Assembly (NCBI RefSeq): GCF_002954765.1
Contig: NZ_MTPW01000001.1
Coordinates: 248,001-312,000, forward strand
Reading direction: 5' to 3'
Length of the DNA stretch: 64,000 nt
From: Nonlabens arenilitoris
GTDB lineage: Bacteria > Bacteroidota > Bacteroidia > Flavobacteriales > Flavobacteriaceae
The translations under genes were made by a program, and so were the position numbers. Shown here in pieces: positions 1 through 64,000 of this stretch. A model generated the notes under the pieces. It searched no databases. It worked only from the letters and a program-made list of their open reading frames with translations, and was not told where the DNA came from. The stretch's first letter is position 1, and every line of letters starts with the position of its first letter.

Positions 1-108
1 AGTATGTTTATGGAAGATATGTATAGTTATAAGAGAGAGAAGGTGGTCACCGGAAATTTCACCTTTGTAGCCATAGATGACGATAAAAACCCAACTCCTA
101 TTTGCTAG
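1..108 (+). CDS. acyl-CoA thioesterase (hotdog fold), C-terminal fragment
   Basis: An open frame enters from the left edge and stops with TAG at 106-108. The 35 visible residues include VTGNFTFVAIDDDKNPTP, which resembles the last strand and tail of YciA/BFIT-type acyl-CoA hydrolases (typical ending G-x-F-T-F-V-A-I-D, then a Pro-rich tail). The family hydrolyses acyl-CoA thioesters in the cytoplasm. The next gene starts on the base after the stop codon, so the two are probably co-transcribed. The catalytic residues lie outside the window, so the call rests on the tail alone. Confidence 0.6.
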   Translation, partial: SMFMEDMYSYKREKVVTGNFTFVAIDDDKNPTPIC

Positions 109-774
109 ATGCGTAAATTTCTAAACATTACTGTTTTCACGATTTTAGGACTGGTGTTACTTGTTGTCATTCTACAATTCCACATCAACCGATCTAGTCG
201 TAATCTTATTTTTAAAAACGCAAATGAATTAAAACCTGCATATGTCGGTATAGTTTTGGGAGCAAGTGTACGACCAGATAAGAGCCTCTCACCTATTTTA
301 CAAGATCGAGTTGATAAAGCTTATGAATTATATCATAAAGGTATTATTAAAAAATTCTTATTGAGTGGTGATCATGGTCAAGAAGATTATGACGAAGTGA
401 ATGCTATGCGCCGTTATTTAAATGATAAAGGTGTCTCTAATGAGGACATTTTTCTAGATCATGCTGGTTTTGACACCTATGACAGTTTGTTTAGAGCACG
501 TGAGATTTTTCAGGTAGAAAATGCTATCGTGATAACGCAAAAATTTCATCTGCCTCGTGCTATATATGTAGGCAAAAAGATGGGATTAGAGTTGCAAGGT
601 TTTATCGCTGACAATAGAGAATACCCAGGAAATGCACATTTCACTCGTAGAGAATGGCTAGCAAACATAAAAGCTTGGCTTGAATTAAACATTGAAAAAA
701 GCCCTACTTACAGTGGTAAAATTATTCCTATAACAGGAAACAGCAATCCCAGTCACGATAATAAATTAAACTAA
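109..774 (+). CDS. SanA/YdcF-like DUF218 membrane-anchored protein
   Basis: 221 aa. A single N-terminal membrane segment (about residues 5-24, very Leu/Val/Ile-rich) precedes a DUF218 domain. Recognisable blocks are the first strand IVLGASVRPDKSLSPILQDR, the segment LLSGDHGQEDYDE, then DHAGFDTYDS and VITQKFHLPRA. This order matches SanA (vancomycin-sensitivity envelope protein) and YdcF. The domain probably faces the periplasm. The biochemical activity of the family is poorly defined, with roles suggested in envelope barrier function. The ATG directly follows the stop of the thioesterase gene. Confidence 0.8.
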   Translation: MRKFLNITVFTILGLVLLVVILQFHINRSSRNLIFKNANELKPAYVGIVLGASVRPDKSLSPILQDRVDKAYELYHKGIIKKFLLSGDHGQEDYDEVNAMRRYLNDKGVSNEDIFLDHAGFDTYDSLFRAREIFQVENAIVITQKFHLPRAIYVGKKMGLELQGFIADNREYPGNAHFTRREWLANIKAWLELNIEKSPTYSGKIIPITGNSNPSHDNKLN

Positions 775-850
775 GGTTACATTTATTACTTAAAACTTCA
801 ATAAAAAAGGCTCTATAATTGTTAAAGCCTGTTAAGTTCTTTGCCAAGAA

Positions 851-871
851 TTAAGATAAGTTTTATCTTAA
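851..871. promoter_or_regulatory. 9-bp inverted repeat between sanA-like gene and small ORF
   Basis: TTAAGATAA and TTATCTTAA flank a 3-base loop. It lies 77 bases after the DUF218 stop and 8 bases before the ATG of the 47-aa ORF. It could be a weak terminator or an operator. The lack of a long T run just after it argues against a strong terminator. Confidence 0.35.
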
Positions 872-879
872 AATAAAAA

Positions 880-1023
880 ATGGAAACACATAAACCCGAA
901 AAAATCAGCAAAAAGGAACAGGCCATAAATTTAGAGCAAACACATGGCAAGAAAATTAATCATCAAGTAAAAAATAAAAAAGAACATCACCAACCAAGAG
1001 ATGAAATAAAAACACAATCCTAA
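880..1023 (+). CDS. small Lys/His-rich hypothetical protein (47 aa)
   Basis: ATG at 880, TAA at 1021-1023. The product is very hydrophilic, with many Lys, His, Gln and Glu, no hydrophobic core and no Cys (it begins METHKPEKISKKEQAINLEQ). It looks disordered and may bind nucleic acid, but I recognise no family. In favour of a real gene is a strong terminator starting 5 bases after the stop codon and the A-rich stretch just before the ATG, typical of Bacteroidota starts. It may still be a chance ORF. Confidence 0.4.
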   Translation: METHKPEKISKKEQAINLEQTHGKKINHQVKNKKEHHQPRDEIKTQS

Positions 1024-1027
1024 AATT

Positions 1028-1058
1028 AAAAATCTACTTAAAAAAAGTAGATTTTTTT
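1028..1058 (+). terminator. rho-independent terminator
   Basis: The stem AATCTACTT / AAGTAGATT (1031-1039 and 1045-1053) encloses an A-rich loop and is followed by a run of T. It closes the transcript of the small ORF and insulates the downstream tRNA. Confidence 0.75.
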
Positions 1059-1090
1059 ATGCCAAATTATAATTAACCAAAGAATAATTA

Positions 1091-1098
1091 TATATTTG
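1091..1098 (+). promoter_or_regulatory. -7 box of tRNA-Ser promoter
   Basis: TATATTTG matches the Bacteroidota -7 element TAnnTTTG and lies 36 bases before the mature tRNA. No clear TTG -33 element is seen. The same octamer precedes tRNA-Lys in this window. Confidence 0.5.
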
Positions 1099-1134
1099 CA
1101 ACCGCTTAAGCGAAAACATTTTTGCTTATCGACT

Positions 1135-1219
1135 GGAGAAGTGGCAGAGTGGTCGAATGCACTGGTCTTGAAAACCAGCGAGGGTCACACCTCCGGGGGT
1201 TCGAATCCCTCCTTCTCCG
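1135..1219 (+). tRNA. tRNA-Ser(UGA)
   Basis: The acceptor stem GGAGAAG (1135-1141) pairs with CTTCTCC (1212-1218), and G1219 is the discriminator. The anticodon stem CTGGT/ACCAG encloses CTTGAAA, giving anticodon TGA at 1169-1171. A long variable arm (class II tRNA) and the T-loop GGTTCGAATCC are present. CCA is not encoded. Confidence 0.97.
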
Positions 1220-1222
1220 CAA

Positions 1223-1261
1223 AAACCCTGATAGTCATTTGATTATCAGGGTTTATTTTTT
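1223..1261 (+). terminator. terminator after tRNA-Ser
   Basis: An 11-bp perfect stem AAACCCTGATA / TATCAGGGTTT (1223-1233 and 1244-1254) is followed by a T-rich tract. It ends the tRNA transcript. Confidence 0.8.
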
Positions 1262-1302
1262 TGGAAATATTTATAAATCAATTTTCTCTTTTATTTATAT
1301 AT

Positions 1303-1938
1303 TTAATCCAGTATTAATAAATCTAGTTGTTCTAAAGTTTTTAATACCATCTTGCAGTAATCTCTAATTGCCTTCTTTTCACTATCGAGTTTAGTAACGT
1401 TTACCGAAGCTTTCCAAATAACCTGACGTTCTTTACCTGGACATATACCATACAAAACACTCTCAGCATGATAAATGGTATAACTTTCTAATTGCTCATC
1501 TGAATAATATAAATCTTGATTTGAATAATAATCATCATTAAATGTTTCAAATGTCTTATTGAAATTACGATAAGATTTAATTAAAGTAACCTTGTTCTCT
1601 GCTCCTATAACTTTTGACACCAATATCGCATCATAACCATTTTCTAAAAGTCTATTTTCTACATTTTTAATTTCTTGCTCAGTCTTAGGCCTTTTTGTAA
1701 AACTATCGCCAAAAAAATGATCACTATTCCACGCATTAACGCCCTTCATATTCAACTGTTCGACTAAACGATTCTCAAAATACTGTCTGTTTTCAACATC
1801 ATTGGATATGGCGAGTATAAGAATTTTTTGAGCTTGAAAATTTTCAACCTCTGGATTTTTCCAATTTTCAATTAACTCAGCATCTGAACAACTAGATAAT
1901 CCGATAATAACCAAAACAATAAATATTAAACTCTTCAT
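1303..1938 (-). CDS. predicted lipoprotein, unknown function
   Basis: 211 aa. The signal peptide has a lipobox LSSC (Cys17), giving a lipid-anchored envelope protein. The mature part begins SDAELIENWKNPEV and continues KILILAISNDVENRQYFENR; the segment LLENGYDAILVSKVIG follows. An alpha/beta domain that computes a strand then recruits a second gene-product-like segment is typical of DUF4136/CsgG-like envelope lipoproteins, but I cannot assign a family firmly. It starts 26 bases after the stop of the first Usp gene on the same strand, so it is probably transcribed from that Usp promoter and may share its stress response. Confidence 0.7.
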   Translation of the reverse strand: MKSLIFIVLVIIGLSSCSDAELIENWKNPEVENFQAQKILILAISNDVENRQYFENRLVEQLNMKGVNAWNSDHFFGDSFTKRPKTEQEIKNVENRLLENGYDAILVSKVIGAENKVTLIKSYRNFNKTFETFNDDYYSNQDLYYSDEQLESYTIYHAESVLYGICPGKERQVIWKASVNVTKLDSEKKAIRDYCKMVLKTLEQLDLLILD

Positions 1939-1964
1939 GCCTTAACTTTAAATGGTTTCTTGCT

Positions 1965-2816
1965 TTAGTGAATCGTATCATGCATAACCAGTAAGGGCAC
2001 CTTGCTAAACATTCCTAGTTCCTTCACCATAGGTGTAGAAAATACAGAATCAATAAAGGAATGCTTTCTATTGATAAAAGAAACCATATCGCTACCACGA
2101 CTTTCTACAAATCGTTTTACACTGCTATTGACATTAGAACCTCCTATGTAATGCAAACTAAAAGAAGCACCTTCCAAACATTCTTCTAACAATAGCTTAT
2201 TTTCTTCTTGTTCAATAGTTAAATCTGGATGGTCGTTTACGTGTAATACACAAATATTAGCATTTTGTAATCGGGCTATTTCTACTAGATGTATTAGCTC
2301 TTTTCTCTTATAATGAGTCTTAAAACTAGTAGGGAAAACAATTTCTTTAATATGGATCAATCTTACATCTAAAGGGATTCCTAGTATCGGAGAACTACGT
2401 AAGTTTTCCATTACATTTATTGTATTGCTCCCGAATAGCTTATTCTCATAATTACTAGCTCCTTTTGTACCCATGACCACTAGTTCAATATCCTTCTTCT
2501 CTATCGTTTCCTGAATGGCACTCAATGGATCATCCTGTAATGATATTGTTTGATACTCATGTTTATCATTAAGACCTCTAAAGTCTAACATCTCTAGAAC
2601 ATTTGACAAACCACTTGCCGATTTATTTTTTTCAAATTCAAATGCTAACGTTTCAATAGTACCTGTCATTAATTCACCTCTACTATGTTTTGTCGGGCTA
2701 TAAGCATTCAATAAATAGAATCTACATTCTATATTTTTAAAAAGTTCCGTGGCATACATAATCGCATTCCACGCGTTTTTAGAAAAATCAGTCGGTATTA
2801 AAATTTTCTTTTTCAT
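1965..2816 (-). CDS. universal stress protein, two UspA domains
   Basis: 283 aa, two fused UspA domains (about 1-150 and 155-283). The first starts KKILIPTDFSKNAWNAI and keeps the nucleotide-binding signature G-x2-G-x9-G-S as GTKGASNYENKLFGSN. The second lacks this signature and instead carries a motif shared by its neighbours around NRKHSFIDSVF. Usp proteins are cytosolic stress and energy-limitation proteins that often bind ATP. This is the last Usp gene of five in a row. It has its own Crp/Fnr-type promoter (2839-2881) and probably drives the lipoprotein gene behind it. Confidence 0.9.
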   Translation of the reverse strand: MKKKILIPTDFSKNAWNAIMYATELFKNIECRFYLLNAYSPTKHSRGELMTGTIETLAFEFEKNKSASGLSNVLEMLDFRGLNDKHEYQTISLQDDPLSAIQETIEKKDIELVVMGTKGASNYENKLFGSNTINVMENLRSSPILGIPLDVRLIHIKEIVFPTSFKTHYKRKELIHLVEIARLQNANICVLHVNDHPDLTIEQEENKLLLEECLEGASFSLHYIGGSNVNSSVKRFVESRGSDMVSFINRKHSFIDSVFSTPMVKELGMFSKVPLLVMHDTIH

Positions 2817-2838
2817 AGCTTTAAAATTAGATACTTGT

Positions 2839-2881
2839 TAAATTTAGACAGATCAATGATTAATAACTATGACATTAATCA
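2839..2881 (-). promoter_or_regulatory. Crp/Fnr-type box plus -7 promoter of usp gene 1965-2816
   Basis: On the minus strand TGATTAATGTCA (2870-2881, TGA-N6-TCA) is followed after exactly 23 nt by TAAATTTA (2839-2846), a TAnnTTTR -7 box, and 22 nt later by the ATG. The spacing puts the box centre near -41, the class II activator position. The same layout occurs at four other promoters of this island. Confidence 0.75.
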
Positions 2882-2884
2882 TAC

Positions 2885-3727
2885 TTATTCTGGCAGAATG
2901 AGCAACGGTAAATTTGCTTGAAAGCTTATCTTTTCAACCGTTGATGTTTTTATAAGATTCTTTAAAAAACTATATTTATGTAACAATAAAACCAACAAGT
3001 GGACACTTTGTTTCTCACAAAAATTCTTAATGTCAGCTTCTAAAGAATGTTCACTTAACATCCAATGCGTTGTAAATTCAACGTCTTTTAACTGATCTTT
3101 AAACTTTTCGAAGTGAGGTTGCACCTCATCAAAAATATCGGACTGGTCATGAAAATGAACCAACTCTAATTTTGAATTTTTTGCATTTATCATTTTTATT
3201 AAAAAGGCAATATTCTCTTGTTGATTATATTGCTTAAGATCAGTCGCATAAGCTATCTTCTTAGGACATACATAATCCACGTTTTCTGATATTAAGAAAA
3301 GTGGAATTGGGTTTATGTTTTTAATCGTATCAACAGCTTGGCTACCTAGAAAAATCTCTTTTAATCCAGACGCGCCTTTTGTTCCCATAACGACAAAGTG
3401 TACATCTAGGTTCTCTATTAAATCATTAATAATATCATTAAGAGGTAATGCCGCATACATCAATTCAACTTTTAATTTCTGTCCCGCACAATCTAATTGT
3501 ATACGATGTGATAACTGTTCTAATTGACAATGAACTGTTGCTCTTAACTTTGCAATAATCACTTCATTTGCTACCGGATCCATTTTACTTATAGTATCTT
3601 TTAAACTCCTTTCATAAGAGTGCACTAAATAAATACTACAATCCTCCGCAGGAAATAATTGTGACGCATAAAATAAGGCGTTATATGCATTTTCAGAAAA
3701 ATCAGTGGGTACAATTATAGAAGCCAT
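2885..3727 (-). CDS. universal stress protein, two UspA domains
   Basis: I choose the ATG at 3727 because MASIIVPTDFSENAYNA then aligns with the start of the other Usp proteins; an in-frame upstream extension to 3769 would add 14 residues and run through the -7 box of its promoter. 280 aa. The N-terminal domain has GTKGASGLKEIFLGSQ, a complete G-x2-G-x9-G-S nucleotide site. The C-terminal domain lacks it and shows HKYSFLKNLI at the equivalent place. It is very close to the next gene in sequence, which suggests local duplication. Confidence 0.9.
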   Translation of the reverse strand: MASIIVPTDFSENAYNALFYASQLFPAEDCSIYLVHSYERSLKDTISKMDPVANEVIIAKLRATVHCQLEQLSHRIQLDCAGQKLKVELMYAALPLNDIINDLIENLDVHFVVMGTKGASGLKEIFLGSQAVDTIKNINPIPLFLISENVDYVCPKKIAYATDLKQYNQQENIAFLIKMINAKNSKLELVHFHDQSDIFDEVQPHFEKFKDQLKDVEFTTHWMLSEHSLEADIKNFCEKQSVHLLVLLLHKYSFLKNLIKTSTVEKISFQANLPLLILPE

Positions 3728-3745
3728 AATCATTATTTTAGATGT

Positions 3746-3788
3746 TAAAACTATAGCTTGTAAAAACAAGTATCTATGATAAAAATCA
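3746..3788 (-). promoter_or_regulatory. Crp/Fnr-type box plus -7 promoter of usp gene 2885-3727
   Basis: Minus strand: TGATTTTTATCA (3777-3788), 23 nt, TAGTTTTA (3746-3753), then 18 nt to the ATG. The TCA half-site overlaps the stop codon of the upstream usp gene (3786-3788), so the promoter is embedded in the gene junction. Confidence 0.75.
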
Positions 3789-4634
3789 GTTCTGAGTAGG
3801 TAAAATTAAAAAAGGAACACTTGCATGATGAACTACTTTTTTAACTACAGGTTTAAACAACAAATTCTCAAAAAAGTTATGCTTATTGTGTACTAAAACG
3901 AGCAAATCGATACCATGTCTAGATTGAAAATCATCCATTGCATCTAGGACGTCCATACCTTTTACAATTTGAGTAAGATGTGCATCACGTTTAAAAAATG
4001 CGTTTAGAGACTCCATATTTGCAACTTGCTGCGACGTTAGACTATTGCCATCATAGGCATTTAAAAAGATTAGTCTAGAGATATTTTTATTACAAATATT
4101 TTCAAGCAAATACATACCAGTATGATGTTCGTTTGTTTTATAATCAGTAGTAAATAAAATATCCTTAGGCTGCTTATAGCTATAACCTTGTGGCACACCT
4201 ATAACTGGCACCTTGGCATTTTTTATAACATGCATTGTTTGCGAGCCTATAAAAACTTCTTTAAGTCCAGAAGCTCCATTTGTTCCCATAATAATGAGGT
4301 CCAAATCATAATCGTTGACCAGTTCATTTACCTCAATACTTAACATATTAAAGGTAGAGATACCTTTAAAGACGTGATGCTCATCCCTATATTTTGCACT
4401 CACCTCATCAATGACTTTTTGCACTTGTTCCTTAGACTTCTTTTTAAACAATTCTCCTATTTCTAGATCTAAACCAGGATCATTACCATATGTAGTAGAA
4501 GTATAAAGAGCAACAGGCTCATAAGTATTGAGAACATAAAAATTACAATCTTCATTTCTAAAAAGCTGCACAGCATATTCTATTGCGTTGATGGAAGCTG
4601 CAGAAAAATCGGTAGGTAAAAGGATCTTTTTCAT
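3786..4634 (-). CDS. universal stress protein, two UspA domains
   Basis: 282 aa. Starts KKILLPTDFSAASINAIEYA. The nucleotide-binding motif is GTNGASGLKEVFIGSQ in the first domain. The second domain ends with HNKHNFFENLL and a hydrophobic strand FLILPTQN. Only 11 bases separate it from the preceding usp gene (4646-5443), and no TGA-N6-TCA box lies in that gap, so it should be the second gene of a two-gene transcript. Confidence 0.9.
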   Translation of the reverse strand: MKKILLPTDFSAASINAIEYAVQLFRNEDCNFYVLNTYEPVALYTSTTYGNDPGLDLEIGELFKKKSKEQVQKVIDEVSAKYRDEHHVFKGISTFNMLSIEVNELVNDYDLDLIIMGTNGASGLKEVFIGSQTMHVIKNAKVPVIGVPQGYSYKQPKDILFTTDYKTNEHHTGMYLLENICNKNISRLIFLNAYDGNSLTSQQVANMESLNAFFKRDAHLTQIVKGMDVLDAMDDFQSRHGIDLLVLVHNKHNFFENLLFKPVVKKVVHHASVPFLILPTQN

Positions 4635-4645
4635 AATAAATTATT

Positions 4646-5443
4646 TTATCGTGCTAGATTTTGAAGAATTAAAAAAGGAATTTTAAGATGTAATCCTAGA
4701 GCATCTATAGTAGTTGTTTTTAAGAAAGACTCTAGAAAAGAATGCTTGGAATTAACCAAAACCAATAAATCAATATCATTCTTATTTATAAAATTGTTAA
4801 TGACGGTAGTTCCATCGCCTAGATCGTGACGAGTATATTTTGTTACGCTTTCGCGAAAGCGTGATTCCCAGAATTCCTTAACCTCAATTTGTCTTTGAGA
4901 TAATTTATCAAACTGTGCTATATGCAGCAAATGCAACGAAGAACGATGTTGAAGTGCCAGATTACTTATTAAATCTAGTTCTCTATCTTTAAAAGGCACT
5001 TGCAGCCCAGAAGGAAATAGAATACTATCTGGACTTTTATACTCTAACTCGAGCGGTATAGCAAGTACAGGACAGCTTACATTTTTAATAACTTGTAAAG
5101 TATTACTACCGAGGCTTCTCTTGCGATCTGCTGTTTTACCTTGTGTTCCCATTACTATTAAATCAGCATTTAAAATATCGACTTGATCATTAAGTTGCGT
5201 GATAAAATTTCCTGCGATTGCGCGTGTTTCAAAACGATGATGATGATTATAAGTTAAGTACTCTACACGCTCTAATAAATGATCTAACTTATCTTCATAA
5301 TCTTGCTGCTTATCCTGCATAGGAAAATCATACGTATGCAGTATTATAAACTGCGTTTCTTCTTCAGTGAAATACTGTATGGCACATTGTAATGCATTGA
5401 ATGCATTCTCTGAAAAATCTGTGGGAACAATGATAACTTTCAT
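4646..5443 (-). CDS. universal stress protein, two UspA domains
   Basis: 265 aa. Starts KVIIVPTDFSENAFNAL. The first domain keeps G-x2-G-x9-G-S as GTQGKTADRKRSLGSN. The second domain has NSKHSFLESFLK. Residues RFRES in the second half are encoded by the genome-wide palindrome GCTTTCGCGAAAGC (4847-4860), which here lies inside coding sequence. A Crp/Fnr-type promoter precedes it (5466-5508). Confidence 0.9.
   Translation of the reverse strand: MKVIIVPTDFSENAFNALQCAIQYFTEEETQFIILHTYDFPMQDKQQDYEDKLDHLLERVEYLTYNHHHRFETRAIAGNFITQLNDQVDILNADLIVMGTQGKTADRKRSLGSNTLQVIKNVSCPVLAIPLELEYKSPDSILFPSGLQVPFKDRELDLISNLALQHRSSLHLLHIAQFDKLSQRQIEVKEFWESRFRESVTKYTRHDLGDGTTVINNFINKNDIDLLVLVNSKHSFLESFLKTTTIDALGLHLKIPFLILQNLAR
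4847..4860. repeat. GCTTTCGCGAAAGC palindrome, copy 1
   Basis: Exact copy, inside the usp gene at 4646-5443, where it is read as R-F-R-E-S. Flanking bases extend the symmetry by two pairs (AC...GT). Confidence 0.9.
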
Positions 5444-5465
5444 AATGGCGTTGTATTTATTGTTA

Positions 5466-5508
5466 TAAATCTATGATTTACAACACTTAAAAACTATGAC
5501 ATTAATCA
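5466..5508 (-). promoter_or_regulatory. Crp/Fnr-type box plus -7 promoter of usp genes 4646-5443 and 3786-4634
   Basis: Minus strand: TGATTAATGTCA (5497-5508), 23 nt, TAGATTTA (5466-5473), 22 nt to the ATG. The 12-base box is identical to the one at 2870-2881. Confidence 0.75.
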
Positions 5509-5516
5509 GTTAAGAG

Positions 5517-6323
5517 TTATTCATGTATAATTAGAAAAGGTACTTTTTTACGATAATTCATTGAATTAACATCTGTAGGTAAGAATAGAATATTTTCTAA
5601 AAAATTAATGTTTTTAGCAAATAGGATTACTAACTCAACCTGATGAATATTGATAAATAATTGTAAAGCATCATCCATTGTTTTATCTAATACCGAGTGA
5701 AAACTACAAGAAAATTGTTGTAAAGTATTTTTAAGGAAAGATTTATTTTCTATTTGACTTTGCGTTAAAACTGTAAGACTGGTTTGCAATTGCAATATAT
5801 TAAGATGTGTCTGTGTGCGTTTTATAAAGCTAGTCAACATATAAATTGCCTTTGAACGATGTGTAAAATTAAAATCTGATAGTAAAACAACTTGTTTTAA
5901 AGGACTACATTTAAAACTTTGCGGCACTACAAGTACAGGGCATTTTACTCTTGTAATAATTGCTCTGGTATGAGTAGCATCTATCTGTCCGTTGTTACTA
6001 GCACTAAACACATCTGTACAAACAATCAAATCTATATCGTTACTATAAACGGCTTCTTTTATTTGAGTAATAAAACTGCCTTGCAATGATAGATTAACTA
6101 TTTTTTGATGTGGTGCTAGTAGTATCGTTAAGGACTCAATCTTATTTTTTATATAACAACTACATACATTTACATTACTGGACTCTACTTTACCTAAAGA
6201 ATTTAATGATGTAGCTGGCAATATGTAAAAGCAAATACCAGCGTCACGATACATAGATATGGCGCATTGCGCAGCAGCCCATGACGGATCTGTGTTATCT
6301 ACCGGTATAAGAATGTGTTTCAT
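5517..6323 (-). CDS. divergent universal stress protein-like, nucleotide motif lost
   Basis: I choose ATG 6323 (MKHILIPVDNTDPSWAAAQ) over the in-frame codon at 6344, which falls within the -7 box. 268 aa, two Usp-like domains. Unlike the four neighbours, the first domain has no G-x2-G-x9-G-S: the region reads VCTDVFSASNNGQIDATHT. The C-terminal motif is also changed (KNINFLENILF). It therefore probably does not bind ATP in the usual way, and may act through pairing with the other Usp proteins. It is first in the minus-strand usp array. Confidence 0.8.
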   Translation of the reverse strand: MKHILIPVDNTDPSWAAAQCAISMYRDAGICFYILPATSLNSLGKVESSNVNVCSCYIKNKIESLTILLAPHQKIVNLSLQGSFITQIKEAVYSNDIDLIVCTDVFSASNNGQIDATHTRAIITRVKCPVLVVPQSFKCSPLKQVVLLSDFNFTHRSKAIYMLTSFIKRTQTHLNILQLQTSLTVLTQSQIENKSFLKNTLQQFSCSFHSVLDKTMDDALQLFINIHQVELVILFAKNINFLENILFLPTDVNSMNYRKKVPFLIIHE

Positions 6324-6343
6324 TGCAAACTGCGTTGAGTTCA

Positions 6344-6386
6344 CAAATGTATCTGGACTAGTTTTATGAAATAATGATAAAAATCA
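6344..6386 (-). promoter_or_regulatory. Crp/Fnr-type box plus -7 promoter of usp gene 5517-6323
   Basis: Minus strand: TGATTTTTATCA (6375-6386), 23 nt, TACATTTG (6344-6351), an exact TAnnTTTG, then 20 nt to the ATG. It lies just after the stop of the regulator gene. Confidence 0.78.
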
Positions 6387-6398
6387 GTTTTAGAATAA

Positions 6399-7448
6399 TT
6401 ATTCAACTTTTTCTAGTCCATTTATATCTATAATTCTAATACTGCGACCTTCTATCTCAATAAGCCCATCCTTTTTAAATCCAGATAATGTGCGTATCAA
6501 ACTCTCTGTAGCAATTCCAGCAACGCCAGCTAGATCATTACGAGTGATGCATATATCCTCTTGGGCCTGTTTATTAAATGCACTAGCAAATTGAAGAATT
6601 GTTTGAGCAGTTTTCTTACGCACAGAACTGTAAGCCATTTGTACGAGTTGTGTTTTAATATGAGCTACGTTATGCGATAGCAATTGTAACAACTCCATCG
6701 ATAAGTTATTGCTATGGTATAGAATGTCTTTAAGCACAGACTTTGAAACACCTACTAGAGTTACATCTTCTAGCGCTTCTGCAGATTCCTCATAAGCTAC
6801 ATTATCTAGTATGGACGTAAATCCTAAAAACTCATCTTCTTTAAACAAAGAGGTGATTAATTCTTTTCCACTCTTGTCAATTTGATAAGTTTTAACAACA
6901 CCTCTAGTAATTAAGTAAATTCTATAAGAACGTGAGCCTTCTTGATAAATCACCTCTCCTTTTTTGAAACTGAGCTCCTCTCCATGATCGTCAAAGAAGT
7001 TTTTTAATTCATTAAGGTTGCGCAACTCCTCTTCTTCATTATTGGGTTTTGATGTACTATCTAATAGAGATTTAAAAATTTCAGCTTTGGCTATCCGAGT
7101 TTCTATTGCATTTAATAATTCTTCTTCTTCAAATGGTTTTGTCAAATAATCATCTGCACCTAGATCCATACCTTTACGTACCTCTTTGTGATCTGTTCTT
7201 GCTGACAGGAATATAAATGGAATCTGGTTGGTGTTTACATCTGAAGATAATGCCTCTAAAACGCCATATCCATCCACTTCAGGCATCATTATATCACAAA
7301 TGATAACGTCTGGATGAATCTTTTGAGCCTGCTCTATTCCTGCGCGACCATTAGGCGCTGTAATAACCTCATAATCTGATAGTTCGAGTAATTCTGCAGT
7401 ATTTTCTCTTAATGCAGCGTCATCTTCTATAATTAAGATTTTTTTCAT
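6399..7448 (-). CDS. response regulator with Crp/Fnr output (REC + cNMP-binding + HTH)
   Basis: 349 aa hybrid regulator. Residues 1-120 are a CheY-like receiver with the acidic pair E8/D9/D10, phospho-acceptor Asp52 in CDIMMPEVDG and Lys104 in YLTKPF. About 150-265 is a cyclic-nucleotide-binding-type beta roll (GEVIYQEGSRSYRIYLI). About 270-340 is a Crp-type winged helix (ICITRNDLAGVAGIATESLIRTL). Joining a receiver to a Crp/Fnr output is uncommon. I see no Cys cluster for an Fnr-type iron-sulfur centre. The adjacent PAS kinase is the obvious partner. The output type predicts TGA-N6-TCA sites, and such sites precede the neighbouring usp and terB-like genes. Confidence 0.88.
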   Translation of the reverse strand: MKKILIIEDDAALRENTAELLELSDYEVITAPNGRAGIEQAQKIHPDVIICDIMMPEVDGYGVLEALSSDVNTNQIPFIFLSARTDHKEVRKGMDLGADDYLTKPFEEEELLNAIETRIAKAEIFKSLLDSTSKPNNEEEELRNLNELKNFFDDHGEELSFKKGEVIYQEGSRSYRIYLITRGVVKTYQIDKSGKELITSLFKEDEFLGFTSILDNVAYEESAEALEDVTLVGVSKSVLKDILYHSNNLSMELLQLLSHNVAHIKTQLVQMAYSSVRKKTAQTILQFASAFNKQAQEDICITRNDLAGVAGIATESLIRTLSGFKKDGLIEIEGRSIRIIDINGLEKVE

Positions 7449-7455
7449 TATCGTA

Positions 7456-8681
7456 TTATTTACTTGCAGGAATAGTTACAACAAAAGTAGACCCTTTATT
7501 TTCTTCACTTTGAAATGTAATATTACCACCTAAGTTTTTTAAATGATTTTTACAATATTAAGACCTATACCAGTACCTGGATTGAGTAATACATTTTCTG
7601 CCCTGAAATAACGATCAAATATAAAACGTTGTTCATGTACCGGTATTCCTATACCTTGATCAATTATTTTAATTTCTGTAAAGTCTTCCTTTTCTAAAAC
7701 TTTTATATCTACTGTAGTACCTTCACTAGAATACTTAACAGCATTATGTATAAGGTTACTAAGAGACAATTCCAGTATTTTTTCATCAAAATCTAATGTT
7801 ATAGCATCTGCATTTTTTGGGTAATTTATACTTTGACCGTCTTTCAGATGAACATTTGCATCATAGATCACCTCATTAAGCACTTTACTTAATGGAAAAG
7901 ATGATATTCGATAATTAGTCTTACCGGTATCTAATCGCTCAATAGATAGAAAATCATCTATTATTGTATTAAGGTATTTTACTTTACTTTTTATTGTGTT
8001 AAGGTGTTTTATCCTTTTTTCCTGATGTTCTTCTTTGGAGTATTTTGAAATTAATGTTGCCGATGTCAAAATACCACTTATTGGCGTTTTAAATTCATGG
8101 GAAACTAATGATAAGAACTTTGTCTTTAATTCATTTAATTCTTTTTCTTTTTGCAGCGCCTCATTAGCATTTCTCTCTGCTTCTTTTCTTAGCGATACCT
8201 CTTCCTGCAGCGATTCAACAGCTGCATTTAAAGATTTTGTACGTTCTTCAATCTTCTCTTCTAGATGATTATTGAGATCTTCTATATACTTTTCTTGAGC
8301 TTTACGTATCGTAATATCTGTGACCAGAGCCATCACGTAATCGTGACCATGTAATGTAAAAGGATTTAAACCAGCTTCAACCGGGAATTGTGAGCCGTCT
8401 TTGCGCATTCCATAAAGCACGCGACCTTTACCCATTTCTCGCTTCTGACTGTGCTTCATAAAACCATCAAAGTGAGAATGATGTTCTTTGTGATAAGATG
8501 ATGGGATTAATGTATGAAGATGCTGGCCTTCAAGCTCTTCTTTATCATAACCAAAAATACCTCTTGCCGAAGCGTTAGTTGCGACAATAAACTGTTCTGA
8601 ATTTACTACAACTATACCTTCTGACGCACCTTCAAATAAGATGCGAAACGCTTCTTCTACACTTTCTTCAAAAAACTTCAT
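7456..8681 (-). CDS. PAS sensor histidine kinase, frameshifted near the C-terminus
   Basis: PAS domain (about 10-125), coiled coil (130-188), H box with His195 (LSLVSHEFKTPISGI), N box (LSNLIHNAVKYSS), G1 (DQGIGIP), F box and G2 (GTGIGLNIVK). There is no membrane segment, so it senses in the cytoplasm. The frame as read stops at 7539 right after G2. The remaining ~30 residues (HLKNLGGNITF ... STFVVTIPASK, stop 7456-7458) continue in another frame. One base is missing in an A run (T5 on the plus strand, 7547-7551); restoring it gives 409 codons. It is either a real inactivating or contingency mutation, or a homopolymer sequencing error. The intended stop lies 7 bases before the regulator's ATG, so the two form an operon. 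Confidence 0.85.
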
Positions 8682-8787
8682 ATCTCAAAAATACAATTAA
8701 AAGAACTGATTTTTTAAACTCAGTAATAAAGCTATTAAACCTTATCAATACATCTCTCTTCTATTAAATACAACCATTTTGTTATCA

Positions 8788-8830
8788 TGATATAAATCAT
8801 AGTTCTCCTTTAAAACAACTCATAAATTTG
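8788..8830 (+). promoter_or_regulatory. Crp/Fnr-type box plus -7 promoter of terB-like gene
   Basis: TGATATAAATCA (8788-8799), 23 nt, TAAATTTG (8823-8830), then 18 nt to the ATG at 8849. This is the only plus-strand member of the promoter set. It shows that an upstream TTG start at 8828 is not the real start, because that codon is part of the -7 box. Confidence 0.78.
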
Positions 8831-8848
8831 ATAAATAAATCACTGATT

Positions 8849-9256
8849 ATGAAATCAAATATCAAAACCACTCAAGCTTTTTATCATAATCTAGGCAAGT
8901 TATTTTATGCCATTGCTTTCAGTGATAAAAAAGTATCCCAAGAAGAATTTAAAACTCTAAAAAAATACATAGAAAACTACTGGCTACAATATGATAACCT
9001 CACAGATATATTTGATAATGATGCGGCACACCTCATAGAAGTCGTATTTGAAGGAGTTCAATTCTTTAATGAAAGTGCAGACGATATGTACAATGCTTTC
9101 ATTACTTATAAAAATGAACAACCGCATTTATATAATGATCAAGTAAACCGTCTTATTTTAGAAACTGCCAGAGCAATTGCATACTCATATGCACAGGTAA
9201 ACAAATCAGAACTTATTATTTTAAATAAGTTAGAAATGGAAATAAACAAACTATAG
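8849..9256 (+). CDS. TerB-like stress protein
   Basis: 135 aa, all-helical by composition. Features such as KLFYAIAFSDKKVSQEEF near the N-terminus and a second acidic helix pair resemble TerB/DjlA-type domains, which often carry metal-binding acidic residues; the level of similarity is weak. The gene is divergent from the kinase/regulator operon and has the same activator-type promoter as the usp genes. That puts it in the same predicted regulon and supports a stress role. A second TerB-like protein is encoded at 49549-49884. Confidence 0.6.
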   Translation: MKSNIKTTQAFYHNLGKLFYAIAFSDKKVSQEEFKTLKKYIENYWLQYDNLTDIFDNDAAHLIEVVFEGVQFFNESADDMYNAFITYKNEQPHLYNDQVNRLILETARAIAYSYAQVNKSELIILNKLEMEINKL

Positions 9257-9308
9257 AACATATCCACAACTAATGCTAACAGTACAAAATAACCTATAAC
9301 GATATTTA

Positions 9309-9770
9309 ATGATGACGACACAAACAGAACATCTTATTGCACTATGGAAAGAATCACGCGCGAGATTAGAAAATCAATTAGGTGACATAACTGCATTTGA
9401 CTTAAAGAAAAAACTTGCGCCTTCCCGTAATAGTTTAGGCTATTTACTTCGTCATATAGCAGAGGTTGAGCTACTTTTTGCAAAAAATGTTTTTGGAGCA
9501 AAAGACACAAAAATCATTGCCAAAACCATCATTGCACAACACGACACCGGTGAATGGACTGATCTAGAAAAATTGATATTAATGCTTGATAACTCTAGAA
9601 ACACTATAATCAACATTCTTCAAAAGCAAAATTCTACAGACTGGGATCAAGAAATAGAAACAAAAGAATTTGGTATTAAAACAAAAGTACAAGCTCTAGG
9701 TCGTATCATCTCACACACAGCCTATCATGCTGGTCAGATAGGTATAATTATTAAATACGGAACAGTTTAA
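9309..9770 (+). CDS. DinB-like (DUF664/YfiT type) four-helix metalloprotein
   Basis: 153 aa. It has the DinB/YfiT layout: a long first helix (EHLIALWKESRARLENQL), then GYLLRHIAEVELLF with a first His, and the hallmark HTAYHAGQIG near the C-terminus with two more His, the usual metal triad. Family members include metal-dependent thiol S-transferases (bacillithiol, mycothiol) and proteins of unknown role, so the substrate is not predictable. Only 7 bases separate it from the next gene. Confidence 0.8.
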   Translation: MMTTQTEHLIALWKESRARLENQLGDITAFDLKKKLAPSRNSLGYLLRHIAEVELLFAKNVFGAKDTKIIAKTIIAQHDTGEWTDLEKLILMLDNSRNTIINILQKQNSTDWDQEIETKEFGIKTKVQALGRIISHTAYHAGQIGIIIKYGTV

Positions 9771-9777
9771 TTAATAG

Positions 9778-10698
9778 ATGGAACTAATCGATCAATTACA
9801 AACATGGATCTCGCAAAATCCTACCACGGCAAGTATCTTTAAATATTTAGTTTGGGTTATCGCTATATTAATTGCTGTACAAGTTCTTAGAAGATTATTA
9901 AAGAAAAAGTTGCCTGATAGTGTCACTAGATATAAATCTCAAAAAGGTGTTGAAATCATAGGTTATATTTTTATCATCTTTTTATCCATTACTTACTTTA
10001 CTGGTAATATCACAGACTTTACAATTACTATCGGGCTACTATCTGCTGGTATAGCCATCACTCTTCAAGAGCTTTTTTTAAGTATCGCAGGTTCATTATA
10101 TATATTTTTTGTGAAGGTCTATAAACCTGGTGACCGAATAGAAATTAATGGTATTAAAGGCGATGTGATAGATATAGACAGTATCTACACTACAATGATG
10201 GAAATAGGCGAATGGGTAAGCACAGATAATTATAGTGGCCGTATTGTTAAATTAAGTAATGCCTTTGTTTTTAAAGGACCCATTTATAATTTTTCTCAAG
10301 ATTTCCCATTCATTTGGGATGAATTTAATTTACCTATCCATTACACATCAGATTTAGAACTTACCAAAAAAATTGTCGCTGATATTGCTCAAAAAACACT
10401 GTCAGATTATGTCAATCTCTCAAAAAGCCACTGGCAAAATGTAGTTTCAAAATACTACATTGAAGATGCTATGGTAGAGCCTACTATAGCCATCACACTT
10501 ACTGATAACTGGATACAACTTAATCTGAGATATATTGTAGACTATAAAAAAAGACGCGTTACAAAACATGACTTACAACAGCAAATTCAACAGGCAATTC
10601 ATGCCACTAATGGAATCGTTTCATTAGCATCTACTACATTTGAAGTAATAAGAATGCCTACAACAAATATAAAAGTAACCTCGCCTACTCAACATTAA
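9778..10698 (+). CDS. MscS-family mechanosensitive channel
   Basis: 306 aa. Three hydrophobic segments lie at about 18-37, 57-76 and 80-115; the last, Gly/Ala-rich, is the pore helix (GLLSAGIAITLQELFLSIAG). The MscS beta domain follows (YKPGDRIEINGIKGDVIDIDS, then a strand ending NAFVFKGPIYNFS), with an alpha/beta C-terminal domain. It is an inner-membrane channel that releases solutes on hypo-osmotic shock. It is closely spaced with the DinB-like gene before it and deoC after it. Confidence 0.9.
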   Translation: MELIDQLQTWISQNPTTASIFKYLVWVIAILIAVQVLRRLLKKKLPDSVTRYKSQKGVEIIGYIFIIFLSITYFTGNITDFTITIGLLSAGIAITLQELFLSIAGSLYIFFVKVYKPGDRIEINGIKGDVIDIDSIYTTMMEIGEWVSTDNYSGRIVKLSNAFVFKGPIYNFSQDFPFIWDEFNLPIHYTSDLELTKKIVADIAQKTLSDYVNLSKSHWQNVVSKYYIEDAMVEPTIAITLTDNWIQLNLRYIVDYKKRRVTKHDLQQQIQQAIHATNGIVSLASTTFEVIRMPTTNIKVTSPTQH

Positions 10699-10704
10699 TA
10701 CCAC

Positions 10705-11349
10705 ATGAACTCTATCAACACTTATATAGACCATACACAACTTAAAGCAACTTCTACATTAGACGATATAGCCATATTATGTAAAGAAGCTATGGAGCAC
10801 CATTTTTATGCGGTATGCGTTAATGGTTGTTATACCGCTTTCGCGAAAGCGCAATTAAAAAACACCTCGATAAAAATAGCTACCGTTGTGGGATTTCCAC
10901 TAGGAGCTGTGAGTACCGAAACCAAAGTTTTTGAAACTAAAGATGCAATAGCGCATGGTGCTGATGAGATCGACATGGTATTACAAATAGGAGCCTTAAT
11001 AAATAATGATCTTGAAACAGTGAAAAAAGATATCCTTGCAGTGCGAGAAGCTTCAAAAGGAAAAGTACTTAAAGTCATCTTTGAGAACTGTTACCTCACT
11101 GATAGTCAAATTAAAAATGCCTGTGACATATGCCTAGAGGTAAAGGTAGACTTCATTAAAACCTCAACTGGTTTTGGGACTGGTGGCGCAACCATTGAAA
11201 ATGTAAGTTTAATGAAAAAAGCAGTAGGTAATAAAATTAAAATTAAAGCCTCTGGTGGTATTAGAGATAAAGAGACTGCTCTAGAGTACATTGCCTTGGG
11301 CGTTGATAGAATAGGAACGTCATCTGGTATTGATATCATAAAAGTATAA
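10705..11349 (+). CDS. deoC: deoxyribose-phosphate aldolase
   Basis: 214 aa TIM barrel. The Schiff-base Lys152 is in DFIKTSTGFGTGGAT, the second Lys is in KIKASGGIRDKETAL, and the phosphate-binding Gly-rich end is RIGTSSG. It cleaves 2-deoxyribose-5-phosphate to glyceraldehyde-3-phosphate and acetaldehyde. It stands 18 bases before deoD, so the pair forms a deoxynucleoside salvage and catabolism unit. Residues 45-49 (A-F-A-K-A) are encoded by the palindrome GCTTTCGCGAAAGC. Confidence 0.95.
   Translation: MNSINTYIDHTQLKATSTLDDIAILCKEAMEHHFYAVCVNGCYTAFAKAQLKNTSIKIATVVGFPLGAVSTETKVFETKDAIAHGADEIDMVLQIGALINNDLETVKKDILAVREASKGKVLKVIFENCYLTDSQIKNACDICLEVKVDFIKTSTGFGTGGATIENVSLMKKAVGNKIKIKASGGIRDKETALEYIALGVDRIGTSSGIDIIKV
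10837..10850. repeat. GCTTTCGCGAAAGC palindrome, copy 2
   Basis: Exact copy inside deoC, read in the frame A-F-A-K-A on a solvent-type helix. Confidence 0.9.
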
Positions 11350-11367
11350 TCATTAAAGAACCATACA

Positions 11368-12066
11368 ATGAGTACACATATAGAGGCCAAAAAAGGGCAA
11401 ATTGCAGAAACGGTACTTCTTCCTGGAGATCCTATGCGTGCAAAATGGATAGCTGAAACCTTTCTGGATAAACCAACCTGCTATAATGATGTACGTGGCA
11501 TGTTGGGCTATACTGGAAGCTATAAAGGTAAGCCTGTATCTGTACAAGGAACTGGTATGGGAATACCGTCTGCACTTATCTACTGTCATGAGCTGATTAA
11601 TGATTATGGAGTAAAGAATTTAATACGTGTAGGATCTGCTGGTTCTTATCAAAAGGATGTAGTGATAAGAGATATTGTGATTGCAATGGCTGCCAGTACG
11701 ACATCTGGAATTAATAATTCAAGATTTAAGAATGCCGACTACTCTCCTACTGCAAATTTTGATTTGTTTTTAAAAGCGTGTCTATATGCAAGAGAAAATA
11801 ATATTGACATTAAAGCTGGTAACATTTTATCTGCAGATGAGTTCTATGAAGACGACTTTGAAAACTATAAACAATGGGCAAACTATGGTGTATTGTGTGT
11901 AGAAATGGAAACTGCTGGATTATATACCATTGCAGCAAAGCACAATGTTAAGGCACTTTCTATACTGACTATATCAGATTCACTGGTAACAGGAGAACAT
12001 ACAACGTCTGAAGAAAGAGAAACGACATTTCAAAAAATGATTGAGATAGCACTCTCTACCTTATAA
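11368..12066 (+). CDS. deoD: purine-nucleoside phosphorylase (DeoD type)
   Basis: 232 aa, the usual length of hexameric DeoD. Recognisable segments: [26 protein letters not shown] start with the first phosphate-binding Gly/Asp, [38 protein letters not shown] (ribose and base contacts), and [11 protein letters not shown] with the catalytic Asp. It phosphorolyses purine nucleosides. It is the last gene of the DinB-mscS-deoC-deoD run. The following 97 bases hold no strong terminator. Confidence 0.95.
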
Positions 12067-12163
12067 AAACTTACACTTTTATATCATCAAAAAAGACACT
12101 CGCTTTGCCATTATTGAAAACTAAAATTAATCTTTCCGTTATTAATACGGTATAAGATATTAT

Positions 12164-14434
12164 TTAATGCGAGATGACTATATATTCTGTTCCTGTACTC
12201 TGGATAGTATATCGGTCAGAAGCCATTAGAGTATTAAAAGTGTTAGCGCCTGATAGAGAATCGTCAGTAATATTAAGTACAGATCCACCACTTAGAATCG
12301 ATACAGAACCTATGATGTCATTTTTTGCTATAAGAATAAAAATTTTACCTTTATTAGAAACTGCTGGCGCTGGTAAATCAATACTAGTTGTAGCATTAAC
12401 AATTCTAATCGTATAATCTTCTAAAGTAGCAGTATAAGACGCTCCAGAAGTTGTTTCTTCAAATGAGCTCGTTTTATTTAATTCAGCACCTGTACTAGCA
12501 AGTTTAACAATGCCAGTATCTGTTATCATTAAAGTTCTATCTGTACTTGCTGTAGATGTCTGTAAACCTTCTATTCTCAATGGATCATTATCTACATCTT
12601 TAATATGTACCTTATGTGTTGCTTCATCATTATCAATGTCTTGCGAATTCTCTTTGAAAAGCGCCAAGTATCCACGATTATTAATCATCAGACCAGATTG
12701 AAAACCTCCTCTAGGACCTAACACGTTGTATGTCACAAAATCCATTTTTGAAGATCTGGAAGAATCATCATTATCAACTAGTCTCGCTACAATAGCACCC
12801 ATTTCACGTGTCCCTGCAAAATTTTCTACGGCCATACGGTACGTAAACTTAGGACCATAACCAGCTAGTTTTGATAAGTCTATCATGGTAAATGTGTTGG
12901 TACTTGAATTTACATTAGTGCGTACCACACGTAATGCACCTTCATTGATAGTAGTAGCTCCATTTACAAATAACTTATCATTGGTGTACACATCACCATT
13001 GGCTATCATCGGTTGATCTGTATTAGCATAAATAGCACCAGCATCTGTTACCACGACATCGTTACCAGCATCTGCAGGTCTGTTAGCGGTTGTTCTTGTA
13101 TTAACAGAATCATACGTCCATTCTGACTCATCGGTGTTCACCGGTGACCAGGCACTAGCGGTACTATTCCAGTAATGAAAACCTTCTTTATAGCTGATGT
13201 CATCTGTTGTAGCTGGTGTACCTAATGTATTAACCCAATCAGCATTAAGGAATACTAACTGTCCATTCTCAGAACCGTTTATCGTTAAATCAATAACTCT
13301 AGGTACTAAAACACCATCAGTAGCTGTAACAGCTCCTAAATGATTGACTGCCCTTACGTCTAAAGATGATTGCGGTGATGAGGTGTTGATACCAGTATTA
13401 GAGTTCTTAAGAATCGTAAAGGCATTACTAAAGGTTGTAGTTCCACTTAATCTAGATCCATTACCGACACTAAATAACCTATCTGCTGCATCAAATCCAG
13501 CTGCATTAACAGGTGTATATCGCTCATTATAAGTCCCTACTACCATCTCACTTCCCGATGGACTAGAAAGGTTATTACCTAATGTAAAACTACCTAAACC
13601 TGTACTAGAATTATTATTCCCCAGTGAGAATGAGTTTTCACCAGATGCAACATTTGAAAAACCTATAGCAGTACTATTAATAGCAGTGGCGTCGTTTAAT
13701 CGTCCTAATGCAATAGCATTTTCGGCAATGGCATCACTTGTATTTCCTATCGATATACTATTTAAACCTGTCGCCCTTGACGCAATACCAGCAGATATGG
13801 AATGATCTCCACTTGCTGTCGTTCCTCTACCCATAGCAACAGAATAATCTCCAGTAGAATTATTAATATACCCTAAAGCTGTTGCTGCAGTTCCAGATAC
13901 CGTATTATCATATCCTAGAGCAATTGCATAAGAAGAGGTTGCTAGGTTATCTCTTCCCATCGCCATACTAAAAGAACCTAGATTTGTATTATCCCAATCG
14001 GTATTATCATTATACCCTACTCTGAAAGCTCCTTTTCCTTTATCAAAAAACATTCTGTAATCGTCACTCGCACCACTCATATTATTCAATTGTGTGCTTC
14101 CAAAAACAAAATCGTCTCGTGCAATATCGGTTGTATTATGTACAACACCACTTTCACTGATAAATTCACTACTAGAAATTAATCTAATCCAGATGGTACC
14201 ATTAAAATAATAAAAACCATCTTCATTATTTGTTTGATAAACTAAAAGGCCTTGAACAGGACTTGCTATTGCGGTTCTGTCAGACTCATCCATACGTGGA
14301 ATTAAAATTCCGCCGTCAGTAGATTCAATATCTAAAATACTTGATGGATCAGGAGTATCTGTGCCGATACCAACTTGTGCCTGAGCACTTAAAGCTGATA
14401 GTAGTATGATAATTAAAATATACAAATTCTTCAT
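12164..14434 (-). CDS. secreted surface protein with YadA-head-like repeats
   Basis: 756 aa with a signal peptide (cut after QAQ). The N-terminal part (VGIGTDTPDPSSILDIES ... GLLVYQT) is the usual start of flavobacterial structural proteins. From about 165 to 290, eight or more ~14-residue repeats of the type A-x-A-L-G (for example SIAIALG/AIALGRLND/TAIGFSNVASGEN) match the left-handed beta-roll head repeats of trimeric autotransporters. A second block near 350 repeats the N-terminal theme. No T9SS C-terminal sorting domain or YadA anchor is visible; the end is a short beta-rich domain (ISH). I expect export to the cell surface or medium. It is divergent from mqo. Confidence 0.75.
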   Translation of the reverse strand: MKNLYILIIILLSALSAQAQVGIGTDTPDPSSILDIESTDGGILIPRMDESDRTAIASPVQGLLVYQTNNEDGFYYFNGTIWIRLISSSEFISESGVVHNTTDIARDDFVFGSTQLNNMSGASDDYRMFFDKGKGAFRVGYNDNTDWDNTNLGSFSMAMGRDNLATSSYAIALGYDNTVSGTAATALGYINNSTGDYSVAMGRGTTASGDHSISAGIASRATGLNSISIGNTSDAIAENAIALGRLNDATAINSTAIGFSNVASGENSFSLGNNNSSTGLGSFTLGNNLSSPSGSEMVVGTYNERYTPVNAAGFDAADRLFSVGNGSRLSGTTTFSNAFTILKNSNTGINTSSPQSSLDVRAVNHLGAVTATDGVLVPRVIDLTINGSENGQLVFLNADWVNTLGTPATTDDISYKEGFHYWNSTASAWSPVNTDESEWTYDSVNTRTTANRPADAGNDVVVTDAGAIYANTDQPMIANGDVYTNDKLFVNGATTINEGALRVVRTNVNSSTNTFTMIDLSKLAGYGPKFTYRMAVENFAGTREMGAIVARLVDNDDSSRSSKMDFVTYNVLGPRGGFQSGLMINNRGYLALFKENSQDIDNDEATHKVHIKDVDNDPLRIEGLQTSTASTDRTLMITDTGIVKLASTGAELNKTSSFEETTSGASYTATLEDYTIRIVNATTSIDLPAPAVSNKGKIFILIAKNDIIGSVSILSGGSVLNITDDSLSGANTFNTLMASDRYTIQSTGTEYIVISH

Positions 14435-14568
14435 AGACTACAAAGATATTATCATTTCCAGTCAATAATCGTACTAAAGATAAAAACAAACATCTTATCG
14501 ACGTAACAGCTGCAATAACCGACAAATACTCACTTTAACAGACTCATTATCGACTAATTACTTTATCC

Positions 14569-14576
14569 TATGTTTG
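14569..14576 (+). promoter_or_regulatory. candidate -7 box for mqo
   Basis: TATGTTTG fits TAnnTTTG and lies 66 bases before the mqo ATG in the 208-base divergent region. No matching TTG at -33 is evident, so confidence is low. Confidence 0.35.
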
Positions 14577-14642
14577 ATTAAATGATGTATACATTATCAT
14601 TTAACTCGTTTTTCTTACTCATTAATTTAATAATCCTTAAAA

Positions 14643-16118
14643 TTGAGAATGGAAAACAAAGACTACGACCTTATATGTGTTGGCGCTGGTATCATGACCG
14701 CTACGCTAGCCCTTATTACTAAAATACTTCAACCAGAAATGCGCATTCTAATTTTAGAACGATTAGATCAAGTTGCTCAAGAAAGTAGTGCTGCATGGAA
14801 TAATGCTGGAACTGGTCATAGTGCTTTATGTGAACTTAATTATTGCCCTCAACAAAATAATCAGGTTGATATTAGTAAGGCAATAGACATTTGTACACAA
14901 TTTGAAATGTCTAAACAATTCTGGAGTTACCTGGTAGCTCAAAATCTGATCAAAGAACCTAAATCTTTTATAAATCCGGTGCCTCATAATAGCTGGGTTT
15001 ATGGAGCAGATAATGTAGAATATCTAGAGAGACGCTTTCACGCTATGAAAGAACATTTCATGTTTGAATCTATCGAATTCACAAGATCTATAGAGAAAAT
15101 GAAGGAATGGTTTCCATTAATCATGGAAGATCGTGATAAGAGCGATCATATGGCTGGCTCTAGAATCGATCGTGGTGCCGAGATGAACTTCGGATCTCTA
15201 ACAGAACAGCTATTCCATATCCTAGAAACTGAATATAACGTCACCGTTTCATTTAATGAAGAGGTTCAAGATGTAGATCCTGATAAGGATATAGAATGGG
15301 ACGTCATTACTAAAAATAGGATCAGTGGTGATACTAGAACTTTAAGTGCACACCATGTTTTTATAGGTGCCGGTGGCGGTAGTTTGTTACTATTACAAAA
15401 AGTAGAAATAGACGAAAAAGAAGGCTATGGCGGATTTCCCGTAAGTGGAGCGTGGCTGGTTTGTAAAAACCAAGAGATCATTAACCAGCATTACGGCAAG
15501 GTTTATTCTAAAGCCGGACCTAATGATCCACCGATGAGCACACCACATCTAGATACGAGATTTATTAATGGGAAACGCGAATTACTATTTGGTCCTTTTG
15601 CCGGTTTTAGTCCTAAGTTTTTAAAAGAAGGTTCTTATCTAGATCTTTTTAAATCAATTAAGACCGATAATATTAAACCCATGCTGGAGTCCTTTTGGGA
15701 TAATCTACCATTAACACAATACTTAATAAACCAAGTCACGATGTCCTTTGATGACCGCATGGATGATTTGCGCAAGTTCTATAAAAATGCCAAAAATGAA
15801 GACTGGGAATACCTAGTTGCTGGACAACGCGTTCAAATCATTAAAAAAGATGAATTTGAAGGCGGACAGTTGCAGTTTGGCACTGAAGTCATAGCTAGTA
15901 AAGATGGAAGTATTACTTGCCTTTTAGGCGCCTCTCCTGGAGCTTCTACAGCGGTAAAGATTATGCTAGACGTGATAGAAAAAGCTTTTCCAGAACTCAT
16001 AGAAAATCCTGAAACATTAAGTAAATTACAGGAAATGATTCCGTTTTATAAGACTGAGGTTACTAAAGAATTGTTTGAAAAGGAGTTGAAGAAATCTAAG
16101 GAATTGCTAGAGTTATAG
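14643..16118 (+). CDS. mqo: malate:quinone oxidoreductase
   Basis: 491 aa, the normal length. It has an N-terminal FAD-binding fold (YDLICVGAGIMTATLAL), the Mqo hallmark AWNNAGTGHSALCELNY, AGSRIDRGAEMNFG, and the C-terminal LLGASPGASTAVKIM. It is a peripheral membrane flavoenzyme that oxidises malate to oxaloacetate and passes electrons to menaquinone, replacing or backing up NAD-linked malate dehydrogenase. The start may be ATG 14643 or the in-frame ATG at 14649. It is monocistronic; REP-like sequence starts 40 bases after its stop. Confidence 0.95.
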   Translation: MRMENKDYDLICVGAGIMTATLALITKILQPEMRILILERLDQVAQESSAAWNNAGTGHSALCELNYCPQQNNQVDISKAIDICTQFEMSKQFWSYLVAQNLIKEPKSFINPVPHNSWVYGADNVEYLERRFHAMKEHFMFESIEFTRSIEKMKEWFPLIMEDRDKSDHMAGSRIDRGAEMNFGSLTEQLFHILETEYNVTVSFNEEVQDVDPDKDIEWDVITKNRISGDTRTLSAHHVFIGAGGGSLLLLQKVEIDEKEGYGGFPVSGAWLVCKNQEIINQHYGKVYSKAGPNDPPMSTPHLDTRFINGKRELLFGPFAGFSPKFLKEGSYLDLFKSIKTDNIKPMLESFWDNLPLTQYLINQVTMSFDDRMDDLRKFYKNAKNEDWEYLVAGQRVQIIKKDEFEGGQLQFGTEVIASKDGSITCLLGASPGASTAVKIMLDVIEKAFPELIENPETLSKLQEMIPFYKTEVTKELFEKELKKSKELLEL

Positions 16119-16157
16119 TATTATGAATAAAAAATCTCTTATTGAATGTCGCTGATT

Positions 16158-16188
16158 GTCGCGCGCGTTTGCAACGCGAGCAACGTGG
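16158..16188 (+). repeat. REP-like element A
   Basis: GTCGCGCGCGTTTGCAACG followed by CGAGCAACGTGG. The first hairpin is CGCGTTtgcAACGCG. It has the same start and the same ACGTGG end as element G (17745), and lacks the second TGCATT hairpin. It lies between mqo and the convergent lipoprotein gene. Confidence 0.7.
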
Positions 16189-16208
16189 TTAGTAATTTAC
16201 CAGTGTTA

Positions 16209-16598
16209 TCACATATTTCCTCTCCAAATTTCCAACACTTCTGAAGTATTCTTGTTCAATACTACATTGTAAGTTTTACAACGCGCGCGTTTTTCATTTT
16301 TATTACAAGTTGAAAGTTGAACAAACCAAACTCGATCCTCGTTTAGAGATTTTATTGTGAAATTCTCAAATTCAGACAAATCATATTTATAACCAATCTC
16401 CCAAATTAATAAGGCCATTTTTTTTGCACTTTCTTCAGTCGGGAGGATATCAGTATTATACCTAGTAATTATCTCAACTTTTTCGTCAAATCGGTCTATA
16501 TGATGTAACAAATTTTGAGAACTACAAGCAACAAAAATGTAACAAATTGAACATACAATAATCACAAATCTTAATCTCAACACTTTTGACTGTTTCAT
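16209..16598 (-). CDS. small lipoprotein, NTF2-like immunity type
   Basis: 129 aa. The signal peptide ends in a lipobox (FVACSS). The mature part (LPTEESAKKMALLIWEIGYK ... VWFVQLSTC ... YNVVLNKNTSEVLEIWRG) follows the pattern of NTF2-fold immunity proteins: a helix with the E-x-A-x-x-I-A-x-x-I-W pattern, then W-V strands and a final strand with E-V-L-x-I. No toxin gene is beside it. The codons for K-R-A-R-C overlap a REP-like ACGCGCGCGTTT stretch (16281-16292 in plus-strand reading), so the C-terminal part may have absorbed a REP fragment. The function is a family-level guess. Confidence 0.55.
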   Translation of the reverse strand: MKQSKVLRLRFVIIVCSICYIFVACSSQNLLHHIDRFDEKVEIITRYNTDILPTEESAKKMALLIWEIGYKYDLSEFENFTIKSLNEDRVWFVQLSTCNKNEKRARCKTYNVVLNKNTSEVLEIWRGNM

Positions 16599-16726
16599 TG
16601 TTTTTGAATTTTAAAAAAAGTTAACACCACTATAGCAAAAAAACTAACCAATATAAAATCAAACACTTGTAAATATAGAATTAAGAACAAACCAGATATA
16701 ATAAACATGATAATTTAATTACATAT

Positions 16727-16781
16727 GTCGCGCGCGTTTATAACGCGTGATGCTCTATAATTGCATTTATAATGCAAACAC
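16727..16781 (+). repeat. REP-like element C (two hairpins)
   Basis: GTCGCGCGCGTTTATAACGCG forms hairpin 1 (CGCGTT-TAT-AACGCG). A spacer TGATGCTCTATAA leads to hairpin 2, TTGCATT-TAT-AATGCAA (16761-16777). The last base of hairpin 2 is 9 bases from the RAYT stop codon. The two hairpins match elements D and E. Confidence 0.8.
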
Positions 16782-16786
16782 TTCAC

Positions 16787-17335
16787 TTAATACCATTTTG
16801 AGATTTCTATCGGACATTTACCATTCTCTAAATATGCAGTTGCACTGCTGTGAACCCAATCTTCTTCATTTTTAACATAACCAGCAGATATCGGGTTATA
16901 ATGAATATAATTGAATGCTGCTTCTAGCTTTTTAGTCCGATCCATGATCTTTGGATGAAAACCATCTTTCCATACTTTATAATTTGAATGTCTTTTTGAT
17001 TTCTTTGCATGAAAAGCAAATTTATTCAATAACCATTCAGATCGACTTTCTCCAACTTCATTAATTGCTTCAATGAAAGCTTTTGAAGTAAATTTCTTTA
17101 AATCTCTAATAATATCATTTAAATCAATCTTTTGAGTACCTATAATCATATGGACATGACTGGGCATTATTACATAAGCAAATACGATTAATCCTTTTTC
17201 CTTAATACAATAGTTTATAGAATCTTCAAGAATATGAATATATCGATCTCTTGTAAACAAATCAATCCAATCCACAACAGTCATTGTAATGAAATAATTT
17301 TCTTCATGATCTTTTACCTTGTATCGCTCAGACAT
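16787..17335 (-). CDS. REP-associated tyrosine transposase (RAYT, Y1 HUH family)
   Basis: 182 aa from ATG 17335; the longer in-frame version from a TTG at 17371 would start inside a REP hairpin. The HUH metal motif is YVIMPSHVHMIIG (His60, His62). The Tyr-bearing helix is AAFNYIHYNPISAGYV with Tyr143 and Tyr146; one is the nucleophile. Full length for the family. RAYTs are single-copy domesticated IS200/IS605 relatives that recognise REP hairpins as single strands and are thought to spread them. Here REP-like elements lie on both sides (C after the stop, D before the start). Confidence 0.9.
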   Translation of the reverse strand: MSERYKVKDHEENYFITMTVVDWIDLFTRDRYIHILEDSINYCIKEKGLIVFAYVIMPSHVHMIIGTQKIDLNDIIRDLKKFTSKAFIEAINEVGESRSEWLLNKFAFHAKKSKRHSNYKVWKDGFHPKIMDRTKKLEAAFNYIHYNPISAGYVKNEEDWVHSSATAYLENGKCPIEISKWY

Positions 17336-17362
17336 AAATGCAAGATATAAAATATGTTTATC

Positions 17363-17436
17363 GCATTGCAAATGCTTAATTAAAGCGAACGCGTTACAAA
17401 CGCGTGCTCAACTAAAATTGCATTAGTAATGCAATC
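17363..17436. repeat. REP-like element D, two units fused head to head
   Basis: Left to right: GCATT-GCA-AATGC (17363-17375), a spacer, a central CGCG hairpin around ACGCGTTACAAACGCG, the spacer TGCTCAACTAAAA, then TTGCATT-AGT-AATGCAA (17418-17434). The left half matches inverted element F and the right half matches forward elements C and E. One CGCG hairpin is thus shared by an inverted unit (bounding the intact RAYT) and a forward unit (bounding the relic). Confidence 0.75.
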
Positions 17437-17442
17437 ATTAAA

Positions 17443-17497
17443 CTAAAACCTTTTTGTCAAAACTACTGGACATTTACAATCATCTCCACGTGGAAAT
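17443..17497 (-). pseudogene. RAYT relic: C-terminal tail only
   Basis: On the minus strand, a frame ending TAG (17443-17445) reads ATFPRGDDCKCPVVLTKRF before the stop. It aligns with the tail of the intact RAYT, ATAYLENGKCPIEISKWY, at the A-T start, the K-C-P and the final basic/aromatic residues. The stop lies 8 bases from a TTGCATT hairpin (17418-17434), the same geometry as the intact gene (9 bases). Upstream of it the sequence runs straight into element E, so the body of the gene has been deleted. Confidence 0.55.
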
Positions 17498-17552
17498 GTT
17501 GCGCGCGTTTGCAACGCGTGCTCAACTTTAATCGCATTTGTAATGCAACTCC
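17498..17552 (+). repeat. REP-like element E (two hairpins)
   Basis: GTTGCGCGCGTTTGCAACGCG, spacer TGCTCAACTTTAATC, then GCATTTGTAATGC. The first 26 bases share the core with D and A. It directly abuts the RAYT relic. Confidence 0.75.
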
Positions 17553-17663
17553 TAATTTAATATGTTTTTTTAAATCTACTTGTTTATGAAACAACAGTAT
17601 TGTAGAAATACAAGAGATAACTCTACATCCATCATTACTAAATTATGTGTATGGAATTGACAA
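17553..17663. other. spacer between REP-like elements E and F, no gene
   Basis: 111 AT-rich bases between a forward and an inverted element. I find no ORF and no RAYT-like reading frame; a possible deleted third unit. Confidence 0.4.
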
Positions 17664-17716
17664 TCGCATGACAAATGCTACATTAGAACGAACGCGTTGC
17701 AAACGCGCGCGACGTT
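17664..17716 (-). repeat. REP-like element F (inverted)
   Basis: Plus strand: CGCATGACAAATGC, a spacer, GAACGCGTTGCAAACGCGC and GCGACG. Reading the minus strand gives CGTCGCGCGCGTTTGCAACG first, i.e. the orientation opposite to A, C, E and G. The GCAT hairpin has lost perfect pairing. Confidence 0.7.
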
Positions 17717-17744
17717 GATATTTTTTTTTCTTGTTATTTCAAAT

Positions 17745-17775
17745 GTCGCGCGCGTTTATATCACGAGTGACGTGG
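17745..17775 (+). repeat. REP-like element G
   Basis: GTCGCGCGCGTTTATATCAC followed by GAGTGACGTGG. It resembles element A in length and in its start and end; the CGCG hairpin is degraded (TATATCACG). It lies 26 bases from the stop of the DUF2971 gene. Confidence 0.65.
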
Positions 17776-17801
17776 AAAAAAAATTAAAGAACATTCCAAT
17801 A

Positions 17802-18653
17802 TTAAATATTACGATAAGGAATCTCGCTTTGTTTTAATAATATCTTTCCTTTCTCTTTATCAAGACTTAGTTTCCTCCCTTTTTGACTTAAAATTAAATA
17901 TAAAGACGTTTTCATTTTTTCCAAACTCAAACAAGGCCCCAAAATAATTTCAGTTAAACACTCAAAAGGAAATTTAATTTCTTTGAAAGGCTTATAAAAA
18001 CTATCAGTAACCTGAAATTTTAAATTTGATAACTCACTAATCTTATTAGGAATAATTAATCTGCATTCTTTTTCATATTCGTAACCTTTATCTTTTAAAA
18101 TTGGAAGGTATTTAAAATGATCCTGAAGTATATGAGAATCAAGATTTTGAGTGAAACCTATACTATAAGAATTAACCTCTATACATTTATGAAGCGTCTG
18201 TATATTTTGCTTTAAGTATTGTTCGTATTGTGAGGAATTATACACACATTTTTCAAAACGATATTCTCTATTCAATTCTGCTAACAGACTTTTATCAAAC
18301 CCCAAAGCAATACCTTTAGACTTATCCGCATAAGTATTCCACATAGGTAAACTATCACCACACTCGGAAAAAGATATAATATGAGGATACAATTCATCAA
18401 TATCTTCATTTCTAAAAAAAGTCATTCTCTTATCATTGAGAATTTTTGAAAAATTCTTCGAATCATTGGCAAGATTATTATCGTAAGATATTAATTCTTC
18501 CTTCAATAATCCAACTGCAATAGTATGTTCGGTAAAATCATTTAAAAAATCAACATGTGTTGCTCTTAGAGTTAAAGAGTCTACTGTTGATTGATTAATT
18601 ATATGGTATAATGTTTCTAATGTGGTATAATGATAAACAGTTTCTTCTTGCAT
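17802..18653 (-). CDS. DUF2971 family protein
   Basis: 283 aa from ATG 18653; an upstream in-frame TTG at 18671 is less likely. It has the DUF2971 pattern: YHYTTLETLYHII at the start, LTLRATHVDFLNDFTEHT, then ISFSECGDSLPMWNTYADKS and KGIALGFDKSLL. Family members are cytosolic, of unknown function, and frequently found in accessory regions. It shares a short accessory segment with the RAYT and the immunity-type lipoprotein. Confidence 0.75.
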   Translation of the reverse strand: MQEETVYHYTTLETLYHIINQSTVDSLTLRATHVDFLNDFTEHTIAVGLLKEELISYDNNLANDSKNFSKILNDKRMTFFRNEDIDELYPHIISFSECGDSLPMWNTYADKSKGIALGFDKSLLAELNREYRFEKCVYNSSQYEQYLKQNIQTLHKCIEVNSYSIGFTQNLDSHILQDHFKYLPILKDKGYEYEKECRLIIPNKISELSNLKFQVTDSFYKPFKEIKFPFECLTEIILGPCLSLEKMKTSLYLILSQKGRKLSLDKEKGKILLKQSEIPYRNI

Positions 18654-18690
18654 CAAATTAATTTTAAACAAACGATTATAGATATTCTAA

Positions 18691-19959
18691 TCAAGTCTTC
18701 TGCTTCTTCTTTCTAGCTGCTGGGAATAATACGTTATTTAATATCAAACGATATCCTGGCGAGTTGGGATGCAGGCTCAACTCTGTAGGTGGATCTCCTA
18801 CTCTATGCTGGTAATCTTCTGGATCGTGTCCACCGTAAAAGGTGAAGAATCCTTTACCACGTATTCCATGAATGTATTTTGCTTCTTTATTAGATCTGTT
18901 TTCTCCTAGAACTAGCACATTTTTCTTTACCTCATCACGGTCATAACTAGTCGTTTGCCCCATAAATCCTTTTACCAGACTGGTGTGGTTTTGATTCAAC
19001 ATTGTTGGGATAGGATCCCATTTTGCGCTGAAATCCATTAAAGAAAAGTAATCCAGTTCTTTTTTAATACCACGCTTCTGCGTCATGTCTATAGAGCTGA
19101 ATTCATACACATTAGGTGAACGTTCTAAGGTAAAATCTGTAAAAGCAAAGGTCTTTGTGTAATCAATTTTTGTTTGATATGCGGGATCACTGGCATCACC
19201 GTCAAACATAGGCTCTGCGATATCAACACCTTCGGCAGCAAGGGCAATGTCAAAGCTGTCTGTAGCGCTACACATCGCAAACATAAAGCCACCACCGACT
19301 ACATAATCTCGTATTTTAAGTGCTACGTCACGTTTTGCCTCACTTACCTTGTCGTATCCTAGTTTAGCAGCGCGTTCTTCGGCTTCCTTTTTTTCTTGAA
19401 TGTACCAGGCTGCTGTTTTAAAGCTTCTATAAAATTTACCATATTGTCCTGTAAAATCTTCATGGTGCAAGTGCAGCCAGTCATAGAGTAATAACTCGTC
19501 TGCCAAGACTTCTTCATCATAGACCTTAGTATAAGGAATCTCTGCATAGGTAAGTACCATCGTTACCGCATCATCCCATGGCAACTTTCCTGTAGGTGTA
19601 TACACGGCTATTTTTGGTGCTTTTTCTAGCAATACTTCTTGCATGTTTTGAGAAGGACTAGCAATAAGAGCAAGTATATCGCTCACTTCACTTTCTGTCA
19701 TTTCCTCATAACTCACGCCGCGTACAGTTAATTCTTTCTTTATTTCATCAACATTGGGCATTAAAAAAGAGCCACCACGGTAGTTCAATAACCATTTTAC
19801 TTTGGTTCCTTTGCTGAGTACCCAATAGGAAACGCCATAGGCTTTTAAGTGATCGTTTTGCGTGTCTGCATCCATAGGAACAAATAAATATTGTCCCATT
19901 GCCATTGGTGCCCATAGTGCTAGAAAGGCGTATAATAGAAGTTTCTTAAACATAAACAT
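18691..19959 (-). CDS. secreted class-I glutamine-amidotransferase-like protein (often labelled asparagine synthetase B)
   Basis: 422 aa from ATG 19959 (or ATG 19953). A clear signal peptide follows (MFKKLLLYAFLALWAPMAMG). An in-frame extension to 20019 would translate the intergenic TTTCGCGAAA palindrome and push the signal peptide inside, so I reject it. The mature protein has KIAVYTPTGKLPWDDAVTMV and a region VVGGGFMFAMCSATDSFD that looks like the nucleophile elbow of a class-I GATase-like fold (Gly-x-Cys), plus a C-terminal HGIRGKGFFTFYGGHDPEDY. In databases, flavobacterial homologues are called asparagine synthetase B, but the N-terminal signal and fold do not support that. The role is unknown. 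Confidence 0.7.
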   Translation of the reverse strand: MFMFKKLLLYAFLALWAPMAMGQYLFVPMDADTQNDHLKAYGVSYWVLSKGTKVKWLLNYRGGSFLMPNVDEIKKELTVRGVSYEEMTESEVSDILALIASPSQNMQEVLLEKAPKIAVYTPTGKLPWDDAVTMVLTYAEIPYTKVYDEEVLADELLLYDWLHLHHEDFTGQYGKFYRSFKTAAWYIQEKKEAEERAAKLGYDKVSEAKRDVALKIRDYVVGGGFMFAMCSATDSFDIALAAEGVDIAEPMFDGDASDPAYQTKIDYTKTFAFTDFTLERSPNVYEFSSIDMTQKRGIKKELDYFSLMDFSAKWDPIPTMLNQNHTSLVKGFMGQTTSYDRDEVKKNVLVLGENRSNKEAKYIHGIRGKGFFTFYGGHDPEDYQHRVGDPPTELSLHPNSPGYRLILNNVLFPAARKKKQKT

Positions 19960-19991
19960 GTGTTCTTTTGAGCTGTGAGATGGTTCATTAC

Positions 19992-20005
19992 GCTTTCGCG
20001 AAAGC
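19992..20005. repeat. GCTTTCGCGAAAGC palindrome, copy 3
   Basis: Exact copy in the short intergenic region upstream of the GATase-like gene, 33 bases before its chosen start. The symmetry extends to TACGCTTTCG/CGAAAGCGTA. Confidence 0.9.
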
Positions 20006-20113
20006 GTAAACCCAATCATCTACATCATAAAAAATGCCATACTATGGCTCGATGGCTAAGATAGCAAAGAACGAAGTAGTTATAGAAAAAAGTATATGCT
20101 TTTTAAAGATGAC

Positions 20114-21664
20114 CTAGAAAGGAACCTCATCATCTGGGCTCGCTGGGAAATCACCAAAGGCGTCTTGAGCACTAGGTAAACTTCTAGGATCAAGTCCATC
20201 TGGCCTGTTAGTATCATCGTTTGCCGCATTCATTTTTGAACCAAATTCATATGGCGTCGAGAAATCATCAAGATTATCAAACTTACCAAACTGCCCAAGG
20301 AATTTAAGACGTATCGCATCTGTAGCTCCATTACGGTGTTTTGCAACGATAAATTCGGCTTGATTTGCGGTTGGGCTGCGATCATCATCATCCCATTCTT
20401 CAAGGTTATAATACTCTGGCCTATAGATAAAGGATACAATATCTGCATCTTGCTCGATTGCTCCAGATTCACGCAGGTCAGATAGTAATGGTCTTTTACT
20501 ACCACCACGAGTCTCTACCGCACGCGATAGTTGCGATAGTGCAATTACAGGAACACTCAGTTCTTTTGCTAGTGCTTTAAGATTACGAGAAATGGTAGAG
20601 ATTTCTTGTTCACGGTTACCACCTTTTGCACCTGTTTGTGCCGTCATTAATTGTAAGTAATCAATCATGATTAACTTAATACCATGTTGTGAGGCCAGAC
20701 GTCTACACTTTGCACGCAAGTCAAAAATGGATAGAGATGGTGTATCATCAATAAAAATAGGTGCTCGCTCTAGATCTTTTACTTTAACGTTAAGCTGTTC
20801 CCATTCAAATGGCTCAAGCTTACCGGTTCTTAATTTCTCACTGCTCAATCCAGTTTCTGAGGATATCAAACGAGTGATCAATTGTACAGAACTCATCTCT
20901 AGAGAGAAGAATGCTACTGGTATATTAGATCCTACAGCTACATTACGTGCCATAGAAAGTGTAAAGGCCGTTTTTCCCATACCAGGACGTGCCGCGATAA
21001 TAATTAAATCACTAGGCTGCCATCCAGATGTTAATCGATCTAGATCTGTAAATCCAGTAGGTATACCACTTAATCCATCACGGTTTGCGATATCTTCAAT
21101 GCGCTGCTTTGCCTGTTTTACCAGATCCATTGCAGACTCTGTACTTTTTCTAATGTTACCTTGAGTTACCTCATACAGTTTAGATTCTGCCTTATCAAGT
21201 AGGTCAAAAACGTCTGTAGACTCTTCATAAGAGTCTGAAATAATCTCTGTAGATAATTTAATCAAACTACGTTGAATAAACTTTTGCTGTATAATTCTAG
21301 CGTGAAATTCAATGTGTGCCGTTGAACTTACAAGCTGTGACAATTGCACAAGATAATGGTCACCACCAGCGGCTTCACTTTTCTCATCTTTACGCAATTG
21401 AGCACTAACGGTTAATAAGTCGACTGGACTACCGCTTTTAAACAGTTTATCAATAGCATCAAAGATGTATTGATGGGATTTTTGATAGAAAACCTCAGGT
21501 GTTAAAAGGTCTATAACCTCATCCACACCTTTACCATCAATCATCAACGCTCCTAGAACAACCTTCTCTAAATCAACAGCTTGCGGTGGTATCTTTCCTC
21601 TCTCAAGAGGAACGACCATGCTGTTGTCTGTTTTAGATACGGCTAATGATTGAATTTTTTCCAT
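20114..21664 (-). CDS. dnaB: replicative DNA helicase
   Basis: 516 aa. N-terminal DnaB domain (PPQAVDLEKVVLGALMIDG), linker, then the RecA-like motor with Walker A ARPGMGKTAF, Walker B IKLIMIDYLQLM, and the arginine-finger and DNA-loop region LSQLSRAVETRGGSKRPLLS. The C-terminal tail is acidic and Pro/Asp-rich. It is the hexameric fork helicase. There is no intein. Monocistronic; upstream is the 337-base gap before accA. Confidence 0.97.
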   Translation of the reverse strand: MEKIQSLAVSKTDNSMVVPLERGKIPPQAVDLEKVVLGALMIDGKGVDEVIDLLTPEVFYQKSHQYIFDAIDKLFKSGSPVDLLTVSAQLRKDEKSEAAGGDHYLVQLSQLVSSTAHIEFHARIIQQKFIQRSLIKLSTEIISDSYEESTDVFDLLDKAESKLYEVTQGNIRKSTESAMDLVKQAKQRIEDIANRDGLSGIPTGFTDLDRLTSGWQPSDLIIIAARPGMGKTAFTLSMARNVAVGSNIPVAFFSLEMSSVQLITRLISSETGLSSEKLRTGKLEPFEWEQLNVKVKDLERAPIFIDDTPSLSIFDLRAKCRRLASQHGIKLIMIDYLQLMTAQTGAKGGNREQEISTISRNLKALAKELSVPVIALSQLSRAVETRGGSKRPLLSDLRESGAIEQDADIVSFIYRPEYYNLEEWDDDDRSPTANQAEFIVAKHRNGATDAIRLKFLGQFGKFDNLDDFSTPYEFGSKMNAANDDTNRPDGLDPRSLPSAQDAFGDFPASPDDEVPF

Positions 21665-22001
21665 AGGTTCAAAAGTAGTGTTTTAAAGATGTTTATTACG
21701 TATCAGGATGTCACACGATAGTTAACAATTTAACTATTTATTATGATGACAACCTGTTGATAACTGCAGTTTTTTTTGATTGCATTGTAAATCAATAGGC
21801 GACAAAAATCGCGCCTAAATTTGAAACAAAAATAAGGTCGTTGATAAGTTTTACATCACGATTTCTCCTACTTTTTCAAAGAAAATTCTTGGATGCTTGA
21901 GGATTAAGATGATGCATAAGCAATAGTATAATTCACCAACAGAGATAAAAAATCCCTAGACCGATTAGTCAAGGGATTTTAAATATAAAATGTTAATGGG
22001 C
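21665..22001. other. intergenic region between dnaB and accA
   Basis: 337 bases. It holds the dnaB promoter region (no clear TAnnTTTG seen) and the accA terminator. I find no ORF above 30 codons with coding character and no RNA gene I can recognise. Confidence 0.5.
21947..21982 (-). terminator. accA terminator
   Basis: AAATCCCT and AGGGATTT enclose a ~14-base loop. On the minus strand the stem is followed by a T run, 20 bases after the accA stop. Confidence 0.65.
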
Positions 22002-22955
22002 TTATTCTTTAAAAACACCCATATTACAATATTTATCCATGCGCTGTTCTACTAGCTTATCAGCCTTTAGACCTTTCAACTCTTCATAATGGCGTAGTAT
22101 ACATGCACTTACTGCTTTAAAAGTATCTGGTCTATTCGTGTGCGCGCCACCAATTGGTTCTTTGAGGATCTCATCAACCAGCTTCATTTTTTTCATATCA
22201 GTCGCAGTTAGCTTTAACGCATCTGCAGCTTGTTCTTTAAATTCCCAGCTGCGCCATAAAATAGAAGAACAAGATTCTGGTGAGATGACAGAGTACCATG
22301 TGTTTTCAAGCATAATTACTCGATCACCTACTCCTATACCTAGCGCTCCACCACTTGCTCCTTCACCTATAATCATTACAATGATAGGCACTTTTAAACG
22401 TGTCATTTCAAGAATATTACGAGCAATAGCTTCACCTTGTCCACGTTCCTCAGCTTCTAGTCCTGGATATGCACCTGGTGTATCAATAAGACATACTACA
22501 GGAACACCAAATTTCTCGGCACTTTTCATAAGACGTAAAGCCTTACGATATCCCTCAGGATTTGCCATACCGAAATTGCGATACTGACGTGTTTTGGTAT
22601 TAAAACCTTTTTGCTGACCGATGAACATAAAGCTCTGATCGCCTATTTTACCTAGTCCACCTATCATCGCTTTATCATCCTTTACTCCACGATCACCGTG
22701 CAGCTCGAGCCATGTGTCACCACAAATTGCTTTGATATAATCTAGTGTATAAGGACGAGCAGGATGACGTGACATTTGCACACGTTGCCATGGCGTTAAA
22801 TTGCCATAAATCTCTTTGCGAGTCGCTTTTAATTTTTTCTCTATTTGTTTACAGGTTGCGGTAACGTCTACTTCGCTATCACTTCCTATGGCCAGCGTTT
22901 GCTGGTATTTTTCTTCAAGTTCCTTGATAGGTAATTCAAAATCAAGATATTCCAT
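22002..22955 (-). CDS. accA: acetyl-CoA carboxylase carboxyltransferase subunit alpha
   Basis: 317 aa from ATG 22955 ([17 protein letters not shown]), the conserved start; the in-frame extension to 23099 has no homologous look and would read through a TTTCGCGTAA palindrome. Key parts: [34 protein letters not shown], the oxyanion region [15 protein letters not shown]. AccA with AccD transfers CO2 from carboxybiotin to acetyl-CoA, the first step of fatty acid synthesis. Confidence 0.96.
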
Positions 22956-23053
22956 AAACTTAGGGTTGTTCTTGTTAGGAAGACAAATATAATAGATTCT
23001 TTTAAGCGATAGCACCTCAAAAGTATAAGATATTAAGAGGTTTAATTTTATTC

Positions 23054-23067
23054 GCTTTCGCGTAAGC
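23054..23067. repeat. variant palindrome GCTTTCGCGTAAGC
   Basis: One mismatch to GCTTTCGCGAAAGC, upstream of accA in the gap to the EamA gene. Confidence 0.7.
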
Positions 23068-23122
23068 GAGATAAAACAGCCTTTTAACTTTAAAGACAAT
23101 TGTTAATCTATAAAAGCGTCCA

Positions 23123-24022
23123 CTATTTGCGCTGTAAACGTGTCTTTATAAAGCCATTAAGCACGATAACGACAAGAATTACAATAGCACCGATGTAGAA
23201 CTGTGGTGTCATTTGCTCGGCATCGCCTAATATGAAAAACGCTAGTAAAATCCCATAAACTGGCTCAAGGTTTGTGGTAAGCATGACCGTATAAGCACTT
23301 AAATACTTCATTACTTTTACACTAGCGATAAACGCATAAGCAGTACATACAGATGCCAGTATTCCCATCCACAACCAGTCATCACTAGTCAATTGTTGTG
23401 GTCCTACAAAGTCAAATTGTGGGAGCGTAAAAAATAAGGATAGTAATACTACACCACTTAACAATTCATAAAACGATATCATTGATGGTGGATGTTCTTT
23501 TGCAAACGTGACATTCATAATGGAAAATGTAGCGCTTAAAAAAGCACTGGTTAATCCCAACACCATTCCCGTAACATATTCCGTTTCTACTTGAAAAATA
23601 TAATACAAAGCGCCTATAATCAACATGCCAAATATTAATTCATACCAAACTAATTTTTTAGGTGTGAACAGCGGTTCAAGCAAGGCTGTGAAGAAAGCTC
23701 CTGTACTCATCATCGCAAGAGTGACTGATACATTAGACGCTTTTATGGCACCAAAAAATGTAATCCAGTGCAAGGCGATAACCATACCTGCTAGACAAAT
23801 GGATAGTAAACGCTTACGAGGTAATTTATGAACACCCGTAAATTGAAACGGAATCTTTTTCACCTTCATGTAGATCACAATCATAATGACGGCTAGTACC
23901 ATGCGCCACCAGACTAGCGGCACAGATTCTATTGAAATAAGCGCACCTAATACTGCAGTAAAACCCCAAATGAAAACTATAAAATGAAGATGGAGATAAT
24001 TTAATAATCTATCGTCGCGCAT
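23123..24022 (-). CDS. EamA/DMT-superfamily transporter
   Basis: 299 aa, ten hydrophobic segments in two five-helix halves (LHFIVFIWGFTAVLGALI as helix 1; LEPVYGILLAFFILGD in the second half). This is the EamA (10-TMS drug/metabolite exporter) pattern. The substrate is not predictable. Its start overlaps the end of the LptF/G-type gene by 14 bases, so translation is probably coupled. Confidence 0.85.
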   Translation of the reverse strand: MRDDRLLNYLHLHFIVFIWGFTAVLGALISIESVPLVWWRMVLAVIMIVIYMKVKKIPFQFTGVHKLPRKRLLSICLAGMVIALHWITFFGAIKASNVSVTLAMMSTGAFFTALLEPLFTPKKLVWYELIFGMLIIGALYYIFQVETEYVTGMVLGLTSAFLSATFSIMNVTFAKEHPPSMISFYELLSGVVLLSLFFTLPQFDFVGPQQLTSDDWLWMGILASVCTAYAFIASVKVMKYLSAYTVMLTTNLEPVYGILLAFFILGDAEQMTPQFYIGAIVILVVIVLNGFIKTRLQRK

Positions 24023-25082
24023 TTCTTATCAGTAATAAAGCTACTATACCAAAGAATATATTAGGAGCCCAAACGGCGATCCATGGTTCAAACGATGTAC
24101 TTTTCTCTGCGATAGTACCAAATACTTTATCTAGGAACATGTAACTCATAGCAATCCCTAATCCGATGGCTAGATTTACACCCATTCCACCTCGCTTTTT
24201 TACAGACGATACCGCAACGGCTATTATAGTAAATATTAAAGCACTTACAGGTATGGAAGTACGTTTGTGCTTTTCCACGTAATAAACATTCATATTACCA
24301 TTTCCACGACTTTCTTCTGTCTCAATAAAATCAAGAAGCTTTTGATAGGACAAGGTTTCTGCCACATAAGAAGATGGAGTTAACTCATCTATATCAAAAT
24401 TAAGAATGGTGTCTAGTTTTGCCTTAGTGGTTAAAATCTCTCCATTTTCTTGAAGCACACGTTTTTTATAACGACTAAGTGTGTAAATGCTGTCTTTAAA
24501 AGCAATACGTTCTGCATATATTTTATACTCTAGCTCATTTCCATTAAAATGCTCTAGGGTAAAATCATATCCTGTTTTTCTTCCAGAATTGTAATTACTC
24601 ACATATACATAATCGTCATCTGATATACGCCGGAAAACATTATTGGTTTGCCGTTCTTTTTCTGACTTAAAGTATTTAAACTGAAACTCATTAAATCCTG
24701 CAGCAGCATCTGGCACAAATACGGTACTAAAAACTAATGCTGTAACACATACTAAAACTGCTCCTATTATATAAGGACGCAAGAATCTATTGTAAGACAC
24801 TCCAGAACTTAAAAAAGCGACTATCTCTGTATTATTAGCCAGTTTTGAAGTAAAAAACATGGTAGAAATAAAGAGAAAAATAGGAAATAAGAAATTTGAA
24901 AAATAGATAGTAAAATCCAGTAGATACATCATCACCTCAGTAAAAGGAATGTCTTTACTTAATATCTTCCCTATCTTCTCTGCAATGTGCACAGTAATCA
25001 TAATAGGTATGAAAAGGCACAAGAGCAGTAGAAAAGCTCCTAAGTATTGTTTTAATATGTATCTATCTAGAATTTTAAGCAC
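24009..25082 (-). CDS. LptF/LptG family permease
   Basis: 357 aa with a GTG start that overlaps the tgt stop (TAGTG). N-terminal helices (ILDRYILKQYLGAFLLLLCL), a periplasmic beta domain (residues ~100-260), and a C-terminal three-helix part (SVKKRGGMGVNLAIGLGIAMSYM). These permeases form the inner-membrane part of the LPS transport bridge with LptB2. The tgt-lptF/G-type pairing suggests one transcript with EamA. Confidence 0.9.
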   Translation of the reverse strand: MLKILDRYILKQYLGAFLLLLCLFIPIMITVHIAEKIGKILSKDIPFTEVMMYLLDFTIYFSNFLFPIFLFISTMFFTSKLANNTEIVAFLSSGVSYNRFLRPYIIGAVLVCVTALVFSTVFVPDAAAGFNEFQFKYFKSEKERQTNNVFRRISDDDYVYVSNYNSGRKTGYDFTLEHFNGNELEYKIYAERIAFKDSIYTLSRYKKRVLQENGEILTTKAKLDTILNFDIDELTPSSYVAETLSYQKLLDFIETEESRGNGNMNVYYVEKHKRTSIPVSALIFTIIAVAVSSVKKRGGMGVNLAIGLGIAMSYMFLDKVFGTIAEKSTSFEPWIAVWAPNIFFGIVALLLIRNARR

Positions 25083-26212
25083 TAGAGTCTATTATCCATT
25101 TGTTTCACCATTTTATCCTTCCATGTTCGGAAGTCACCAGCTAGTATATGCTTACGAGCTTCTCTCATTAACCATAAATAAAAAGATAAATTGTGTATCG
25201 TACAAATTTGTCTACCTAACATCTCGTTTACAGTAAATAGATGTCTTACATAAGCTTTAGAATATGCAGTATCTACCCATGCATAATTTGCCGGATCTAA
25301 AGGTGAGAAATCTGTTTCCCATTTTTTATTCTTCATGTTCATGGTACCATGGGCAGTAAAAATCATTCCATTACGACCATTACGTGTAGGCATCACACAG
25401 TCGAACATATCAACACCTAAGGCTACATTTTCTAATAAATTAATAGGTGTACCTACACCCATAAGATATCTAGGTTTATCCTTAGGCAATACGGCAGTAA
25501 CCACGTCTGTCATCGCATACATTTCTTCGGCAGGCTCTCCTACGGAAAGTCCACCTATTGCATTTGCAGGCATGTCACAATTTGCAATAAACTCTGCACT
25601 TTGCTCTCTTAAATCTTTATACGTACTACCTTGAACAATAGGGAATAAAGTCTGGCTGAAACCATACTTATCTGGTGTACTATTAAAATGCTCTATACAT
25701 CGCTTTAACCATCGATGAGTCATGTGCATACTACGTCGGGCATAATTATACTCACAAGGATAAGGAGTACACTCATCAAATGCCATTATAATATCTGCGC
25801 CTATACTGCGCTGTATATCCATCGCACGTTCTGGTGTAAAGAAGTGGTATGATCCATCAATATGTGATTTAAATTTCACACCTTCTTCTTTAATCTTGCG
25901 ATTTGCACTCAAAGAATATACTTGGTAACCACCAGAATCTGTGAGAATAGGACGATCCCAATTCATAAATTTATGTAATCCACCAGCTTTTTCTAATACA
26001 TCTATACCAGGTCTTAAATAAAGATGGTAAGTATTTGCCAGTATAATGTCGGGATTAACCTCATTTTCTAGCTCTCGCTGGTGTACACCTTTTACAGTAC
26101 CTACAGTACCTACAGGCATAAATATAGGAGTCTCAATTGCTCCATGGTCCGTGTGCACAACTCCAGCTCTCGCCTGGCTTTGTGAATCAGTTTGTAATAA
26201 ATCAAATTTCAT
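25082..26212 (-). CDS. tgt: queuine tRNA-ribosyltransferase
   Basis: 376 aa from ATG 26212 (MKFDLLQTDSQSQARAG). Catalytic Asp in ILTDSGGYQVYS, substrate segment MAFDECTPYP, and NAIGGLSVGEP. A zinc site is predicted near the end (CVMPTRNGRNG ... CTIHNLSFY). It exchanges G34 for preQ1 in GUN tRNAs. First gene of the tgt-LptF/G-EamA run; the in-frame codon at 26254 adds 14 non-conserved residues. Confidence 0.95.
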   Translation of the reverse strand: MKFDLLQTDSQSQARAGVVHTDHGAIETPIFMPVGTVGTVKGVHQRELENEVNPDIILANTYHLYLRPGIDVLEKAGGLHKFMNWDRPILTDSGGYQVYSLSANRKIKEEGVKFKSHIDGSYHFFTPERAMDIQRSIGADIIMAFDECTPYPCEYNYARRSMHMTHRWLKRCIEHFNSTPDKYGFSQTLFPIVQGSTYKDLREQSAEFIANCDMPANAIGGLSVGEPAEEMYAMTDVVTAVLPKDKPRYLMGVGTPINLLENVALGVDMFDCVMPTRNGRNGMIFTAHGTMNMKNKKWETDFSPLDPANYAWVDTAYSKAYVRHLFTVNEMLGRQICTIHNLSFYLWLMREARKHILAGDFRTWKDKMVKQMDNRL

Positions 26213-26321
26213 GCGCCGCAAAGATACTTTAATGAACTTGAATTTGTACTCCATTTTACGATCTCAAACTGAGTAGCATCTAATCATGGTTGTTAAATAG
26301 GATTATATATATTGAGATTAC

Positions 26322-26335
26322 GCTTTCGCGAAAGC
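26322..26335. repeat. GCTTTCGCGAAAGC palindrome, copy 4
   Basis: Exact copy in the 284-base divergent region between tgt and the transketolase genes, with extended symmetry ACGCTT...AAGCGT. No other feature except a candidate -7 box TAACTTTG (26466-26473) is seen there. Confidence 0.9.
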
Positions 26336-26496
26336 GTGATTACGACTACTCTTAAGATACTAAGAAGTAAAGCCATCTTCATTAATTCTATAATTTGTTT
26401 ACAAAAGGTGGATTTTAGTTAATAAGTGCTGTTGATTTCATTCCTTAAAAAAATGAGAATCGTTCTAACTTTGAAACATTATCAAAAAAAACCAAA

Positions 26497-27342
26497 ATGG
26501 CTGATACACAGCACTTAAAAGATTTAGTAACGCAAGTACGTCGCGATATCGTAAGACAAGTACATGCAGTAAGTAGTGGACATCCTGGAGGCTCTCTAGG
26601 TTGTACAGAATTTCTTGTAACCTTATATAACGAAGTTATGGATCATGATCCTAGCTTTAATATGGACGGAATAAATGAAGATTTATTTTTTCTTTCTAAT
26701 GGTCACATCTCACCTGTTTTTTATAGTGTTCTTGCTCGTGCTGGATATTTTCCAGTATCTGAGTTGAGTACTTTTAGAAAACTTAACACTAGACTACAAG
26801 GACACCCAACAACACATGAAGGTTTGCCAGGTGTGCGCATCGCAAGTGGATCACTAGGTCAAGGAATGAGTGTTGCCATAGGTGCTGCACAGGTAAAAAA
26901 ACTGAATGGAGATGATAAAACTGTTTTCACACTTCATGGAGATGGTGAACTACAGGAAGGACAGATCTGGGAAGCAGCCATGTATGCTGCTGCTAATAAA
27001 GTGGACAATTTAATATCCACAATTGATGTTAACGGTCAACAAATTGACGGTAGTACAGAACAGGTACTTGCATTAGGTGATTTACGTAATAAATTTGAAG
27101 CTTTTGGATGGGATGTTATAACTGTTGATAAAGGAAATGACGTTGATGCGATTATTACTGGTATGAAAGAAGCTATGGACCTTACAAGAAAAGGTAAACC
27201 AGTTTGCATTCTTCTTCATACAGAAATGGGTAATGGTATCGACTTTATGATGGGATCTCATGCATGGCATGGTATTGCTCCTAATGATGAGCAGCTTGCT
27301 GAGGCGTTAAGACAGAATCCAGAAACCTTAGGTGATTATTAA
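26497..27342 (+). CDS. transketolase, N-terminal (PP) subunit
   Basis: 281 aa, the thiamine diphosphate pyrophosphate-binding half. HAVSSGHPGGSLG, GHISPVFYS and the ThDP motif GDGELQEGQIWEAAMYAANKVDN are visible. The enzyme is split into two genes, as is usual in Bacteroidota. It interconverts pentose phosphate pathway sugars. The partner begins 31 bases downstream. Confidence 0.95.
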   Translation: MADTQHLKDLVTQVRRDIVRQVHAVSSGHPGGSLGCTEFLVTLYNEVMDHDPSFNMDGINEDLFFLSNGHISPVFYSVLARAGYFPVSELSTFRKLNTRLQGHPTTHEGLPGVRIASGSLGQGMSVAIGAAQVKKLNGDDKTVFTLHGDGELQEGQIWEAAMYAAANKVDNLISTIDVNGQQIDGSTEQVLALGDLRNKFEAFGWDVITVDKGNDVDAIITGMKEAMDLTRKGKPVCILLHTEMGNGIDFMMGSHAWHGIAPNDEQLAEALRQNPETLGDY

Positions 27343-27373
27343 TTAAAACACGCTGTCACAACAGCATGAGTAT

Positions 27374-28327
27374 ATGAAAATTTACGAAAACACAGGAAGT
27401 AAGGATACCAGATCAGGTTTTGGTGATGGACTTACAGAACTAGGAAAAAAGAATGAGAAAGTTGTCGCTCTATGTGCTGACTTAACAGGTTCTTTAAAAA
27501 TGAATGCTTTTGCAGACAATCATCCAGAGCGTTTCTTTCAAGTTGGTATTGCAGAGGCTAACATGATGGGAATCGCTGCAGGAATGACTATAGGTGGAAA
27601 AATTCCATTTACAGGAACTTTTGCTAACTTTTCTACAGGTCGTGTTTATGACCAGATCAGACAAAGCATCGCATATTCTGATAAGAATGTGAAAATCTGT
27701 GCATCGCATTCAGGTCTTACTCTAGGTGAAGATGGTGCAACACACCAAATTTTAGAAGACATAGGATTGATGAAAATGTTACCAGGTATGACTGTAATCA
27801 ACACGTGTGACTACAATCAAACTAAAGCAGCTACACTTGCCATTGCAGAGCATCACGGACCTGTTTACCTAAGATTCGGCCGACCTAAAGTAGCTAACTT
27901 CACTCCAGAAAATGGAACTTTTGAAATAGGTAAAGCAGTAATGCTACAAGAAGGAACTGATGTAACAATCATCGCAACAGGTCATTTAGTTTGGGAAGCT
28001 TTAGAAGCGGCTAAAACTCTTAATGAAAAAGGAATCAGTGCTGAGGTTATTAACATACATACAATTAAACCACTTGATGAAGCTGCTATTATAGCATCAG
28101 CAAAGAAAACTGGTTGTGTCGTTACTGCCGAAGAACACAATTATCTAGGTGGATTAGGAGAAAGCGTTGCTCGTACACTGGCAATGCATCACCCAACGGC
28201 ACAAGAATTTGTTGCTACACAAGATACCTTTGGTGAAAGTGGAACACCAGCACAATTATTAGAAAAATATGGCTTAAATGCCGAGAATATCGCATTGAAA
28301 GCTGAAAAAGTAATCAGTAGAAAGTAA
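27374..28327 (+). CDS. transketolase, C-terminal (Pyr) subunit
   Basis: 317 aa. Pyrimidine-binding domain (GVA-type: QVGIAEANMMGIAAGM) with catalytic Glu in the segment, and the C-terminal domain (VTIIATGHLVWEALEAAKTL). Co-transcribed with the N-terminal half; the terminator follows 22 bases after the stop. Confidence 0.95.
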   Translation: MKIYENTGSKDTRSGFGDGLTELGKKNEKVVALCADLTGSLKMNAFADNHPERFFQVGIAEANMMGIAAGMTIGGKIPFTGTFANFSTGRVYDQIRQSIAYSDKNVKICASHSGLTLGEDGATHQILEDIGLMKMLPGMTVINTCDYNQTKAATLAIAEHHGPVYLRFGRPKVANFTPENGTFEIGKAVMLQEGTDVTIIATGHLVWEALEAAKTLNEKGISAEVINIHTIKPLDEAAIIASAKKTGCVVTAEEHNYLGGLGESVARTLAMHHPTAQEFVATQDTFGESGTPAQLLEKYGLNAENIALKAEKVISRK

Positions 28328-28349
28328 TTCTTTTATTATTTTAATTTTG

Positions 28350-28383
28350 AAATCCTTAGAGCATGCTCTAAGGATTTTTTTTT
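28350..28383 (+). terminator. transketolase operon terminator
   Basis: A perfect 28-base palindrome (AAATCCTTAGAGCA and its complement, 28350-28377), followed by a long T run. The T run favours plus-strand use, but the A run on the other side could also serve the minus-strand gene at 28399. Confidence 0.9.
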
Positions 28384-28398
28384 GCTATAATTTATCAT

Positions 28399-29034
28399 TT
28401 AAAAACGATAAGAAATCTTAGGCAACAAAGAAAAAGAATCAAGATCTTTAGTCGTTCCTCTCTCCATTTTAAATGGTGTGTAATGCATTTCTAAAGAAAT
28501 CTGTATTAATGATTTATCTTTAAGATTGAGTGTATATGATAATCCCGGTGCCACAAGAAAGGAATTAATATTGTCATAGTCTAAAACGGCATCTCCATCC
28601 CTAGTCACCGGATCGAGAAATATAGACGATATTCCTAAACCGAAACTAAGTTCTACTCGATTTTGATCACTTTCCCATATGTACTTATTAAGTTTGAGAT
28701 AAGCGTTTAAAATTGTGGTGGCTTCTATTTCAAAATCTAGATTATTATCTCTTAGTAAGAAATAATTTTCTTGATCTGGAATGACTAGTTGAATTCCTAA
28801 TTCAAAACTTCTATTATAAAAGTCATCAGGTACAACCACACCCAATTCAAAAAATGGAGCGTTATTTAAAAAACGAGATAAATTTTTAGTAGGAACCCAA
28901 TACCCAGCACCTATTTTAACATAAGGAATATTTTGATTGATGTTTAGTTCATCTGATGACGTAGCATCATTATTCTGCGCCAAACAACACAGTGATACGA
29001 ATAAAGCGATGATACAAATTGCAATAGATTTCAT
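28399..29034 (-). CDS. outer-membrane beta-barrel protein
   Basis: 211 aa from ATG 29034 (MKSIAICIIALF); the in-frame TTG at 29055 is less likely. Signal peptide cut near LAQ. The mature part alternates polar and aromatic residues (VRIGAGYW-type strand VKIGAGYWVPTKNLSRFL) and ends in LLPKISYRF, a C-terminal aromatic barrel strand. Probably an eight-stranded OmpA/porin-like barrel of unknown function. Confidence 0.65.
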   Translation of the reverse strand: MKSIAICIIALFVSLCCLAQNNDATSSDELNINQNIPYVKIGAGYWVPTKNLSRFLNNAPFFELGVVVPDDFYNRSFELGIQLVIPDQENYFLLRDNNLDFEIEATTILNAYLKLNKYIWESDQNRVELSFGLGISSIFLDPVTRDGDAVLDYDNINSFLVAPGLSYTLNLKDKSLIQISLEMHYTPFKMERGTTKDLDSFSLLPKISYRF

Positions 29035-29142
29035 AATCTTGATTTTTAAATTCAAGACAATATTATTGTGTTAATCACTATTAAATTTGCATTATTAAAG
29101 AATTTATAGATTTATAATTGCGATAATCACAAATCTATAATT

Positions 29143-29176
29143 ATAATAAAAGCCTCTAGTGAGGCTTTTATTATAA
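29143..29176 (-). terminator. terminator after FKBP lipoprotein gene
   Basis: TAATAAAAGCCTC and GAGGCTTTTATTA flank a short TAGT loop. Bidirectional by symmetry; it lies 23 bases past the stop of the gene at 29199. Confidence 0.75.
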
Positions 29177-29198
29177 TCGATCAATGGCTCAGTTAAAC

Positions 29199-30164
29199 TT
29201 ATGTCGTTACAGCAATAGCAGTATCTGCATCTAAGTAGTCTGGCACTCCATCTCCATCAGTATCCAGCGCGTCGCTAGGGTCTCCATCTCCATTAGGATC
29301 TGCATTTTCATCGATGGTATTTACACCATCATTATCATCATCGGCATCGATATAATTAAATCTACCAATAGTATCCTCATCAGTATTGTCAGCATTATCA
29401 GATGATCTTAAGTTGCGATCTCCATCTAGATCTTCAAATTTAGAGAAAATTCCATCACCATCGTGATCAGTAACTTTTACCGCTCTAAGTTGAAAAGTAA
29501 AAATTAAAGGTGAATATGAAGGTATCCCAGAAACAGAACTAGAAAAATAACCTAAGCCAGATGGCATAAAAACAGCTCCAATGCCACCATTCTCATATGA
29601 TAAGGTACCATCTGGTTGAGGTGTGATGGATGTAGCTTCATTAAATTGAGTCACACCTTCCATAAAACCACTAACTACCTGAGGTAAATCAAACCAAATT
29701 GAATTAGTTGAAGAATCAAAAACAATTTGCTGATATGAGCCGTTGTCATTCATTTCTTTATTAAGTTGATAACCTTTATAACTTACTAAAGTACTGTCTG
29801 CAAATGAAGGAGATTTTGCGCCAGCACCTTGTCTTACGTTAAGTGTATAAACCGTATAGTCAATTCCTTCTCTTCTCAATACAGAAGTGGTAACTTGTTG
29901 TGATAAAGGAATTTTATTTGCGTTCACACCTACTAACGAATCAAATTTTATTTCAAAATCACTACCTACAGGATTATTTGCATAATCTTCATAATTCCAA
30001 AAATGTGAGGCTAAGTAATTTTGTAACTCTAACTGATCTTCAAGATCCACTTCTTGGCGATCTCTAATCGCAACAGTAGTTGAATCATCATCTGGACTAC
30101 AAGCGATAGCTATGATTATAATAAGACAACTAGCTATAATGTATTTAAGGTTTTTCATCTTCAT
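29199..30164 (-). CDS. FKBP-type peptidyl-prolyl isomerase lipoprotein with C-terminal Ca-binding repeats
   Basis: 321 aa. Lipobox IIAIACSPDD. An FKBP domain occupies about 100-225 (ADSTLVSYKGYQL, FMPSGLGYFSSS, LIFTFQLRAVKV). Residues 225-310 carry Asp-rich thrombospondin type 3-like repeats (DHDGDGIFSKFEDLDGDRN, DADDDNDGVNTIDE, DTDGDGVPDYLD), which bind calcium. Anchored to the outer membrane or periplasm, it could help fold secreted proteins. Flavobacterial GldI-like FKBPs are relatives, but the repeat tail differs. Confidence 0.85.
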   Translation of the reverse strand: MKMKNLKYIIASCLIIIIAIACSPDDDSTTVAIRDRQEVDLEDQLELQNYLASHFWNYEDYANNPVGSDFEIKFDSLVGVNANKIPLSQQVTTSVLRREGIDYTVYTLNVRQGAGAKSPSFADSTLVSYKGYQLNKEMNDNGSYQQIVFDSSTNSIWFDLPQVVSGFMEGVTQFNEATSITPQPDGTLSYENGGIGAVFMPSGLGYFSSSVSGIPSYSPLIFTFQLRAVKVTDHDGDGIFSKFEDLDGDRNLRSSDNADNTDEDTIGRFNYIDADDDNDGVNTIDENADPNGDGDPSDALDTDGDGVPDYLDADTAIAVTT

Positions 30165-30234
30165 TTTTTTAAGCGCTCAAAGATAGTATTTTCTAGTACT
30201 TTTGTTGAGATAACGCTTAATTAAAGCTTCTGTT

Positions 30235-30615
30235 ATGCGAGTAGATAAATATTTATGGGCAACTAGATACTTCAAAACTAGAAGCAAGGCTACCGATGCC
30301 GCAAAAAAAGGACGCATTAGAATAGGTGATGCTATTATAAAACCTTCTAGAGATGTATATCCCGGTGACTTAATAAAGTTACGTAAAGACCAAATAGACT
30401 ATGTAATAGAAGTCATTGATTTACCTGATAGCCGAGTAGGAAATAAATTGGTTAATTTATATAGACTAGATCGAACTCCGAAAGAAAACTTTGAAGCTCG
30501 TAAAATGATAGAATTAAATCAGGATTATTATAGAAGAAAAGGAGAAGGACGACCTACTAAAAAAGACCGAAGAGATTTGAGTGACTTATTAGGACAACAA
30601 AATGAGGAAGAGTGA
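30235..30615 (+). CDS. hslR: S4-domain RNA-binding heat-shock protein (Hsp15-like)
   Basis: 126 aa. The N-terminal S4 domain is MRVDKYLWATRYFKTRSKAT ... IGDAIIKPSRDVYPGDLI, followed by a Lys/Arg-rich C-terminal tail (GRPTKKDRRDL). Hsp15 binds stalled 50S subunits carrying nascent chains. It starts a three-gene run whose last bases overlap the next start (GTGA). Confidence 0.88.
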   Translation: MRVDKYLWATRYFKTRSKATDAAKKGRIRIGDAIIKPSRDVYPGDLIKLRKDQIDYVIEVIDLPDSRVGNKLVNLYRLDRTPKENFEARKMIELNQDYYRRKGEGRPTKKDRRDLSDLLGQQNEEE

Positions 30616-31205
30616 CAAAATTAAGTAAAGAGTATTGGGAGAAAAGATATATTGATAATTCTACATCCTGGGATTTGGGAGAACCATCTACGCCCATCAA
30701 AGAATATATAGACCAACTAAAATATAAAGACTCAAAAATTCTTATTCCTGGTGCCGGAAATGCACACGAAGCTAACTATTTATTTGAAAATGGTTTTAAA
30801 AACATTTACATTCTCGACATTGCACCATCACCATTGGAATATGCTAAAAAAAGAATAAACTTACCAAGCAGTCACTTTATTCAACAAGACTATTTTAAGT
30901 ATTCTGAATTATACGATATCATTTTTGAACAAACATTTTTCTGTGCCTTGGAGCCTCGCTTTCGCGAAAGCTACGTAAAAAAAACACATACGCTTTTAAA
31001 AGACGGTGGATGTTTAATCGGAGTATTGTTTAATTTTGAAAACAAATTAGATGGACCACCATTCGGAGGCTCTGTAAAAGAATATACGAGTCTTTTTGAA
31101 CCTTTCTTTGACATTATTATGATGAGGCCATGTTATAATTCTGTTCCAACTAGAAAGGGTAAGGAGTTATTTATTAAACTAATTAAGAAAAATAATGGAA
31201 ACTAG
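30612..31205 (+). CDS. SAM-dependent methyltransferase (TPMT-like)
   Basis: 197 aa with a GTG start overlapping the upstream stop. Rossmann motif: ILIPGAGNAHEANYLFENGF, then the acidic end of strand 2 (ILDIAP) and a region FIQQDYF. It is of the thiopurine-methyltransferase type, which in bacteria includes selenium and metalloid or halide-linked enzymes. Residues 116-120 (R-F-R-E-S) come from the palindrome GCTTTCGCGAAAGC. Confidence 0.8.
   Translation: MTKLSKEYWEKRYIDNSTSWDLGEPSTPIKEYIDQLKYKDSKILIPGAGNAHEANYLFENGFKNIYILDIAPSPLEYAKKRINLPSSHFIQQDYFKYSELYDIIFEQTFFCALEPRFRESYVKKTHTLLKDGGCLIGVLFNFENKLDGPPFGGSVKEYTSLFEPFFDIIMMRPCYNSVPTRKGKELFIKLIKKNNGN
30958..30971. repeat. GCTTTCGCGAAAGC palindrome, copy 5
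   Basis: Exact copy inside the methyltransferase gene, read as R-F-R-E-S. Confidence 0.9.
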
Positions 31206-31689
31206 AATTTTAGATCATGATCAGGTTAAAAATAAAATTAGACGCATTGCTTATCAAATAGCTGAAGTGTTTCTAAATCATGATGAGATCATCCTAGCTG
31301 GTATTAGCGATGGTGGTTATGTTTTTGCTAAAAAACTTAAAGCATCTCTTTCTAAAATTGTAACTAGTGAAATTACTCTTTGCAAAGTAGAAATTGATAA
31401 AACAAATCCGTTAAGAGAAATTAAGACATCATTAAAACCAGAAGAATATACCAATAAAGGTGTTGTTCTATGCGATGACGTATTAAATAGTGGAACCACA
31501 TTAATTTATGGAGTGAAACATTTTCTAAATGTTCCACTAGATCGATTAAAAACAGCTGTTTTAGTAAATCGTAATCATAAAAAATATCCAGTTAAGGCGG
31601 ATTTTAAAGGGATATCCTTATCTACAACGATGCAAGAGCATATTGAAGTTTATCTTAAAGCAGAACCATACAGCGTTATCTTAAAATAA
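31195..31689 (+). CDS. phosphoribosyltransferase family protein (PyrR-like)
   Basis: 164 aa. The PRPP-binding loop is VVLCDDVLNSGTTLIYG. The N-terminal beta-strand region AGISDGGYVFAKKL matches type I PRTases. PyrR-type proteins regulate pyrimidine genes or have uracil PRTase activity; the exact role cannot be settled. It overlaps the methyltransferase by 11 bases and its 3' end overlaps aroK (convergent). Confidence 0.85.
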   Translation: METRILDHDQVKNKIRRIAYQIAEVFLNHDEIILAGISDGGYVFAKKLKASLSKIVTSEITLCKVEIDKTNPLREIKTSLKPEEYTNKGVVLCDDVLNSGTTLIYGVKHFLNVPLDRLKTAVLVNRNHKKYPVKADFKGISLSTTMQEHIEVYLKAEPYSVILK

Positions 31690-32199
31690 TGTGCTTACAA
31701 TTTCATTAGAAATTTCACTTACACTTTTATCATCAACTGTGATTTGATAACGAGCTCGTTGATAAAATGGTCTGCGTTCAAAAAGGTGTTTACCTATAAA
31801 TTCCAATAAATCATCTTTATCGTTAATTCCGGATATTAATGGACGATTTTCTTTATTATCCCATAAACGATTCGTTAAAGTTTTTATTCCCGCATTTAAA
31901 TAAATAGTGTGAATAAAGCTTTTGCTGGATAACATATCCATATGATTATAATAACATGGAGTACCTCCACCAAGACTCAAAATAATTTTTCGATCTTCAT
32001 CTATTAGCTCTTTTAAATATTTGTTTTCTATTTGCCTGAAGTAAATCACACCTTTTTTTTGGAAGATTTCAGAAATTTTTTCACCCTCCTTAAATTCTAT
32101 ATAATGATCCAAATCTATAAACTCAAACCCAATAAACCTACTAACTACCTGTCCTACAACCGTTTTACCACTCCCCATATATCCTAATAAAATGATCAT
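31681..32199 (-). CDS. aroK: shikimate kinase
   Basis: 172 aa. Walker A GYMGSGKTVVGQ, the shikimate-binding DLD (FIDLDHYIE) and GGG (SLGGGTPCY), Arg-rich lid (NRLWDNKENRPL). It phosphorylates shikimate at O3 in aromatic amino acid synthesis. The last 9 bases overlap the PRTase gene on the opposite strand. Confidence 0.92.
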   Translation of the reverse strand: MIILLGYMGSGKTVVGQVVSRFIGFEFIDLDHYIEFKEGEKISEIFQKKGVIYFRQIENKYLKELIDEDRKIILSLGGGTPCYYNHMDMLSSKSFIHTIYLNAGIKTLTNRLWDNKENRPLISGINDKDDLLEFIGKHLFERRPFYQRARYQITVDDKSVSEISNEIVSTLF

Positions 32200-32266
32200 A
32201 TTTATTCATTTTTGAGCCTTAAAAAAGCACTGATTAAAAAAAACGAAATTAATTCAAAAAAACTTG

Positions 32267-32295
32267 TTGAGATTTAAAAAGAGGTTATATATTTG
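32267..32295 (+). promoter_or_regulatory. promoter of tRNA-Lys/tRNA-Leu
   Basis: TTG (32267-32269), 18 nt, TATATTTG (32288-32295). This fits the Bacteroidota sigma-70-type promoter well and lies 22 bases before tRNA-Lys. Confidence 0.75.
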
Positions 32296-32316
32296 CACCC
32301 GCAATTAAGCAATACC

Positions 32317-32389
32317 GATCTGGTAGCTCAGTTGGCAGAGCATCTCCCTTTTAAGGAGAGGGTCCTGGGTTCGAGCCCCAGCCAGATCA
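32317..32389 (+). tRNA. tRNA-Lys(UUU)
   Basis: Acceptor stem GATCTGG/CCAGATC, discriminator A32389. Anticodon stem TCTCC/GGAGA with loop CTTTTAA, anticodon TTT at 32350-32352. T arm GGGTTCGAGCCCC. Confidence 0.97.
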
Positions 32390-32408
32390 CAAGATTATTT
32401 TAATCTAA

Positions 32409-32438
32409 AAAAGTCCTTAAATTTTAAGGACTTTTTTT
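32409..32438 (+). terminator. terminator between tRNA-Lys and tRNA-Leu
   Basis: AAAAGTCCTTAAA and TTTAAGGACTTTT form a long stem followed by T. It may attenuate read-through to tRNA-Leu, which starts 2 bases later. Confidence 0.7.
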
Positions 32439-32440
32439 AT

Positions 32441-32523
32441 ACCCGAGTGCTGGAATTGGTAGACAGGCACGGTTGAGGGCCGTGTGTGCTAGTCACGTGT
32501 GGGTTCAAGTCCCATCTCGGGTA
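32441..32523 (+). tRNA. tRNA-Leu(GAG)
   Basis: Acceptor stem ACCCGAG/CTCGGGT, discriminator A32523. Anticodon stem CACGG/CCGTG with loop TTGAGGG, anticodon GAG at 32475-32477. Long class II variable arm. T loop GGGTTCAAGTCCC. Confidence 0.97.
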
Positions 32524-32527
32524 CTAT

Positions 32528-32555
32528 AAAAATCAGGTTTTACCTGATTTTTTTT
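32528..32555 (+). terminator. terminator after tRNA-Leu
   Basis: AAATCAGGT-TTT-ACCTGATTT followed by eight T. Confidence 0.85.
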
Positions 32556-32604
32556 ATTCCTTATTTTTCTGATCTTTTACCAAAATTGTTAAATAAAATC
32601 CAAA

Positions 32605-32676
32605 TTGTAGAACTTTTTCTCTAAAACCTCAAACACTTTCCATTTTTGTTTAACTTTACTCAACTAAAAGTAAAAC
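32605..32676 (+). promoter_or_regulatory. candidate CarH-like operator and carotenoid operon promoter
   Basis: TTGTAGAACTTTTTCTC (32605-) and TTGTTTAACTTTACTC (32646-) are direct repeats 41 bases apart. The second forms an imperfect inverted repeat GTTTAACTTTA-CTCAAC-TAAAAGTAAAAC (32648-32676). TAACTTTA (32651-32658) within it could be a -7 box, placing a start ~22 bases before the first codon. A regulator bound here would cover the promoter. No -33 TTG at proper spacing is seen, so the promoter itself is uncertain. Confidence 0.45.
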
Positions 32677-32685
32677 AGAATAATT

Positions 32686-33597
32686 TTGATTAAAAGTAAG
32701 TTTAGTATTAAGGATTTAGAAAACCTTAGCGGTATAAAGGCACATACCATAAGAATTTGGGAGAAGAGGTATGGTCTACTTACGCCAGATAGGACAGACA
32801 CGAATATAAGGACCTATGACTTAGAAGCTCTTCAAAAGATTTTAAACATATCCTATTTACGTAATGCTGGTATTAAAATATCTGCTATTGCTGAACTTAG
32901 TTCTGAGGATATTGAAGTGCAGGTACGAAATTTTGCTGAACGTAATAATAAGAATGATCACGCTATACAGGAATTAAAGCTTGCGATGGTTAACTTTGAT
33001 CAACAAATGTTTCAAAGAATATATCAAAGCTCTTTAGATGAGTTTGGATTTTCAGGTGTATTCTATAATTTATTTGTTCCTTTCCTAGAAGAACTAGGTT
33101 ATTTATGGCAATCAAAAACAATTAATTTAGCACACGAGCACTTTATAAGTCATTTAATAAAGCAGAAGGTTCTAATCAACCTTGAAAAACTTCAGTATCA
33201 ACAACCTCATAATCAAGAGCAAGTATATATTTTATTTCTTCCTGAAAATGAAATGCATGATCTAGGTTTATTATTTTTAAATTATGAATTATTAAAAAGA
33301 GGTTGTAACACCATATACTTAGGTGCGAGTATGATGTTAGAATCATTACCATTTTTCAAAAATAAAGAGGCAAAACCTACTTTTATTACCTATATCACAG
33401 TACAGCCCACTGAAAAGCAACTGCCATCATTTTTAAAACAATTTGATAAAAAAGTTTCCAACGGAGATGATGTAGAATTATGGGTATTAGGTCAACTTGC
33501 TCAAAAAATTAAGGATAAAGATCTTAAATCTAATCAGCTAGTATTTAGAGGTATTTCAGATGTGATCAACAAAATCCCTGAACTGGTAAAGTCATGA
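32686..33597 (+). CDS. MerR-type B12-binding (CarH/LitR-like) regulator
   Basis: 303 aa with a TTG start (no better in-frame start). N-terminal MerR HTH (FSIKDLENLSGIKAHTIRIW ... YGLLTP). A four-helix B12-binding cap follows with W141-x9-E151-H152 (LGYLWQSKTINLAHEHF), then the Rossmann B12 domain with the lower-ligand-type His191 (NEMHDLGL). This matches CarH, the adenosylcobalamin photoreceptor that represses carotenoid genes in the dark. One difference: CarH of Thermus has His at the position after Trp (bis-His ligand after photolysis), here Gln142. It overlaps crtI by 4 bases and heads the operon. Confidence 0.85.
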   Translation: MIKSKFSIKDLENLSGIKAHTIRIWEKRYGLLTPDRTDTNIRTYDLEALQKILNISYLRNAGIKISAIAELSSEDIEVQVRNFAERNNKNDHAIQELKLAMVNFDQQMFQRIYQSSLDEFGFSGVFYNLFVPFLEELGYLWQSKTINLAHEHFISHLIKQKVLINLEKLQYQQPHNQEQVYILFLPENEMHDLGLLFLNYELLKRGCNTIYLGASMMLESLPFFKNKEAKPTFITYITVQPTEKQLPSFLKQFDKKVSNGDDVELWVLGQLAQKIKDKDLKSNQLVFRGISDVINKIPELVKS

Positions 33598-35054
33598 GAA
33601 AAACGATAGCTATAATAGGATCAGGTTTCGCCTCTCTCTCAGCGGCTAGTTATTTAGCAAAAGCAGGATTTAAAGTCACAATATTTGAAAAAAATGATAC
33701 CGTCGGCGGTAGAGCTAGAAGATTGGTCAAAGATGGTTTCACATTTGACATAGGACCTTCATGGTACTGGATGCCAGATATTTTTGAACGTTTTTTTGCT
33801 GATTTCGATAAAAAACCATCTGATTACTATAAACTCGACAAATTAAATCCCGCTTACACCGTGATTTTTAAGGACGAGTCTATTGAAATTGGTGACAATT
33901 TAAACACAATCAAAGAGACTTTTGAAAAGATTGAAAAAGGTAGTTCACAACCATTACAAGACTTTATTGATAACGCAAAAGAAAATTATGATATTGCGAT
34001 TAAAAAACTAGTTTATAGGCCAGGTGAATCACCGCTAGAGCTAGTAACACCTCAAACAGTAAAAAAACTAGGCGCTTTCATAAGCAATGTTTCAAGAGAT
34101 GTACGTAAAAAATTTACAAATCATAAACTTGTTTCTATTTTAGAATTCCCAGTACTTTTTTTGGGAGCTACTCCAGGGAACACACCTAGCTTTTATAACT
34201 TCATGAATTATGCAGACTTTGGGTTAGGAACATGGCATCCTAATGGTGGAATGTATGAGGTCATACTAGCCATGGAAAAGCTTGCCAAAGAACAAGGAGT
34301 AACTATCCACACGAGTTCGCCTGTTTCACAAATATTAATAGATGAAGATATTAACGCTATAGGTATTGAAGTTTATGATAAGAAATTAGATTTTGACATC
34401 ATATTATCTGGAGCAGATTATCATCATTCTGAAACTTTATTACCGCAAAAATATAGACAATATTCAGAAGCGTACTGGGAAAAGAAGACCTTTGCTCCTA
34501 GTTCATTAATCTTTTATGTAGGTTTTGATAAAAAACTAAAAAACATAGAGCACCACAATCTATTCTTTGACACTGATTTTGAAAAACATGCTCACGAGAT
34601 TTATGAAGAGGCTCAATGGCCAGAAGATCCATTGTTCTATGCAAACTTTACATCAGTTACTGACAAAAGTACAGCTCCAGAAGGATGTGAAAATGGGTTT
34701 TTTCTAATACCTCTTGCCCCAGGTTTAGAAGACACGCCAGAGCTTAGAGAAAAATACTTTAATATTATTATGAAACGTTTTGAAGAAAGAACCGCACAAA
34801 ACGTTACAAACCACATTATCTTTAAAGAATCATTTTGCGTGAATGACTTTAAATCAGAATACAATAGCTATAAAGGGAATGCCTATGGTATGGCAAATAC
34901 TTTATTACAAACTGCATTTTTACGACCTAATATTAAAAGTAAAAAAGTTAAAAATTTATATTTCACTGGTCAACTTACCGTTCCTGGACCTGGCGTTCCA
35001 CCATCTCTTATTTCAGGAAAATTAGCAGCTGACCTTATTAAAAAATATTCATAA
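33594..35054 (+). CDS. crtI: phytoene desaturase
   Basis: 486 aa. FAD Rossmann motif IAIIGSGFASLSAASYLAKAG, VGGRARRL, DIGPSWYWMPD, and the C-terminal CrtI block FTGQLTVPGPGVPPSLISGK. It desaturates phytoene to lycopene. It starts inside the regulator gene (ATGA overlap) and is followed after 2 bases by crtB. The close relative at 36343 has a different C-terminus and should act later in the pathway. Confidence 0.92.
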   Translation: MRKTIAIIGSGFASLSAASYLAKAGFKVTIFEKNDTVGGRARRLVKDGFTFDIGPSWYWMPDIFERFFADFDKKPSDYYKLDKLNPAYTVIFKDESIEIGDNLNTIKETFEKIEKGSSQPLQDFIDNAKENYDIAIKKLVYRPGESPLELVTPQTVKKLGAFISNVSRDVRKKFTNHKLVSILEFPVLFLGATPGNTPSFYNFMNYADFGLGTWHPNGGMYEVILAMEKLAKEQGVTIHTSSPVSQILIDEDINAIGIEVYDKKLDFDIILSGADYHHSETLLPQKYRQYSEAYWEKKTFAPSSLIFYVGFDKKLKNIEHHNLFFDTDFEKHAHEIYEEAQWPEDPLFYANFTSVTDKSTAPEGCENGFFLIPLAPGLEDTPELREKYFNIIMKRFEERTAQNVTNHIIFKESFCVNDFKSEYNSYKGNAYGMANTLLQTAFLRPNIKSKKVKNLYFTGQLTVPGPGVPPSLISGKLAADLIKKYS

Positions 35055-35056
35055 TC

Positions 35057-35896
35057 ATGAAAAGTTTATTCGATAAAGTATCACGTCAGTGCAGTAAGGC
35101 CGTTACTAATAATTATAGTACATCCTTCTCATTAGCTAGTAAAATGTTAGGCCCTACTATTAGACAAGACATTCATAATATTTACGGTTTTGTAAGGTTT
35201 GCAGATGAAATCGTTGATTCTTTCCACGATTATGATAAAAGAACTCTTCTAGATCGATTTGAATTAGACCTTAAATATGCAATTGAAGAAAAAATAAGTC
35301 TTAATCCTATCTTGAATTCATTTCAAGAGACTGTAAACAAATACAACATCACTCCAGATATGTATGGTGCATTTATTAACAGCATGCGATTAGATCTAGA
35401 TAAGTCTGTATATCTAACCGATGAGGAGTATAAAAATTACATCTACGGTAGCGCTGATGTTGTAGGCCTAATGTCTTTAAAAGTATTTGTAAAAGGTGAT
35501 CAAGCTAAATACGATGAACTTAAAGAAGACGCTATGAGACTAGGTAGTGCATTTCAAAAAGTGAATTTCTTACGTGATTTGAAAGCAGACTTAGATGTAC
35601 TAGAAAGAAGTTATTTCCCTAATACAGACTTACAAGACCTATCTGAAGAGGATAAGGCTAGACTCATTCAAGAAATTAAAGAAGATTTTGACGCTGGACT
35701 TAAAGGTATTCAACGCTTACCAGTAGAAGCTAAACTAGGCGTTTACACAGCATATGTTTATTATCGCAGACTCCTTACCCGTTTAGAGCGTACACCGTCC
35801 AAAGAAATAAGAAATGCACGTATTAGAGTACCTAATTATGAAAAATTAGGCTTACTTGCAAAAGGTTATGTCAGCTATCGCTTAAATTTAATTTAA
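35057..35896 (+). CDS. crtB: phytoene synthase
   Basis: 279 aa, all-helical squalene/phytoene synthase fold. First Asp-rich motif FVRFADEIVDSF, second NFLRDLKADLDVLERSYFP. It condenses two geranylgeranyl diphosphates to phytoene. The stop overlaps the crtZ start (TAATG). Confidence 0.95.
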   Translation: MKSLFDKVSRQCSKAVTNNYSTSFSLASKMLGPTIRQDIHNIYGFVRFADEIVDSFHDYDKRTLLDRFELDLKYAIEEKISLNPILNSFQETVNKYNITPDMYGAFINSMRLDLDKSVYLTDEEYKNYIYGSADVVGLMSLKVFVKGDQAKYDELKEDAMRLGSAFQKVNFLRDLKADLDVLERSYFPNTDLQDLSEEDKARLIQEIKEDFDAGLKGIQRLPVEAKLGVYTAYVYYRRLLTRLERTPSKEIRNARIRVPNYEKLGLLAKGYVSYRLNLI

Positions 35897-36342
35897 TGGA
35901 GGTACTTTATTGGATTCTTATTTTTCTCACAACTTTTTGCGTTATGGAGTTTAATGCCTGGTGGATGCATAAATACGTGATGCACGGTTTTCTTTGGAAT
36001 CTACACGAAGACCATCATCACAAAAAACATAACAGCTGGTTTGAAAAAAATGACTTCTTCTTTGTATTCTATGCCGCCATTAGTATAAGCCTTAAGGTTG
36101 CACATAGCACATTTGACTTATGGTGGGCATTACCTATGAGTGCAGGTATTTTTGCATATGGAGTAGCTTATTTTATTGTACATGATATTTTCATACACCA
36201 GCGTTTTAAATGGTTGCGCAAAGCAAATAACGTCTATGCACGCGGCGTAAGAAGAGCCCATAAAATACACCACAAGCATATAGGTAAAGAAAAAGGAGAA
36301 AATTTTGGCATGCTAGTCGTTCCTCTCAAATACTTTAAATAA
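35896..36342 (+). CDS. crtZ: beta-carotene hydroxylase
   Basis: 148 aa membrane protein of the fatty acid hydroxylase superfamily. Eight-His clusters: HKYVMHGFLWNLHEDHHH, HDIFIHQRF and RRAHKIHHKH. It adds the 3-hydroxyl to a beta-ring. The next gene follows directly. Confidence 0.95.
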   Translation: MEVLYWILIFLTTFCVMEFNAWWMHKYVMHGFLWNLHEDHHHKKHNSWFEKNDFFFVFYAAISISLKVAHSTFDLWWALPMSAGIFAYGVAYFIVHDIFIHQRFKWLRKANNVYARGVRRAHKIHHKHIGKEKGENFGMLVVPLKYFK

Positions 36343-38403
<2,061 letters not shown>

Positions 38404-38425
<22 letters not shown>

Positions 38426-39543
38426 CGATTATAGGTTTAGGTTGCGCAGGTAGTCATATAACTATAGAATTATTAAAACAACATCCAGACATTAAACTGG
38501 TTGTGATTGATGACGCTCCATCTACAATACATAAAAAATGGTCTTTCTGGGAAAAAGGCTCTGGTAAATGGGATCAAATGATACTTAAAAAATGGAATCA
38601 TGGTCTATTTAAATCAGATAAAGGCAGCATTGAGCTAGATATGCATCCTTATACTTATAAAACTATTAATAGTGTCGATTTTATCGCTTTCGCAAAAGCG
38701 GAATTAGAAAAAAATCATCATAGTAAATTTATCAATTCAACAGTATTAAGCATTAATGCTCTTAATGAAGAGACTCATACAATTAGTTCTACTGATGGAT
38801 CATCTGTAAGTGCTAGACTAATACTCGACAGCCGTATTGACACTGACTTTTTTAAAGATCAAAAAGCGATTACTTTACATCAACATTTTAAAGGATGGAC
38901 TATAGAAACACCTATGGATAGTTTTAATCCAGAATGTTTTACCATGATGGATTATAGTTTAAGAGATAATGGTACGACTAGTTTTACATATGTACTTCCT
39001 TATAGTTCTCAAAAAGCACTTATTGAGTTTACTTATTTCTCACCTGAATTAGTTAATGATAATATCTATGATAATTATTTAAAGCGCTACATCAATAAGC
39101 ATTTGAAAATAGACGACTATAAAATTGTTGAAATAGAAAATGGTGTTATACCCATGACAACCTATGATTTTAATCGTCATCATTCTCATAAAATATTTAA
39201 AATAGGGACAGCAGGTGGCTGGGTTAAACCTTCTACAGGCTATTCTTTTAAAATGACAGAAAAAAAAGCAGAAACACTAGTTTTTAATTACCTGAACGAG
39301 ATCCCTTTACTGACAGGTTTATCTAAAAATAGATTTAGTTTATATGACAAAACAATGCTATCTGTGCTCCATGACTTTAATAATGATGGACCTGCTTTTT
39401 TCCATCGTTTATACGATAAAAACGATATTCAAAAATTATTTAAATTTTTAGATGAGGAGACACACCTTAATGAAGAAATTTCTATTATGAAAAGTATGAC
39501 GTCGTTGAGAATGATCAAAGCTTTTTTTAAAAGTCTATTGTAG
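38404..39543 (+). CDS. crtY: lycopene beta-cyclase, probably a monocyclase
   Basis: 379 aa. N-terminal FAD/NAD fold (FDIAIIGLGCAGSHITIEL). CrtY motifs FTYVLPYSSQKALIEFTYFS and VIPMTTYDF, plus IGTAGGWVKPSTGYSF. It cyclises lycopene. Alongside CruF, CrtD and a CrtA-type enzyme, one-end cyclisation to gamma-carotene (CrtYm activity) is expected; sequence alone cannot show this. Overlaps cruF by 22 bases, and the last 9 bases overlap the convergent crtA-like gene. A variant palindrome GCTTTCGCAAAAGC (38686-38699) lies within, encoding A-F-A-K-A. Confidence 0.85.
38686..38699. repeat. variant palindrome GCTTTCGCAAAAGC
   Basis: One mismatch to the consensus, inside crtY, in the frame A-F-A-K-A. 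Confidence 0.7.
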
Positions 39544-40242
39544 ACTCGCCGGTGTTTCAAAGTTAGGCCACGTTCCAGTTATGTGGTAAGGCTGAAATCT
39601 AGTAAACATTTCTTCTTTATACCATTGTAAGGCTTGTGTTTGTTGTACCGCATGCCTATGATTCTGACTACGATAAGCAAATTTCTTTAAGGCACGAGCA
39701 TCATCCCATAAACTGAATGTTGCCATTTGAGTTACCGGTCTCTCACCTACTCCAGCACTAAATAATAAATGAGGATTATCAATTAAGTCTATTTGTGATG
39801 TAGGTACATAATCCCAAAACTTTTTGAGCATATTTAATTTTATAGTAGCTCGTGTGATTACGGAAATATAGGCATTGTTCTCATCTAAGGAATCACTGGA
39901 CTCAAATGGATTTTTTTTAGACCATTGACCATGTGCTTTAATACATCTCATGTAAAAGGTAAGCTGTTGCTCACTGTGATTTTGGTAACGTTTATATAGC
40001 CTAGTGTTTGCAAAAAATTCTTTTGCCCTTTCTTCATTATCCCAAACCTGTAATAATCCGTAAACGCTCCAGTCTGGTTTCGGGTTAAAATTTTCTTTTC
40101 CAGAACCGAGCAACTTATAAAACTTTAAACCTTTTACTTTCTTCATCGGGCGATGAGCAAATTGCATCATACCAAATGCCCAAAGCTTTTGTTTGAGACA
40201 TGGGTATTTAAAAAAAGTAAGTGTAGTAATTTGCTTTGACAT
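39535..40242 (-). CDS. crtA: CrtA-type carotenoid 2-hydroxylase (spheroidene monooxygenase family)
   Basis: 235 aa. It has the CrtA pattern: GLKFYKLLGSGKENFNPKPD, VYGLLQVWDNEERAKEFF, SVITRATIKLNMLKKFWDYV, AGVGERPVTQMATFSLWDD, HAVQQTQALQWYKEEMFTRF. Family members are heme-containing monooxygenases. A flavobacterial crtA homologue was reported as the 2'-hydroxylase that finishes myxol. It is convergent with crtY and may have its own control. Confidence 0.85.
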   Translation of the reverse strand: MSKQITTLTFFKYPCLKQKLWAFGMMQFAHRPMKKVKGLKFYKLLGSGKENFNPKPDWSVYGLLQVWDNEERAKEFFANTRLYKRYQNHSEQQLTFYMRCIKAHGQWSKKNPFESSDSLDENNAYISVITRATIKLNMLKKFWDYVPTSQIDLIDNPHLLFSAGVGERPVTQMATFSLWDDARALKKFAYRSQNHRHAVQQTQALQWYKEEMFTRFQPYHITGTWPNFETPASLQ

Positions 40243-40670
40243 GTATTACAAAGATAGACGGCAATACAACTAAAATGGTTAAATTGATGTTGTAAATATG
40301 AATCTATTCAATACATGAACATGTATTTTTAGTGCAGCGCGCGATTGCAATGCATGTAACGCTTGCTAATGAACTGCACATTTGAAATACGCAGATTGTG
40401 AATAGCTTTAAATATTTCACTTAGATCTTTTGAAAATTATAAATTATTAAATCGACATTAATTCATTTCCTGCGAGTTACAAACGTTTTAATTACACTCA
40501 CGTTGTGCATGCGCACAACAAATCATTACGATAAATCAAACGTAACCTATAACTGAAATTTCAAGTTTAGGTATTGATTACATTCCGCTTGGGCAAAAGT
40601 GAAATAAAAACCATAAAAAATGCCTCTTGAAAATTCAAGAGGCATTTTAAGTATGTAAAGAAACACTTAA
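40243..40670. other. intergenic region with REP-like relics between crtA and acn
   Basis: 428 bases without a gene. GTGCAGCGCGCGATTGCAAT (from 40332) resembles a degraded form of REP elements A and G. GTTGTGC-ATGC-GCACAAC (40502-40519) is a perfect 7-bp hairpin. Also contains the acn terminator. I see no ORF or RNA gene. Confidence 0.45.
40616..40649 (-). terminator. acn terminator
   Basis: AAAATGCCTCTTGAA and TTCAAGAGGCATTTT flank a 2-base loop, 21 bases past the acn stop. The T run reads on the minus strand. Confidence 0.85.
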
Positions 40671-42938
40671 TTAAGCTGCGTTATCTTCTTTAATTTTATT
40701 CAAAGCACTTCCTTTATGGAACCACTCAATTTGAGCAGCGTTGTAGGTGTGATTTGCTTTAATTGTATCCTTAGTACCGTCTGCATGAGTAATCTCAATT
40801 GTTAAAGGTACGTCTGGAGAGAATTTAGCAAGATCTACAAAGTTGAACGTGTCATCTTCTTGAATCAAGTCATAATCTGCTTCATTTGCAAATGTAAGTC
40901 CTAGCATACCTTGTTTCTTCAAGTTAGTCTCATGGATACGTGCAAATGATTTTACAATCACGGCAACTACTCCTAAGTGACGTGGTTGCATCGCTGCATG
41001 CTCACGAGAAGAACCTTCACCATAATTGTGATCACCTACTACAATTGAAGGAATACCAGCTGCTTTATAAGCTCTTGCTGTTGCAGGCACTGCGCCATAC
41101 TCACCATCTAATTGATTTTTAACAAAATTAGTTTGTTTGTTAAATGCATTAACTGCACCTATCAAAGTATTGTTTGCAATATTGTCTAAGTGTCCTCTAA
41201 AACGTAACCATGGTCCTGCCATAGAAATATGGTCTGTAGTACATTTCCCAAATGCTTTAATCAATAATTTTGCATTACTTAAATCAGTACCTATAGGTGT
41301 AAATGGTTCTAATAACTGTAAACGATCTGAATCTTCAGCCACTTTAACAACTACACCAGTTCCATCTTCTTGAGGCGCTAGGTAACCATCATCTTTTACT
41401 TCAAATCCTTTAGGAGGTAATTCCCATCCTGTAGGCTCGTCTAACATCACTTCTTCACCATCTTCATTAATAAGCTTATCGGTCATTGGATTAAAGTCTA
41501 ATCTACCTGCAATCGCAATAGCTGCTACCATTTCTGGAGACGCTACAAAAGCATGTGTATTAGGGTTACCATCAGCACGTTTTGCAAAGTTTCTATTGAA
41601 GGAGTGGATAATAGAGTTTTTAGGTGCGTTTTTAGGATCACTATAACGTGCCCACTGACCAATACATGGTCCACAAGCGTTTGTAAAGATCTTTGCATTT
41701 ACATTTTCAAACACTCCTAATATTCCATCACGCTCTGTGGTGTAACGTACTTTTTCTGATCCAGGATTGATTCCAAACTCTGCTTTAGTAACTAGTTTTT
41801 TATCAATAGCCTGTTGTGCTACAGAACTTGCACGAGAAAGATCTTCATAAGAAGAGTTTGTACAAGAACCTATCAGTCCCCATTCTACTTTTAATGGCCA
41901 GTCATTTTCAGTTGCCTTTTCATTCATTGAACCTACTTCAGTCGCAAGATCTGGTGTAAATGGTCCGTTGATTAATGGCATTAATGTATCTAAATTGATC
42001 TCAATTACTTGATCAAAGTATTGCTCTGGATTTGCATAAACTTCAGGATCACCAGTTAGGTAATCTTTTACTTCATTTGCAGCATCTGCAATGTCAGCTC
42101 TCTCAGTAGCACGTAAATAACGTTCCATAGAGTCATCATATCCAAAAGTTGAAGTAGTCGCTCCTATCTCTGCTCCCATATTACAGATAGTACCTTTACC
42201 AGTACAAGAAAGGTTAACAGCACCATCACCAAAGTATTCTACTATTGCACCAGTTCCTCCTTTAACAGTCAGAATCTCTGCTACTTTAAGAATAACATCT
42301 TTTGGGGCAGTCCATCCAGATAATTTACCGGTAAGTTTAACACCAATTAACTTAGGAAATTTCAATTCCCAAGCCATTCCTGCCATTACGTCTACAGCAT
42401 CTGCTCCACCTACACCTATAGCAACCATTCCTAGTCCTCCAGCATTTACAGTGTGAGAATCTGTACCAATCATCATTCCTCCTGGGAATGCATAGTTTTC
42501 AAGAACTACTTGGTGAATAATTCCAGCTCCTGGTTTCCAGAAACCAATACCATATTTATCTGATACAGATTCTAAGAAATTAAATACTTCGTTTGAGGTA
42601 TTCATTGCACTTTGAAGATCAGCAGTTGCACCATTCTTTGCCTGTATCAAGTGATCACAATGCACAGTTGTAGGAACCGCTACTTTATCTTTACCTGCCT
42701 GCATAAATTGCAATAAAGCCATTTGAGCAGTTGCATCTTGACATGCGATACGATCCGGTGCAAAGTCTACATAATCCTTTCCTCTTGTGAAAGCTTTACC
42801 TGGAGTACCATCCCATAAGTGAGAATATAAAATTTTCTCTGCAAGTGTAAGTGGCTTGCCAGTGATCTCACGTGCTTTATCTACACGAGCTGGCATCTCA
42901 GCATACACCTTTTTAATCATATCAATATCAAAAGCCAT
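40671..42938 (-). CDS. acn: aconitate hydratase
   Basis: 755 aa, of the mitochondrial/bacterial type. The 4Fe-4S ligands are in [14 protein letters not shown] and [15 protein letters not shown]; the swivel domain carries [15 protein letters not shown]. It isomerises citrate to isocitrate in the TCA cycle. Start ATG 42938. The gene stands alone; a 243-base gap to the small membrane gene shows no other feature. Confidence 0.97.
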
Positions 42939-43181
42939 ATATCTAGTTTTAATTAGTCTTTTTTAAGGATTGCGAAGTTACAAAAATGACACGTGAAATG
43001 AAAGCCCAACCGCTCTACCACTGTAGTTTAGACAATATCAAAATAGCGAGTAAAAGAAATAGAAATAATTATGAATTTAATAATTATACAAGCTTAAATT
43101 ATCAATTTCTTAATTTAAACAGATTAAATCACTAAACACACAATTAGTAAGTGTTTCAAATTTTTAAAAGTAATCGAAAAA

Positions 43182-43355
43182 TTATTTTTTACTGACAGCT
43201 TTAATAAGAAAATAAATAGCAGCAATATCTGCCGCATATCCTAATACCATAAAACTATAGCTAAATATAGGGTAGACCGTTTTATACACAGCTCCTGCGC
43301 CAACTAAAATACCTCCTATTAAAAAAAGGTATAAACTAGCAGAATATTTATGCAT
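43182..43355 (-). CDS. small membrane protein (57 aa)
   Basis: ATG 43355, stop 43182-43184. Two hydrophobic segments (SASLYLFLIGGILVGAGAVY and SFMVLGYAADIAAIYFLIKA) with a positive C-terminus. The ATG follows the moxR stop by 2 bases, so they are co-transcribed. I recognise no family. Similar short ORFs beside MoxR-type AAA ATPases would support function. Confidence 0.6.
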   Translation of the reverse strand: MHKYSASLYLFLIGGILVGAGAVYKTVYPIFSYSFMVLGYAADIAAIYFLIKAVSKK

Positions 43356-43357
43356 TA

Positions 43358-44311
43358 TTATAGAATCTTTGCGATAATACTATTTTCGGTATAACCTTCT
43401 GCTTCAGCCTTGTAGTTTTTAATAATGCGATGTCTTAAGATCCCTGTGGCAACTGCCTTTACATCTTCTATATCTGGACTGTATTTACCATTGACTGCTG
43501 CATGAGTCTTTGCGGCAAGAATTAAATTTTGCGATGCACGCGGTCCTGCACCCCAATCTATATACTCCTTTACTATCTCTGGTGCAGCATCAGATTTAGG
43601 TCTTGTTTTACCTACTAATGCAACAGCATATTCTATAACATTATCTGCTACAGGAATACGACGTACTAGCTGTTGAAAATCTATTATTTCTTGTGCATTA
43701 AACAATGCATTAATTTGTGGTTTATGATTACTAGTGGTGGCCTTAACGACATTTACTTCTTCTTCAAATGAAGGGTAAGCTAGATTAATAGCAAACATGA
43801 ATCGATCTAGTTGTGCCTCTGGTAAAGGATAAGTACCTTCTTGCTCTATAGGGTTTTGTGTAGCTAGTACAAAATATGGTGCATCTAATTTATAATTGTG
43901 TCCTGCAACAGTAACCGTTTTCTCTTGCATCGCCTCTAAAAGTGCAGCTTGTGTTTTAGGTGGTGTACGGTTAATCTCATCTGCCAGGATGATGTTAGAA
44001 AAAATAGGTCCTTTAATGAATTTAAAGGTTCTATTTTCATCTAATATTTCACTTCCTAATATATCGCTAGGCATTAAATCTGGTGTAAACTGTATGCGTT
44101 TGAACTGTAGTCCTAGAGCTTGAGAAATCGTATTTACCATTAAGGTTTTTGCAAGTCCAGGAACACCTACTAGTAAGGCGTGTCCACCTGCAAAAATTGA
44201 AATCAGAATCTGGTCTATGACTTCATCTTGTCCTATAATGATTTTTGCAATTTCTTTTTTGAGTTCTTGGTGCTTTTTAACCAAGTTATCGATAGCAGTT
44301 ACATCTGACAT
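43358..44311 (-). CDS. MoxR-family AAA+ ATPase
   Basis: 317 aa. Walker A HALLVGVPGLAKTLMVN, Walker B IILADEINRTPPKTQAALL, sensor 1 FVLATQNPIEQEGTYPLPEAQLDR-type and MoxR C-terminal lid. It is a chaperone-like ATPase that usually activates DUF58/VWA partners; none of these is adjacent. It follows the SurA-like gene closely (12 bases). Confidence 0.92.
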   Translation of the reverse strand: MSDVTAIDNLVKKHQELKKEIAKIIIGQDEVIDQILISIFAGGHALLVGVPGLAKTLMVNTISQALGLQFKRIQFTPDLMPSDILGSEILDENRTFKFIKGPIFSNIILADEINRTPPKTQAALLEAMQEKTVTVAGHNYKLDAPYFVLATQNPIEQEGTYPLPEAQLDRFMFAINLAYPSFEEEVNVVKATTSNHKPQINALFNAQEIIDFQQLVRRIPVADNVIEYAVALVGKTRPKSDAAPEIVKEYIDWGAGPRASQNLILAAKTHAAVNGKYSPDIEDVKAVATGILRHRIIKNYKAEAEGYTENSIIAKIL

Positions 44312-44323
44312 GTGGCCTGTTTA

Positions 44324-45793
44324 TTATTTATTCCATTCGTTTTCAAAATCACAACCTTTAAACTCTGCACCTATCTTAATATAGGTGTCTTTTAATTTTT
44401 CAGATTGCCATTTTCTAATGGCTTTTACTTGTTTATCTCTTAATGCAATATCTTTGATTTTCAAATAATCTAGGGCATAGTCTGCCTTGTGATCTTTAAT
44501 TTTATTAATTACATAGATAATTTTAAATGTTTCACGACCTATTTGATCTTTCTCATCTATGATACCACTCACATCTCCTTTTTCAAGAAAGATTATTTGT
44601 CTAGTTAGGTCTTCAGAAAGTCTAGTAAGGTCTAGTCTTGCTTCACCAGTATTAGGGTTTATTAATTTACCACCATTTTTTGCAGTTTCTTTTTCATCAC
44701 TTATTTCTCGAGCCGCTTGATCAAATGTGATTTCACCTAAAATAATACGGTCTCTCATCTCATCTAGTTTTTGCTTTGCTTCATTCACCTGGGCAACTGA
44801 TATGTACGGATATAATAAAATATGACGCACATCACGCACCTGTCCTTTTACCTTTTCAACTTTTAATATATGCCATCCAAAAACAGTTTCAAATGGCTCA
44901 CTTACCTCACCTTCAGTTAAAGAGAATGCAGCCTCTTTAAATTCTTTTACAAATTGATCTCCTCTTTTTAAAGAAATAATTCCTCCTTGACGTTCTGTTG
45001 CTACGTCTTCAGAGAATAGGGCAGCTTTTGCGGCAAAGCTGGCTCCATTTTCAAGAACGTCTGTACGGTATTCATTAAGTTTATCTACTACATCTTTTAC
45101 GGCATCTTCACTAGGTTTAGGCTTTACAACAATTTGAGCCATTTCTACCTCAGTATTAAATAGAGGACGCTCTTCTTCTGGAAGGTTATAAAAGAAGGCT
45201 CTTACTTCTTCAGGAGTAATTTCAACTTCTTCAGTAATACGTTGCTGCATACGTTGAGCTAGCTTCATATCTCTGGTAATACGATTTAAAGCAGATCTTA
45301 ATTCTGGCATGCTACTTTTTTGATATTTTTTCAAAACAGCTTCATCACTTCCTAGAATACCTTTAAAATATGCGATACGTTGATCTGTTTCTGCCTCTAC
45401 TTCTTGATCACTCACTGTAATACTGTCTTGTACTGCATGGTGAGCAAACATCTTTTCACGCAATATACTTTCTATCAACTGACAGTCTGATAATTCACCT
45501 AGATCTTGATCGCCTTGAATTTCTAAAAGCTGCTTTTTAATATCTGAATTAAGTATAACATAATCACCTACTACACCTGATACTCCATCGATAAGCTCTC
45601 TAACCTGAACTACTGGAGCTGGTTTTACAGAATCTATTTTACGCATAGCCAGCAGCACTTCTTCCTTTACCTGCTCATCAGACATTTGAATGGTATCTGT
45701 TTGTGCTAGAGACGCTTTCGCGAAAGCGAGACCTAATACAACCAATAGGTATTTATGACTTAATTTGAAATTTCTTACTCTTGATAGCATCAT
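44324..45793 (-). CDS. SurA-like periplasmic PPIase/chaperone
   Basis: 489 aa. Signal peptide with the palindrome-encoded stretch A-F-A-K-A (LVVLGLAFAKASLAQ). A SurA N-terminal helical domain is followed by two rotamase (PpiC) domains: one around VKPKPSEDAVKDVVDKL ... FVKEFKEAAFSL, the other HILLYPYISVAQVNEAK. It folds outer-membrane proteins. The start overlaps the upstream gene by 41 bases. Confidence 0.85.
   Translation of the reverse strand: MMLSRVRNFKLSHKYLLVVLGLAFAKASLAQTDTIQMSDEQVKEEVLLAMRKIDSVKPAPVVQVRELIDGVSGVVGDYVILNSDIKKQLLEIQGDQDLGELSDCQLIESILREKMFAHHAVQDSITVSDQEVEAETDQRIAYFKGILGSDEAVLKKYQKSSMPELRSALNRITRDMKLAQRMQQRITEEVEITPEEVRAFFYNLPEEERPLFNTEVEMAQIVVKPKPSEDAVKDVVDKLNEYRTDVLENGASFAAKAALFSEDVATERQGGIISLKRGDQFVKEFKEAAFSLTEGEVSEPFETVFGWHILKVEKVKGQVRDVRHILLYPYISVAQVNEAKQKLDEMRDRIILGEITFDQAAREISDEKETAKNGGKLINPNTGEARLDLTRLSEDLTRQIIFLEKGDVSGIIDEKDQIGRETFKIIYVINKIKDHKADYALDYLKIKDIALRDKQVKAIRKWQSEKLKDTYIKIGAEFKGCDFENEWNK
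45714..45727. repeat. GCTTTCGCGAAAGC palindrome, copy 7
   Basis: Exact copy inside the signal-peptide codons of the SurA-like gene. Confidence 0.9.
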
Positions 45794-46604
45794 CTAATAA
45801 ATCTTTTTCTAATTTTTTAATGTAATTAAGTTTGCGCCTGTTAAGCAACACTTGTTTTATTGTAGGTTTAACGTAAGATAGTGGTGCATTATCACCGCGG
45901 CGCAATACATTATTGAATCGCACCAAATATACGCCAACACTATCTTCTAATTTCCAATATTTATTATCTTTTATATACTGATCTTCATTTGCCGGCGTGA
46001 TGGCACTCACTCGATTAAAAACAATCTTCTTTTGTACCCAAATACTATCGTTTAAAAAATGACTTTTAAATCCTAACGATAGACTGTCTATTTTTTTTAA
46101 GGCATCTACCGTGCCTTTTTTAAATAGCTTATTTACCATTTCAACATCTGCATATAAAGGATCTAATTGCACATAACGGAATTGCACTAAATCCTCGTTG
46201 AGTTTAAAGTCCTTTTGATGCTCGTTAAAATAGTTTTCTATGGCTACAGATTTAATAAGTGTGTCCAGATTTTGCTTAGTCAGCTCTTGCTTATAGGCCT
46301 GTGAATACAGCTCAAATCTATATTTCTCAATTAATTTATCAAGCTGTTCTTGTTGTGATAAGGATATATTTTTGCGGGCATTTTGCATTAACAGTCGCTC
46401 TGTCGCCCAATTATTTATATAACCAGATACGATAATTGTGCTGTCCTCTGTCGTGTAATGATCTGGTAACAGGTTTTCTATATCTTCATTTGTAAGATAT
46501 GCATCGCCCACTACAACCACTGCATCTACTGGTTGAGATTGTTTAAAATATTCACAAGAGTTGATCAATATTAAAAAAGCTATGTAATAAAACAGTTTAT
46601 GCAT
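45753..46604 (-). CDS. lipoprotein of the PpiC/SurA neighbourhood
   Basis: 283 aa. Lipobox LINSCEYF. The mature sequence has SurA-N-type helices (NNWATERLLMQNARKNISLS) and no recognisable PPIase catalytic domain. It lies between two PPIase genes, overlapping both (8 and 41 bases), which suggests a role with them in outer-membrane protein folding. Confidence 0.7.
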   Translation of the reverse strand: MHKLFYYIAFLILINSCEYFKQSQPVDAVVVVGDAYLTNEDIENLLPDHYTTEDSTIIVSGYINNWATERLLMQNARKNISLSQQEQLDKLIEKYRFELYSQAYKQELTKQNLDTLIKSVAIENYFNEHQKDFKLNEDLVQFRYVQLDPLYADVEMVNKLFKKGTVDALKKIDSLSLGFKSHFLNDSIWVQKKIVFNRVSAITPANEDQYIKDNKYWKLEDSVGVYLVRFNNVLRRGDNAPLSYVKPTIKQVLLNRRKLNYIKKLEKDLLDDAIKSKKFQIKS

Positions 46605-48573
46605 TTTTTGCTATTGCTTTTTTAACTTTTTTAAAGGTCTTTTTATTCACTTCAATTGTCCTACCATTTCTCAACGAAGACAACCAGTCTTTTTCTAGTT
46701 GCTGCTGGTAATCGTTGATCACGGCACCACGCGCTTCTTCTAAAGTTTTTGAAGAAGGCTCTAAGATCTCTTTTACAAGAATTACTTTGTAAAAGCCTGT
46801 TTTTTCATCATAATAGATTGATGACACGCCTTCTTTAACTTCAAAATTTTCTGGTAGGCGATTATAAGTTTCTTCTACAACACCATTAGACATCATCACC
46901 TTAGTACGTCCATCAATATTAAATTGTTTTTTAATATCCTCTTTAGAGGTGCCATTTTTTAATAACTGTTGTACTTCTTTTGCTACCTGTTCTGTAGTAT
47001 TTTGTGTTAAGATAATATCTAATCTACGTTTCCATTGATATTTATCTTTATGTAAGTCATAGTATGCTTGTTGACCTAGTGAATCTTCCTTGGCCTTATT
47101 CCATACTTTGGTTTCTAGTAAATCAAACAATAAAAGGCCTTCTTTATACTCATCATATATAAAAGCAAAGTCTTTATTTTCATTCTCTAGATTTTTGTCA
47201 TAATAGGCTGCTATAGAAGTATCGATAAAATCATAATAGAACTTTTTCACCTTTTCTTCTTTACTACTATAATTAGTAAAATCTTTTTTCTGACGACTCA
47301 TAACGTTTTTATAGAAATCTGCATAGGTAATTTCTTTATCGTTAATAGTAAACATTTTTAAACCAGCTGTTTTGTGAGCAGCATCAAATTGCCAGCTATT
47401 GTTTAATATAGAATCTGTTATCACCGTATTTAAGACAGTAAGCACGTCATCAGATCGTTGTACATTGTATTTTTCTCGCAATCTTTTATTAAATGAATCA
47501 GTAATCTTGCGAGCTCTAGGTGATTTTCTGATTTTTTCTTTTAGGGATGGAGCGAGTTCTTCATAACTACCTACAGGATGTTTTTCTATCAATTTAACGA
47601 TATGCCATCCAAATTTAGATTTAAAAGGAGCTGAGTATGATCCTTTTTCCTTTAAACTAAATGCAATATCTTCAAATACAGATGCATTCAATCCACCTGT
47701 ACCGAATCGATCTAACTTACCACCACGTGAAGCAGAATTCATATCATCAGAGAATTCCCTAGCTAGTTCTTCAAACTTACCAGTCTCTTGTAATTGTTTA
47801 TAAACTTCGTTAATCCGTTTTTCTGCTGTTTTTTCTTGCGCGTCTCTAGCATCAAAAGTCATGATATGCGACACAGTTATCTCTCCTCTAGCTGGTCTAT
47901 CCTCAAAAACCTTAACGATATGATACCCAAAATCAGTTCTAAAAATATCTGAATGTTTTCCCACCTCAGTGTTGAATGCGGCATTCTCAAATGGATATAC
48001 CATTCTAAAAACACTAAACCAGCCCAACTTACCTTCATTACCGGCACTAGGACCTTCACTTTTTGTACGTGCTAATTGAGAAAAGTCTGCTCCATTATCT
48101 AATTCATTTTTAATAGAATTAATTTTATTCCACGCTTTTAATGTGTCTTGTGGTGAATCACCTGGACCTACTTTGACTAGTATGTGACTTGCGTTTACTT
48201 CCCTTTTCTTACGATCATAAGCCTCTCTAACTAAAGATTCTGTCACTTCAGTATCTGTTAAATAAGCTTGAGCTAGACTTTGCCTGTAATTATTAAGCTC
48301 TTTTTTATAGGACTCTTTGTGATCAAGATTCATTTCATACGCCTGTAATAGCTTTAATCTATAGTCTATATAAAGGTCTAAATAATTATCAATATCTTTT
48401 TGAGAATCATCCTGTACGATGTCTAGGTTCTTAAGATAAACTCTCATAAATGTCCCTGCATCATAGGTATTATTATCTATGGTCAGTAATGTTTTATTTT
48501 CTAGTTCTTGAGCGACCGCTATAGAACTTATGAAAAGTAATAGTATCGTAAAAAAACGTTTTATAGAAATCAT
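46597..48573 (-). CDS. periplasmic PPIase with tandem rotamase domains
   Basis: 658 aa, signal peptide at the start. Two PpiC rotamase domains follow (NASHILVKVGPGDSPQDTL with FSQLARTKSEGPSAG and GWFSVFRMVYPFENAAF; then TVSHIMTFDARDAQEKTAE with LAREFSDDMNSASRGGKL). A helical C-terminal half includes long SurA/PpiD-like helices. First gene of the PPIase-lipoprotein-SurA-MoxR-small membrane protein run. Confidence 0.88.
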   Translation of the reverse strand: MISIKRFFTILLLFISSIAVAQELENKTLLTIDNNTYDAGTFMRVYLKNLDIVQDDSQKDIDNYLDLYIDYRLKLLQAYEMNLDHKESYKKELNNYRQSLAQAYLTDTEVTESLVREAYDRKKREVNASHILVKVGPGDSPQDTLKAWNKINSIKNELDNGADFSQLARTKSEGPSAGNEGKLGWFSVFRMVYPFENAAFNTEVGKHSDIFRTDFGYHIVKVFEDRPARGEITVSHIMTFDARDAQEKTAEKRINEVYKQLQETGKFEELAREFSDDMNSASRGGKLDRFGTGGLNASVFEDIAFSLKEKGSYSAPFKSKFGWHIVKLIEKHPVGSYEELAPSLKEKIRKSPRARKITDSFNKRLREKYNVQRSDDVLTVLNTVITDSILNNSWQFDAAHKTAGLKMFTINDKEITYADFYKNVMSRQKKDFTNYSSKEEKVKKFYYDFIDTSIAAYYDKNLENENKDFAFIYDEYKEGLLLFDLLETKVWNKAKEDSLGQQAYYDLHKDKYQWKRRLDIILTQNTTEQVAKEVQQLLKNGTSKEDIKKQFNIDGRTKVMMSNGVVEETYNRLPENFEVKEGVSSIYYDEKTGFYKVILVKEILEPSSKTLEEARGAVINDYQQQLEKDWLSSLRNGRTIEVNKKTFKKVKKAIAKNA

Positions 48574-48731
48574 ATTAATTCTCTTTCAAGGCTAGCAAAA
48601 ATAACCATATTTTAACCCTATACAAAACGCTTCCTTTCTAGAACTAGTATATTGATTTTACTTCTATTTTAATCATACATTCTATAGTAACGATCTAGTT
48701 AGTTATTAAACGCTGTCACGACTTAATTATC

Positions 48732-49190
48732 ATGATAAAAAGTACGCATCAAGTCACTATTCCATTACCTATAAACAAAGTAATGGAACTATTTAAAAAT
48801 CAGGATTATTTTAAAGAGTGGCAAAAAGGATTAGTCAGTTTTAAAAACCTAACACCTCATATAGGTCAACAAGGAAGTAAACGCAGTATGAAAATTAAAG
48901 CTGCTGGCACAACAATAACAATGATTGAAGAGATAACCGCTATAGAATTACCGCACTTATGGGAGGCAACATATAGAACAAATGGTGTACTCAATAAGCA
49001 AAGTAATAAATTCCAAGAAAAACTGATTAAAAATGGGGATGATACACAACTAGTAACCATATGGGATAGCACGGCTACATTCACTTTTACTGGAATGATG
49101 CGCATTATCGCAAAAGGCAGACCACAAATTTTCACTTCTCAAACGCACCAGCATATGGAAGATTTTAAGACCTTTGCAACCTCAATGTAA
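48732..49190 (+). CDS. SRPBCC (START/Bet v1-like) family protein
   Basis: 152 aa. The N-terminal strand STHQVTIPLPINKVMELFKN, a helix-grip layout with the following strands ITMIEEITAIELPHLWEATY and VTIWDSTATFTFTGMMRII, matches SRPBCC ligand-binding domains. The ligand is not predictable. It is 6 bases before the 79-aa gene. Confidence 0.75.
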   Translation: MIKSTHQVTIPLPINKVMELFKNQDYFKEWQKGLVSFKNLTPHIGQQGSKRSMKIKAAGTTITMIEEITAIELPHLWEATYRTNGVLNKQSNKFQEKLIKNGDDTQLVTIWDSTATFTFTGMMRIIAKGRPQIFTSQTHQHMEDFKTFATSM

Positions 49191-49196
49191 ACTCTT

Positions 49197-49436
49197 ATGG
49201 ATAGAAAACTTAAATTAATATGGGACTTTAAAGGTCCTGATGCCCAACGTACTGCCCAGCATCATGTTATCCATTTAGATGAATTCATTGTACGTGACAA
49301 AATAGAATCATTAGGCACTGGAGTAGAAAAAATAAACGATAATCACTTTATCGCATTTATGGGAATTGAAGAAGTAGCCATGCCGCCAGTACGTGATGCG
49401 TTAAAACCACATCGTGGACAATTGTGGATGGTTTAA
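49197..49436 (+). CDS. hypothetical protein, 79 aa
   Basis: Small acidic-basic mixed protein beginning MDRKLKLIWDFKGPDAQRTA, with several His (HHVIHLDEF). Spaced closely with the SRPBCC gene, so probably co-transcribed. I recognise no family. Confidence 0.65.
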   Translation: MDRKLKLIWDFKGPDAQRTAQHHVIHLDEFIVRDKIESLGTGVEKINDNHFIAFMGIEEVAMPPVRDALKPHRGQLWMV

Positions 49437-49439
49437 TAC

Positions 49440-49453
49440 GCTTTCGCGAAAGC
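49440..49453. repeat. GCTTTCGCGAAAGC palindrome, copy 8
   Basis: Exact copy 3 bases after the stop of the 79-aa gene, with symmetry extended to ATACGC...GCGTAT. It could also act as a transcription stop for that transcript; no T run follows. Confidence 0.9.
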
Positions 49454-49548
49454 GTATTCTATAAAACAAGCGGTATTTAATGATCTAGACACTATTCTAC
49501 TTTATAAATGATTATATATTGCTTAATTTTAAGTACTAAATTATCGCC

Positions 49549-49884
49549 ATGGAAACGAATCATTTGAACTGGACCAGAAACGAGTTTCAAACTTACCTTT
49601 TACTCTACTGTGCAAGCGCAGACTTATCTCAAGGAGCAGAGGAATTACATTTCATAAAAGAACATGTGGCAAAATCTGATTTTAGAACTATCCACAAAGT
49701 CTTTAATAACGATACAGATTACCAAAGCCTTAAAAGAATTCAAGAGTATGTTAAACACCATAATTTAACTAATCAAGAACTGACAGAAACCTTCAGAGAG
49801 GTTAGAATCCTTTTTAAAATAGATGGTGAATTTGACGCTATGGAAAAGCACTTGTTAAACATGCTTAAATCTATACTGAACTAA
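49549..49884 (+). CDS. TerB-like helical protein
   Basis: 111 aa, helical, with FQTYLLLYCASADLSQGAEE and an acidic end FKIDGEFDAMEKHLLNML. It matches the shape of the TerB-like protein at 8849 but sequence identity is low. The stop overlaps the next start (TAATG), so it is coupled to the oxidoreductase. Confidence 0.6.
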   Translation: METNHLNWTRNEFQTYLLLYCASADLSQGAEELHFIKEHVAKSDFRTIHKVFNNDTDYQSLKRIQEYVKHHNLTNQELTETFREVRILFKIDGEFDAMEKHLLNMLKSILN

Positions 49885-51260
49885 TGGATTTTTCTCTTTT
49901 TGAAAGTGTATTAGAGGAGTCACAAATAATAAGTGGTGACGGACTTAAGGTGCGTTATCATCATATATGGCACATGGACCAGCCTTTAAAAGCCCTATGT
50001 TTATTATTACCAGAGACGACCGAAGAAGTAAGTAATATCATGAAAATCTGTTATGAAAACGATCTACCTGTAGTTGTACATGGTGGTTTAACTAATCTTG
50101 TAGGCAGCACAGAAACTGATGGTCATGAGGTCGTTATTTCAACAGAACGTTTAAATAATATTGAAGAGATCGATACCTCTAGTAGAACCATGACGGTACA
50201 GGCTGGTGTGATACTAGAGAATATCCACGAGGCCGCTGCCAGTGCTGACCTTTTATTCCCTCTCAATTTTGGGGCAAGAGGTAGCGCACAAATAGGAGGA
50301 ATCATATCTACAAATGCTGGCGGATTAAGGGTTCTTAAATACGGTATGACTAGACAGTTGATTCTAGGCCTAGAAGCTGTCATGGCAGACGGTAGCATCA
50401 TCTCTTCTATGAAAAAAATTATAAAAGACAATAGCGCCTATGATGTTAAACAGCTTTTCATAGGCTCAGAAGGTACTTTAGGAATTGTTACAAAAGCCAT
50501 TTTAAAATTAGAAGAAGCACCTAATAGTAGGAATGCCGCTTACATAGGATTCAATGATTACCATAAGGTGGTTACCTTCCTTAAATACATGGATAGTAAT
50601 CTAGCTGGTAAATTAAGTGGTTTTGAGCTTATATGGCGCAATAGTTATGTGCAAATGACTAGTGTGAGTGATGCTGTAAGACCACCTTTACCATATGAAT
50701 ATAACTATTATGTACTTATAGAAGCTCTAGGAAGTCATCCACAAAATGATCAAATAGAATTTCAGGTATTACTAGAGAATGCCATTGAAAAGGAGCAAGT
50801 ACTGGATGCTGTAATGGCACAATCACCTAGTGATGTTGAATGGTTTTTTAGAATCAGAGAAGACGTTAATAATTTAGTCGATTTCATGAAACACGACCAG
50901 CATTTTGACATTAGTCTACCTATACCATTGATAGGACAATACATTGCTGATCGCTATAAATCGCTCTCACAAATAGAAGGTGTTGAACAGGTTTTTGCCT
51001 TTGGCCATGTGGCAGATGGTAATATTCATTTTATGGTAGGAAAAACAAATTTAAGTCCTGAATTAAAAAAGCAAATTGACCATTGCATCTATGATGGACT
51101 TAAAGAAATGGGTGGATCTGTAAGTGCTGAACATGGTATAGGAACCCATAAAAAGGATTATTTAAAACTATGCCGCAGTATAGAAGAAATAACTTTAATG
51201 AAATCCATTAAATCGATTATGGATCCTAAATCTTTATTAAATCCAGGTAAAATATTTTAG
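49884..51260 (+). CDS. FAD-linked oxidoreductase, GlcD/D-2-hydroxyglutarate dehydrogenase type
   Basis: 458 aa. FAD-binding PCMH domain (PVVVHGGLTNLVGSTETDG, LNFGARGSAQIGGIISTNAGG), and a C-terminal FAD-oxidase domain with DGNIHFMVG and SAEHGIGTHKKDYL, whose His residues are the usual metal/substrate contacts. It oxidises 2-hydroxyacids such as glycolate, D-lactate or D-2-hydroxyglutarate; the exact substrate is not clear. The 3' end overlaps the convergent membrane gene by 4 bases. Confidence 0.85.
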   Translation: MDFSLFESVLEESQIISGDGLKVRYHHIWHMDQPLKALCLLLPETTEEVSNIMKICYENDLPVVVHGGLTNLVGSTETDGHEVVISTERLNNIEEIDTSSRTMTVQAGVILENIHEAAASADLLFPLNFGARGSAQIGGIISTNAGGLRVLKYGMTRQLILGLEAVMADGSIISSMKKIIKDNSAYDVKQLFIGSEGTLGIVTKAILKLEEAPNSRNAAYIGFNDYHKVVTFLKYMDSNLAGKLSGFELIWRNSYVQMTSVSDAVRPPLPYEYNYYVLIEALGSHPQNDQIEFQVLLENAIEKEQVLDAVMAQSPSDVEWFFRIREDVNNLVDFMKHDQHFDISLPIPLIGQYIADRYKSLSQIEGVEQVFAFGHVADGNIHFMVGKTNLSPELKKQIDHCIYDGLKEMGGSVSAEHGIGTHKKDYLKLCRSIEEITLMKSIKSIMDPKSLLNPGKIF

Positions 51261-51988
51261 TCTACATAATTGTTAATAGCATCCTCATTAGTTTCTATGT
51301 AACAAAAACGCGTTAAAATATAAAGCCCAAATAAGTAACTACCTCTTTCTATAAAATAAAACCTTAAAGGAAACAATTCATAATAATAAGCTACCATCGC
51401 AGCAAAATCTGCAAACACAAACGCAAAGGTCGCGTACATAAGGTATGCAGAATTGAAAGTACTCCTAGTCGCATTTGAAAAGCCTACTAGTAAACATGTA
51501 GTCATACCTATTATACCAGTAAGTAAGATCAAAACATATTCTAAATTTGAGTCTATCCTTTCTTCAAAATTCTGGACGTTATAGAAATGAAAACCAATGT
51601 GTATCAAATAAATAAACAGGTAGGTCACATACTCATATCGCTTTATGAGATCCCATTGCACATTTTTCACAACCCAGAATATGATTACCGAATAAGTTAA
51701 AATACTGGATGTAAGAAATAAACTCTTACCATATGTAAAATCATAATAATAGAATCCTATGCTAGACAATAATTGTAATACATATATAATATACAACCAT
51801 TTACTATAATGACCTATTACAATAAAGAAATACAAAGCTACTGCTAGAGTAGATAGGACACGAGCTAATCTTATATATTCTATATCACCTAGTAAGACAA
51901 TGACTATATTAAATACTATAAATATAGCACTAAGTATAAGCATCTGATTCCTAACGGCTAAATACCTGAACCATTTAAATAGAAACAT
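51257..51988 (-). CDS. integral membrane protein, unknown (distantly YhhN-like)
   Basis: 243 aa with about eight hydrophobic segments. The order, a DFAAMVAYYYELF acidic helix and a final helix with LYILTRFCYIE, vaguely recalls YhhN/TMEM86 lysoplasmalogenase-like proteins, but the typical residues are not certain. No partner gene. I treat it as unknown. Confidence 0.6.
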   Translation of the reverse strand: MFLFKWFRYLAVRNQMLILSAIFIVFNIVIVLLGDIEYIRLARVLSTLAVALYFFIVIGHYSKWLYIIYVLQLLSSIGFYYYDFTYGKSLFLTSSILTYSVIIFWVVKNVQWDLIKRYEYVTYLFIYLIHIGFHFYNVQNFEERIDSNLEYVLILLTGIIGMTTCLLVGFSNATRSTFNSAYLMYATFAFVFADFAAMVAYYYELFPLRFYFIERGSYLFGLYILTRFCYIETNEDAINNYVD

Positions 51989-52143
51989 AAACTTACATTT
52001 TTGTTATTAGAGACTCAGATAGCAACCTCATGTATCAATAATTTAATGCTTGGGATTATCTAAATATCGGTAAAAAATCTCCTAAGTCCTATTGGTCGTA
52101 AGAAATTGAGTTTAATTAAATATTATTTAATGATTAAATGCTA

Positions 52144-54486
52144 TTATCTAAGCAATGTAAAATGCCCCTTATGCACTAAACCGTTCTCACGTTCCACAAT
52201 GAACCAATAATCACTAGATGGCAGTAGCGCACCATTATAAGTGCCATCCCATCCTATCCCGTCAGCATTAATTTGTTTAAGTAGTTTGCCGTATCTATCA
52301 TAGATATACACTTTACTATCAGGCTCATATCTACTATTGATGATCTGCCAGTAGTCGTGAAAACCATCACCATTAGGAGTAAAAAAACGTGGATAATACA
52401 ACATTGCTACAGACTGACTAACTGTTGAACAGCCGTTAAGGTCACGGACAAATATGGTATATTGATCAATAGTTAAACGTGTAAACACATTTGAACTTTG
52501 ATAATTAATGCCATCTATTGAGTATTCAAAATCTCCAATACCATTTACCTCTACCGTAATTGAATTGTTAGTAAGAGACCAATCTTCAACGATGACGTCG
52601 TTGATTTGCACACTTGTGGCTATTACATCAAATGAAAAGTTAGTTTCACATCTAGTATTCCCTTGAATATTAGTAACAATTAAGCTATACGTATCTATGG
52701 TATTAATTGTAATTGACGCGGTAGTCTCACCAGTAGACCATAAATATTCATCAAATCCATTTCCAGCATTAATAGTTAAAGGCTGATTTTCACAAAGAAA
52801 ATATTCAGTATCAAGAGATAATTGTGGACTTTCTAATAATTGAAGCTCAAAAGATGTCGTATCAAAACATGCATCGCTATCCACTACACTCACACGAGCT
52901 ATAATTTGTTGATTATTTGAAGTATTGATATAATTTGTCGGACTATTGATAGGTAAGTTATTATTTAAATCTGTCAGCGATTCAAAATAATCAACACGTA
53001 ACCCATTAGGACCTTGGCCATTTAAAATACCAACCGTTTGCATTGTAAGATCAAAGGATTCAATTCCATTTGCATCTATATCGCATCGTATAAGATCGTT
53101 TACATTATTTGCAACAGGTGTATTAAAAATGGTTACTACACGACTTTCTATGAATAATTGTCCAGTCACAGCCTCTGTGACATTTAAAGTGACATTGTAA
53201 TCACCTGCAGCAGCATAAACATGTGTAGGGTTCTCAAGATTTGAAGATGTACCATCGCCAAAATCCCACGTAATTGATGAGTAATTTTGAGATAAATTTG
53301 CCGTAAATTGAGATACATCGCCCAAACAAATATGGTCTACGATAAATCCTATATCAAAGTATGACTGAACAAAAGGTGGTAATCCTAATCGAGATAATCT
53401 ATTATTCAATGTTACACCATTAGAAGAATATCCAGCTAAAACACCAGCTTCATCTGGGTTATTGATAACTCCTAACCTATCATATCCATCTTGGGCTATA
53501 TAAATTCTTCCATCTGCTGCTAATTGTAGAGAGTTATTAGAACCAGTAACAGTATTAGAAGATTGTGAACCTAGAGCAACCTTAGAATTATCCACATCTA
53601 CAGCATTAAAATTCAATAAATCAAATTGATACACACCTTCAAAACTTTCAGTAACATACAGGTACCTACTACGTGGGCTAAACTCTACTCCATAAATTTT
53701 TGAGCTATTATTCCCCATATTTGTACTGAAAGATGTAATTTGAAAAGGGTTACTCAACTGACCTGATGTCGCATCAAAATCTAAAAGTTCTAAAATCTCA
53801 GATTCATTATAAATGACTGCTAGTTTAGTACCGTCAGGTGATGCCTTCATTTGACCTATAGTGTCTGCTAAAACCGTCACGTTATTCCCTACTGCACTCA
53901 CCACAGGAATAGTATTTATACCATTAACACCTACTAAATATGACGTAAATTCATTAGAATCGTATTTATGAGCTATAACCCATACATCAGTACCGTTTGA
54001 ATGACTGACAGCCGTAATCTTTTCTGTTGTAGGGTCATGAAGTAAAATGTTTTTATCAGCAGTCACTGCTCCTAGACCATTGTCCAAAGATATATCAACA
54101 ATACTGTATCTAAGACCACCAGGCGCTGCAAGGGATTGCAAGGTGAAAATATAGTAAAGGTTTTGATTACCTGGATGTGGAACTATCAAGCCCGATTGAG
54201 TACTAGAAGAATTACCTTGTAATTGTGAACCATTAGGCATCACTACATGATTTCTATTATAAACACTTCTTCCATCTGTATAAAATCTAAGATTTCCCTG
54301 TGAGTCCGATATTGCAGCACAACCTTCAGCAGTATTTAAATTCCCGTTAGTTAAAGCCACAGGAATACCACTGTTAAATGATAATCCTGCGTTCTCCCCA
54401 AAATACCAATTACTCGCTTCTCCTTGACCATTTAAAAATTTAAAAACAAATAGTAATAAGAATATATGTAAGTAATATGATTTCAA
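52144..54486 (-). CDS. secreted protein with PKD domain and CHU_C (T9SS type B) sorting domain
   Basis: 780 aa. Signal peptide, then a beta-propeller-like region with repeated SPRSRYLYVTESFEGVYQFD-type blades (about 30-370), a PKD domain (DVSQFTANLSQNYSSITWDF ... SNLENPTHVYAAAGDYNVTL), Ig-like repeats, and a C-terminal gliding-motility-associated domain (FFTPNGDGFHDYWQI ... VYIYDRYGKLL ... GWDGTYNGALLPSSDYWF). It should be exported by the type IX system and attached to the surface. Confidence 0.88.
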   Translation of the reverse strand: MKSYYLHIFLLLFVFKFLNGQGEASNWYFGENAGLSFNSGIPVALTNGNLNTAEGCAAISDSQGNLRFYTDGRSVYNRNHVVMPNGSQLQGNSSSTQSGLIVPHPGNQNLYYIFTLQSLAAPGGLRYSIVDISLDNGLGAVTADKNILLHDPTTEKITAVSHSNGTDVWVIAHKYDSNEFTSYLVGVNGINTIPVVSAVGNNVTVLADTIGQMKASPDGTKLAVIYNESEILELLDFDATSGQLSNPFQITSFSTNMGNNSSKIYGVEFSPRSRYLYVTESFEGVYQFDLLNFNAVDVDNSKVALGSQSSNTVTGSNNSLQLAADGRIYIAQDGYDRLGVINNPDEAGVLAGYSSNGVTLNNRLSRLGLPPFVQSYFDIGFIVDHICLGDVSQFTANLSQNYSSITWDFGDGTSSNLENPTHVYAAAGDYNVTLNVTEAVTGQLFIESRVVTIFNTPVANNVNDLIRCDIDANGIESFDLTMQTVGILNGQGPNGLRVDYFESLTDLNNNLPINSPTNYINTSNNQQIIARVSVVDSDACFDTTSFELQLLESPQLSLDTEYFLCENQPLTINAGNGFDEYLWSTGETTASITINTIDTYSLIVTNIQGNTRCETNFSFDVIATSVQINDVIVEDWSLTNNSITVEVNGIGDFEYSIDGINYQSSNVFTRLTIDQYTIFVRDLNGCSTVSQSVAMLYYPRFFTPNGDGFHDYWQIINSRYEPDSKVYIYDRYGKLLKQINADGIGWDGTYNGALLPSSDYWFIVERENGLVHKGHFTLLR

Positions 54487-54515
54487 ACTCAGGATATTTT
54501 AGATATGCAATTTAA

Positions 54516-54549
54516 TTGGTAATTCGCTTTCGCGAAAGCGAATTACCAA
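54516..54549. repeat. 34-bp perfect palindrome with GCTTTCGCGAAAGC core (copy 9)
   Basis: The 17-base half TTGGTAATTCGCTTTCG is mirrored exactly. The recurrent core is at 54526-54539. It lies 30 bases upstream of the CHU_C gene start, between it and the terminator of the next gene, so it could be a site for a dimeric regulator or part of the general palindrome family. Confidence 0.85.
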
Positions 54550-54562
54550 AAACCTAGAAGCA

Positions 54563-54596
54563 TAAAAAAAAGACCACCTTAGGAGGTGGCCTTTTT
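54563..54596 (-). terminator. terminator after T9SS type A gene
   Basis: CCACCT/AGGTGG stem with outer AAA-G/C-TTT pairs and one mismatch, A run on the left and T run on the right. 23 bases past the stop of the gene at 54619 on the minus strand. Confidence 0.7.
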
Positions 54597-54618
54597 AAAA
54601 TTAAAATTTGGCTAAATT

Positions 54619-55929
54619 TTAGTCTTTTGATAATTTTATATTTTGAATACCATCAATTGATGAGACCTTTGCAATATACATTCCTTGAGAAAGACTTGTT
54701 GCATCTAAACTAACAGAAGTAGCATTACCATCATGCTGATTTAAAACTAATTTACCAGTCAAATCATATACTTCTATAGTATCAATTTGGTTATTAGCAG
54801 ATTGAATAGTCCAACTATTTTGTGTTGGATTAGGAAATGCATTAAAAACATTTAACTTAAATGAATCTGAACTAAGCGTTTGTTGAGAGAAATAAATATT
54901 ATCAACATAAATAAAATCAGACTGTAGATTACTTGAAGCATCTATTTTCCATTGAAAAAAGTTAGCCTTAGAAAAACCACCGGTTCCACCTGTGCTTCTA
55001 GGGGCAGTATTCTCAAAATAAGATAAAGGTATTTCCACATGCGTCCATGCTTCCGTTACGATAGCTTCTTGTGGAGCGGCACCGCCTATTTCATACCAGT
55101 ATTCAACTACAGCACCGTTGTTATCAATGATATAAAATCTAAGTTCTGTAGACATATTATCTGCCCAATAATCAAACTGTAAAAAATTATATGCTGTTAT
55201 ATCAACAACACCATTTTTACCTTCGCCATAACCGGCAGCAGCAAGATTGAATTTAAAGGTATTATTAACTCCTGAGGTACCTAAATCTACAATATTAGAC
55301 TGACCAAAATTGTAGTCGCGAGTCCAGAAGTTAGTGTAACCACCAGTATCTGTAAAAATAGATAAAACTTCTGCAGCAGGTGCTGAAGGATTTGGAGCAG
55401 CAGTCGCAGGAATAGGATCAACTGGTATCATCGCACCATTAGGCCCAGTAATATCATCAATATAATAAGTTCCTGTAGCTGTATTACCAGGTGTTGAATC
55501 TGTAAATATTACAATAGTTGGATATTCATTTCCTAGACCAGCTCCAAAATCAATATTAACAGTTTGCCATCCCATCATATCAGTGGTAAAAGTCAACTCA
55601 GTCGCTCCCGATGATCCTCCTTCAAATTTCAAAAGGTGAGTTCTCAAAGTAGCATCTGGCGCCCATATTCTCATAGATATAATGTTAGTGGCATCATTAG
55701 ATAAATCAACAAAAGTATCTAATCCCATAGCTGCTCCATCAAAATCAACTCCTGCACCTATCATTTCAAGAACTTGATTAGTTGGATCTGTAGGATCTAC
55801 AACGACACTTGCTACTGTTCCATTAAAAGCACCAAAGTTGTCATCTTCTGGCACTTCAAAATCTAAAGGTAATGACTGTGAAAATCCTGCTATTGAAAAC
55901 AAGAAAAGCAATAAAGTAATTTTTTTCAT
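54619..55929 (-). CDS. secreted CBM-type protein with T9SS type A sorting domain
   Basis: 436 aa. Signal peptide ending AGFSQS. Two beta-sandwich-like regions (residues ~20-155, AAEVLSIF ... SQQTL 185-350) resemble carbohydrate-binding modules: aromatic/Asn pattern, YFDN/YVDNIYF. The final ~75 residues (FNAFPNPTQNSWTIQSANNQ ... IEVYDLTGKLVLNQ ... YIAKVSSIDGIQNIKLSKD) form a Por-type sorting domain. It is probably secreted and binds the polysaccharide processed by the neighbouring GH16. Confidence 0.85.
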   Translation of the reverse strand: MKKITLLLFLFSIAGFSQSLPLDFEVPEDDNFGAFNGTVASVVVDPTDPTNQVLEMIGAGVDFDGAAMGLDTFVDLSNDATNIISMRIWAPDATLRTHLLKFEGGSSGATELTFTTDMMGWQTVNIDFGAGLGNEYPTIVIFTDSTPGNTATGTYYIDDITGPNGAMIPVDPIPATAAPNPSAPAAEVLSIFTDTGGYTNFWTRDYNFGQSNIVDLGTSGVNNTFKFNLAAAGYGEGKNGVVDITAYNFLQFDYWADNMSTELRFYIIDNNGAVVEYWYEIGGAAPQEAIVTEAWTHVEIPLSYFENTAPRSTGGTGGFSKANFFQWKIDASSNLQSDFIYVDNIYFSQQTLSSDSFKLNVFNAFPNPTQNSWTIQSANNQIDTIEVYDLTGKLVLNQHDGNATSVSLDATSLSQGMYIAKVSSIDGIQNIKLSKD

Positions 55930-56409
55930 TTAGTTATTTTTTAATGTTTAATTCGATAATTTAAATCTAGAACAATAACGATGTAGTTATCTCTATTAGA
56001 CCTATACAAAAAATCATCAATTAAAATTTTTATCAACTTTTATGAGCGCTTATTATAACTTACTGACTTTATGATGATTACAATTTCTACAACGTTTTCG
56101 AATAGATAAATATTCAACCTAAAAAAGAAACATGTTGTGGTAATGATGTGAAAAAAGTAGAGAATATCAAAGAGCCAAAACTCACATAATCTGACATTTA
56201 AAATACATTCTTACCACAGATAGATATTTTGTTATTGATAAATTCTACATATGATTGCATTCAATAGTGCACTAACGATACCTCTATATAAGACTACTTT
56301 TTTATATTTATTTAGTTATTAACCATTGATATATAATGTAGCTATCATTAAATAGAATAAAAAAAATGGTTCCCTAAGGAACCATTTAACAACATAAATA
56401 ATCATCTAA
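55930..56409. other. intergenic region upstream of the T9SS gene
   Basis: 480 AT-rich bases holding the promoter region of the minus-strand gene at 54619 and the terminator of the GH16 gene. I see no ORF or RNA gene. AT-rich runs with no repeats. Confidence 0.5.
56357..56388 (-). terminator. terminator of the GH16/PUL transcript
   Basis: AAATGGTTCC-CTAA-GGAACCATTT (56364-56387); reading the minus strand a run of T follows. 22 bases after the GH16 stop. Confidence 0.85.
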
Positions 56410-58062
56410 CTACTGATAAACTCTTATGTAATCTACCTCCATGGTACTCTCTACAAATGCTGGGTCGATAGCACCACCAAAATCACCTCCCATGGCTATA
56501 TTCAAAATAAAGAAAAAATCTTTATCAAAAGGCAATGTTGGGTCATTTGCGACTTGATGAAATTGTTGATCATCAACAAAAAACTTGATCTCAGTACTCG
56601 TCCATTCCATCTTATAAACATGAAAATCTGACGAAACACCAGAAACAGTTAAGTTACCACCATCAGCATTTCCTGCAAACGCACCAGGATGATGAACAGT
56701 CCCATAAATAACGTCTTGATTATTACCTATATGTTCCATTATATCTATTTCTCCAGCTGCTGGCCATATATTTGTTTGATAGTCTGATCCTAAAGTCCAT
56801 ATCGCAGGCCATGTACCACCGCCAGCAGGAAGTTTAGCTCTTACTTCAACAGTACCATAGGTAAAGTCATAAAGGCCTTCAGACTTAATTCTAGCAGATG
56901 TATAATTAGCTCCATTGAAGTTTTCAGCCTTAGCAGTAATTTTTAACACTCCATTCTCAACCGTTACATTTTCAACACGATCAGTATAGGTTTGTGACTC
57001 ATTATTTCCCCAACCATTAGACCCAGTCCCCAAATCGTAGGTCCAGTTGGCTGGATCTGGCGCACCATCAACATTAAACTCATCTGACCATACTAGAGAA
57101 CCTGTAGTACCACCACTTGTAGCATTAGGATCGTCAGTGGAAAATATATGGTACCAAGCTAGATTACCATTCATAATAGAACGGACTACTAGTCTATTTT
57201 CTGAAATCTCGAGAATATCATATAAAGAAGAATTAATATAATAACTCATAAAACCGTCTCCACTGAATTGCATTGCAGTACCACGTTTTTCATCTTCTGG
57301 GACGATAGAGTCTGATGGTAGGAAAGTGACATTTTTCACACCAGAAGTATCATAAGTATAACAATAATCAAACCCGTTAGAGCCACCTGCAACGCTTTCA
57401 AAAGCTCCATTGAAATATGTCTCACCTCCATTTAGTAATTCATATGTTACATTATCTCCGTTTTGAGAGAACACTAGTTGATCCATATAAAGACATAAGC
57501 TTTCTGGGGCTCCATTTTTTTCAAAAGGTGCTGCACTATAAAAAGCTGGAAAGTTATTTTCTCCTGGGTTAGCAGTGTTAGGATCATTAGGTCCCACTCC
57601 TAAATGACCAGGCTCTGCAGCGGCCCAGTACCAAGTTTTTGATGACCCATCACCGCCAGTTAAAAAGGTTTTTGCCTCAACATCATTGAAAGCACTAAAC
57701 ACCTCTACTAAAATTACTTTAGATGTGGATAATCCGCCAGTACCAGTTGCTATAACCGTTACACTATACGTGTTCACACCAGGCTCAACAAACTGATGCG
57801 TGATTGCACCATCATAAGCAGATCCTGTGCGCATATCTCCAAAATCGAAAGTAAAATTAATAGCATTGTCTGCCGATGCTGTAAAGTCAACCTTACCACT
57901 ACCATCACCACTAGGGTTCATTGCATCTTGACCTCTTACTATAAAATTCACTTCAAGATTAGTAGGTGCTGAGATATCTCCAAATTGTAAATCGTCTTCC
58001 TGACATGATAGCACCAAACAACCTAGAAAGGCGAATAGATATATTTTTTTTAAAAGTTTCAT
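56410..58062 (-). CDS. GH16 family endo-beta-glucanase (laminarinase-like) lipoprotein
   Basis: 550 aa. Lipobox LVLSCQ (Cys20). A PKD-like domain at 35-123 (NLEVNFIVRGQ ... VNTYSVTVIATG). Residues ~125-320 form a CBM-type region. The GH16 domain at 322-550 has the catalytic motif EIDIME with nucleophile Glu438 and acid/base Glu443, and the sugar-site Trp in GTWPAIWTLG. The lack of the kappa/agarase insert loops and the PUL context favour beta-1,3-glucan (laminarin) hydrolysis at the cell surface. It follows the CBM-repeat lipoprotein on the same strand. Confidence 0.9.
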   Translation of the reverse strand: MKLLKKIYLFAFLGCLVLSCQEDDLQFGDISAPTNLEVNFIVRGQDAMNPSGDGSGKVDFTASADNAINFTFDFGDMRTGSAYDGAITHQFVEPGVNTYSVTVIATGTGGLSTSKVILVEVFSAFNDVEAKTFLTGGDGSSKTWYWAAAEPGHLGVGPNDPNTANPGENNFPAFYSAAPFEKNGAPESLCLYMDQLVFSQNGDNVTYELLNGGETYFNGAFESVAGGSNGFDYCYTYDTSGVKNVTFLPSDSIVPEDEKRGTAMQFSGDGFMSYYINSSLYDILEISENRLVVRSIMNGNLAWYHIFSTDDPNATSGGTTGSLVWSDEFNVDGAPDPANWTYDLGTGSNGWGNNESQTYTDRVENVTVENGVLKITAKAENFNGANYTSARIKSEGLYDFTYGTVEVRAKLPAGGGTWPAIWTLGSDYQTNIWPAAGEIDIMEHIGNNQDVIYGTVHHPGAFAGNADGGNLTVSGVSSDFHVYKMEWTSTEIKFFVDDQQFHQVANDPTLPFDKDFFFILNIAMGGDFGGAIDPAFVESTMEVDYIRVYQ

Positions 58063-58072
58063 AATGCTTTTA

Positions 58073-60106
58073 TTAGTTTGTTAGTTCAATTTCATCAAAG
58101 TAGTAGTCTACTCCAGTTCCTGCATTACCAAAATCAAAGAACACTACTATTTTTTGATAATTATTTGAGCTATTGATACCTGTGAAGTCAAATGTTAGCT
58201 CTTCCCAACCATTTGCTACCGTATTAATAACATCTACCTCAGTATTAATATTAGCATCAGCAGAGTTTTCTAATTTCATCTTAACCACAATTCCTGATTG
58301 AGGCGACCAAGTCTTTAATTTAATTTTCTGTAAGCTTGTAAAATCAACAGGAGCATCAAGTTCAATGAATGATCCAGCCCAAACTTGTGATCCATTAGAT
58401 TTATTGAGATTTGCCACAGTAGCGGTAGTATTTATACCAGTTGCATCTGGATTTGCTATTACTAACGTGGCTGCTCCACCAAAGTCGGTGAAACTGTAAT
58501 TAAGTGTAGTGTCTTCAAAAGTTACTGGTAATTCTAAAGCTGCCATACCATCAGTCAAAGCTATATCATCAAAATAGTAATCAGTCCCAGCACCAGCGTT
58601 TCCAAAATCAAAAAACACAACTACCCGTTGATAATTATTTGTATTAGTTATACCTGTGAAATCAAATGTAAGCTCTTCCCAAGCATTTGCTACTGTATTT
58701 ACCACATCGACTTCTACATTAATATTAGGATCTGCTAGATTTTCCAATTTCATTTTTACAGTGATACCTGATTGAGGCGACCATGTTTTTATACTGATCA
58801 TTTGCATTAATGAAAAATCAATAGGGTTATCCAATTCAATAAATGATCCTGCCCACACTTGTGATCCATTTGATTTATTTAGGTTACCTACCATAGAAGA
58901 GGTGTTTAATCCTGAAATATCAGGATTAGACACTAATGAAGTATTTGCTCCACCAAAATTATCAAAGTTGTAAGTTAGAAGCGTAGACTCAAAATCTAAA
59001 GATAGCTCTAAAGCTATAGGACTTTGACCTGTTAATTCAATGTTATCAAAATAGAATGTATCTGAGTTACCAGCATTACCGAAATCATAAAATACAATCA
59101 CTTTTTGGTACTGTTGAGTAAGGTCAGCAGCAGAGAAATCAAAAATCAAAGTCTCCCATGAACTAGTGGCCGCAGTAGGCACATCTAATTCTGTACTAAT
59201 ATTAGAATCTAAAGCATTTTCTAACTTCATTTTCACAATAGCTCCAGCTGGTAAAGGCGACCAAGAATCTAATTTTATTTTTTGAAAAGTAGTAAAATCT
59301 ATGGCTTCATCTAATTCAATAACAGTTCCAGCAAAAACTTGTGCGCCAATATTTTTAGTCGTTTCTGCAACGAAAGAACTATTGTTACCTAAAGGATCTG
59401 GATTAGCAACTTTTGCAGAAGCAGCACCACCAAAATCAATAAAATTATAAGCTAAAGTAGCAGATTCAAAATCTATAGGAAGTAGAAAAGGATCGATAAT
59501 AGATACCATTTCAGTTGCTGTTGTAGTTGCTGCACCACCGCTGAAAGCTGTAACGGTAACCATGTAATCACCAGTTGAAGAATACACATATCCTGTCTCA
59601 CCAGTTGTAGATAAACTTTGTGCAGGCAAAGTAGCATCTTCACCAAAAGTAACTTCAAACATAGTTGCAAAGTCTGCTGTTGCAGTAACGATAACTCCAA
59701 AACTAGTATTAGGATCACTTGTTATGTCGATAACTAAATTTTCAGGTGCTCTAAAGGACACCATCAAGTCCTTAGTAATTTCTGATACTTTACCATTTAA
59801 TGAAATAGCGAGCAGTCGTATGGAATAAACACCTTCGTCATAGACACGCTCAGTACTTTCACCTGGTAGTAATTCAATCGATTCTTCTGATCCATCACCA
59901 TAGAAGAGTTCATATGAAGCTGCTCCAGATGAAGAAGGTGTTAAAGTGACTGTACCACTATTATCCTGAAGAATGTTGAATGTAATATCGAGCTCTTGTG
60001 GAGCACTTAAATTTTGAACTTGATTAGTAAGATCGTCTTCAACACAGCTAACTACAGCCATGAAAATTATTAATAAAACACTTAGAAAATAGAATATCTT
60101 TTTCAT
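58073..60106 (-). CDS. surface lipoprotein with PKD domains and three tandem CBM-like repeats
   Basis: 677 aa. Lipobox AVVSCVEDD (Cys21). Two PKD-like domains at about 35-120 and 120-205. Three repeats of ~150 residues follow (209-359, 368-518, 526-676), each starting L-P/S-I/V-D/T-F-E and ending YYFDxIELT, with FGNAG near the end. Repeats 2 and 3 share the stretch NLNKSNGSQVWAGSFIELD. This is the SusE/F position in the operon. It probably displays the polysaccharide-binding sites next to SusCD and GH16. The repeats are homologous copies of one carbohydrate-binding-like beta-sandwich (each ~ 450 bases). Confidence 0.85.
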   Translation of the reverse strand: MKKIFYFLSVLLIIFMAVVSCVEDDLTNQVQNLSAPQELDITFNILQDNSGTVTLTPSSSGAASYELFYGDGSEESIELLPGESTERVYDEGVYSIRLLAISLNGKVSEITKDLMVSFRAPENLVIDITSDPNTSFGVIVTATADFATMFEVTFGEDATLPAQSLSTTGETGYVYSSTGDYMVTVTAFSGGAATTTATEMVSIIDPFLLPIDFESATLAYNFIDFGGAASAKVANPDPLGNNSSFVAETTKNIGAQVFAGTVIELDEAIDFTTFQKIKLDSWSPLPAGAIVKMKLENALDSNISTELDVPTAATSSWETLIFDFSAADLTQQYQKVIVFYDFGNAGNSDTFYFDNIELTGQSPIALELSLDFESTLLTYNFDNFGGANTSLVSNPDISGLNTSSMVGNLNKSNGSQVWAGSFIELDNPIDFSLMQMISIKTWSPQSGITVKMKLENLADPNINVEVDVVNTVANAWEELTFDFTGITNTNNYQRVVVFFDFGNAGAGTDYYFDDIALTDGMAALELPVTFEDTTLNYSFTDFGGAATLVIANPDATGINTTATVANLNKSNGSQVWAGSFIELDAPVDFTSLQKIKLKTWSPQSGIVVKMKLENSADANINTEVDVINTVANGWEELTFDFTGINSSNNYQKIVVFFDFGNAGTGVDYYFDEIELTN
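58079..59482 (-). repeat. three tandem ~450-base repeats in the PUL lipoprotein
   Basis: Repeat 1 at 59030-59482, repeat 2 at 58553-59005, repeat 3 at 58079-58531. Repeats 2 and 3 are much closer to each other than to repeat 1, so a recent duplication produced them; repeat 1 is older. Confidence 0.85.
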
Positions 60107-60116
60107 GTTAATATGA

Positions 60117-61574
60117 TTAATAGTTAGGGTTTTGTTCCCATCGGTTACCCGATAATATAATTTCGTCTACAGGAATAGGAAACACCTCATGTTTACCTGT
60201 GACAAATCCGTTTATTTCTGTAGCTGCTCTACCAGTGCGTACTAAGTCAAAAAAGTGATGCCCTTCACCGACTAACTCTACTCTCCGTTCATGATAAATT
60301 GCATCAGTCAACGCAGCTCCCGTAGCGGTAACTAATGGCATCATTGCTCGCATTCTAACCTCATTGAGATAATCTCTAGCGATGTCATCACCTAAGTTTC
60401 CGCGATTATATGCTTCGGCAGCCATAAGATAAACATCTGCAAATCTGATAGCTCTATAATTATTAGGGTTAGTTAAGTTTTGATCTCCTGTATTTAAGTC
60501 GCCCTTTCTAGCGATATACTTTCTGTTATAATATCCAGTATGCTCAAATCCAGTATTAAAGGTTGCTCCATTTGATGTAGCCCAGTCATCAATATCTAAA
60601 ATAGCTACTGGTAGTCTAAGATCATTAGGTTCAAACTCATCATATACATCCTGAGTAGGTAAATTGAAGCTAAAACCAGAATCAAATACGGGACCGGTGT
60701 AATTACGTATACCATTAAAGCCTACAGCTACGTTTCCTTCACTACACTGTAAACAACCAAATCCTGCTCCTTCAACATCAGTATATTGCACTTCAAATAC
60801 AGACTCAATGTTATTCTCATTATCGTTTTCAAAAATAGTTTCATAATCATCAACTAAGTCATAAGGCCCCATTAAAATCAACTCATCAAGAACATTAGCT
60901 GCATCGTCAAATTTATTCTGATATAAATAGACTTTACCTAATAAAGCTTGTGCAGCTCCTTTAGTTACTCTACCAGTTTCAATAGTGGTGTAATCGAGAT
61001 TGTTTGCTGCAAATATTAAGTCTAATTCGATTTGCGTATAAACATCTGCTTTAGGAGTTCTATCGATTTCAAATTGATCACCAAATAATATTCTTTTATC
61101 CACTACTAATGGTACATCACCAAAAAACTTAACCAATTCAAAATAGTAATATGCTCTTAAAAAACGAGCTTGGGCTAGAACTTGTTGTTTCTCAGGAAAT
61201 TCAATCTTATCTTGAAATTCCATAATATAATTTGCTCGATTAATACCAGCATACATCCAACCCCAAATATCCTTAAGTTGATCATTAACTGGTGTGTGCA
61301 TCATATCATCTATTTGTTGAATACCGATAACATCTGTTGCACTTTCTCCGCCAGCAACAGTATTGTTCGACGCTATCTCACCAAGCATTACATTCATATA
61401 AGTACTTTGTAATAAGTCATAGGCACCTATTAATGCACTTTGATAATCTTCAGAAGTGTTAAAAAAGTCTTCAGAGTTTACATCTCTACTGGCAACATCT
61501 ACATAATCGTCTGTACAGCTGTTTATAAATACAGTTGCACTCAAAATAAGAAATAGATTAATTATTTTTTTCAT
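60117..61574 (-). CDS. SusD/RagB-family outer-membrane lipoprotein
   Basis: 485 aa. Lipobox FINSCTDD. SusD pattern: NSEDFFNTSEDYQSALIGAY, then MYAGINRANYIMEF, ARFLRAYYYFELVKFFGDVPLV, and AYNRGNLGDDIARDYLNEVR near the end (TPR helices). It binds glycan and closes the SusC barrel. It is adjacent to the CBM lipoprotein and to susC, 10-11 bases apart. Confidence 0.92.
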   Translation of the reverse strand: MKKIINLFLILSATVFINSCTDDYVDVASRDVNSEDFFNTSEDYQSALIGAYDLLQSTYMNVMLGEIASNNTVAGGESATDVIGIQQIDDMMHTPVNDQLKDIWGWMYAGINRANYIMEFQDKIEFPEKQQVLAQARFLRAYYYFELVKFFGDVPLVVDKRILFGDQFEIDRTPKADVYTQIELDLIFAANNLDYTTIETGRVTKGAAQALLGKVYLYQNKFDDAANVLDELILMGPYDLVDDYETIFENDNENNIESVFEVQYTDVEGAGFGCLQCSEGNVAVGFNGIRNYTGPVFDSGFSFNLPTQDVYDEFEPNDLRLPVAILDIDDWATSNGATFNTGFEHTGYYNRKYIARKGDLNTGDQNLTNPNNYRAIRFADVYLMAAEAYNRGNLGDDIARDYLNEVRMRAMMPLVTATGAALTDAIYHERRVELVGEGHHFFDLVRTGRAATEINGFVTGKHEVFPIPVDEIILSGNRWEQNPNY

Positions 61575-61584
61575 AATAATGAGA

Positions 61585-64000
61585 TTAAAATTTTACATTA
61601 ACACCTGCGAGAAATGTCCGTGGCACTGGATAGAATCCATAATCGATACCACCACCGATAGGTGAACCGTCTGATGCTGATGGGTCGAAACCACGATATT
61701 TAGTAAGTGTGAATAAATTATTTACAGAGACATAAAACCTCATGTCCTTTATTTTAAGTGAATCAAGTTTGGCGTCCGAAATAGTATATCCTACTTGCAT
61801 ATTTTGAGCTCTTAAGAAGGATCCGTCCTCGACGTAAAAGTCAGAAAATACCTGATTCGAAGTAGCACCAGTGCTAACTCTAGGTGTAGAATTACTGGTT
61901 CCAGAACCTGTCCAACGATCTAAATAATTTGTAGTAAGATTAGTAAGATTTTGATTACGTTCATAATTACGTACAACATCATTACCTATCGATGCGTATA
62001 AATAAGTCTGTACATCCCATTTCTTATAGTTGAAAGATAGATTAAGCCCCATAGTTACATCTGGTATAGGATTCCCTAAATCTGTTCGATCTTCTAAATT
62101 AATTACACCATCTTCATTAATATCTACATATCTTAAATCACCAGGTTGAGCGTTTGCACCCAGTACTTGTTGAGATGGATGTGATGCTACTTCATTAGCA
62201 TTTTGAAAAATACCATCAGTACGGTACCCATAGAAATATCCTATAGGCTTACCTACTTCCATTCTAGATGGTGCTGGTTGACCTACACCAAAAGATCCTC
62301 CTTCTAAAAATCCTACAGAATTATTAACTTTAAGCACTTCATTCTTTAACGTTGCAAAATTATAACTTGCCGTAAAGGATAGATTATCATTGATTCTGTC
62401 TTTATAACTAATAGAAAATTCCAAACCTCGATTTTCAATATCTCCACCATTAATAACCGGCGCACTAGATCCTGGAGCAGTTACACCTAAAGTACCAGAA
62501 ACTACAGGCACTAATAATAAATCTTCGGTACGGCGGGTATAATAGTCAATGGTTACATTCATTTTATAATCTAAAAATTCTGCCTCTAAACCTATGTCTG
62601 CTGTGTATTGTTCTTCCCATTTAATTTCCGGATTAGAAATAGCACCTATTGCAGTACCGAATATTAAACTATCACCGATAACATAAGCTCCTTCACCATT
62701 AAGCAATGAAATAAATCTATAATCAGGAATTCTATCATTTCCTATAATACCGTAAGAGCCTCTTAATTTCAGGAAATTAACAGATTTAGAATCCCTCAAA
62801 AAATTTTCTTTACTCATCACCCATCCTGCAGATGCTGATGGAAAAATTCCGAACTTATTTTCAGGACCAAATTTTGTAGATCCATCGCGTCTTATAACAC
62901 CAGAGAACAAGTACTTGCCATCATAATCATATTGCAATCTAGCAAAATGTGATAGTAGTCTTGCATCATATTCATCACCTCCATTTTGGAAATTATCGAC
63001 TACGTCAGATGCATTCTGTCTATTTGCATTTGAAAAACTATTATCTGGAATATCAAAACCTGTTAAACCATTAAACTTTCCAGTAGTTCTAAACGCAGAC
63101 ATTCCTACAGTAGCATTTAAGTTGTGCGCTTGCGCGAAAGTGTGCTTATAATTAATAAACGCATCATAAGTGTAATCCCTAAAGTAATTACTGTATTCTC
63201 CATAAACATTACGTGTTAAGTTAAATACTTTACCTGAACCATAGTTTGCCTCAGGCGCAAAATTATCACCGTAAGCTTCGGCATAATTAAATTGGATTCG
63301 GGTTTCAACCGTGAAGTCATCCCAAAACTTATAATTCAGTCCAAAATTTCCACTAATTTTATCTACTTTATTAGAATTGAATGTGTTCTCCAGTTGATGT
63401 ACAGGATTAATAACTTCATTCCCTAAGCCTTCGGCTAAGGTAAAATCTCCATTTGCATCCCTTACTGAAAAGGTAGGAGCATTATTTACTGCATTAAATA
63501 AAACACTACCAAGACCAGTCTCAGATATCGTACTACGTGAAGTACCTGTGTAAAATAATCCTGTTTTAACTTTTAGATTGTGTAAGAGGTCATAATCAAA
63601 ATTAAATCTTAAAGTTGAGCGTGTAAAATTACTTTTTCCAGCACCTACGATACCGTCTTGAGTAAGTAAAGCAGCTCCGAAAGCATATGCCGCTTTTTCA
63701 GTACCACCTCTTAAACCTATATTATTATTAAAAATTGGGGCGTTACTAAAAACTTCAGCCTGCCAGTCTGTATCATTTAATCCTACCACTGTTGAAAAAG
63801 GCGGTGTTTCTCCATTATTTGCAAATGCCTCATTAACTAATAACGCATACTGTTTTGAATTTAAAGTAGGTAATTTTCTAGTGGTTTGTTGAAAACCTAC
63901 AAAAGCATCATACTCATATTGTAATTTTTGATATTTCCTACCACCTTTAGTAGTAATTAAAATAACACCATTTGCAGCACGTACACCGTAAATACCGGCA
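61585..64000 (-). CDS. SusC/RagA-family TonB-dependent receptor, partial
   Basis: The frame stays open to the window end, where it reads AGIYGVRAANGVILITTKGG, the plug-barrel signature of SusC proteins; the ATG, signal peptide and plug start lie outside. At least 805 residues are visible; the C-terminus NVKF ends in the usual aromatic. It forms the barrel through which the SusD-captured oligosaccharides enter the periplasm. The in-frame start inside the window (Met at 63789) is not the real start. Contains a twofold-mismatched palindrome (63128-63141). Confidence 0.93.
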   Translation of the reverse strand, partial: AGIYGVRAANGVILITTKGGRKYQKLQYEYDAFVGFQQTTRKLPTLNSKQYALLVNEAFANNGETPPFSTVVGLNDTDWQAEVFSNAPIFNNNIGLRGGTEKAAYAFGAALLTQDGIVGAGKSNFTRSTLRFNFDYDLLHNLKVKTGLFYTGTSRSTISETGLGSVLFNAVNNAPTFSVRDANGDFTLAEGLGNEVINPVHQLENTFNSNKVDKISGNFGLNYKFWDDFTVETRIQFNYAEAYGDNFAPEANYGSGKVFNLTRNVYGEYSNYFRDYTYDAFINYKHTFAQAHNLNATVGMSAFRTTGKFNGLTGFDIPDNSFSNANRQNASDVVDNFQNGGDEYDARLLSHFARLQYDYDGKYLFSGVIRRDGSTKFGPENKFGIFPSASAGWVMSKENFLRDSKSVNFLKLRGSYGIIGNDRIPDYRFISLLNGEGAYVIGDSLIFGTAIGAISNPEIKWEEQYTADIGLEAEFLDYKMNVTIDYYTRRTEDLLLVPVVSGTLGVTAPGSSAPVINGGDIENRGLEFSISYKDRINDNLSFTASYNFATLKNEVLKVNNSVGFLEGGSFGVGQPAPSRMEVGKPIGYFYGYRTDGIFQNANEVASHPSQQVLGANAQPGDLRYVDINEDGVINLEDRTDLGNPIPDVTMGLNLSFNYKKWDVQTYLYASIGNDVVRNYERNQNLTNLTTNYLDRWTGSGTSNSTPRVSTGATSNQVFSDFYVEDGSFLRAQNMQVGYTISDAKLDSLKIKDMRFYVSVNNLFTLTKYRGFDPSASDGSPIGGGIDYGFYPVPRTFLAGVNVKF

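Follow-up and report, generated by a model that had tools for sequence, protein, structure and literature searches.

The window, a 64,000-nucleotide stretch of Nonlabens arenilitoris DNA, carries usp genes beside those of a response regulator fused to a Crp/Fnr output (REC-Crp), a PAS histidine kinase, and a TerB-like protein (Table 1). The usp gene at 3786-4634 lies 11 nt from the one at 4646-5443, has no box of its own, and is probably cotranscribed with it. The kinase reading frame ends early and is shorter than in N. ulvanivorans, which may stem from an error in sequencing or from a true loss.

Table 1. Genes and promoter elements of the usp locus (window coordinates).
Feature	Position	Strand	Evidence or assignment
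usp gene, 283 aa	1965..2816	-	Pfam Usp 2.1e-17
usp gene	2885..3727	-	Pfam Usp 4.9e-19; listed ORF begins at TTG 3769
usp gene	3786..4634	-	Pfam Usp 1.5e-28
usp gene, 265 aa	4646..5443	-	Pfam Usp 3.7e-25
usp gene, divergent, ATG at 6323	5517..6323	-	Pfam Usp 2.5e-7
REC-Crp/Fnr response regulator, 349 aa	6399..7448	-	Response_reg 6.5e-31, cNMP_binding 1.4e-16, HTH_Crp_2 2.8e-12
PAS histidine kinase, FixL-like PAS	7539..8681	-	profile match, alignment, structure comparison
TerB-like gene, 135 aa	8849..9256	+	
Crp/Fnr box TGATTAATGTCA	2870..2881	-	usp 1965-2816
-7 element TAAATTTA	2839..2846	-	usp 1965-2816
Crp/Fnr box TGATTTTTATCA	3777..3788	-	usp 2885-3727
-7 element TAGTTTTA	3746..3753	-	usp 2885-3727
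Crp/Fnr box TGATTAATGTCA	5497..5508	-	two-gene usp unit, 4646-5443 and 3786-4634
-7 element TAGATTTA	5466..5473	-	two-gene usp unit
Crp/Fnr box TGATTTTTATCA	6375..6386	-	usp 5517-6323
-7 element TACATTTG	6344..6351	-	usp 5517-6323
Crp/Fnr box TGATATAAATCA	8788..8799	+	TerB-like gene
-7 element TAAATTTG	8823..8830	+	TerB-like gene

Five promoters at this locus share one layout. The TGA-N6-TCA palindrome occurs at all five sites as TGAT-N4-RTCA and is followed by a linker of exactly 23 nt (N23) and a -7 element of the form TAnnTTTR. The distances from the end of the -7 element to the ATG are 22, 18, 22, 20, and 18 nt (in the order of Table 1), the 18 nt for the usp gene at 2885-3769 assuming the ATG at 3727, with another in-frame ATG 6 nt upstream. 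These measurements agree with the first-pass annotation in the coordinates and strands of the boxes, their consensus, the constant linker, the claimed 18 to 22 nt to the ATG, and the continuation of four of the five boxes by TAG.

Spacing, conservation, and promoter class

The architecture, its conservation, the genes it precedes, and its co-occurrence with regulators were all established by computation. The window holds five matches, against a mean of 0.24 and a largest value of 2 in 100 dinucleotide shuffles. Across 80 related loci, kept from at least 579 relatives, N23 gave 376 matches versus about 9 for each other spacing, and in 149 genomes 664 strict sites were found versus 14 for a reversed control pattern. 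Furthermore, an ORF started 8 to 55 nt downstream of 354 of the 381 N23 sites in 81 sequences (the 80 relatives and the window), 13 of the 381 having no ORF within 200 nt. The same test in these sequences gave 70/249 for spacings of 8 to 22 and 27 to 40 nt, and 2/12 for N26. We rejected N24 and N25 as additional spacings: their counts are slightly raised (18 and 21 in the 80 loci), but in the 81 sequences an ORF start follows only 2/18 and 2/22 matches.

In the N. arenilitoris genome, TGAT-N4-RTCA followed by TAnnTTT after 15 to 31 nt was matched 52 times, with 12 matches at N23 and 0 to 5 at every other spacing. A looser N23 scan returned 21 matches, compared with 8 for the reversed pattern; 11 fall within ORFs and 10 are intergenic. 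The intergenic matches comprise the five window sites and those before a sixth usp gene, ccoS, hemN, a 138-aa gene of unknown function, and an ileS-like gene, the last with a box that departs from the consensus and is probably there by chance. Lone matches do occur by chance, as the intra-ORF matches and the reversed-pattern count illustrate. However, the shuffles, the N23 peak, the reversed controls, and the proximity of ORF starts all concur with the earlier claim that the constant spacing is very improbable by chance; they rule out coincidence, to which we assign virtually no probability.

A strict site was present in 39 of the 118 genomes of a phylum-wide survey: 11/11 in the family (N. 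arenilitoris included), 2/2 in the order, 12/16 elsewhere in the class, and 14/89 beyond the class, with one or two sites each. Our claim for the rule does not extend to the whole phylum.

To our knowledge, few descriptions exist of activator-dependent promoters in Bacteroidota, a phylum in which sigma-A works with a different core promoter. Searching the open-licence literature by titles and abstract openings, we found no account of this promoter rule and no FixL/REC-Crp usp regulon in Bacteroidota. In the excerpt of a study on Flavobacterium psychrophilum (PMC9723704), the -7 box occupies -12 to -5; this geometry, carried over to Nonlabens and combined with the N23 linker, would place the box centre at -41.5, the class II position. 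Exact spacing, conservation, ORF proximity, and this predicted start-site geometry strongly support the putative class II Crp/Fnr architecture that the first-pass annotation had read at the five sites. A Crp/Fnr-family dimer would bind TGAT-N4-RTCA centred at -41.5 and, once bound, recruit the Bacteroidota sigma-A polymerase at TAnnTTTR.

Candidate regulators and their signal

The REC-Crp protein encoded between the boxes had been named as their natural ligand, which is plausible but not unique. A second candidate, an FNR paralogue (C1:2393569-2394258), is encoded near the cbb3 oxidase genes of the same genome. It matches the NCBIfam Fnr model at 1.1e-32, yet below the model cut-off (113 versus 228 bits). 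Unlike REC-Crp, it has no receiver domain and carries conserved cysteines, four of which are kept in 19/21 FNR-set proteins, in a layout that presumably differs from that of E. coli FNR. Both proteins have the recognition helix ATES-x-IR and the same target architecture, and in this genome they probably share sites.

The distribution of sites among genomes bears on the division of labor. With thresholds set by eye (E<=1e-79 for the presence of REC-Crp; E<=1e-45 for FNR orthology, weaker FNR matches of G018, G040, G033, G066, and G108 being scored as negative), the median number of sites per genome was 7 with both regulators, 5 with REC-Crp only, 4 with FNR only, and 0 with neither. Consequently, either regulator seems to sustain the promoters. 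One alternative is that the FNR paralogue activates all sites while REC-Crp has other targets or merely modulates; the architecture in FNR-only genomes and the conserved cysteines would fit. Nevertheless, we judge it very unlikely, as all 31 REC-Crp genomes without an FNR orthologue have sites and genomes with both regulators have more than those with FNR alone (p=1.9e-5).

A converse division, in which REC-Crp alone drives the five window promoters and the FNR paralogue is limited to ccoS and hemN, has several observations in its favor. The REC-Crp gene is flanked by the five sites, and a usp gene follows 7/28 strict sites in five REC-Crp genomes versus 0/30 in four FNR-only genomes (3 of these 30 sites without an assigned ORF). 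TerB-like genes also follow REC-Crp: 52 of their 56 carriers have it, and they occur in 52/74 genomes with REC-Crp versus 4/75 without. On the contrary, the recognition-helix motif is identical in both proteins, and hemN and ccoS are among the genes that retain the architecture where REC-Crp is the only regulator. With a loose -7 box, the architecture precedes 18/39 usp genes in REC-Crp genomes versus 5/23 in FNR-only genomes among the matches listed, with at most 30 loci per set (p=0.06), which may indicate a weak enrichment but leaves usp sites where REC-Crp is missing. No established sequence feature splits the usp/terB set from the ccoS/hemN set. REC-Crp as sole ligand is not sustained by the shared helix and the sites of FNR-only genomes, and we regard this division as possible but doubtful, preferring promoters shared by both regulators.

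Two candidate signatures were also considered. TCATAG, as a mark of REC-Crp, was discarded, being found before two usp genes whose genomes lack this regulator. In the linker, a T-tract at positions 3 to 5 occurs at 15/15 ccoS, 1/55 TerB-like, and 33/168 usp sites; as a candidate FNR signature, it is retained at the ccoS of a genome without an FNR orthologue (G114). As to whether this architecture also controls the kinase operon, a kinase motif was looked for among the N23 targets of the 81 sequences and appeared in none.

The kinase gene lies directly upstream of REC-Crp in 77/80 loci. Among solved structures, 1d06 was the best match of its PAS domain (5.5e-16), and Foldseek placed FixL first, with FixL and DosP as the closest solved structures. 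Kinase His67 aligns with the proximal heme histidine of FixL and is kept in 77/77 ungapped rows, with 13 different residues at the position that follows it. Arg87 of the window protein aligns with R220 of FixL, presumably the distal regulatory arginine. It is important to consider that an aligned histidine is not proof of heme in this PAS domain. The system may instead respond to redox, NO, energy state, or light, through a PAS domain with another ligand or none: Arg87 is kept in only 63/77 rows, and LOV and other PAS structures come close behind in the Foldseek list, as a common fold would lead one to expect. Such a signal seems unlikely to us given that heme PAS structures fill the first 19 rows, that His67 is invariant beside a variable neighbor, and that ccoS and hemN are among the targets. 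In the excerpt of PMC8510549, CRP/FNR homologues of Flavobacteriales and others are predicted to sense carbon, a reading not adopted here.

A putative low-oxygen promoter set

In the N. arenilitoris genome, ccoS and hemN also have this architecture in front of them, as do genes for HPF, Hsp20, and MlaE in relatives. The description of a Usp/TerB stress regulon is therefore too narrow, and with these additional genes the set looks like a low-oxygen or dormancy one. Low oxygen induces cbb3 oxidase and heme genes in F. psychrophilum, according to the excerpt of PMC9723704. These observations suggest that the five gene starts may be switched on together at low oxygen.

We infer the protein-DNA binding, phosphorylation, heme and oxygen sensing, and low-oxygen induction in the following scheme. 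The FixL-like heme-PAS kinase, whose gene lies immediately upstream of the local REC-Crp gene, would switch REC-Crp, and the cysteine-rich FNR paralogue would provide a second input with an overlapping regulon. Their low-oxygen/energy-stress set would comprise usp and TerB-like genes, ccoS of the cbb3 oxidase, and hemN (oxygen-independent heme synthesis), joined in relatives by genes for Hsp20 and for HPF, a ribosome hibernation factor. We give this reading as a whole, with class II promoters shared by kinase-switched REC-Crp and FNR, a probability of about 0.7.

For the Flavobacteriaceae, we see roughly even odds that one fixed low-oxygen promoter set at -41.5 is served by either of two sensors: an FNR rich in cysteines, or a heme-PAS kinase acting on a fused REC-Crp without a FixJ step. 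Sensors would be gained, lost, or swapped while the promoters stay unchanged, and REC-Crp lineages would add usp and TerB-like dormancy genes. Genomes with both regulators, one, or neither form a natural set in which sensor exchange on constant promoters is testable. The layout recurs at hundreds of related promoters. As a mark of low-oxygen genes, the rule of palindrome, 23 nt, and TAnnTTTR would make the regulon readable from the genomes of a large, mostly marine family.

Comparison with known systems

E. coli FNR and rhizobial FixK act at class II promoters with TGA-N6-TCA centred at -41.5. The Nonlabens sites share the predicted palindrome position, the E and R at the same places in the helix, and ccoS/cbb3 and hemN among the targets; in contrast, their core is the Bacteroidota TAnnTTTR -7 box, and one of the two candidate activators has a receiver domain. 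The rhizobial FixL-FixJ-FixK cascade joins a PAS kinase, a response regulator, and a Crp/Fnr output to microaerobic targets. Nonlabens has the same components, with a PAS kinase closest to FixL, but usp and TerB-like genes are its main local targets, and a FixJ step appears to be absent because receiver and Crp/Fnr output form one protein. The output domains of FixJ and DosR belong to the LuxR family, whereas that of REC-Crp is HTH_Crp_2, of neither the FixJ nor the DosR type.

The actinobacterial DosR/DevR (DosST) and OsdR (OsdK) systems, as described in the excerpt of PMC5069765, likewise place a two-component system beside a usp cluster and control a hypoxia/dormancy set that includes heat-shock genes. 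However, in Nonlabens the HTH is of the Crp type and the PAS kinase resembles FixL, and box and promoter class are unrelated. The likeness to the DosR/DevR regulon is one of way of working only. In these terms, the heme-PAS kinase and REC-Crp may be read as a low-oxygen switch that works like DosR and FixL-FixJ-FixK.

Promoter architecture and its targets

The layout that the first-pass annotation proposed for the promoters of four usp transcripts and the TerB-like gene was recovered from the window sequence: all five combine TGAT-N4-RTCA, a 23-nt linker (N23) and TAnnTTTR, the ATG lies 18 to 22 nt past the -7 element, and TAG directly follows the box at 4/5 sites. Its judgment that chance is very unlikely also held, with shuffled versions of the window giving a mean of 0.24 matches (maximum 2) against five real sites. 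PMC9723704 places the sigma-A -7 box of Flavobacterium psychrophilum at -12 to -5. Because the 12-nt box ends 23 nt before -12, it would span -47 to -36, and the resulting centre at -41.5 is the class II position, in agreement with the claimed centre near -41.

Scanning the whole 3.32-Mb genome at spacings of 15 to 31 nt gave 52 matches, 12 at 23 nt (five in the window, C1:248001-312000) and at most five at any other spacing; a looser N23 scan returned 21 matches versus 8 with the reversed pattern. Of the 21, 11 fall inside ORFs and the other 10 are intergenic, with usp, ccoS and hemN among the genes that follow. At hemN, the first-ATG rule selects a short ORF, and the assignment was made by separate analyses. 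The 138-aa protein had no match in Pfam or NCBIfam. One match, whose box lacks the consensus, precedes a gene judged by eye to be ileS-like; we regard it as a chance hit.

Coordinates of the sites and sequence features
Feature	Position	Remark
Intergenic N23 matches 1-5		five window sites
Intergenic N23 match	598925	sixth usp
Intergenic N23 match	2396797	ccoS
Intergenic N23 match	2404844	hemN
Intergenic N23 match (L120)	G000:C1:2497058-2497099	own genome; 138-aa protein, function not known
Intergenic N23 match		ileS-like gene
Divergent promoters (L127/L131)	G015:C2:256994-257067	another genome searched
Palindrome GCTTTCGCGAAAGC	window 4847, 10837, 19992, 26322, 30958, 37067, 45714, 49440, 54526
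Five-A run	window 7547-7551 (-)	kinase gene

In 80 loci around REC-Crp relatives, fetched as the top-ranking ones among at least 579, TGA-N6-TCA followed by TAnnTTT occurred 376 times at spacing 23, whereas any other spacing between 8 and 40 gave 1 to 21 matches. With the window included, an ORF started 8 to 55 nt downstream of 354/381 N23 sites, compared with 70/249 at control spacings (8-22 and 27-40). Sequence clustering of the targets in this same set yielded usp-like (173 sites, 78 loci), TerB-like (57 sites), HPF (25), CcoS (15), small metal-binding, HMA-like (7) and Hsp20 (6) groups, among others. HPF, CcoS (FixS), Hsp20, hemN (radical SAM) and MlaE were named through Pfam/NCBIfam from one member each, and HMA-like, DinB-like and nadA-like by eye.

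Linker positions 3-5 read TTT at 15/15 ccoS sites of relatives (e.g., locus L036) and at 1/55 TerB-like sites, which may be a remnant of a -33 element or a tuner of promoter strength. At L127/L131, two complete divergent N23 promoters have one palindrome in common; a single dimer site may therefore serve both directions. Separately, GCTTTCGCGAAAGC is a genus-specific dispersed palindrome, with 9 copies in the window, 3 in the 21-kb Nonlabens ulvanivorans locus (L035) and 8 in the other 79 loci combined.

REC-Crp and FNR as candidate regulators

REC-Crp had been named the natural ligand of the boxes. Four HTH_Crp_2 matches occur in the genome, and the recognition helix of REC-Crp (ATESLIRTL, present in 66/81 REC-Crp proteins) is nearly identical to that of a 230-aa FNR-like protein (ATESCIRLL); the FNR set, made up of this protein and 20 retrieved ones, shows ATES-x-IR in 19/21 members. 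Cysteines at positions 5, 8, 54 and 107 of the own-genome protein recur in 19/21 of this set, a layout other than that of E. coli FNR (C20, C23, C29 and C122). Most FNR relatives (L245-L264) carry a further cysteine near position 28, absent from the own-genome protein (L031).

Across 149 genomes of 148 genera, searched for strict sites, REC-Crp and FNR, totals added up by hand gave 664 sites versus 14 for the control.

Strict sites by regulator content
Regulators	Genomes	Median sites	Zero-site genomes
Both	43	7	0
REC-Crp only	31	5	0
FNR only	53	4	2
Neither	22	0	14

Since these genomes share ancestry, p-values over them are a guide only. Sites precede hemN in three genomes with REC-Crp and no FNR orthologue (G024, G086 and G114; in G114 ccoS too), and both genes are also preceded by a site in FNR-only genomes. 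With the strict box, a usp gene follows 0/30 sites in four FNR-only genomes versus 7/28 in five genomes that encode REC-Crp, of which G077 carries FNR as well (p=0.004, guide only); with the loose -7 box, the architecture stands before 5/23 usp genes in six FNR-only genomes and before 18/39 in six REC-Crp genomes (p=0.06, guide only). The claim for REC-Crp is plausible, though not as an exclusive assignment, as FNR-only genomes keep the architecture and the helices nearly coincide. Site and usp counts by regulator class suggest that the two proteins share the promoter rule and that usp is weighted towards REC-Crp. A TerB-like gene is present in 52/74 REC-Crp genomes versus 4/75 others (p=1e-17, guide only).

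Within the genus, G009 is a natural loss case, without REC-Crp, an FNR orthologue (at the threshold used), a TerB-like gene or a strict site. The window REC-Crp shares 91% identity with that of N. ulvanivorans; a more distant REC-Crp group shows 40-45%. Several genomes (G034, G054, G095, G096, G105, G117 and others) encode two full-length copies.

The kinase as putative oxygen sensor

In 77/80 loci, the gene immediately upstream of REC-Crp, in the same orientation, encodes a histidine kinase. The best solved-structure match of its PAS domain is FixL (5.5e-16), with DosP and EcDos also among the matches. Using the predicted PAS model (mean pLDDT 80.8; low around residues 61-80, which include His67), the first 19 Foldseek rows were FixL, DosP/EcDos and a single other heme PAS structure, closely followed by LOV and other PAS proteins. 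His67, aligned to the FixL heme ligand, is kept in 77/77 ungapped rows, while the next position shows 13 different residues; the Arg aligned with R220 of FixL occurs in 63/77. The evidence favours an oxygen-sensing heme in the kinase PAS, short of proof. The window kinase frame shifts and ends early, at 7539, because its A run is one base shorter than the six in N. ulvanivorans (L035), either a sequencing error or a real loss of the last part of the kinase.

Proposed route and known systems

Most likely, the kinase would phosphorylate REC-Crp at low oxygen, and REC-Crp would bind the -41.5 box to activate usp, terB and additional genes. The steps that we infer are the sensing of oxygen, the phosphorylation and the binding. 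FNR, which would read oxygen via its cysteines, would overlap with this route. The targets ccoS and hemN fit the induction of cbb3 oxidase and heme synthesis genes at low oxygen described for F. psychrophilum (PMC9723704).

The single elements are of known kinds. Our search of open-licence papers found no description of the fixed Bacteroidota class II rule, of a FixL/REC-Crp route to usp genes or of the apparent REC-Crp/FNR exchangeability. The system would resemble DosR/OsdR (PMC5069765) in controlling usp clusters, and FixL-FixJ-FixK in its mode of working, here with FixJ and FixK merged, but it is a member of neither.
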